This document shows positions 1 to 32,492 of a DNA stretch of 32,492 nucleotides, piece after piece. The notes below the pieces were generated by a model. The model did not search any database, was not told the origin of the DNA, and saw only the letters and a program-made list of their open reading frames with translations. The position numbers and the translations under genes are program-made. Each line of letters opens with the position of its first letter. Position 1 is the first letter of the stretch. Source of the stretch: Nitrospira sp. (GTDB lineage: Bacteria > Nitrospirota > Nitrospiria > Nitrospirales > Nitrospiraceae); assembly GCA_021323395.1 (NCBI GenBank), contig JAJONL010000042.1, forward strand, positions 1-32,492, written 5' to 3'.

Positions 1-657
1 CCCATGAACAACGTGGTGCGCACCACGCTCCAGGCGCTGGCTGCCGTGCTGGGTGGCACGCAATCCCTTCACACCAATTCGATGGACGAAACCTTGGCCC
101 TGCCCACCGAGGAAGCGGTGAAGCTCGCTCTGCGGACACAGCAGGTCATCGCGGCCGAGAGTGAAACGGTCAACTGCGTCGATCCCTTGGGCGGTTCCTA
201 CTTCGTGGAAACCTTGACCAATCGCCTGGAGGACGAAGCGATGAACTATTTCCGAAAGCTGGATCAATTGGGCGGAATGGTGAAGGCGATCGAGAGTGGG
301 TTTCCGCAGCGGGAGATCCTCGATGCTTCGCAACGGTACCAGCGAGAGATCGAACAGCATGAACGAAGCATCGTCGGCGTCACGGATCATGTGGAGAAGG
401 AAGAACAGTCCATACCCATTTTGAAAATCAGACCCGAGGTGGAACAGGAGCAGGTGGCACGGTTGTCCGATCTCAGGAAATCACGCGATCCCTTCAAAAT
501 GGCCGGCTCACTGGAGGAACTGCAGGAGGCGGCTGCCTGCAGCCAAAACGTCATGCCCTATTTGATTGAAGCGGTGAAGGCCAAGGCGACGTTGGGGGAG
601 ATCTGTGCCGCACTGAAGGAAGTGTATGGAACCTATCGAGAGCCGGTGGTGTTGTGA
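1..657 (+). CDS. Methylmalonyl-CoA mutase-type catalytic (large) subunit, 3' part
   Basis: This is the C-terminal 218 residues of a B12-dependent acyl-CoA mutase catalytic chain. The frame is open to the left edge, so the start lies outside the window and the internal ATG at 4 is not the start. The family core NNVVRTTLQALAAVLGGTQS is followed by LHTNS and a DPLGGSYFVE block, as in methylmalonyl-CoA mutases, which interconvert methylmalonyl-CoA and succinyl-CoA. The chain stops without a B12-binding domain; that domain is encoded separately at 1686-2093, as in split archaeal-type mutases. Substrate-choosing residues of the N-terminal barrel are outside the window. Isobutyryl- or 2-hydroxyisobutyryl-CoA mutase therefore cannot be excluded, but LHTNS and the propionate genes nearby favour methylmalonyl-CoA. 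Confidence 0.9.
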   Translation, partial: PMNNVVRTTLQALAAVLGGTQSLHTNSMDETLALPTEEAVKLALRTQQVIAAESETVNCVDPLGGSYFVETLTNRLEDEAMNYFRKLDQLGGMVKAIESGFPQREILDASQRYQREIEQHERSIVGVTDHVEKEEQSIPILKIRPEVEQEQVARLSDLRKSRDPFKMAGSLEELQEAAACSQNVMPYLIEAVKAKATLGEICAALKEVYGTYREPVVL

Positions 658-846
658 GGCGGCGATGACCAGGCGCCTCCGTGCTCGCGCAACGCGCAGC
701 CTCAGAAGGGTGATACGGGAACAGCCAGACCATCCTTCTTGCGCTCAGAACGCGCACGAAAAGACCCGTGCTCGTCAGATGCGCGCAGGGAAATGCGGTC
801 CGGCCGCTCCCTATGGGGATATAAGTCAAAGGAAAGAGCAATAACA

Positions 847-1689
847 ATGAAACTCGGGGCGTTTGAAATTTTCCCTCTGACGGATGGCCGGTTCCGGCTG
901 GATGGAGGAGCCATGTTCGGGGTAGTGCCGAAGGCTCTCTGGCAAAAATGCTGTGAGGCGGACGACTTGAATCGCATCCCGCTTAGCCTGACCTGCTTGC
1001 TGATCCGAGCGCATGGCAAGAACATTCTGGTGGATACGGGGCTGGGCGATAAGGAAGATGCCAAGTTTCAATCGATGTTTGCGGTTGAGCGGACCGCGAC
1101 TCTGCAAGAATCTCTCAAGCAACATGGCCTAAGCCGTGATGACATCCATCTGGTGGTCAACACGCATCTCCACTTTGACCATGCCGGTGGCAATACGGTC
1201 ATGAACGGAAACGGCGCCTCAGTCTCCACCTTCCCCAAGGCGGATTATTATGTGCAACGGGGGGAGTACGAGGATGCCACGAACGCCAATGAACGGACGA
1301 GGGCCAGTTACCGCCGCGACAATTTCATCCCGATCGCACAACTGAATCAGTGGGAATTCCTCCGGGGAGACAGGGAATTGCTGCCTGGAATAACCGCAAT
1401 CGTCACACCGGGGCACACGCGTTTCCACCAGAGCGTGAAAGTGGAATCGGAAGGCCTGATCGCATTTTTCCTGGGCGACCTCATTCCGACCGTCTCCCAT
1501 CTGCCGTTGCCCTACATCATGGGGTACGACCTCTACCCCATCCAGACGCTCGACAGCAAGCGATGGGTATTGGATCGAGCCTTCGAGGGAAATTGGCTCC
1601 TGGTGTTCGAGCATGATCCGCTGATCCAGGCCGGTCATGTCAGGAAAGATGTGGAAGGGAAATATTTTCTGGAAGAGGTGACGTTATGA
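847..1689 (+). CDS. MBL-fold metallo-hydrolase
   Basis: A 280-residue metallo-beta-lactamase-fold protein. The metal motif HLHFDH is at residues 107-112. Further likely ligands are His190 (TPGH), Asp211 (LGD) and His256 (EHD), so two metal sites look intact. I place the start at the ATG at 847, preceded by an AGGAAAGAG-type SD. A longer in-frame reading from 739 has no good ribosome site and starts in low-complexity sequence. No signal peptide is visible, so it is probably cytoplasmic. It lies between the two mutase subunit genes, and its stop overlaps the next start (ATGA). That suggests an acyl-CoA or thioester hydrolase role in the same pathway, which is inference. The 189-base leader before it is the largest gap inside the operon. 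Confidence 0.88.
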
Positions 1690-2093
1690 CCGTCGCGTCG
1701 GCACCCTTGAGGGTCTTGATCGGCAAGGTGGGATTGGATGGCCATGACCGTGGGGTGAAACTCGTCGTTCGGGCGCTCCGTGATGCGGGGGTGGAAATCA
1801 TCTATACAGGTCTCCATCAAACACCGGAACAAATTGTGTCGACCGCAATCCAGGAAGATGTGCAGGCCATTGGTCTCAGCATCCACTCAGGCGCCCACAA
1901 CTCGCTCTTCCCCCGCGTGCTGGCCTTATTGAAAGAACAAGGGGCAGGAGATGTGACGCTGTTCGGCGGAGGCATCATTCCCGATGACGATGTGCCGCGA
2001 CTGAAAGCCGCCGGCGTGCAGATGTTGTTTCGGCCCGCAACCCCGATGCATGACATCGTGGACTTCGTGAAGGGACTCCGAACCGATCGTTGA
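1686..2093 (+). CDS. Cobalamin-binding small subunit of acyl-CoA mutase
   Basis: A 135-residue stand-alone B12-binding domain. It carries the base-off/His-on signature DxHxxG as DGHDRG at residues 18-23, where His20 is the lower cobalt ligand. The SIHSGAHN segment and the glycine-rich LFGGGIIP loop that cradle the nucleotide tail follow. The length matches separate small subunits of split mutases (about 135-140 residues). It should pair with the catalytic chain ending at 657 to form the holoenzyme. Translation is coupled to the MBL-fold gene by a 4-base ATGA overlap. What is unusual is the position: the hydrolase gene separates the two mutase subunits. Confidence 0.93.
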
Positions 2094-2105
2094 GAGGTTC
2101 CAGTT

Positions 2106-3710
2106 ATGTTGGTCCTCAATACGTCAGTGACCCCGGCCTCAGAAGACTTTCGCCACCGCCGATCCCATTACGACAGCCTGATGGCTGATCTCAAGAAGCA
2201 CTTGGCCTTCATACGGGCCGGCGGACCGGCCGATGCCGTTGCGCTCCACAAAAAGCGCGGGAAAATGACGGCACGTGAGCGGATTGCTGGGCTGCTGGAT
2301 CGCAATTCCCCCTGGATCGAGTTGAGCCCTCTGGCTGCCTTCGGCCTATACGACAACCAAGTCCCGTCGGCGGGCTTGATCACCGGTATCGGTTCAGTCT
2401 CGGGCCGATTCTGCGTCATCGCTGCAAATGATGCCACGGTGAAAGGCGGCACGTATTTTCCACTCACCATCAAGAAACATCTACGGGCACAGGAGATTGC
2501 ACTAGAGAACCGGCTGCCCGCGATCTATCTCGTGGATTCAGGCGGCGTATTCCTGCCGATGCAGGCAGAGGTCTTCGCGGACAAGGACCACTTCGGACGG
2601 ATCTTCTACAACCAGGCGCGCATGTCCGCAGCAGGCATCCCCCAAATTGCTCTGGTCATGGGCATGTGCACCGCCGGCGGCGCCTACATGCCGGCCATGT
2701 GTGATGAAAACGTTATCGTCAAAGGCACCGGCACGATCTATTTGGCGGGGCCGCCACTCGTGAAAGCCGCAACCGGCGAAGAGGTCACCACCGAGGAATT
2801 GGGCGGCGCCGATCTCCATACCCGTCTGTCGGGGGTCAGTGATCATCTGGCAAGGAATGATCGTGAGGCGTTGCAGCTGTGCCGATCGATTGTCACCACG
2901 TTGGGCCGCAGACCTTCAAAGCCGCGCCGGGAAGCAATCGAAGAGCCGCTCTATCCTGCCGAAGAACTCTACGGAATCATCCCAGACAATCCGCGTCAGA
3001 CCTGGGACCTGCGAGAGGCGATTGCGCGTCTTGTGGACGGAAGCCGCTTTCAAGAATTCAAAGCACGGTATGGATCCACGCTGGTCTGTGGTTTCGCCCA
3101 CTGGATGGGCCATCTTATCGGCATCGTCGCCAACAATGGTGTATTGCTCTCGGAATCCGCCCTGAAGGGGGCGCATTTCGTTCAGCTCTGTTCCCAGCGG
3201 CGTCTTCCGCTGGTGTTTTTGCAGAACATCACCGGCTTCATGGTGGGGAAAGACTATGAAAGCAGGGGCATCATCAAAGACGGCGCCAAGATGGTGCAGG
3301 CGGTCGCAACCGCTGAGGTCCCCAAGTTCACCATTCTGATCGGCGCCTCCCACGGGGCGGGCAATTACGCCATGTGCGGCCGCGGCTATGGGCCCAGATT
3401 CCTCTTTTGCTGGCCCAACGCCCGAACCTCGGTGATGGGTGCGCAACAGGCCGCTCAGGTCCTGGTCACCGTGAAGCGGCAACAAAGGGAACGGGAACAG
3501 GCAGAACTATCCGAAGAAGAAGAACGACGGATGACCGACATGACCCTTCGGCAATATGAACAGGAAGGCAGTCCCTATTTCAGCAGCGCCCGCCTCTGGG
3601 ACGACGGCATCCTTGATCCATTGGACACGCGCAAGGTTCTTGGCCTCTGTCTGGATCTTGCCGCCACCAGCCCGACCAGAGAGAGCCGGGCGCCGGTATT
3701 TCGCATGTGA
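2106..3710 (+). CDS. liuB: Acyl-CoA carboxylase carboxyltransferase (beta) subunit, methylcrotonyl-CoA type
   Basis: A 534-residue carboxyltransferase. The crotonase-like N half holds a biotin-side motif ([11 protein letters not shown]), followed by [20 protein letters not shown] and [11 protein letters not shown]. The second half carries the acyl-CoA site ([25 protein letters not shown]). The SGGxFLP form and the [14 protein letters not shown] stretch resemble methylcrotonyl-CoA carboxylase beta more than propionyl-CoA carboxylase. The leucine-pathway hydratase and HMG-CoA lyase lie directly downstream. It would carboxylate 3-methylcrotonyl-CoA with a biotin carboxylase/BCCP subunit that is not in this window. 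Geranyl-CoA carboxylase is the main alternative. The start is the ATG at 2106, 12 bases after the previous stop, with a GAGGTTCC-type SD. Confidence 0.88.
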
Positions 3711-3736
3711 GGGCGACTGGAGGAAAGGAGCCACGG

Positions 3737-4558
3737 ATGGGCCTCTGTATGACTATCTCGGTTGAATCGGATGACACCTTTGCCCGCGTCACCCTCAACC
3801 GGCCTGACCGGCGCAATGCCATCGACGGTCGGATGATAACGGAGCTTCGTAAAACCTTCGAGAAACTGGCGCGTGAGCCATCCCTGAGAGGGATCGTGCT
3901 CGCTGCTGCTGGATCGGTCTTTTGCGCGGGGGCCGACATTCAATGGATGCAGTCCGCATCGCCGGTCTCGAAATCTCAGGCACAAGACGATGCCCAACGT
4001 CTCACCCTGATGTTTCGCGCCATCGACGAATGTTCTTGTCCGGTGATCGGCCTGGTGCAGGGGCCTGCCTTCGGGGGCGGAGTCGGACTGATGGCAGTCT
4101 GCGATATGGTCGTTGCGGCGGAAGATGCGACATTCTCGCTCAGCGAAACCAGGCTGGGCTTGGTCCCGGCGGTGATCGCACCCTTTCTCCTGCGCAAGGC
4201 GGGCGAATCATTTCTTCGCCGCTATTGCCTCACCGGCGAGACCTTCAGCACATCGGTTGCCCACCGGTTTGGCCTCGTCCATGACGTCGTTCCCCAGAGC
4301 GATCTTGACGATAGAATCACCGAATTAACCGAGGCGATCATGCGCCTGGCTCCCCGCGCAACGAGGGAAAGCAAAGCGTTGCTTCACAAGATGCTCCCCT
4401 TGCCCGAAGGGGATCGGTGGGCGCTATGTACAAAGACCAACGCCGGCGCTCGTTGCGCCCCTGAGGCCAAGGAAGGACTCCAGGCATTTGTTGAAAAGCG
4501 GCTGCCTTCCTGGGCCACACCACGCGAGCTGAAGGCACAGCCGATGCTGAAGACATAA
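3737..4558 (+). CDS. liuC: Enoyl-CoA hydratase/isomerase family, methylglutaconyl-CoA hydratase-like
   Basis: A 273-residue crotonase. The oxyanion-hole segments are FCAGADIQWM and GPAFGGGVGLMAVCDMVVAA. The active-site stretch FSLSETRLGLVPAVIAPFLL resembles LiuC-type 3-methylglutaconyl-CoA hydratases, which hydrate the product of the preceding carboxylase to HMG-CoA. The frame can be read from a GTG at 3707 overlapping the previous stop. I choose the ATG at 3737 because it follows a very strong SD (GGAGGAAAGGAG at 3719-3730) at normal spacing and begins the conserved fold. The LiuC assignment rests on motif resemblance plus position between the carboxylase and the lyase. A generic enoyl-CoA hydratase is the alternative. 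Confidence 0.87.
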   Translation: MGLCMTISVESDDTFARVTLNRPDRRNAIDGRMITELRKTFEKLAREPSLRGIVLAAAGSVFCAGADIQWMQSASPVSKSQAQDDAQRLTLMFRAIDECSCPVIGLVQGPAFGGGVGLMAVCDMVVAAEDATFSLSETRLGLVPAVIAPFLLRKAGESFLRRYCLTGETFSTSVAHRFGLVHDVVPQSDLDDRITELTEAIMRLAPRATRESKALLHKMLPLPEGDRWALCTKTNAGARCAPEAKEGLQAFVEKRLPSWATPRELKAQPMLKT

Positions 4559-4559
4559 G

Positions 4560-5507
4560 ATGTTGCAGGCAGCCCTCCATAATTCATGTCATTCACCCCT
4601 GCGGATCACCGAGGTCTCTCCTCGGGACGGGCTGCAGCACGAATCGGCCTTCGTGCCGACGGTGCGCAAGATTGCCTTGATCAATGCCTTGTCGCGAACC
4701 GGCGTGGCGGAAATTGAGGCCGGCTCCTTCGTGTCGCCTACCGCCATCCCGCAGCTGGCTGATTCCGACGAGGTCTTCCGCGCCATCGAACGGATTTCAG
4801 GTGTGACCTATTCCGCGCTGGTTCCGAACGAACGCGGCCTCGAGCGGGCAAGGGCGGCAGCCGTGAACAAGATTGCGGTCTTCACCGCCGCCTCGGACAG
4901 CTTCACGCGGCGTAACATCAAAGCGACCGTGCAGGAATCGCTCACCCGCTTCAGACCGATTGTCACGGCGGCCAAACGAGACGGTTTGGCGGTGCGGGCC
5001 TATGTGTCTACGGTGGTATTTTGTCCCTATGAAGGCCGGATTCCGCCTGCACGGGTTATGGATGTGATGAAGCGACTGCTCGACCTTGGCGTGGATGACA
5101 TCTCGTTGGGCGAGACGATCGGCAAGGCTTCGCCGTCGGACATCCGGGCGTTGCTCGATAGCGTGATGTCGTCTATCGACCCGGTCCGCCTGTCGCTGCA
5201 TTTCCATGACACCTATGGAATGGCCATTGCCAACGCCCTCACGGCCTGGTGGGACTATGGGATCACGGCTTTCGATTCTTCAGCCGGGGGTCTCGGCGGC
5301 TGTCCCTATGCGCCCGGAGCCTCCGGTAACGTCGCGACGGAGGATTTGGTCTTTGCCCTGAAAGCATCCGGCGCCAGCGTGCCGGTGAACGAAAGGCTGG
5401 TGGTCGCCTGCGCGCAAGAGCTCAGTGACGCCGTGCGGCATCCTTTGAACTCGCGGCTGTCGCAGCTCCTTCATCTTCAGACACCGCTGCCCGAGCTGAA
5501 GGGGTGA
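4560..5507 (+). CDS. liuE: Hydroxymethylglutaryl-CoA lyase
   Basis: A 315-residue HMGL-like TIM-barrel enzyme (also called mvaB). It splits HMG-CoA to acetyl-CoA and acetoacetate, the last step of leucine breakdown. Visible motifs are EVSPRDGLQ near residues 18-26 with the catalytic Arg-Asp, the metal-binding SLHFHDTYGMA near residue 212, and GGLGGCPYAPGASGNVATED near residue 243. The last contains the catalytic cysteine and is the family signature. The start ATG is one base after the hydratase stop, so translation is probably coupled; no strong separate SD is seen. The stop is followed after one base by the next start. Confidence 0.95.
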   Translation: MLQAALHNSCHSPLRITEVSPRDGLQHESAFVPTVRKIALINALSRTGVAEIEAGSFVSPTAIPQLADSDEVFRAIERISGVTYSALVPNERGLERARAAAVNKIAVFTAASDSFTRRNIKATVQESLTRFRPIVTAAKRDGLAVRAYVSTVVFCPYEGRIPPARVMDVMKRLLDLGVDDISLGETIGKASPSDIRALLDSVMSSIDPVRLSLHFHDTYGMAIANALTAWWDYGITAFDSSAGGLGGCPYAPGASGNVATEDLVFALKASGASVPVNERLVVACAQELSDAVRHPLNSRLSQLLHLQTPLPELKG

Positions 5508-5508
5508 C

Positions 5509-6282
5509 ATGAGCCAAGCCGGAGCCGGTCGATCATTGAAACGTGAGGATGCCGCCGTCATGGCCGAACAGGTGATGGCCGGTGAGATCCGGGCTGTGGC
5601 TCGCGTGATCACCTGGCTTGAAGATCAGCAACCGCTCGGACCCGCCGTCATCCAACAGCTCCTGCTACCAGCGAGGCGCGCCATGGTGATCGGCATCACG
5701 GGCTATCCAGGCACGGGCAAGAGCACAGTGATCGATCACCTCATCACAGCCTATCGCCGACTCGGCCACAGGGTCGGCGTCCTCGCGATCGATATCACCA
5801 GCCCTGTCACCGGTGGGGCCTTGCTGGGTGACCGCATTAGGATGCAGCACCATGCCGACGATCCGAATGTATACATTCGCAGTATGGCGACACGCGGGCA
5901 GCAGGGCGGACTCGCGCGGGCGACGCGGGGGGCGCTGCAGGTCTTGGAAGCAGCCGCCTACGACGTGATTCTGATTGAGACGGTCGGTGTCGGCCAGAAT
6001 GAAATCGACATTATGCAGATGGCCCACACAGTGGTGGCGCTGGTGGCGCCGGGGCTCGGCGACGACATTCAGGCCATGAAGGCCGGGTTGTTGGAAGTGG
6101 CGGACATTGTGGTCGTGAACAAAGCCGACCGTGAAGGCGCCGATGCCGCGATACGGGATCTGCGTGAATGGTGTCCACACGTCATTCGCACCGTCGCGGT
6201 GAAGGGGGACGGGATCGCTGAGCTGATCGCAGCGATCGCCGAACATGAACGGCTGAAAGATCTTGCGCAAATGCCGAGCTGA
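5509..6282 (+). CDS. meaB: MeaB/ArgK-type GTPase, mutase chaperone (short form)
   Basis: A 257-residue P-loop GTPase of the MeaB/ArgK family. These proteins gate B12 loading and protect acyl-CoA mutases from inactivation. Walker A is GYPGTGKST at residues 65-73. The base-contact motif NKAD is near residue 204. IETVGVGQNEIDI and the DDIQAMKAG block are characteristic of the family. Family members are usually about 320-330 residues with a C-terminal dimerisation arm. This one ends shortly after the G domain (EHERLKDLAQ), so the arm is missing or much reduced, with no sign of a frameshift. Its place in the operon with both mutase subunits supports the chaperone role. It starts one base after the HMG-CoA lyase stop. 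Confidence 0.92.
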   Translation: MSQAGAGRSLKREDAAVMAEQVMAGEIRAVARVITWLEDQQPLGPAVIQQLLLPARRAMVIGITGYPGTGKSTVIDHLITAYRRLGHRVGVLAIDITSPVTGGALLGDRIRMQHHADDPNVYIRSMATRGQQGGLARATRGALQVLEAAAYDVILIETVGVGQNEIDIMQMAHTVVALVAPGLGDDIQAMKAGLLEVADIVVVNKADREGADAAIRDLREWCPHVIRTVAVKGDGIAELIAAIAEHERLKDLAQMPS

Positions 6283-6311
6283 GACAAACGCGTTCTCTTG
6301 AGAAGGTCATC

Positions 6312-7580
6312 ATGTTGGCAAACCGCCTTGCCGGCTATACACAGGCGCTCTGTTATGACGACCTGCCCGGTGACGTCGTCCATGAGGTCAAGCGACGGAT
6401 GCTCGACAGCCTGGCCTGCGCGTTCGGCGCCTGGAGCGCCGCGCCCTGCCGGATCGCGCGCCAGGTCGCGCAATCAGCCAGGATTCCAGGCGGCGCGACA
6501 CTGTGGGGAACCACCCACAAGACTCTGCCCGAGTTGGCGACCTTTGCCAACGGCGCCCTGGTGCGCTACCTCGACTTCAACGACACCTACCTCTCCAAGG
6601 AACCGGCCCATCCATCCGACAATCTGTCGGCCATCCTCGCGGCAGGCGAAACCAGCCATGCATCCGGCAAACGGGTCATTCAGGCCATTGCCTTGGCCTA
6701 CGAAATCCAGTGCCGGCTCTGTGACGCAGCCGCATTACGGCCCCGTGGGTGGGACCATGTGACCTATGGATCGATTTCGTCCACGCTCGGCGTGGCCAAG
6801 ACGATGAAACTGACGGAAGCTCAAACCACTCAGGCCATCAACCTGGCTGCTGTGGCCAATGTAGCGCTCAGACAAACCAGAGTCGGCGACATGTCGATGT
6901 GGAAGGCCTGCGCGTTTTCCAACGCCGCACGCAACGGCATGTTTGCCGCCCTCCTGGCCCAACGCGGCCTGACGGGACCGGCACCGATCTTTGAAGGCGA
7001 AAAGGGGTTCATGAAGTTGATCTCCGGGCCATTCGAGCTGCCGGTGCTGGGGGGAGAGAGAACCCTTGGCGATAAGGCGGTTCCGTTTAAAATGTTGGAT
7101 ACCTATATCAAACATTTCCCGGTGGAATACCACGCGCAAACCGCCGTGGAGGCCGCGCTGTCCCTGCGAGCCGAGCTGATTGACGCGGAAGGCCCACAGG
7201 CCCACGAGCGCCTCACCGAGATCGAGATCGGAAGTTATGACGTGGCCATTGAAATTATCGGGCGTGATCCGGAGAAGTGGCAACCGACCACGAGAGAAAC
7301 GGCCGATCACAGCCTTCCCTATTGTGTGGCCGCAGCCTTGCTCGACGGTCGTGTCGCCTTGCATTCATTCGATCCCAAACGATTGCGGGACCCGGCGCTC
7401 CACGAGCTGATGAAGAAAGTCCGCGTCGTGGATCAACCGGAATTCGTGGGTCGCTATCCCGCAGCCATGCCGACCCGTGTCACGGTGAGGACCACGACTG
7501 GGAAAGCATACGTGAAGCAGGTGGACATACCCTTGGGCCATCCCGGTCATCCCATGTCGGATCGAGATGTGCACTTCTGA
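6312..7580 (+). CDS. prpD: MmgE/PrpD family protein, probable 2-methylcitrate dehydratase
   Basis: A 422-residue MmgE/PrpD-family protein with a helical N-terminal domain (KRRMLDSLACAFGAW near residues 26-40) and the conserved blocks LDFNDTYLS, YEIQCRLC and GWDHVTYGSIS. PrpD dehydrates 2-methylcitrate to 2-methylaconitate in the methylcitrate cycle. It is somewhat shorter than the classical enterobacterial PrpD (about 480). The family also includes cis-aconitate decarboxylase and other dehydratases, so function rests on the immediate prpB and prpC neighbours. The ATG at 6312 follows GAGAAGGTCATC, an acceptable SD. It starts 29 bases after the GTPase gene. No acnD or prpF gene is present, so rehydration of methylaconitate would need an aconitase encoded elsewhere. 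Confidence 0.88.
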   Translation: MLANRLAGYTQALCYDDLPGDVVHEVKRRMLDSLACAFGAWSAAPCRIARQVAQSARIPGGATLWGTTHKTLPELATFANGALVRYLDFNDTYLSKEPAHPSDNLSAILAAGETSHASGKRVIQAIALAYEIQCRLCDAAALRPRGWDHVTYGSISSTLGVAKTMKLTEAQTTQAINLAAVANVALRQTRVGDMSMWKACAFSNAARNGMFAALLAQRGLTGPAPIFEGEKGFMKLISGPFELPVLGGERTLGDKAVPFKMLDTYIKHFPVEYHAQTAVEAALSLRAELIDAEGPQAHERLTEIEIGSYDVAIEIIGRDPEKWQPTTRETADHSLPYCVAAALLDGRVALHSFDPKRLRDPALHELMKKVRVVDQPEFVGRYPAAMPTRVTVRTTTGKAYVKQVDIPLGHPGHPMSDRDVHF

Positions 7581-7592
7581 AAGTGACGCATC

Positions 7593-8483
7593 GTGACGCC
7601 TAACAACCCGACGGTCTCAAAACCGCGACGCCTGCGTGAGCTGTTGGCTACCGGCACCTGGCCGATCCTGGGCGGGTGTAATGCGTTGACCGCCATGCAA
7701 ATTGAACGGGCAGGTTATCAGGTGGTCTATGTGTCGGGCGCGGCCATCTCAGCCGCCCGCGGTTTGCCCGATATCGGTCTGATCACATTGGAGGACATGG
7801 CGAAGGAAGCGGCTGCCATCGCCAAGGCGGTGGCGATCCCCACCCTCGTTGATGCGGACACCGGTTATGGTCCGCCTTCGGCCCTGCGGAAAGCAGTTCA
7901 GGAATTTGAGCGGGCCGGATTGGCCGGCATGCAGATCGAAGATCAAGAAGAGGCGAAGAAATGCGGCCACCTGTCTGATAAACGAGTGATTTCAATTGGT
8001 GACATGGTCGCCAAGATCAAGGCAGCCGTTCAAGCGAAGCAGAATCGCGATTTCATGGTTGTGGCCCGGACAGATGCCAGGGAGGGAGATGGACTTGCTG
8101 CCGCCATTCAGCGAGGTCTCGCTTATGTCGAGGCAGGAGCGGACGCGCTGTTCCCCGAAGCGCTGTTGTCCGCCGAGGAATTCGGGACCTTTGCCCTGGA
8201 GATGAAAAAGGCTGGCATTCAGGTGCCGCTGATCGCCAACATGACGGAGTTCGGCAAGACACCCTACCTGAGCGTCGGGGAATTCGAAACATTGGGCTAT
8301 CGCGGCGTTCTGTTTCCTGTCAGCACATTGCGGGTCGCCGCCCGGGCCGTCGAGAAGCTGCTGGTGGAACTGAAGTTCTTCGGCTCGCAGCGGGATTGGC
8401 TCGATCACATGATGACGCGGCAGGAGCTCTACGAGCTGCTTCGGTACGACCACGAAAGAAGGAGGGACGTGGAGGCACTATGA
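7593..8483 (+). CDS. prpB: 2-methylisocitrate lyase
   Basis: A 296-residue isocitrate lyase/PEP mutase superfamily enzyme that splits 2-methylisocitrate into pyruvate and succinate. The catalytic KKCGH is at residues 122-126 and the metal-binding DADTGYG at 87-93. MQIEDQ and VARTDAR follow, and all match PrpB. The length is usual for the family. The start is a GTG at 7593; no ATG lies near the conserved N-terminus (LRELLATGTWPILGGCNA), and the SD is weak. The gene starts 12 bases after prpD and its stop overlaps the next ATG (ATGA), so its expression is tied to prpD and prpC. Confidence 0.93.
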   Translation: MTPNNPTVSKPRRLRELLATGTWPILGGCNALTAMQIERAGYQVVYVSGAAISAARGLPDIGLITLEDMAKEAAAIAKAVAIPTLVDADTGYGPPSALRKAVQEFERAGLAGMQIEDQEEAKKCGHLSDKRVISIGDMVAKIKAAVQAKQNRDFMVVARTDAREGDGLAAAIQRGLAYVEAGADALFPEALLSAEEFGTFALEMKKAGIQVPLIANMTEFGKTPYLSVGEFETLGYRGVLFPVSTLRVAARAVEKLLVELKFFGSQRDWLDHMMTRQELYELLRYDHERRRDVEAL

Positions 8484-9658
8484 ACCAGGCGATACAAGAA
8501 CAGCCCGGGACGAAGGTAGCGGACCATTCTGCCTATAGCCCTGGGCTTGAAGGGGTGATCGCGGGGGAATCGGCGCTCTGCCAAGTGGACGAAGGAGCGG
8601 CCGGCCTCCGCTACCGAGGGTATGCGATCGGGGATTTGGCGGCATGGAGCAGCTTCGAGGAGGTGGCCTATCTGCTACTCATGGGTCGTCTTCCCACCGG
8701 GAGCGAACTGGAAGAGTTCTCCACATGGCTGATCGGCAATCGCATGTTGCCTGATTCAGTGCAACGTTTTGTCGAACGCCTGCGACCAGGGCTGCATCCC
8801 ATGGACGTCTTGCGGACCGGCGTTTCGTTATTGGGATTGAATGACCCTGACGCGCAGGACGGATCGCATGAAGCCAATCTTCGCAAATCCATGCGACTGT
8901 TGAGCCAGATCCCCCTGCTGATCGCCGGAAGCTACCGGATCATGACTGGAAAATTCCCGAGGAAACCGGACCAGACCAGAGGTTTCGCCCGCCACCTCCT
9001 GCACTTGGTGGCAGGCCAGAAAGACGGTGAAACTGGTGCCGCCATGGCAGAGGCGATGAATGTCTCCCTGATCCTCTATGCGGAGCATGAGTTCAATGCC
9101 TCCACGTTTGCCGCCCGTGTCACGGCCTCGACCCTCGCCGATCTGCATGGCGCGATCACGGCGGCCGTAGCGACATTGAAAGGTCCGCTCCATGGTGGCG
9201 CCAACGAAGCGGTGGCTTCAATGTTGGTCGAAATCGGCAGTCCCGAACGGGCGGAAGCCTGGGTGCGCGAAGCGCTCCTCAACAAACGACGAATCATGGG
9301 ATTTGGGCATCGTGTGCTTCGGCAGGGCGACGCGCGATCGGCCATCATCCAGCGCCATGCCGAACGACTCAGTCAACTCTGCGGAGACAGCCGATGGTAC
9401 GAGATGGCCTCCACCATCCACCGCATCATGCGGGAGGAGAAGGGGCTCCATCCCAATCTCGACTTCTACACCGCCGTCGCCTACCTCCTGATGGGTATCC
9501 CCCGTGAACTCTCCACGCCGTTGTTTGTGTGCTCACGGATCACGGGCTGGTGCGCCCACGTCATGGAACAGCAAGATCACAACCGTTTGATCAGACCAAG
9601 AGCCCTGTACAGAGGGCCGGCGCCGAGGGCCTATGAGCCTCTTGACCGACGTACATGA
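8480..9658 (+). CDS. prpC: 2-methylcitrate synthase / citrate synthase family
   Basis: A 392-residue citrate synthase-fold enzyme. It carries the catalytic triad regions LHGGANEAV (near residue 237), GFGHRVLRQGD (near 276) and NLDFYTAVAYLLMGIP (near 326), and the C-terminal RITGWCAHVMEQ. The N-terminus AYSPGLEGVIAGESALCQVD is typical of short bacterial citrate/2-methylcitrate synthases. Adjacent prpB and prpD make 2-methylcitrate synthase (propionyl-CoA plus oxaloacetate) the likely activity, but motifs alone do not exclude ordinary citrate synthase. I use the ATG at 8480, which overlaps the prpB stop and follows GGAGGGACGTGGAGG. A longer reading from 8396 would lie inside prpB. Its 3' end overlaps the ligase gene by 26 bases. 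Confidence 0.9.
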   Translation: MNQAIQEQPGTKVADHSAYSPGLEGVIAGESALCQVDEGAAGLRYRGYAIGDLAAWSSFEEVAYLLLMGRLPTGSELEEFSTWLIGNRMLPDSVQRFVERLRPGLHPMDVLRTGVSLLGLNDPDAQDGSHEANLRKSMRLLSQIPLLIAGSYRIMTGKFPRKPDQTRGFARHLLHLVAGQKDGETGAAMAEAMNVSLILYAEHEFNASTFAARVTASTLADLHGAITAAVATLKGPLHGGANEAVASMLVEIGSPERAEAWVREALLNKRRIMGFGHRVLRQGDARSAIIQRHAERLSQLCGDSRWYEMASTIHRIMREEKGLHPNLDFYTAVAYLLMGIPRELSTPLFVCSRITGWCAHVMEQQDHNRLIRPRALYRGPAPRAYEPLDRRT

Positions 9659-11378
9659 CAGGATCGAGCAGGCTCGGGCCGCGTCAGGGCGCCATCCGGA
9701 GCTTCCCTGGTCGTCGTTCTCCGAATTCTTCCGATCGCGCGTCTATGATCCGCGGCTCGTCACCAGAAACTTTCTGACCTACTGCGACGACGAACGTCAC
9801 CTGCGCCGGACCTATACCTATGCGGAATTCGGCACCGTCGTCGAACGGATGGCCGATCTACTCCACAGCAATCTGCAGTTGAGCCGCGGCGACCGGATGG
9901 CCACCCTCCTGTTCAACCATGACCTCACGGTCCTGACCTACTTCGCAGCTTGGACGCTGGGTATCACGGTCGTGCCGATCAACCTCGAAGAAACCGCTGA
10001 AAAGAAACGCTACATCCTTGAACATTCGGAGGTGTCAGCCGCCCTGTGCTGGCAGGATGCCTACGAGGAAATCAAAGACGTTCAACGCGACCTGCCGAGG
10101 CTACGAAAAGTCGTCGCCATCGACGATCACGGCATGCTGACCGGCAAGGGATCGCAGGTGCATGGCCGGAGCACCGGTGCTCCCCTCCCCCTTCACCTCA
10201 CGCTCTCGTCGTCTCGGCTCGACGACCAGGCGTTGATCATTTACACCTCCGGGACGACTGGTCCCCCGAAAGGCGTGATCCTGACGATCGCCAACCTCCT
10301 GATCGATGCGGATGCCATCGCGGACTGGCATGCGTTCGGTACCCATGATCGTTTGATGTGCGTGCTGCCCGTTCACCATGTCAACGGCATCGTCGTCACC
10401 CTGGTCACCCCGTTTTACTGCAAAGGAAGCGTGGTGCTGAACCGGAAGTTTAAGACCGGCCCCTTCTGGCAACGACTCCACGAAGAGCAGGTCACCAGCG
10501 TGAGCGTCGTTCCGACCTTGCTCGAATTTCTCCTGGATGCGGACGAAGACCTCTCCGCCTATCGGCTCGACCGCTTTGCAGGGGTGATCTGTGGCGCCGG
10601 CCCTCTGCTGAGAGACACGGCGGTCCGTTTCGAAGATCGTTTTGGTTTCCCGATCCGCCATGGATACGGGCTCTCTGAAACGACCTGTTATTCCTGCTTT
10701 TTGCCGAACGATCTGACGCAGGAGCAACATCGCCGCTGGCTCACGGACTATGATGTTCCCTCCATCGGGGTGGCCCTCCGCCACAATGTGATGACGATTC
10801 TGGACGAGCAGGGGCAGGCGGTCCCTGAGCATACCCGGGGGGAGATTTGCATCCGGGGTCGCACGGTCTGCGCGGGATATTACAAACGTGACGATGCCAA
10901 CGACGCGGCCTTTCAGTGGGGCTGGTTTCGTTCGGGAGACGAGGGTTTTTATGTCGCCGATGAGCGGGGACGGCCATACTTTTTTATCTCAGGTCGCCTG
11001 AAGGAACTCATCATTCGCGGCGGCGTCAATATTTCACCGTTGGAAATCGACGAGGTGTTGAAGCAACATCCCGGCGTACGGTTCGCCATGGCCCTCCCCT
11101 TCGAGAGCCGCTATTACGGCGAGGAGATCGCCGCCTATGTCGTGCCGAAAGACCATCGGTCGCCGCCGGCAGAGGCGGATCTGCTGGCCTACTGTCGTGG
11201 CCGTCTCCCCTTTTCCAAACAACCCAAGATCGTGCTGATGGGCGATGAGGTGCCCTACACCTCGACGGGCAAACCCAAGCGACTGGAATTGAAGGCTCAA
11301 CTTGCAAACAGGCTGGCGGCCTATCGGGACACACAGTTCAGGGAACCGATGGATTCACTCGAAGGAGGCGAGACATGA
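9633..11378 (+). CDS. AMP-forming acyl-CoA synthetase
   Basis: A 581-residue ANL-superfamily ligase that activates a carboxylic acid to its CoA thioester through an acyl-adenylate. The P-loop is YTSGTTGPPKG near residues 203-213 and the A5 motif is GYGLSETT near 343. The hinge and CoA-binding region is WFRSGDEGFYVADERGRPYF followed by SGRLKELIIRGG. The catalytic lysine is in the C-terminal TGKPKR. The chain-length preference cannot be read from sequence. In this operon it could activate propionate or a branched short-chain acid as entry substrate (inference). It overlaps prpC by 26 bases and the dehydrogenase gene by 4 (ATGA). Confidence 0.92.
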   Translation: MSLLTDVHDRIEQARAASGRHPELPWSSFSEFFRSRVYDPRLVTRNFLTYCDDERHLRRTYTYAEFGTVVERMADLLHSNLQLSRGDRMATLLFNHDLTVLTYFAAWTLGITVVPINLEETAEKKRYILEHSEVSAALCWQDAYEEIKDVQRDLPRLRKVVAIDDHGMLTGKGSQVHGRSTGAPLPLHLTLSSSRLDDQALIIYTSGTTGPPKGVILTIANLLIDADAIADWHAFGTHDRLMCVLPVHHVNGIVVTLVTPFYCKGSVVLNRKFKTGPFWQRLHEEQVTSVSVVPTLLEFLLDADEDLSAYRLDRFAGVICGAGPLLRDTAVRFEDRFGFPIRHGYGLSETTCYSCFLPNDLTQEQHRRWLTDYDVPSIGVALRHNVMTILDEQGQAVPEHTRGEICIRGRTVCAGYYKRDDANDAAFQWGWFRSGDEGFYVADERGRPYFFISGRLKELIIRGGVNISPLEIDEVLKQHPGVRFAMALPFESRYYGEEIAAYVVPKDHRSPPAEADLLAYCRGRLPFSKQPKIVLMGDEVPYTSTGKPKRLELKAQLANRLAAYRDTQFREPMDSLEGGET

Positions 11379-13276
11379 GCAGCCTCTTCCAAGGATTCGA
11401 ACGGATCGAAGAAGCCCGCGAGCGATTGGCCGGTGAGAGTTTCATGGCGAGCCTCTATGACGGCCGGCCGGACTTTACTCTCCTCCTGACTCCACCCGAG
11501 CCGCCGGCAGAGAAAACAGCGGGAGAGGCTTTCTGCAAACAGGTCGAAGCCTTCTTGATGCACGAGGTGGACCCGGACGAGATCGAACGCCAGGCAAAAA
11601 TTCCCGATCGCGTCATCCAGGGACTGTTCAAGCTCGGGGCCTTCGGCATGAAGATTCCCAAAGAATATGGCGGCCTCGGCTTTTCCTACACAAATTATGG
11701 TCGTGTCCTGACCGTGATTGCGAGCTGGAGCAACATCCTCGCCTTGACGGTCGCGGTCCCCCAATCTATCGGCATCGCCATGCCGATTCTGCTGTTCGGC
11801 AGTGCAGACCAAAAGAAGAAGTACCTTCCTCTGGTCGCGAAAGAAGCCCTCTCCGCATTCGCCCTCACGGAACCCATGACGGGCTCGGATGCGGCCAATG
11901 TTCGAACCGAAGCGGTCTTGGATCACACCGGCAGCCATTTCCTGGTGAACGGTGAAAAACTCTGGTGCACGAATGGTCCGATCGCCCGATACGCCACCCT
12001 CATCGCCCGCGTCCCGGCTCTGCGGGTGGAGTGCGATGGAAAGGTCGAATGGGTTCCTGTTCCGAGGGGGCAACAGGCGGACGATCGAGTCCATACGGCA
12101 TTTATTTTGGACATGGCTGCGCCGGGTGTGGTGGTCAGTCAACGCTGTCAGTTTGAGGGCTGTCGGGGAATCGAGAATGCCCATCTCATCTTGAAGAACG
12201 TGCAAGTTCCGATCGAGCATGTGATCGGCGACGTGGGAAAGGGCTTGAAATATGCTTTAACGATTCTGAACGTAGGCCGAGGGATCAGCATTCCCGCCAT
12301 CTGCCTCGGGATGGCGAAACAGGCCTGGCAACCGACCCTGGATCGGGCGAATACCAGGGTGACATTTCAAAAACCGTTGGCGGAACGACAGACACAACAA
12401 ATCCGCATCGGAAACATGGCGGGCCATCTGTTCGCGATGGAAGCGTTGTCATTCCTGATCTGGAGACTGGCCGATCAACACCGACAGGACATTCGCATCG
12501 AAGCCGCGGTCGCCAAAATATTTTGCTCAGAGCATACGATTCAATTCCTCAGGGACGCGCAAATTCTGTTTGGAGGCATGGGGTATGAAACCGCCGACTC
12601 GAAGCAAGCTCGGGGTGAAGCGGCGTTCGGCATCGAGCAGCTCGTTCGGGATGCGGAAATGTATCGGATCGGTGAAGGAGCGACTGACATCTTGCGGCCC
12701 TTCGTGGTCCGCGAAGGACTGAGCCACCACCTGGAGCGGGCCAAGGACTTCTATGCCGAGGACCGGTCGATACTAGAACAAACCAGACAGGGGCTGCAAT
12801 TGGCACGGTTCTATGTGCCTTGGTATCTGCGGCAATGGCGCAGACGGCCTTTGCCTGATCGTAAAGCGTTCACGCACCTGCAAGTCGGGCAGGTGGCACG
12901 TTATACCGAACAAACCAGCCGGCGTCTCGCGCGAGAAATTTTGTACGCCATGACCAGATTCCAGGCCTCGTTTCGAGACGAGCAGCGGCTGCAGAACTGT
13001 ATCGAAGCGGTCGGTGAAGACCTGTTCGCCATGCTGGCGACGGTACTGTACGCGAAGCAACAGACCAGAATCGAGGGGCGGACGACGGTATGGGAATTGG
13101 CGGACGCCTTTTGCGCCTCCGCCAAACAGCGCGTTGAACAACGGCTCAGAGAATTCCGGCATCACCGGGACTACCTCGCGGCAAACACCGGGACACAAGC
13201 GCTCAAAGGGTACTACCCGAGCCTGTCCGACGGAATCATTCACCGTCGGTTGAACGATTACCTCCACAAAAAATAG
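11375..13276 (+). CDS. Acyl-CoA dehydrogenase with long C-terminal extension
   Basis: A 633-residue flavin acyl-CoA dehydrogenase. The FAD/substrate motif FALTEPMTGSDAAN is near residues 162-175, and the C-terminal IGEGATDILRPFVVREG near 431-447 contains the likely catalytic Glu. Typical short-chain enzymes end near residue 390. This protein has a longer N-terminus and about 180 extra residues after the catalytic motif, like VLCAD/ACAD9-type enzymes. It would introduce the alpha-beta double bond into the acyl-CoA made by the preceding ligase. It is the last gene of the operon and ends only 2 bases from the convergent mscS stop. No terminator is visible between them. It does not look like a standard isovaleryl-CoA dehydrogenase. 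Confidence 0.92.
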   Translation: MSSLFQGFERIEEARERLAGESFMASLYDGRPDFTLLLTPPEPPAEKTAGEAFCKQVEAFLMHEVDPDEIERQAKIPDRVIQGLFKLGAFGMKIPKEYGGLGFSYTNYGRVLTVIASWSNILALTVAVPQSIGIAMPILLFGSADQKKKYLPLVAKEALSAFALTEPMTGSDAANVRTEAVLDHTGSHFLVNGEKLWCTNGPIARYATLIARVPALRVECDGKVEWVPVPRGQQADDRVHTAFILDMAAPGVVVSQRCQFEGCRGIENAHLILKNVQVPIEHVIGDVGKGLKYALTILNVGRGISIPAICLGMAKQAWQPTLDRANTRVTFQKPLAERQTQQIRIGNMAGHLFAMEALSFLIWRLADQHRQDIRIEAAVAKIFCSEHTIQFLRDAQILFGGMGYETADSKQARGEAAFGIEQLVRDAEMYRIGEGATDILRPFVVREGLSHHLERAKDFYAEDRSILEQTRQGLQLARFYVPWYLRQWRRRPLPDRKAFTHLQVGQVARYTEQTSRRLAREILYAMTRFQASFRDEQRLQNCIEAVGEDLFAMLATVLYAKQQTRIEGRTTVWELADAFCASAKQRVEQRLREFRHHRDYLAANTGTQALKGYYPSLSDGIIHRRLNDYLHKK

Positions 13277-13278
13277 TG

Positions 13279-14229
13279 TCATTCAAAAGATGGACGATCC
13301 TGATTAAGACTGCGCGCCGCTCGATCCGGCACCAACTCAACCTTCAATGGATCGGTGGCTGCGCCGAAGGAGAATGTCCGATGGGGAAAGGGAATCTCGA
13401 TTCCCTGCGCGTCGAAGGCCTTCTTCAGGCGACGCCGATATTCACGCCCGATGTTCCACTGTTCCAGCGGTTTCGTTTTGATACGGGCGCGGAGGGTAAC
13501 GGCGGAATCAGCAAAATTTTCCACGCCCACCACCTCGATCGGCTCGATCATCATGGGACCAAACTGCCGATCCTGACGAAGATCCTCGCCGACTGTCTTC
13601 ATCACCTCGACGACCCGGTCTATATCCTCGTGATAGCCCACGCCCATATCCAGCACGAACGCCGACCATTCTTTGGTCATGTTCGAGAGGCTGGTGATCG
13701 CGCCGTTGGGAAAGATATGAACGACGCCGGAAAAATCCCTGAGCGAGATGGTCCGAAAGGTGATGGTTTCCACGAGCCCCCCCGTCCCGTTGATGACGGC
13801 GACGTCTCCCAGTCTGATCTGATCTTCGAGGATGATAAAGAACCCGCTGATGAGGTCCCGGACCAGATTCTGCGCCCCGAAGCCCACCGCCAGGCCAAGA
13901 ATCCCTGCGCCTGCCAAAATCGGCGCGATGTTCAAGCCGACCAGCTGGAGTGATTCGATCACGACGATCGCCCAGATTGCCGTCAGCGCGATCGTTCTGA
14001 GAATTCCCGTCAACGTCGCCGCCCGTTTGAGGGCGTTCCCGGATTGCTGGTCCTTGGCGTCACTCGCCAAGATGATCACGCGCTCCAGTTGTTGCACGCC
14101 GAGACGGACAAACCTGATCCCCATGTAACCGAGCAGCAGCACCAGGCCTACACGCAGACTGGCCATCCCTACCGTCGTCGATATGGCCAGCAACCAGGCA
14201 CCGATAGTCTCCAAGGACACTCCGCTCAT
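13279..14229 (-). CDS. MscS-family mechanosensitive channel
   Basis: A 316-residue small-conductance mechanosensitive channel of the inner membrane, releasing solutes on hypo-osmotic shock. There are three hydrophobic segments near residues 10-33, 72-98 and 100-122. The pore-lining helix and MscS signature follow (AGAGILGLAVGFGAQNLVRD, then SGFFIILEDQIRLGD). A beta domain (VHIFPNG) and an alpha/beta cytoplasmic domain come next. I use the ATG at 14229, which has an AAGGAGG SD (complement at 14237-14242) at good spacing. The TTG six bases upstream would leave no room for the SD. It is transcribed toward the catabolic operon. Confidence 0.93.
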   Translation of the reverse strand: MSGVSLETIGAWLLAISTTVGMASLRVGLVLLLGYMGIRFVRLGVQQLERVIILASDAKDQQSGNALKRAATLTGILRTIALTAIWAIVVIESLQLVGLNIAPILAGAGILGLAVGFGAQNLVRDLISGFFIILEDQIRLGDVAVINGTGGLVETITFRTISLRDFSGVVHIFPNGAITSLSNMTKEWSAFVLDMGVGYHEDIDRVVEVMKTVGEDLRQDRQFGPMMIEPIEVVGVENFADSAVTLRARIKTKPLEQWNIGREYRRRLKKAFDAQGIEIPFPHRTFSFGAATDPLKVELVPDRAARSLNQDRPSFE

Positions 14230-14342
14230 ATCCAAGCCTCCTTGTATTGATAGATCTCTCTATCCGATCGTGTTCCAAAATGTCGCATCAGGCGAACGAC
14301 GAGGCTCAAGCCGGACGAAGCGGCAGTGGCGCGGAAAGTCCC

Positions 14343-14516
14343 TAACCCGGATTATTCATGAATGCCGTCGCGATTCGTTCGAGACCGAAGCCCGCCGGGG
14401 CTTCTCGCACGTAAGGCCGACGTAGGCGTACGTGCAGTCCAGAGGCCGAACGAGAAAAGCCTCGGCGGGCGAGAGAATCGGACGACGGAGCCGGTATTCA
14501 TGAATAGTCCGGGTTA
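14343..14516. repeat. 174-bp palindromic element with near-perfect terminal inverted repeats
   Basis: The left end (TAACCCGGATTATTCATGAA) and the reverse complement of the right end (TAACCCGGACTATTCATGAA) differ at one position, and the pairing continues inward. CCCGCCGGGGCTTCTCG pairs with the CGAGAAAAGCCTCGGCGGG side. The centre is GCACGTA...TACGTGC. The whole element could fold into one long imperfect hairpin. No coding potential is seen. It behaves like a MITE or large REP/BIME-type repeat. Both ends begin with TA, which may reflect a TA target, but that is a guess. It sits between the divergent mscS and ftsH genes. Confidence 0.85.
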
Positions 14517-15026
14517 AGTGAAGGCGTCGGTGCGCCTATCCACGGTGAATTCTCGCTCTCTGTTATGCTTCGCAGCTGGTTGTCTCCGGCTGGACTCGGC
14601 TTGCGACGACAAGTCCGTCATCCGGAATGCCCCGGGGCCTCTATGAGGTCCAGCACTGGGATGCATGCCGCAGATGCTCCGTTTCGGATCTATTCGCTCA
14701 CCGCTTGATGTCGCGGATCCGAAGAGGGTTCACGGAAGAGTCATGAACATCGGCATCGTGGACCCGGCATCTGTGCATCGTAGAGGCAGGATCTCGGGTA
14801 TGCAAGGCGCCGGTTCCGTGAGGTGTGAAGTTCCGGCCTCACGCATGCGACGCCCAAGACCGCGTCGCCGTCAATTCGAGGGGAGGCTAAAAAGGAGCCG
14901 TTTTTCCCGAGGTCACCACCGCAGGACCGGCGAGAAGCTGAACTTGTTCCCAGTTAAATGGGGTGTTACTGTCGTTCATGACCGGTGGATCTCCACCTGA
15001 TATTCACGGGCTCGAGGAGGGGTTCT
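14517..15026. other. Gene-free leader upstream of ftsH
   Basis: About 510 bases hold no ORF that I believe. A plus-strand reading at 14665-15000 is Arg-rich, lacks an SD and resembles no protein I know. The stretch should contain the ftsH promoter, but I could not pick out a convincing -35/-10 pair. The ftsH SD (GAGGAGGGG) lies at 15014-15022. Confidence 0.5.
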
Positions 15027-17120
15027 ATGAGTGCATCGGGGAACCAAGCGAAACGCAGCAATGACTCTGCGCCGGACCGTCGCCCCCAGGCGAACAGCAG
15101 CGGGTCCGGGCTGCGGAAGCAAATCGAGCAGGTGAAGATGCCGCCCGGCAGAACCTGGCTCTTGTTCATGCTGATTTTACTCACCAACTTTTTCCTGGTG
15201 AAGATGCTCATGCCGGGCGCGGAAGCCCCGGTGACGGTGCCCTATACCGTGTTCAAGGAAGAAGTTCGAAAAGGCAACGTCGAGGCGATCTACGGCCGGG
15301 CGGACACGATCACGGGCCGGTTCGCATCACCGGTCACGTACCCGCGCGCCAGTGATCAACCTGCGGCCTCCAACCGCGATTCTCAGGCGACCCATAGACC
15401 CGAGGGGACGTCACGCAGCATTGCGCCGAAGACGGCCATGACCTTTGAAACGACCTTGCCGTCCTTCGCAGACCAAGGCCTTGAAAAATTTCTGATCGAT
15501 AACCATGTCGAAATCAGCGCCGAACCCATCCAAGATGGCGGCAATACCTGGGCCACGCTCTTCTTCAGCTTCGGCCCGGCGCTGTTCTTCATCGCGTTTT
15601 ATATCTGGCTCTTTCGACGAGCCGCGCAGCAGGGCGGCGGTCTTGGAGGAGGGCTGATGGGCATCGGAAAAAGCACGGCCCGCCGCTATGATCAGGAGAA
15701 GGATTCCAAGATCACATTCGACGACGTTGCCGGTATTGATGAAGCCGAGAACGAGCTGGTTGAGATCGTGGATTTTCTCAGGGACACCAAGAAGTACACC
15801 CGCCTGGGCGGAACCGCCCCGAAGGGGGTCCTGCTCGTAGGGGCGCCCGGCACGGGGAAAACCCTGCTGGCGAAGGCAGTCGCGGGAGAGGCCGGAGTCC
15901 CCTTCTTCTCGATGAGCGCCGCGGAATTCGTCGAAATGATTGTCGGCGTGGGCGCGGCCAGAGTGCGCGACCTGTTCAAGGAAGCGCGGGAGCATGCGCC
16001 TGCCATCGTGTTCATCGACGAGCTCGACGCCATCGGCCGCGCGCGCGGCCAGATGTCGATCGGTGGGTCAAGCGAGCAGGAGCAGACCTTGAACCAGATC
16101 CTGACCGAAATGGATGGTTTCTCAAGCCGGGAAGGCATCATCGTTCTCGCGGCGACGAACCAGCCGGAGGTGCTCGACAAAGCGCTCCTGCGGCCCGGCC
16201 GCTTCGACCGGCGGGTCATCGTCAATCTCCCTGATAGGACCGGACGGGAGGCGATTCTCAAAGTTCACACTCGCAAGGTCCCCCTGGCCAACGATGCCAT
16301 CCTGGGAGATCTCGCCGCCGTCACACCCGGACTCTCCGGAGCCGACCTCAAAAACCTGGTCAATGAAGCAGCCCTGCTGGGGGCGCGCCGCGAGCAGGAT
16401 GAAGTCCGGCATAAAGACTTCCTGGACGCCTTGGAAAAGATCGTACTCGGTCCTGAACGCCCGATCCTCATGAGCCGCTCCGACCGGGAGCGCATCGCCT
16501 ATCACGAAGGGGGACACGCGATCCTGGGTCTTGTGGTGCCCGGCGCCGACCCGGTAAACCGGGTGACGATCGTGCCGCGCGGACAGGCGCTCGGCGTGAC
16601 CTACCAACGTCCCGACAGTGACCGGTACAACTACCCGGAAGCCTATCTCCGCGCGAGAATTGTCGGCATGCTGGGAGGCCGTGCAGCCGAGGAAATCGTG
16701 TACGGCACGCGGACTACCGGAGCCGAAAACGACATTGAGCAGGCCACCAGCCTCGCTCGCGGTATGGTCACGCGCTGGGGGATGAGCGACCGGCTGGGGC
16801 TGGTGCAACTCGCGCCACGGGAAAACCCCTATCTGAACAGCGCGGGTGGTTTCGCCGGACCGAGGCCGTTCAGCGAGCAGACCGCTGAAGCCATCGACGC
16901 CGAGGTGCTCAGGATCATCGGCGAGAGCCATGACGAAGCCAAACGCCTTTTGGGCGCCCACCGCAAGCAACTCGACGCACTGGCCGAAGCGTTGCTGGCG
17001 CGGGAAACGCTCAATGAACAGGAGATCTTGGACGTTACCGGCCTGCCCCCTGCCCCCGCTCTGGAAACCGGAATGCTGCCCATCCGCGGAGCGGGCAACA
17101 GTGGAATGGGCCTCTCGTAA
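15027..17120 (+). CDS. ftsH: ATP-dependent zinc metalloprotease FtsH
   Basis: A 697-residue membrane AAA+ protease that degrades misassembled membrane proteins and short-lived regulators. Membrane segments lie near residues 45-65 ([19 protein letters not shown]) and 174-196. Between them is the periplasmic domain, with an unusual Ser/Thr/Pro/Gln-rich insert near 108-140. Walker A GAPGTGKT is near 272, Walker [11 protein letters not shown] near 328, and the second-region-of-homology arginines are in RPGRFDRR. The zinc site is HEGGH near 492-496, with the third ligand Asp in GAENDIEQA. All catalytic residues are present. The start at 15027 follows GAGGAGGGG; a reading from 14985 is in frame but lacks an SD. 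It is monocistronic and convergent with the next gene. Confidence 0.96.
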
Positions 17121-17146
17121 GAGCCCGACTCTGCCGGCCCGTCGCT
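17118..17146. terminator. Possible bidirectional terminator between convergent genes
   Basis: An imperfect stem, AAGAGCCCGAC paired with GTCGCTCTT around a GC-rich loop, starts at the ftsH stop and is followed by a pyrimidine-rich tail (TTTCCTCC). It sits between ftsH and the convergent minus-strand gene, where a terminator is expected. The stem has a bulge and the tail is not a pure T run, so this is weak. Confidence 0.3.
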
Positions 17147-17158
17147 CTTTCCTCCTCG

Positions 17159-17695
17159 TTACTTGGAATCACGCTTGCCTTGGCGACGGGCTCCACTGGC
17201 GCGGATATGCCCTTGGATCGCCCGCAGCTTGGATTTCTCGAACTGTCGCGTAACCGTCGTGGTCAACGCGGAGTCGGCCGCCGCCTCCCGCCGTTGCTTC
17301 CTCTTGCGAAGCGACGCGCGTTGCGCCGCCTGGGGATCGGTTCCCGTCCGTGATGGCTTCGTTCGCGGACGCGTTTTTTGCGGTTGGTCTCGGCGTTGAA
17401 TCTGCGCCAGGCGTTTTTCAAACTGCGTCAGCGCTTCGGCAAAGAGCCGGCCTTTTCGCTCGGTCCTGACGTTCGAAAACGGCTGTGATCGGTCGCTTCC
17501 CGGATCCGTTTTGTTGGTTCGATGTTGGCGCCTGGCCAGAGTCCGATATTTGTCCCAGTACTTTCTAGCCCGCGTAATCTTGGCCTTCAATTGAGCCAGC
17601 GTGAAAAGCTTGATCTGCGCGGGCCTGCTCGACTCAATCAGCGCGAGCTCCATGACGGTCAACAACTCACGATCCTGCGGACGAAAGCCAGCCAT
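17159..17695 (-). CDS. Hypothetical highly basic protein
   Basis: A 178-residue protein I do not recognise. The N-terminal third (residues 1-65) looks folded and helical (FRPQDRELLTVMELALIE, then LFTLAQLKAKITRARKYWDK). The rest is very rich in Lys, Arg and Gln (for example RKRKQRRE), so it is probably disordered and could bind nucleic acid. No signal peptide or membrane segment is visible. The ATG at 17695 has a clear SD (AAAGGAG, complement at 17701-17707), which supports a real gene. It lies 88 bases upstream of the debranching enzyme stop on the same strand and converges with ftsH. Confidence 0.7.
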   Translation of the reverse strand: MAGFRPQDRELLTVMELALIESSRPAQIKLFTLAQLKAKITRARKYWDKYRTLARRQHRTNKTDPGSDRSQPFSNVRTERKGRLFAEALTQFEKRLAQIQRRDQPQKTRPRTKPSRTGTDPQAAQRASLRKRKQRREAAADSALTTTVTRQFEKSKLRAIQGHIRASGARRQGKRDSK

Positions 17696-17782
17696 ACGGT
17701 CTCCTTTTGTTGTGAGGCACGAGAACCGATTACGAGCCGTCGCTCATTGTTTGTCGTAACCGCTCTCCCCTCCTATCCTGCA

Positions 17783-20023
17783 TCACGGCTCGATGATGAT
17801 CTCCAGCGATCCCTCAGCCACTGAAGGATGCACCCTGATCGCGCCGTTCGAACGTTCGAAGCGCAGGTCGATCTTGGCAGAACCCACTCGGACCCCGCTC
17901 AATTCCATGAAGGAAAGGAATTCGGGTAGCGCGGGGCGACAGATCCGAAGCCGGTTGTTCAATGCGTCGGGCCGGAGACCCAATATCGATTCGATCAGGT
18001 AAGGGATGGACGCCGCCGCCCACGCCTGAGGGTGACAGGCCACCGGATATCGAACCGGCACAGGGTATTCATGCCGAGCAAACCCGCAAAACAGTTCGGG
18101 CAGTTGATTGTCCGGGAAACGCAAAGCCGCCTCCAGGAGCCCGCTGAAAATACGCGCGGCGGCTCGCTCATGCCCATAGCGCCGGAACCCGGCTGCGATC
18201 AGCGAATTGTCGTGCGGCCAGACCGTGCCCAGGTGATACCCCATGGGATTGTAGCGCCCCTCATCCGCCGACAGGGTCCGAATTCCCCACCCGCTGAACA
18301 TGGACTCCGCCATCAGCGATTCCATGGTTCGGCGGGCCTTCTCCTCATCGGCTATGCCACACCACAGCGCATGACCGGCGTTGGAGGTGACGACCGCGGC
18401 GGGTCGGCCCCCGGCCTGAAGCGCAAGCGCGTAACAGCCTTTCTCCTCCAACCAGAAATCCCGGTTAAACCGCGCGCGCAGCATGGCCGCGTCCTGTTGG
18501 AGCCGGCCGGCCCGACCGGTGTCTCCGTCTCGTCGGTACAGCTCCGCCATGCTCGTCAACGCCTCATAGGCGTAGGCCTGCACCTCGACCAGCGCGATGG
18601 GTGGTATAGCTGCGCTTCCGTCGGCATTGACCAGGGCATCTCCGGAATCTTTCCATCCTTGATTGTCCAGCCCATGTTCTGAAATCCTTTGATAGTCCAG
18701 ATACCCGTCGCCGTTGCTGTCTCCATACCGGGCCATCCATGTCAGCGCGGCGTCGATATTCGGACGCAACTCATGAAACAGCGCCAGCTGTCCGGTCCAG
18801 GCCGCATGTCGTCCGATCAGAACCAGAAAGAGGACCGTCGCGTCGATCGTGCCGTAGTAGGGCGTATGAGGTATCTCGCCGAGCCTGGCCTTCTCACCGA
18901 CACGCAATTCATGCAGGATCTTGCCCGGCTGCTCTTCGCGCCACGAATCCTCACGTTGTCCCTGATGAAGCCCCAGCAGCCGGAGGGTCTGCTCGGCAAT
19001 TTCCGGGTCGTAGGCCAAAGTCTGGAGCGCGGTAATGAGGCTGTCCCGTCCGAAGAGGGCGACGAACCACGGCACCCCGGCCACGAAGTAGCTGTGATCG
19101 TGCAGGCGGCTCTGCAGCACATGCAGGGCTCGCTGCGATTGTTCCATGACCCGATTCAGCACGAGACTGTCACTCAGGAACCTCGTCTCGCGGGCGAGCC
19201 ACGCGTCCGAGGCCTCTCGCAACACCGCCTGCATCTGGGCGCGATCAGGTTGGTGATAATGTTTCGGCTGAGCAGCCTGACGATCCGGGGATTCGGCGAC
19301 GACCAGCGAGAGGAGGATTTCCCGGCATTCCTGCGGGGCCAGCGTGAGATGGAACCGGGCCGTGGTTCCATCCTGTCCATCCGGCACAGGGTGCCAGTGG
19401 ATCGAGAGGCTGCGGTGGATCTGATCTTTGCCCTCGTAATGAAAGCTGAGAACGCCCTGTTTCCAACTGGGGGGCTGCTGCAGGCCTCGTTCTTCCGACA
19501 CCAGCTCTCGAATAGTGAAAATGTCCTCAAAGGCAGCTTGGAAGGCGAGCGCCACCGGAATGACCGCCGCTTCGGTCCCAAAATTCTGGAACAGCAGCCG
19601 GTCGTGGAGCGCGGGGGTCTTGCCGTCGAGGAGGCGCTCCCACTTGATCCCGATGGTGTCCCGCTCCAGGCACGTTTCCTCGCTCCTTATTTCGGGATTC
19701 GTGAGCTGTAGCATCGCCAGATATCCCAGCTCGGCGTTGGCCACAAGTCGCACCGGCCTTCTGCCCGACAGCGTGATGACATACCCGTTCAGATACCGGC
19801 AGTCGTGATAGTACAAGCCGAAGCCGTGCGCACCCTCCAACGGAAGAATCCCGTCGGAGTCCGTTAAAAAACACAGATCGCCGTCCTTGATGACGACTGC
19901 GTCGGCGATGTCCCCTATCAGCGAGGAGGCGCCGTCTGTGAGCACACGCTCTTGGTGTGTCTGCTTCTCGGCATTCGGCGGAGCAGCGCGGTGAGGATTC
20001 TTTGGCCGGTCCAATTCCGTCAT
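17783..20023 (-). CDS. Glycogen-debranching-type amylo-alpha-1,6-glucosidase
   Basis: A 746-residue bacterial/archaeal-type glycogen debranching enzyme. The N-terminal beta domain (near 30-250) has the family block ILPLEGAHGFGLYYHDCRYL. The C-terminal (alpha/alpha)6 catalytic barrel (near 300-720) shows VPWFVALFGRDSLITALQTL, GEIPHTPYYGTIDATVLFL and DSNGDGYLDYQ. It also shows a GWKDSGDAL motif with conserved acidic residues. It probably hydrolyses alpha-1,6 linkages or trims branched glucans, although some relatives act on other sugars. No signal peptide is seen, so it is likely cytoplasmic. Its ATG overlaps the upstream cyclase stop (ATGA), so the two are co-translated. Confidence 0.9.
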   Translation of the reverse strand: MTELDRPKNPHRAAPPNAEKQTHQERVLTDGASSLIGDIADAVVIKDGDLCFLTDSDGILPLEGAHGFGLYYHDCRYLNGYVITLSGRRPVRLVANAELGYLAMLQLTNPEIRSEETCLERDTIGIKWERLLDGKTPALHDRLLFQNFGTEAAVIPVALAFQAAFEDIFTIRELVSEERGLQQPPSWKQGVLSFHYEGKDQIHRSLSIHWHPVPDGQDGTTARFHLTLAPQECREILLSLVVAESPDRQAAQPKHYHQPDRAQMQAVLREASDAWLARETRFLSDSLVLNRVMEQSQRALHVLQSRLHDHSYFVAGVPWFVALFGRDSLITALQTLAYDPEIAEQTLRLLGLHQGQREDSWREEQPGKILHELRVGEKARLGEIPHTPYYGTIDATVLFLVLIGRHAAWTGQLALFHELRPNIDAALTWMARYGDSNGDGYLDYQRISEHGLDNQGWKDSGDALVNADGSAAIPPIALVEVQAYAYEALTSMAELYRRDGDTGRAGRLQQDAAMLRARFNRDFWLEEKGCYALALQAGGRPAAVVTSNAGHALWCGIADEEKARRTMESLMAESMFSGWGIRTLSADEGRYNPMGYHLGTVWPHDNSLIAAGFRRYGHERAAARIFSGLLEAALRFPDNQLPELFCGFARHEYPVPVRYPVACHPQAWAAASIPYLIESILGLRPDALNNRLRICRPALPEFLSFMELSGVRVGSAKIDLRFERSNGAIRVHPSVAEGSLEIIIEP

Positions 20024-20730
20024 GAATCGTGGATCTCTCCTGTCTTCTCAAAAGCCGCCAACTCGTCGTCCGCGGTCGAGTCTGCATCCGATTCTCCGCG
20101 CGGGCGCAGCAGGGCGCGCGCAGGCGCGCCATCACCCTGCAGGATGTTGAGCGGAAGGCAGATCAGATCGTAGCAACCGGGGTCCGCGCCGGAAAGATCG
20201 AGCCCCTCGATGATCCAGATATCGGCTCCCAGCAGCACGCCGTGAACCTCAGGCCCGTTTTTCTCGTAGCCGCCGACCGACAGGTAATCGATCCCCACCG
20301 TCCGCACCTGCTGTTGCACGAGCCAGCGGGCGGCCTCTGTGGTCAGGTACACGAAATCCTGCATGAAATCCCGCTCCCCCCATTGGCGCGATGAATTTTT
20401 CGTCTTGAACAACAACCGCGCGCCGGGCCGGATCGCATGCCGGCGTAGCTCCTCCAGCGTGATGGCTTCCGGATGATGAATCTGGATGACCTGAGCAGGG
20501 CCGATCGTGGCGGTCAACGGCATCTCATGGATCGCTCGTCCGGCCTTAATAAAATGCAGGGGCGCGTCCATGTGGGTGCCGGTGTGAGATCCGATGAAAA
20601 TGGTCGAGACCGTGGCCTCATCCCCGCAGTCGAGGTCCATGGTGCGATTGATTTGCAGCGGAGGATTGTCCGGCCAGTGCGGCATCCCATTACGTATGGG
20701 GACAGAGATGTCGATCCAGTGCCGTGTCAT
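20020..20730 (-). CDS. Cyclase family protein (kynurenine formamidase-like)
   Basis: A 236-residue metal-dependent hydrolase of the cyclase family. The signature HTGTHMDAPLH spans residues 49-59, and the N-terminus WIDISVPIRNGMPHWPDNP is typical. Relatives hydrolyse N-formylkynurenine, isatin and other amides. The substrate cannot be deduced, and no tryptophan-catabolic gene is nearby. The start at 20730 has a strong SD (AAGGAGG, complement at 20741-20747). It overlaps the debranching enzyme start by 4 bases, so it is the first gene of a two-gene operon, an unusual pairing with carbohydrate metabolism. A 390-bp repeat begins 25 bases upstream of the start codon and may affect its expression. 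Confidence 0.9.
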   Translation of the reverse strand: MTRHWIDISVPIRNGMPHWPDNPPLQINRTMDLDCGDEATVSTIFIGSHTGTHMDAPLHFIKAGRAIHEMPLTATIGPAQVIQIHHPEAITLEELRRHAIRPGARLLFKTKNSSRQWGERDFMQDFVYLTTEAARWLVQQQVRTVGIDYLSVGGYEKNGPEVHGVLLGADIWIIEGLDLSGADPGCYDLICLPLNILQGDGAPARALLRPRGESDADSTADDELAAFEKTGEIHDS

Positions 20731-20755
20731 GACGTTCAGCCTCCTTGTCTTTGGC

Positions 20756-21145
20756 TAAGAGCCTGTTCGAGTAGCAGACTGCTGAAAAAGGCCGCCAGCG
20801 GCGTTCTCGCATCGTTCAGACCCTCAACGTACCGCAAGGGCACGTCTCGGCTCTTCACTCGCTGCGGCCTTGCTGGACGGCCTTTTTGAGCAGTCTGCAG
20901 GAATGTTTTTCTACTGTGCTCCATGTGTGGGACCATCGAAGCTCTAGCTTGCCAATATAGTTTTTTCGCAGTCTGCTAATGCCATTCTGCTGCGGCGCAT
21001 GATCGGCAGCAGTCTGCGTCGTTCTCGGCTCGAAAAATTCCTCAACGTATTCAGCGAATACGCTTCCCGTTTTTTCGAGCCTGCGGTCTCGCAACTGCCG
21101 GAACTCCTTCGCCTCGCTACGAAGGATTACTCGGACAGGCTCTTA
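20756..21145. mobile_element. 390-bp element with 18-bp terminal inverted repeats (MITE-like)
   Basis: The left end TAAGAGCCTGTTCGAGTA (20756-20773) and the reverse complement of the right end (21128-21145) differ at one position. No transposase or coding ORF is inside. The right part (20977-21137) is shared with a second locus at 27144-27306, including an internal hairpin (GGCTCGAAAAA...TTTTTTCGAGCC around CGTATTCAGCGAATACG). The left part (20774-20976) is absent from that second locus and looks like a nested insertion. It lies upstream of the cyclase/debranching operon. Confidence 0.8.
20774..20898. repeat. 125-bp palindromic repeat nested inside the 390-bp element
   Basis: Its ends are GCAGACTGCTGAAAAAGGCC (from 20774) and the reverse complement, reading GGCCTTTTTGAGCAGTCTGC up to 20898, with one mismatch. 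The interior is non-coding. The same GCAGTCTGC word recurs at 20968-20976, at the edge of the region missing from the 27.1-kb relative, and again near 21009. This suggests that the inserted unit is 20774-20976. Confidence 0.75.
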
Positions 21146-21349
21146 GGGATCCATGTAGTCCACTACGGAGTCTCTTCGCCATCAGACCGTCGATGAGTGA
21201 CCCCAACCGGTTGACTCCATACAGCGCATAGAGTGTCCGCCACCAGACTGCCGCAAAGATTCCAGGACGCAGCAGAGGACCAGGCTCACTCCCTGATCGG
21301 CCGATGACCGGGGCCTGCAATCAGGTTGTTCCATCATCATGTTCACCGT
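21146..21349 (-). other. Short spacer with possible gene remnant
   Basis: About 200 bases lie between the repeat and the GH15 stop. A minus-strand reading contains GIFAAVWWRTLYALYGVNRL and then LIDGLMAKRL, which look like ordinary protein sequence. The frame then runs straight into the terminal repeat of the element. It may be the 3' remnant of a gene cut off by repeat insertion. I cannot name a family. Confidence 0.3.
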
Positions 21350-23179
21350 CTAATAAGTTCGACCAGCCTTCTTGAACAGGCGCGCCAGATTCACCCCGCT
21401 CGAAATCACGCCGATATGGCTGAAGGCCTGGGGATAGTTTCCTAGAAATGCTCCCGTCGAAGGATCGATTTCTTCCGGCAACAGTCCGAGATGGCCGGCT
21501 CTCGCGCAGAGAGAGTCGTACAACTCCCTCGCCTCATCCAGCCGGCCCTGCTTGGCCAGGTTGTCCACGAGCCAAAAACTGCAGAGGAGAAACGCGCCCT
21601 CGTGCCCGGCGATTCCATCAGGCGATTCGTCAGGCAGGTACCGGTACAACAACCCCTGTCCCGCCCCCAATCTCTCGACGATCGCGCGGCTCGTGGCGAC
21701 CATTTTCGGATGGTCCGCCGTTACGACTCGGCGCAGCGGCAATGTCAGCAGACTGGCGTCTAATCCCCCGCCCCCCAGATGCTCCGTCAACGACTGTATA
21801 TTCGGATCCCACGCTTCCTCCAGAATCGCGTCCTGAATCTCCTGTGCCGTCCGTCTCCAGGTTTCGGCCGGTCCGGACAATTTGAAACGCTCGGCCATTC
21901 GAGCCGCCCGGTCCAACGCCACCTGACACATGGCGGCCGAATAGGTGAACGGGCGTCCACTGGTACGGACTTCCCAGATGCCGTGATCCGGTTTGCGCCA
22001 TGCCCCTGCCGCAGCGTCGACCAGCTTCACGAGTCGATTCCATCGGCGTTCAGAGGTCCTGCCGTGGTGGGCGGCCCATTGATAGGCACAGTCCAAAATC
22101 TCCCCGTAGACATCGTGCTGTTGCTGCTCCGCGGCCGCATTGCCCCAGCGTACAGGTTTCGATCGGCGGTAGCCTTCCAGCCCGCCATCGAGTCGCTCCT
22201 CCGGAGGCATCCGTCCGTCGAGGTCGTACATGACGCTGGTTTTTCCATCGCGCTCCACAGCATCCAGCACCCAGGCGAGAAAACCGGCGGCCTCGTGCGA
22301 GAGGCTGATGCGATGCAACGCATAGACCGAAAACGCCGCATCCCGCACCCACGCATAGCGATAATCCCAGTTGCGGCCTCCACCGATGAGCTCCGGCAGC
22401 GACGAGGTTGGCGCGGCCACGATCGCGCCGTTTTCAAAGTGATCGAGCAATTTGATGGTGATCGCGGAGCGTCGAACCAGCGCCTCTTGAGGGCCCTGAT
22501 ACTCCAGACACTGCAGCCAGCGCCGCCAAACCGCCATCGTGTCCCTGCGGAGCGCGGCCTCGTCGAAGCGGGCAGAATGCGCGGACCCGTGACGCCAACA
22601 GAGGAGCAGGTGGAACGATTGCCCGGCCTCGATCGTCACCGACGTGCGCAGCCCGGTCAGCGGGACGGTGGAGGAGAGGTGAAGGTTCAGATTGGGCTGT
22701 GCATGGCAACGAATGCGAATTCCACCGTCACGCGACTCCGCCTCAGCGCCGCCACGAGGCTCGACCTGGATCGTCAGGGGTATGCGTCCTTCAACGACCA
22801 TGACACTCCGAAGCAATTCTCGCCGCGTGGCCGACATGTCCTCCGAAAGGTCGGCTCCCGCCACCAAGGGACAGAGATCCGTGACCCGTAACAGCCCGGT
22901 GGGAGATCGCATTTCCGTCACCAACAAGGCGGTATCAGGCTCATAGAATTGGCGGGACTCCAGCACCCTGTCGGGCGCGATCGTGAAATGGCCGCCACGC
23001 GACATATCGAGCAGACTACAGAACAACGGAGGTGAATCAAACCGGGGCACACACAGCCAAGCCAGGCTTCCGTCCCGCCCGATGAGCGCGGCGGTCGCGC
23101 CGTCTCCGACAAGACCGTAGTCTTCAATCGGCAAATATCCGTCGATCCGCTGAAGGTCCTTCCATACAGGTTGCGTCAT
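21350..23179 (-). CDS. Glycoside hydrolase family 15 protein (glucoamylase or trehalase type)
   Basis: A 609-residue GH15 enzyme. The N-terminal beta domain starts with YLPIEDYGLVGDGATAALIG and GSLAWLCVPRFDSPPLFCSL. The helical catalytic barrel from about residue 250 has RNWDYRYAWVRDAAFSVYAL, and the C-terminal LPEEIDPSTGAFLGNYPQAF carries the conserved acidic residues. GH15 members release glucose from alpha-glucans, and some bacterial ones hydrolyse trehalose. Sequence alone does not separate these here. There is no signal peptide, so it is probably cytoplasmic and would work with the debranching enzyme on stored glycogen or trehalose. The ATG at 23179 has a modest SD (AGAGG). Confidence 0.9.
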   Translation of the reverse strand: MTQPVWKDLQRIDGYLPIEDYGLVGDGATAALIGRDGSLAWLCVPRFDSPPLFCSLLDMSRGGHFTIAPDRVLESRQFYEPDTALLVTEMRSPTGLLRVTDLCPLVAGADLSEDMSATRRELLRSVMVVEGRIPLTIQVEPRGGAEAESRDGGIRIRCHAQPNLNLHLSSTVPLTGLRTSVTIEAGQSFHLLLCWRHGSAHSARFDEAALRRDTMAVWRRWLQCLEYQGPQEALVRRSAITIKLLDHFENGAIVAAPTSSLPELIGGGRNWDYRYAWVRDAAFSVYALHRISLSHEAAGFLAWVLDAVERDGKTSVMYDLDGRMPPEERLDGGLEGYRRSKPVRWGNAAAEQQQHDVYGEILDCAYQWAAHHGRTSERRWNRLVKLVDAAAGAWRKPDHGIWEVRTSGRPFTYSAAMCQVALDRAARMAERFKLSGPAETWRRTAQEIQDAILEEAWDPNIQSLTEHLGGGGLDASLLTLPLRRVVTADHPKMVATSRAIVERLGAGQGLLYRYLPDESPDGIAGHEGAFLLCSFWLVDNLAKQGRLDEARELYDSLCARAGHLGLLPEEIDPSTGAFLGNYPQAFSHIGVISSGVNLARLFKKAGRTY

Positions 23180-23431
23180 GCCTAGCCTCTACGTGTACAT
23201 TCCGATATGGATACTTAAGGCGTCCGAGGTCGTGACCGGGCGGTCGCCGCCTCGGATCACTGCCCGAGGCGCAATGTCCAGCCTACTTCCGCTGATCAGG
23301 CATCAGGCGGACTCGCCCCCGTCATCCCCGGATATGGCCTACTCCTCAACGCACCGTGGGCAATCGATTGCATTGATCCCTATTGCAGCGATCGCCTTCG
23401 CGGTGGCCGTGATGCCTAAAAATCTTTCTCA

Positions 23432-24648
23432 TCACAGCCTCGCCGGTCCCTGGGAGCCGGCGGCATACTCAACCAACGGTACACCTCCCTCTGCCCATCG
23501 CGCCAGGATCGGTTCCACGATCCGCCAGGATTCCTCCGCTTCATCATCTCGAATAGACAGGGTCGGATCGCCATTCAGCACATCGAGCAACAGCCGCGCA
23601 TAGGCCGGCAACCCTTCAGGACCGAATGACCGACCCAGCGCGACCTGCTCCAGTTCGAACAGGTCGCATGGTCTGTTGACGTTGACCGAGAGCGTGATGC
23701 GGTCGGGCGCGAGTTCGAGCGTCAACACATTGGGCGGCGGTTGTATCTCCGGTCCGAATGCCACGTGAGGGACGGGTTTGAAGTGCACCAGCAATTCACG
23801 CCGATTACGACCGAGCGCTTTCCCCGTGCGTAGAACAAAAGGCACGCCGGCCCAGCGCCAGTTGTCGATCGACAGGGCCACCTGAGCGAACGTTTCGGTG
23901 TTCCGCCCTGGGTCCACTCCCGCTTCATCGACATAGGCCGCCACCTCCCGTTCGCCAAGGATTCCCTGTCCATACCGGCCGCGCACCGTGCGCCGGTCAA
24001 TCTCCTCATTCGACAGCCGACGGACCGCGCGGAATACATCCACCTTACGGTCCCGGAGCGTGCGTTCATCCAGACTGTGCAACGGCTCCATCGCAATCAA
24101 GGCCAGCAACTGGAGTAAATGATTTTGAACCATGTCTCGAAGCGCGCCGGTTCCGTCGTAAAACGACGCCCGACCGGCCGCCGTCAGGGTTTCGTCCCAG
24201 ACAATCTCAACGCGTTCGAGCAAGATCGGTTCCGAACGGTTTTTCAACAACCAGCTTGCTTCCCTTGGGCAATCCGGATGCCGCCAAGGTTCCAATGGTC
24301 GTCTTTTATAGAGACGGCGGTAAAGCCAGATAGGCGACGATAGGTTGTGTCTCCTTACCCAACATCTCGGCAAGACGAACACGGTCGGTTACGTCGACAG
24401 AGCGGTACTCCGTGCCGGCAAGCACTGCATCGCGCGTGGACGAGGGGATGGGGGAAGTCGCGAAGGACGCGATTTTTTACTTCAAGATGGCGACGGAATT
24501 CCGCGCTGTCCCAGACGTCCCACGCGAGCCCAACGATCCGAAATCCAGCGGGCAGCTCTCCTGCCTCGTGGAGAGGCATGATGGCCGGAATCAGGAAGCG
24601 TGAGGTCAGATCCCCGGAGGCACCCAGAATGACGATTGTTGCAATCAC
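23432..24648 (-). pseudogene. zwf: Glucose-6-phosphate dehydrogenase, broken by frameshift, stop and internal deletion
   Basis: Pieces of one zwf lie in three frames. The N-terminal NADP site (VILGASGDLTSRFLIPA) is read from 24648. At an A6 run (T6 on plus, 24473-24478) the frame shifts and continues as KIASFATSPIPSSTRDAVLA and then PIVAYLALPPSL. A TAA stop follows at 24306-24308. The same frame resumes as LAASGLPKGSKLVVEKPFG and then TDLARTR. Near 24205-24215 it jumps to VEIVWDETLTAAGRASFYDG in another frame. About 50 codons that normally carry the RIDHYLGKE active-site motif and the following strand are missing at this jump. The C-terminal third (GALRDMVQNHLLQLL to the end) is intact. The lost catalytic motif makes a functional product very unlikely. 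Confidence 0.9.
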
Positions 24649-25494
24649 GCCACAATCCTTTTCTGATCATCTTGGTCGTACAGCGGATGGGCCGCTAGAA
24701 ATGCGCGTCTCGATCCCTTTCCCCTCATTCATCATTGTATGATGGACGACCGTCGCGGATAGCGCCGAACCGTCGTCCGGCAGCGCGAGGGCGCCGATCA
24801 CTCATCTCTCTACTCACCATCCCACCGGACGATTAACTAACCCCGGCACGGTCGTCTTCCGGCCTTGTAACCACCCCGTGACTCCAATCGCGCATGGCAA
24901 TGCATCAGTCGCAGCGTCGAGGCTGTCCAGCCTCCCGTTGGCGCGAGTCGTGTCGTCACCCTCGTGCACAAATTCGTAGGCTAGCGTGGGTCAACCAACG
25001 CCTACAGTAGGCAAAACCCTAGTTAATCGTCGTGATTACGTAATAACACGAGAATGGAATTTTTGGAGTGCGTCTCAGCCGACGAATCAAGGCAATCCAA
25101 TCGATGGCACGACAAGGAGCCACGGTCCCCGGCTATGATCTCTTTCCTTGAGAACCGATCTCCCCCCAGATGTCGTTCGTGAGCATGACGAGGCCGGGGT
25201 ACCCCCACCTCTCCACCTCCTCCATTTGCCGCCCCATTGTGCGCCGACGAGAGGCAGGGCCCACCCGACATTGCCTTCAGCCGTTGGAGCCCCTCGCCCG
25301 ATCCTTCGATGAGCGTGACGTTGAAGAGGCCATACGAGGGTGAAACGAAACGGCAGCGTGACGCGTCGGGTGGGAAGCGTAGTCGAATGTAACTACGCCT
25401 GAGGCGGCGATTTGTGAATGAGAGGATGGCCATGGCCGACCTGAGCGATAATCAGAGACAGCGATCGTGTCCATGGCTCATGCGGACTCGCCCC
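24649..25494. other. 846-base region without a recognisable gene
   Basis: No reading frame here has both an SD and believable protein sequence. A minus-strand 136-codon frame at 25023-25433 is rich in Arg, Ser and Gly and matches nothing I know. The stretch includes a perfect GCCTACAGTAGGC palindrome at 25000-25012, followed by an AT-rich segment (25019-25060). It may be a decayed intergenic or regulatory region. Confidence 0.45.
25000..25012. promoter_or_regulatory. Perfect 13-base palindrome, possible operator
   Basis: GCCTACAGTAGGC is a perfect inverted repeat with a 1-base centre, next to CAAAACCCTAGTTAATCG. It resembles a dimeric regulator site or a small hairpin. No intact gene starts close to it, so its target is unclear. 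Confidence 0.3.
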
Positions 25495-26115
25495 TTACAG
25501 ATGCGCCAACCGCTTATCCTGTTCGAGTTTCCCAAACAGATCGTTAAGGGCTGCTCGAATTGCTCGGTTGATCGGCTCGTGATCGTCATCCTTCCCGTCC
25601 CGGCTCACCTCTCCGAACGCTTTTCCCTTGCCGACATGATCGAGAAGGACCCGCCCATTACGCGGGTCCCGCAGCGCACCGTCTACTTTTGCGACATAGA
25701 CGTGATTGAACTTGAAGGACACACTCGGATCGATGTAGACGAACAGCCGGAGCGTCATCAATACATCAGGGAAGTCCGTCTTCGCGATGGAGCGAAACGT
25801 TTTTCGCGCGACGAGATACTCGATGACGGCTTGTTCCCACTGCGACTTTGCCCGATCGAGAGAGGTAATTTTCGCGGTGACGTGATTCTGCAAACGGAGG
25901 TCCGGAATCATACTCGCGCCCGGCTGCACCATATAGATACCCGCATCGGCCAATTCGACTCGAGCTGAATAGGCCACCGGCTGGCTCGTCGGGACCACGG
26001 GAGTCGGATCAAGCACCATGGGATTGCACCCGGCAAGTGAGCATCCGAGGAGGATGAAACCGAAAATCCAAGACTTGTGATGAGATTGAACCTGTTCTCG
26101 AATGTTCCTGTGCAT
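25495..26115 (-). CDS. Putative outer-membrane lipoprotein of unknown function
   Basis: A 206-residue lipoprotein. A basic N-terminus and hydrophobic stretch (WIFGFILLGCSLAGC) end in a lipobox with Cys30, so it is exported and lipid-anchored. The mature part is mixed alpha/beta (near 50-190): AYSARVELADAGIYMVQPGA, LRLFVYIDPSVSFKF and ALRDPRNGRVLLDHVGKGKA. The last resembles lipoproteins that assemble other envelope components, but I cannot name the family. The ATG at 26115 has a GAGGTG SD with good spacing. It is flanked by gene-poor sequence and a stress-protein pseudogene, with no obvious operon partner. Confidence 0.8.
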   Translation of the reverse strand: MHRNIREQVQSHHKSWIFGFILLGCSLAGCNPMVLDPTPVVPTSQPVAYSARVELADAGIYMVQPGASMIPDLRLQNHVTAKITSLDRAKSQWEQAVIEYLVARKTFRSIAKTDFPDVLMTLRLFVYIDPSVSFKFNHVYVAKVDGALRDPRNGRVLLDHVGKGKAFGEVSRDGKDDDHEPINRAIRAALNDLFGKLEQDKRLAHL

Positions 26116-26409
26116 ATCAACACCTCATTCAGCGGATGGCGCGTCGCTCGTTTCTGCGGTCTGCCTCGTGCTGTCCTCTCAACAACCTCCACAGCATACT
26201 GTAATCATACAGGATCATCTCCTGTGCAATGCCCCCAGCCGCCGGCACCCGATCCGGTATGCCCCGCTATCGCATGGCGCCCGTACGGCACTGTCGCGTA
26301 ACACCACACACCTGCTCGCGTCGGTCGCCCTTTGTCACAAGACACGCCTCGAAAGTCCATGGCAGAGGATCTATATAAATCATCGCCGAATACCTCCACC
26401 GGGTGACGA

Positions 26410-27080
26410 CTAGTGGCGGGGCCCATCACGCCTGTTCCTGACAACCAGAAGAGGACAGCCGGCTCGACGCAAGAGCGATTCCGCCACACTCCCCAGCAGC
26501 AAGCGGGACAGCCCCCGGCGACCTTGAGTACCGACTGCGATCATGTCGGTCTGCCACTCTTCGGCCAGACGCAGGATGACCTCAACGGGATGGCCCTGAG
26601 CGGACATACTTTCTGCTGCCCCGCCGTTTTGCTGTAGTTCGCGGACGAGCATGTTCAGCTTGCGCTGTCTAACTTGTCGGACAATCCCTCATCGGCCACG
26701 TGCACGAGACAGACTTGAGCCTTCAGCCGTGCCGCCAGTCCAGACACATAGTGCAACGCCGCATCGGCGCAGGGTGAGAAGTCGGTGGCCACCAGCAACC
26801 GCTCCAGGTTGACCTTCGCATGATGTCGATAGGAATCTCGCGCCACCACCCCCTGCAGGGTCAGCACGGGGCAGGAGGCGCCCCGCACAACCGCTTGCGC
26901 GGTACTGCCGAGCCGCAATCGATCCCAGCCGGTGTGTCCATGCGTGCCCATGACAATGAGCCCAAACGCCCGCCGGGCCGGCTGCTGGAAGTCCGTCGGC
27001 AATACCATGCAGGAAGGCGGTTTGGGAGAGGTTGATCTCATGACAGACCTTTGGTACACGCGACTGTCTGAGCTGTTCAA
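26410..27080 (-). pseudogene. Tandem-domain universal stress protein, frameshifted and N-terminally truncated
   Basis: Two Usp domains are recognisable. The C-terminal half of domain 1 has GLIVMGTHGHTGWDRLRLGS. Domain 2 starts at LERLLVATDFSPCADAALHY and continues with AVGTQGRRGLSRLLLGSVAE and CPLLVVR. Domain 2 is split: the first frame ends in SDKLDSAS and a TGA near 26655, and the rest reads in another frame from about 26652 (MLVRELQQNGG). A single-base loss or two-base gain there restores continuity. The N-terminal half of domain 1, with its nucleotide-binding start, is not recognisable upstream. A repeat lies within about 50 bases of that end and may have caused the damage. Reinitiation at the ATG at 26652 could still yield a half domain. 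Confidence 0.8.
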
Positions 27081-27130
27081 CTACATCTTTGACCATTCTA
27101 GCGAGTCGGGACTCCTCGTTCTACCATAGG

Positions 27131-27312
27131 GAGCCTGTCTTAGTAATGCCATTCTACTGCGGCACATGATCTGCAGCAGTCTGCGTCATTCTCGGCTCGA
27201 AAAATTCCTCATCGTATTCCAGCGAATACGCTTCCGGTTTTTTCGAGCCTGCGGCCTCGCATCTACCAGCAGCTCCTTCGTCTCGCCACGAAAGATTACT
27301 CGGACACTCCTA
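27131..27312. repeat. About 180-bp relative of the 20.8-kb element
   Basis: Bases 27144-27306 match 20977-21137 at most positions with a few small indels, including the CGTATTC...GAATACG hairpin and the TTTTTTCGAGCC arm. Degraded terminal repeats flank it: GAGCCTGTCTTAGTAAT on the left, and on the right ATTACTCGGACA followed by CTCCTA. The nested unit found at 20774-20976 is absent, so this looks like the simpler form of the same element. Confidence 0.75.
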
Positions 27313-27333
27313 GGCCAGACACTCCTAGGCCAG
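27304..27333 (+). repeat. Two perfect 15-base tandem copies
   Basis: ACACTCCTAGGCCAG occurs at 27304-27318 and again at 27319-27333 without a gap. It overlaps the right end of the 180-bp repeat and could mark slippage or an insertion scar. Confidence 0.85.
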
Positions 27334-27747
27334 GCATGTTCATGAGACTCAAATTCTCCTCAGGACACAGAGGACACAACGTTGGCTCCCTCCGGACGGG
27401 CCCTGGAGCGCCGCGACATCACATGGAGGATTCAGGTCCGACGAAAGGCATTAAATGGTTGGAGCGGAAAAACCAGCCAGAGCGCACGAACGGCGGCAGC
27501 GCGTGAGCGAGACTTTCGGGTGAATGTAGCATCGCCAACTTTTGCATCGGTTGAAACGGAAAGGCTAAGAATCGAAAGCTAAGAACCGAATGTAGAAGAA
27601 ACTTCCTGCATGCTGGACTGCGCGCCCTTTTCAGTCTCACTCAGGCTGCGCTCAGGGGTCGGATATGTTCGCGCGAGGATGGAAATTCACTGAATGCGGT
27701 GAAGTTCGTCACTACACCAAGAGAGACAGCTTTTGATCGGCCATCGG
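27334..27747. other. Gene-free stretch upstream of the tRNA
   Basis: I see no credible gene. Short frames on both strands (plus 27382-27582, minus 27419-27640) lack an SD and show no recognisable protein sequence. The tRNA promoter follows at its right end. Confidence 0.45.
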
Positions 27748-27777
27748 TAGACACTTCGGTTCCGCTTCGGCTATTAT
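27748..27777 (+). promoter_or_regulatory. Probable sigma-70 promoter of the tRNA-Met locus
   Basis: TAGACA (27748-27753) and TATTAT (27772-27777) are separated by 18 bases and lie 33 bases upstream of the tRNA 5' end. After element integration, transcription from here would run through the 5' half tRNA and then antisense into the recombinase gene. Confidence 0.5.
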
Positions 27778-27809
27778 TCCATTCCCTTGATCAAGTCCAA
27801 CAGTTGCGT

Positions 27810-27847
27810 GGCGGTGTAGCTCAGTTGGCAGAGCAGCGGACTCATAA
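27810..27847 (+). tRNA. tRNA-Met(CAT), 5' half only, interrupted by an integrated element
   Basis: The acceptor 5' strand GGCGGTG (27810-27816), the D arm GCTC-AGTTGGCA-GAGC (27819-27834) and the anticodon stem-loop start GCGGA-CTCATAA (27836-27847; anticodon CAT at 27843-27845) all fit elongator-type tRNA-Met. After the loop the sequence is GCCCG instead of the complementary TCCGC. No T arm with TTCRA and no CACCGCC acceptor 3' strand follow. The gene is therefore disrupted at the anticodon loop. The missing half is expected at the far end of the element, outside the window. Confidence 0.8.
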
Positions 27848-29062
27848 GCCCGTTCCGGTTTCTGATCCGGTTCCATCTAAAAACGTCTCTTGACGAGTGC
27901 CCGTCGCCGTCTCCCCTGCTGCCGGCTCCTGCCCTTTCCCGAATGCCGCCACACTTTCCACAGCTGCGTCCAAATGTGAGGGGCTGAGATGGGCATAGCG
28001 TTTCACCAGGGCCGTCGTGGAATGCCGCAGGAGTGCCGCGATGGTTCCATCGTTGTGCCCGGCCATCGCTAAGCGACTCGCGAAGGTGTGCCGGAGATCA
28101 TGCCAGGTCACCCATGCAATCCCCGCTTGTTTCACCGCGGGAATCCATACCCGGTCGTAGAAATTGCGCGGGTCTAAATGGGTCTCCTGTGTCTCACTTG
28201 GAAATACCCAAATGGAACGGTTGCCAAGCGTCAGTCCCTGGAGGATTTGCCGAGCCTCATCATTCAGCCGCACGTATTGCACGTCTCCCGCCTTGGTCTT
28301 GGGCAGTGTGACTAGCCCTCTACCGAGATCGACTTGAGCCCACTTGAGACTGAATTGCTCAGCCTGTCTCATGCCGGTCAGAATGGCTAGCCGAGCCCAT
28401 GGGGCGTAGACAGAGCCTAGTGCATCTGCAAGCGTGGCTTCTTCTTGAGAGGAGAGAAACCGGGTTTTGCCCCTTGATTCCCTGGCGAGCTTCAGGCCGC
28501 ATACGGGGTTTGTTTGCAACTTCCCATCACGTACCGCCACGTTGAACACCTTACGGAGCCATGCAAAATAGCGGTTGACCGTGGCCGGCTGTCGCTTTAT
28601 CGCACCTCCTTCCAAGTCTCGTGGCTGCTTCACGTTACGGGTCTTGAGAGGATTCGAGAGCGTACGGCCTGTGGTGGTCTCCGTGAGCAGGAACTGCCGC
28701 GCATCCTCCAGAATGGCCGGGGTGACAGACTGGAGCCGGTAGTCTTTCAACCGCGCTTTCCACCATGCCCCGAAGCGTCGTTCATCCCGTTGGCTTTTAG
28801 TATTCCCGCTGTGGCCTATTAGGTAGCGGTCTACCAGTTCCTCTACGGTCTCGGTTCCTGCGCTTCTGTACCGTTCAGGAAAAAACAAGCCCTCCTTCTG
28901 TTCGCGCTTCGCCTTTTCATAAAACTCTCGCGCGGCTGTTTTCGTGGGGAAGCTCCCGAATCGGCTTTCCCGGCCCAGGTGATAAAGCCGCACAAACCAC
29001 ACGGCTTTGCCCTCTCGCAGTTTGGAATATAGCCCCCTGTCTTTGCGTCCTAACCGTGCCAT
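27842..29062 (-). CDS. Tyrosine recombinase/integrase, tRNA-proximal
   Basis: A 406-residue phage-type integrase. The N-terminal arm-binding region includes LYHLGRESRFGSFPTKTAAR. The core-binding domain (near 80-190) includes VEELVDRYLIGH. The catalytic domain has the full set: Arg in TGMRQAE, Lys in PKTKAGD, His-x-x-Arg in HDLRHTFAS, His in LLRHSTTALV and nucleophile Tyr in KRYAHLS. I choose the ATG at 29062 because of its AAGGAGG SD; a frame from 29122 is open but lacks one. The C-terminal tail is Gly/Thr-rich. Its last sense codon (TTA) and TGA stop lie in the tRNA anticodon loop at 27842-27847. It presumably catalyses integration at this tRNA. Confidence 0.93.
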   Translation of the reverse strand: MARLGRKDRGLYSKLREGKAVWFVRLYHLGRESRFGSFPTKTAAREFYEKAKREQKEGLFFPERYRSAGTETVEELVDRYLIGHSGNTKSQRDERRFGAWWKARLKDYRLQSVTPAILEDARQFLLTETTTGRTLSNPLKTRNVKQPRDLEGGAIKRQPATVNRYFAWLRKVFNVAVRDGKLQTNPVCGLKLARESRGKTRFLSSQEEATLADALGSVYAPWARLAILTGMRQAEQFSLKWAQVDLGRGLVTLPKTKAGDVQYVRLNDEARQILQGLTLGNRSIWVFPSETQETHLDPRNFYDRVWIPAVKQAGIAWVTWHDLRHTFASRLAMAGHNDGTIAALLRHSTTALVKRYAHLSPSHLDAAVESVAAFGKGQEPAAGETATGTRQETFLDGTGSETGTGL

Positions 29063-29109
29063 GCGCCGCCTCCTTCCACTACCTTGTTTCTCTGCCTCAT
29101 AAATTGCCT

Positions 29110-30366
29110 TCAGCCCGGCCACTCCATGTTACTGGGTGGAGAGGCACTCACCTTGACTGGTGGCACAGGCTGTTTAGGGCGTGGCATCACAGAACAGCCA
29201 AGCGCGGGCCCATCGTCATCAGGTCTCTGCCCAAATGGATCAGGCAGCGGCGTTGCGTGCTGTGCTGTCGCTTCTTCGGCACTGCCCTTCGGTCGCATCA
29301 TGGCCTCGGCTTGTTTATTGATCGCCTTATACATCGGCGCCGCGTTGAGTCGAGCATAGACTTGCGTCTGCTGCAGATTGCTGTGGTTCAGCACCTTGGC
29401 AATCACCGAGAGATTCTCCCCATCCATGGCCGCCCAACTTGCCCAGGTTCGCCGCAAGTCATGAATCGTCACATCTTTGAGGCTTGCCCGCGTTCGGATC
29501 CTGCGCCAGTACAAATGTGCGGTCGTGGCCGGCCAATAGCTGTGCCCACGAGCACTGCCGAATACATACGCCCCATCACGGGGCAGCGCCTTCAATCGCC
29601 CCGTAATCTCATCCGGCAAGGGCACGGAGTGAGGAATGCCGGTCTTCGTCATGGGCTTATGCCAGAGGCTTTTTGTGAGGTCGAGATCAGCCCACTTCAT
29701 GGACCGCGCTTCCCCGCTCCGACATGCACAGAGCAGACACAGGAGAAAGAACGCCTGTATTTGGTCAGGCTCCATGAGCAGGGACTCCAGGGCTCGTTGC
29801 ATCTCTTCACCCGGTTGGATAAACCGTGTGCGAGAGAACTGACGAAACTTCTTAATGCCGGACGCCGGGTTGCTGCCCTCGTAGAGTTCCCACGCAATGG
29901 CCTTGTTATAGACGGCCCGCAGGATTTTGAGTGAGCCTGTAGCCTGTATCCGGCTAGCCTTGGCATTCTCGAAATACCATTGCGTAACACCTTGCCGGGT
30001 CACATCGCCGAGCTTCATCGGGTACAGCGACTTGAAGTACTTCCGAATCTTGCAAAGCGCCGAGGATGGATCTTTCAGCGTGGTGAGGTGATACCGCTGA
30101 TAGAGCTCGACCACCTGCCGCAGGGTGAAATGGGAGCGGCAATATCCCCGCAGCCAGGTATCTCCAATATCTGGGAACCGCAGGCCTTCAAGGCACTCGC
30201 TGACATAGGCGCAATATTCCTCCACCGTGACACCCGCCAAACGAGCACGGGCTGGCACTTCTTCACGAATCACCGGAGGTAGCTCATCGCCGACTCCTGG
30301 CGGCATGGGCTGACGGTGTGGCGAGACTAACGAGAGGAATGGGTCTCGGTTCTTTTCGTTCGACAT
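29110..30366 (-). CDS. Second tyrosine recombinase/integrase
   Basis: A 418-residue phage-type integrase with intact catalytic residues: Arg in CRSGEARS, Lys in MTKTGIPH, HDLRRTWAS, His in LNHSNLQQT and Tyr in QVYARL. It differs clearly from the neighbouring recombinase, so it is not a recent duplicate. The start at 30366 has an AGGAGATG SD at normal spacing. It lies 47 bases upstream of the first recombinase on the same strand, and the two probably form one transcript. It could be a second site-specific recombinase for excision or for a different site, or a partner subunit; that is inference. Confidence 0.92.
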   Translation of the reverse strand: MSNEKNRDPFLSLVSPHRQPMPPGVGDELPPVIREEVPARARLAGVTVEEYCAYVSECLEGLRFPDIGDTWLRGYCRSHFTLRQVVELYQRYHLTTLKDPSSALCKIRKYFKSLYPMKLGDVTRQGVTQWYFENAKASRIQATGSLKILRAVYNKAIAWELYEGSNPASGIKKFRQFSRTRFIQPGEEMQRALESLLMEPDQIQAFFLLCLLCACRSGEARSMKWADLDLTKSLWHKPMTKTGIPHSVPLPDEITGRLKALPRDGAYVFGSARGHSYWPATTAHLYWRRIRTRASLKDVTIHDLRRTWASWAAMDGENLSVIAKVLNHSNLQQTQVYARLNAAPMYKAINKQAEAMMRPKGSAEEATAQHATPLPDPFGQRPDDDGPALGCSVMPRPKQPVPPVKVSASPPSNMEWPG

Positions 30367-30416
30367 GGCGTCATCTCCTATTCTGGAGGGGCCTCTCTTT
30401 GGGTAGCCCTATTCCG

Positions 30417-30737
30417 TTATACAGTGAGGGCCGACTCTGGATGGGTGTCCATTGTGTGAGCCGCGGCCTCTGTCCGTTCGTCCTGTTCCTGGTCGGAGGT
30501 CCCCAAAATGTTGATATTGTCAAAGGCATCTTCAATCACTTGCAGGTGATACAGCATGCCGTTCACGGCTTGCGCCAGGTCTGCCGCCATCTCGCTTGCA
30601 TTGCGTGCGGCGGTGGGTTCCACGCTCCCCAGGAGGTGGCACAGGGCTTGGAGCGTCTTGGTCGCCTTCATCCCAAATGCACAAAAACTGTCGATGCGGT
30701 CTACTTCATCTGCGGCAATCTGGCGGAATTGAGACAT
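30417..30737 (-). CDS. Hypothetical helical protein
   Basis: A 106-residue protein I do not recognise. The sequence looks helical (FRQIAADEVDRIDSFCAFGM, then AARNASEMAADLAQAVNGML) and ends in an acidic tail. There is no signal peptide or membrane segment. A longer frame from 30857 is open, but I choose the ATG at 30737 because GGAAAGGAC precedes it and the amphipathic region begins there. It is 50 bases upstream of the second recombinase on the same strand and may be its operon leader. A small regulator or directionality factor is possible, but no motif shows it. Confidence 0.6.
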   Translation of the reverse strand: MSQFRQIAADEVDRIDSFCAFGMKATKTLQALCHLLGSVEPTAARNASEMAADLAQAVNGMLYHLQVIEDAFDNINILGTSDQEQDERTEAAAHTMDTHPESALTV

Positions 30738-30786
30738 AGGGTGGAGTCCTTTCCATGGTGTGTAGGGTGTTGGTCGATCGACTGAA

Positions 30787-30936
30787 TCAATGCACCTTCG
30801 TGTTCTCTGCCACAGCAAAACAACTTTCTTGCGAGCCGGCGCACTGGTTCTCGTCATAGCGTTGATAGGTCACCAAGGTTGCTGGCTTTGCTCCCGTTGT
30901 CTGTGCGCTGGGCGCATCTGTTCTGGTTGCCTCCAT
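30787..30936 (-). CDS. Possible 49-residue protein
   Basis: A short frame (MEATRTDAPS...) with two cysteines that ends with the TGA at 30787-30789. Its ATG is 3 bases after the stop of the RHH-like gene (TGAACGATG), so translational coupling is plausible. The SD is weak and the composition looks low-complexity, so it may be chance. I know no similar protein. Confidence 0.35.
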   Translation of the reverse strand: MEATRTDAPSAQTTGAKPATLVTYQRYDENQCAGSQESCFAVAENTKVH

Positions 30937-30939
30937 CGT

Positions 30940-31092
30940 TCACCGTGCCTTTCTGCCCTCGTGGGGCTTGTTGAAATGCTGTGTCAGCAGATTGCGAATG
31001 AATCCGCTGGCAGTAATACCCTGTGCTCGCAGAGCGTCTAGCTTCGCCTTCAAGACGGGCGGAAGTTGGATTATCAATCGATGCATTTTCAT
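30940..31092 (-). CDS. Small ribbon-helix-helix-like regulator
   Basis: A 50-residue protein with the layout of a ribbon-helix-helix DNA-binding domain: a short basic beta strand (MHRLIIQLPP), helix A (VLKAKLDALRAQG), a turn and helix B (TASGFIRNLLTQHF). The ATG at 31092 has a textbook SD (GGGAGGTG, complement at 31098-31105). A strong promoter-like pair (TTGACA, 17 bases, TAACAT) lies 46-74 bases upstream. Such proteins repress their own promoters or act as antitoxins or excision factors. It is transcribed divergently from the RHH-like gene at 31267. Confidence 0.7.
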   Translation of the reverse strand: MKMHRLIIQLPPVLKAKLDALRAQGITASGFIRNLLTQHFNKPHEGRKAR

Positions 31093-31137
31093 TACGGCAC
31101 CTCCCAGCTATAGTCTACGCATGTAATCATGGACGGT

Positions 31138-31166
31138 ATGTTACATCAGGCATCAAGCGATGTCAA
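31138..31166 (-). promoter_or_regulatory. Sigma-70-like promoter for the minus-strand small-gene operon
   Basis: Read on the minus strand, TTGACA (31161-31166) and TAACAT (31138-31143) are spaced by 17 bases, a near-consensus promoter. Two direct TTACATCA copies on the plus strand (31141-31148 and 31168-31175) flank the -35 and overlap the -10. They could be operator half-sites for one of the adjacent RHH proteins. Confidence 0.65.
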
Positions 31167-31204
31167 GTTACATCATGAAACTTACAATACTGCGGTAGGT
31201 ACCT

Positions 31205-31248
31205 GTAGTGTGCTAGTAATGTGCTGCTAGAGTGCGGTAGCGCACTAC
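31205..31248. promoter_or_regulatory. Nested inverted repeats upstream of the plus-strand RHH-like gene
   Basis: AGTGCGGTAGCGCACT (31231-31246) is a perfect 6-base-arm inverted repeat. A larger pair, GTAGTG (31205-31210) and CACTAC (31243-31248), encloses it, and GTGCTAG and GTGCTGCTAG repeat between. It lies 19-62 bases before the start codon at 31267, a position expected for an autoregulatory operator. Confidence 0.45.
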
Positions 31249-31266
31249 CACCGGCAAGAGGCCACC

Positions 31267-31455
31267 ATGACTCCAAAGCAGCCTGTTGAAAAGCCCGCCC
31301 ACCTTAATATCCGAGATATTCCACGAGAGACTCTGTATCGCTTGAAGATGGCTGCGGCAGTTGAACGAAAGACCGTGAAGGATCTCGTTCTTGAACTGAT
31401 TCAATCGAAACTTGAGGAGCTGGAGAGGAAGGGACTGTTACCGAAGGGGAAATAA
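31267..31455 (+). CDS. Arc/ribbon-helix-helix-like small regulator
   Basis: A 62-residue protein with a beta strand (AHLNIRDIP), a first helix (RETLYRLKMAAAVE) and a second helix (TVKDLVLELIQSKLEELERK). This layout is typical of Arc/CopG-like DNA-binding dimers, including antitoxins. The ATG at 31267 follows CAAGAGGCC, a usable SD. It is divergent from the minus-strand RHH-like gene, so the two may share the region 31093-31266 as a regulatory switch. The partner gene downstream does not resemble a known toxin. Confidence 0.72.
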   Translation: MTPKQPVEKPAHLNIRDIPRETLYRLKMAAAVERKTVKDLVLELIQSKLEELERKGLLPKGK

Positions 31456-31507
31456 ACTGGGATGCAGGTGATTTATCTCCGTTGAGGATTCTCAAACCAC
31501 TCAAGCA

Positions 31508-31846
31508 TTGAAATCGGGACTTGTTGCCCTTCTCACCATTGCCTTCGTTATAGGTCTACTCTACATCGCCGAGCTAACAGGAGGATGTATGGAGATATAT
31601 TCTCTGAGGCATGACATGACAGGAGATGGCGTGTACACAGTCAGTGACCTGTGGGCACAAGTAAAGTGGTGGCTGCATCTCCCGGGGGAATTGGTTCTAA
31701 GCGGCATGCTCAAATTCACACCTGGACTGGCCAGATTTTTTGAGATTTCGCTTGTTCAGTGCCGGGACGCCTTTTCAATCGTCGTCTCCGCAATCACATG
31801 GGCGACAACATACATCATATGGAGCGTGCTAGTGGATTGGGATTAA
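31508..31846 (+). CDS. Small membrane protein with an EF-hand/dockerin-like loop
   Basis: A 112-residue frame. The first hydrophobic segment (LVALLTIAFVIGLLYIAELT) is near residues 5-24, and a second near 88-108 includes FSIVVSAITWATTYIIWSVL. Between them is DMTGDGVYTVSD, which has the spacing of a calcium-binding EF-hand or dockerin loop. The frame starts at a TTG with a poor SD. An internal ATG at 31588-31590 follows GGAGG directly and would remove the first membrane segment, so the start is uncertain. It lies 52 bases after the RHH-like gene on the same strand. I do not recognise the family. Confidence 0.55.
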   Translation: MKSGLVALLTIAFVIGLLYIAELTGGCMEIYSLRHDMTGDGVYTVSDLWAQVKWWLHLPGELVLSGMLKFTPGLARFFEISLVQCRDAFSIVVSAITWATTYIIWSVLVDWD

Positions 31847-31924
31847 CTGAAAAGCATGTACCAGGAAGCAGTTTGACTGAGGGAAACACTTGGACGGAAC
31901 CGAGAAACACAAGTTAATGCACCG

Positions 31925-32074
31925 CTAGAAGTGGTGGGCGTTGTATTCCTCCATCGCCTGCCCTAATTTGGCCAAACGAATTAATTCGCGCAGTTGCTCG
32001 CCTGGAATCGTCGCTTCTTCACATAAGGCTGCCTGGGCTTCCATTTCATCAAGATCCAGTTTTGTGCGCGTCAT
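31925..32074 (-). CDS. Small acidic protein, 49 residues
   Basis: A short frame (MTRTKLDLDEMEAQAALCEE, then a helix LRELIRLAKLGQAMEEYN) preceded by a strong AAGGAG SD at good spacing. That makes it a real gene more likely than not. It is acidic and helical, with no membrane segment or known motif. Its leader (AAGGAGTCCACTCAATG) resembles that of the 106-residue gene (AAAGGACTCCACCCTATG), perhaps a shared translation signal. The function is unknown. Confidence 0.6.
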   Translation of the reverse strand: MTRTKLDLDEMEAQAALCEEATIPGEQLRELIRLAKLGQAMEEYNAHHF

Positions 32075-32140
32075 TGAGTGGACTCCTTCATTGTTTTGCT
32101 CGGGTCTGGAGGGTAGGAGGAAATCACATTGCGCACATGA

Positions 32141-32492
32141 TCATGCCTTCGTGGGCGTTGTTTTTCTCTCAGCGGGGGCAGGCTCTGAGTCTACAGTGTT
32201 GCTGCCTTCCTGGTAATGTCGCGGATAGTCGGCGTGCTGATGGAATTGATCGTGTGACATTCCGACTCTAAAGCTGCAGAGGCGACAGACATAGGCACCG
32301 GTCAGAAAGACGCCGCCGACCGTTTCAAGTTGATAGTCGTGTTTGCAGTCGCCATTATCGGCGTGCGTTGAGAGCGCCAAGTATTCTCGACAAAAGTGCC
32401 CATAGCAAGCGAAAAACTGAGGGGAATCCGAGACCATGTTTACCGTGCCAGCCACTTGTCCCGTCAGTAATGCCCAGTGTGCCGCATAGAGC
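32141..32492 (-). CDS. Cys/His-rich hypothetical protein, 5' end outside window
   Basis: The frame stays open to the right edge; upstream of the GTG at 32455 it reads LYAAHWALLTGQVAGTVNMV, so the true start is probably outside the window. Visible features are CYGHFC, GDCKHDYQ and YVCRLC followed by HDQFHQH. These Cys and His clusters could bind zinc. The C-terminus is hydrophilic (SEPAPAERKTTPTKA). I do not recognise the family. It is a cargo gene of the element on the same strand as the 49-residue gene, 66 bases upstream of it. Confidence 0.55.
   Translation of the reverse strand, partial: LYAAHWALLTGQVAGTVNMVSDSPQFFACYGHFCREYLALSTHADNGDCKHDYQLETVGGVFLTGAYVCRLCSFRVGMSHDQFHQHADYPRHYQEGSNTVDSEPAPAERKTTPTKA

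Follow-up and report, generated by a model that had tools for sequence, protein, structure and literature searches.

The canonical tRNA islands and prophages that recombine at the anticodon loop (Islander, PMC4383910) resemble the locus studied here in having a tyrosine integrase, a tRNA target, a junction in the loop and an integrase gene that faces the tRNA 3′ end. They differ from it in that our locus lacks the island-borne 3′ half and spacer, about 82 bp in total. Islands that leave a 5′ fragment are rare but known (159 of the 3919 in Islander, PMC4383910), and the archaeal pTN3-like integrases leave a 5′ half and rebuild the tRNA at the other end of the element (PMC8371274); both share with our locus a tRNA 5′ half at one element end. 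Actinobacteriophages are known that integrate through a short core and bring a tRNA of their own (PMC10865867). In the tRNA-dependent lysogeny of phages Fionnbharth and Gaia (PMC10865867) the core is short, the target tRNA is not rebuilt and related integrases elsewhere do rebuild it, all as at our locus, whereas no element-borne tRNA was found in the incomplete element studied here and its arm spacing is abnormal for the integrase family.

The stretch of DNA analysed (hereafter the window) is the entire contig C78, 32,492 nt long, of a draft Nitrospira genome of 3.5 Mb in 234 contigs. The visible part of the element is 4.6 kb and, because the window is the whole contig, its far end is outside view. 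A first-pass annotation had described a tRNA-Met gene interrupted at its anticodon loop, and had attributed the loss to an integrated element that does not restore the 3′ half. That observation is confirmed by our analysis and the interpretation is partly supported. The features discussed below are:

27731..27809, plus strand: upstream block of tRNA-Met (CGGTAGACAC...TATTAT at about -70), the host's own copy with the promoter region; the same block lies at the same distance in nearly all same-genus loci
27810..27850, plus strand: 5′ half of elongator tRNA-Met, through the loop CTCATAA and GCC, identical to same-genus copies
27841..27850, plus strand: 10-nt stretch CTCATAAGCC where tRNA identity ends by comparison with intact genes, either a crossover core or a deletion junction
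27842..29122, minus strand: int1, a tyrosine integrase of 426 aa with an intact frame that faces the tRNA-Met half (PF00589, E 6e-22; PHROG integrase; relatives)
27854..27873, plus strand: arm-like direct repeat TCCGGTTTCTGATCCGGTTC, starting 7 nt past the loop end as against 88-90 or 113-114 nt in relatives
29110..30366, minus strand: int2, a second tyrosine integrase of 418 aa that overlaps the int1 start (PF00589, E 9e-22; PHROG integrase)
30417..30857, minus strand: protein of 146 aa upstream of int2, presumably element-borne from its position

A tRNA-Met gene cut at its anticodon loop

Positions 27810-27850 (GGCGGTGTAGCTCAGTTGGCAGAGCAGCGGACTCATAAGCC) match the intact elongator tRNA-Met of the same genus at 41/41 nt (E 6e-15), and the identity extends 3 nt (GCC) beyond the anticodon loop CTCATAA, a little past the limit given in the first-pass annotation. 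Intact same-genus copies continue with GCCGCGGGTCACCCGTTCAATCCGGGTCACCGCCACCA after the loop, whereas the window has GCC and then CGTTCCGGTTTCTGATCCGGTTCC, which is the 3′ end of the int1 gene on the opposite strand. The TGA stop codon of int1 (minus strand) falls inside the anticodon loop, within 27841-27850. The tRNA gene thus breaks off at its loop, as the first-pass annotation had proposed, and its neighbor at the break is a site-specific integrase.

The 3′ half, which had been reported as absent, is indeed missing: a search through the rest of the window gave a best match of 14, equal to the shuffle maximum of 14, and none was found in the whole assembly. The visible junction also does not rebuild the tRNA. 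Specifically, ARAGORN detected zero tRNA genes across the window, the tRNA covariance model scored 17.7 bits on 27810-27878 against a cut-off of 29, and the half has no tRNA-like RNA fold (z -0.03, compared with -2.8 for an intact copy). The window's copy is unable to make tRNA, and a degenerate yet working tRNA-Met is ruled out by that score and the absence of a fold. An intron or an intact tRNA at the junction was looked for and neither was found; the group I intron search of the genome returned nothing at E<=10, and no other RNA family accounts for the junction. A group I intron or a split tRNA-Met was rejected, as there is no intron-family match and the 3′ half was found nowhere. The 10-nt stretch CTCATAAGCC and the lack of reconstruction agree with tRNA-dependent lysogeny and its core of about 10 bp, a pattern that a deletion would leave as well.

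Host flank and element genes

In the empty-site comparison suggested in the first-pass annotation, same-genus genomes carry an intact tRNA-Met with the same upstream block. Because the window retains this block, we take the half at 27810 to be the host's own copy. A mechanosensitive-channel gene lies directly upstream of tRNA-Met in the relatives, whereas 13.5 kb of other genes intervene in the window. These genes, which lie at 14.3-27.5 kb of the window between MscS and tRNA-Met and include those for FtsH, a trehalase/amylase-like protein and glucose-6-phosphate dehydrogenase, are absent from that place in the relatives compared. On the right flank, the other side of the element was not located by synteny, as the TonB-like gene of G001 is only weakly matched in the window's genome.

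ARAGORN found no tRNA genes within the 4.6 kb visible part of the element, and the 146-aa protein has no match in either Pfam or PHROG. The viral contigs searched for relatives of int1 and int2 held none, and phage records gave only distant integrases, with up to about 31% identity among the matches listed. Genome G009 encodes a 651-aa open frame (L133, 16410-18365) that looks like two fused tyrosine integrases resembling int1 and int2.

Integrases related to int1

Relatives of int1 were sought in 236 genomes of the order and chosen by integrase similarity only, which gave 26 usable loci; together with G009 and L177 these form an int1-family set of 28. In all 28 loci the tRNA is complete and the integrase faces its 3′ end; the targets are Thr, Arg, Gly, Pro, Met and another CAT tRNA, with elongator tRNA-Met as the target in three loci (G009, L177, L260). 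The final codons of the int1-family integrase genes contain a direct repeat built on TCACGGTT or TCCGGTT. Measured from the anticodon loop, this repeat begins after 88-90 nt in 24/28 loci and after 113-114 nt in 4/28. Its position and conservation suggest that the repeat is an arm-type integrase site.

The window has no CGGTT motif at the canonical loop-to-arm place, and its int1 has 3 aa after the repeat, compared with about 10 or more in the relatives' integrases. Relative to the 28 loci, about 82 bp between the loop and the arm repeat is missing. In some relatives (L250, L248) AGCC or TGCC directly precedes the repeat. The near-fixed loop-to-arm spacing helps to tell a later deletion from a truly non-restoring attP, and provides a simple test for other cases.

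tRNA genes in the assembly

We found no other elongator tRNA-Met in the assembly. Two other CAT tRNAs (L053 and L045) are read from their sequences as an initiator Met and a tRNA-Ile2-like gene, respectively. Among the assembly's tRNAs, ARAGORN identified no intact Phe-GAA, Ser-GCT, Gly-GCC, Ile-GAT or Ala-TGC, all of which are indispensable tRNA genes, so the absence of a second tRNA-Met is weak evidence that the cell lacks this tRNA. As for the number of tRNA-Met(CAT) genes raised in the first-pass annotation, no other elongator copy is seen in the assembly, which with such gaps may undercount them. An apparent 3′ half of tRNA-Phe(GAA), from the anticodon stem-loop to CCA, lies on contig C145 of this genome (G000) at about 11464-11524 on the minus strand (L137), and no intact tRNA-Phe occurs anywhere in the assembly; thus, the assembly can lose an intact tRNA copy yet keep a fragment. 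Two complete tRNA-Met copies in G123 and G171 were set aside as evidence of redundancy, as they may be strain mixtures.

The window's genome (G000) also contains two tRNA-Arg halves. A 5′ half of tRNA-Arg(CCT) ending in TTTCCTAA, with no 3′ half, is found on contig C42 at 3091-3129 (L102, L097), with integrase C-terminal sequence directly upstream and no intact tRNA-Arg(CCT) in the assembly. A 5′ half of tRNA-Arg(TCT) is present on C145 at 41-79 (L137, L098), and an intact tRNA-Arg(TCT) on C191. The 127 nt downstream of the C145 half share 72% identity with those after the C42 half.

Origin of the junction

A tyrosine integrase lies beside the tRNA-Met junction and there is no complete tRNA at the integrase side; on account of this absence we read the element as a decayed derivative and not as an intact 3′-half-restoring island. 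The displaced 3′ half that such an island would leave at its far end is not in the assembly, but that end lies outside the contig. The disrupted tRNA-Met is most likely the decayed junction of an ordinary 3′-side element, a reading to which we give a probability of roughly 0.47. An element with a 3′-half-restoring int1 would have inserted in the ordinary manner at the anticodon loop of the host elongator tRNA-Met, where the 3′ half that it brought completed the host 5′ half and int1 pointed toward the 3′ end of the tRNA. Some 82 bp, or 106 if the longer spacing was ancestral, would later have been deleted, and with them the spacer and the 3′ half of the tRNA. The loss would have left the anticodon loop joined directly to the C-terminal codons of int1 and this tRNA-Met copy dead, and it probably locked this end of the element in place. 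Given the AGCC or TGCC that precedes the repeat in some relatives, the deletion could have arisen through a short GCC microhomology. On this account the cell would need another tRNA-Met gene to survive, and none is seen in the assembly.

The junction and its shortfall against the relatives are shown by the sequences. We infer the order of events, integration and then deletion, and prefer it because complete tRNAs and near-fixed spacing are found in 28/28 relatives and exactly that stretch is missing here. It is also the simplest account, since no radically different integrase site need be assumed, and the host upstream block retained by the 5′ half counts in its favor. Several points count against it. 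The breakpoint is no more than 3 nt from the integrase crossover, whereas a deletion at random would not have to end there. The assembly has no second tRNA-Met(e), though intact Phe, Ser-GCT and Gly-GCC are absent too. Also, the tRNA-Met 5′ half in 10 other genomes appears to be due to a 5′-restoring element. The state before the deletion is deduced from the relatives. Of the first-pass claim that the element inactivates this tRNA-Met copy, the death of the copy holds; its cause, integration with an attP lacking the 3′ half, is not supported, since the roughly 82 bp missing by comparison with the 28 relatives points to a later deletion, although a short-core attP retains some probability.

Alternatively, the window may show the left end of a 5′-half-restoring element, which would have left the host 5′ half behind and, beyond the contig, rebuilt tRNA-Met intact with a promoter and 5′ half that it supplied itself. 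We consider this unlikely, though the strongest of the alternatives. Of 196 other genomes in the order, 10 have a tRNA-Met copy with only the 5′ half, and all 10 have an intact copy too; where the two share a contig, they are on the same strand and the intact gene lies downstream. The window's genome also holds the 5′ halves of tRNA-Arg(CCT) and tRNA-Arg(TCT), and viral contig L180 combines an attP-like integrase with a tRNA-Met 5′ half. However, in the 5′-restoring examples found here any integrase identified lies directly ahead of the rebuilt tRNA, at the element's far end, and never faces the leftover half, whereas the int1 family is always on the tRNA 3′ side and the window's int1 faces the broken half; the left end would need to be a truncated int1 gene. 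No second tRNA-Met 5′ half was found in the assembly, but the far end where it would lie is beyond the contig, and a further integrase may lie there too. Because the known integrases precede the rebuilt tRNA, we keep this reading as a rival and not as first choice. More doubtful is an attP that shares only the short core (CTCATAAGCC, 10 nt), so that integration itself breaks tRNA-Met while the element brings a tRNA-Met gene of its own, located past the contig end. As in the Fionnbharth/Boilgate pair (PMC10865867), there is a core of about 10 bp, the integrase is intact, relatives rebuild this tRNA and the break falls at the crossover. However, integrases of the int1 family would probably not function with the 7-nt attL spacing seen here, where relatives have 88-90 or 113-114 nt, and the visible 4.6 kb of the element has no tRNA gene. 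The full form of this idea, in which a short-core element with a new attP geometry for its integrase destroys the host's only elongator tRNA-Met and makes the host dependent on the tRNA gene that it supplies, is more doubtful still; if true, it would place tRNA-dependent integration in a Nitrospira-like bacterium instead of an actinobacterium. An artefact of the draft assembly or of strain variation, with the junction a rare variant or misjoin and the main population carrying an intact tRNA-Met, seems equally improbable. The 234 contigs, a window that is a whole contig and the several tRNA genes missing from the assembly are consistent with it, as is G171, where integrated and unintegrated versions of one site were seemingly assembled side by side. 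Both integrase frames are intact, though, and a misjoin over only about 3-5 shared bases would be unusual.

5′-half-restoring elements in the order

Elements that restore the 5′ half are common at tRNA-Met and tRNA-Arg among relatives in the order. A small minority in Islander, they recur at these two targets in this bacterial order and put an essential tRNA under the control of a promoter that the element supplies. At tRNA-Arg(CCT) in G015 (L171), the host 5′ half is followed by about 17 kb with Zot, Rep_trans and an integrase gene, and then by an intact tRNA. To the right of this tRNA the sequence matches that of G009, where the site is uninterrupted. A 7.1-kb version of the element is present in G004 (L172). 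The tRNA-Met element of G087 is 14.8 kb long, and its integrase ends about 10 nt ahead of the rebuilt tRNA.

The Zot and Rep_trans genes of the G015 element recall filamentous phages, and on its 3′ side the tRNA is faced by a second integrase. In viral contigs L180 (Met), L182 (Arg-CCT) and L183 (Arg-CCT), an integrase adjoins a tRNA 5′ half that has no 3′ half; in L183 the integrase frame passes through the tRNA half, a layout like that of the window. In G138 (L229-L231) a single contig carries an intact tRNA-Met gene and two 5′ halves of this tRNA, all on one strand within 182 kb, apparently two 5′-restoring elements in tandem.
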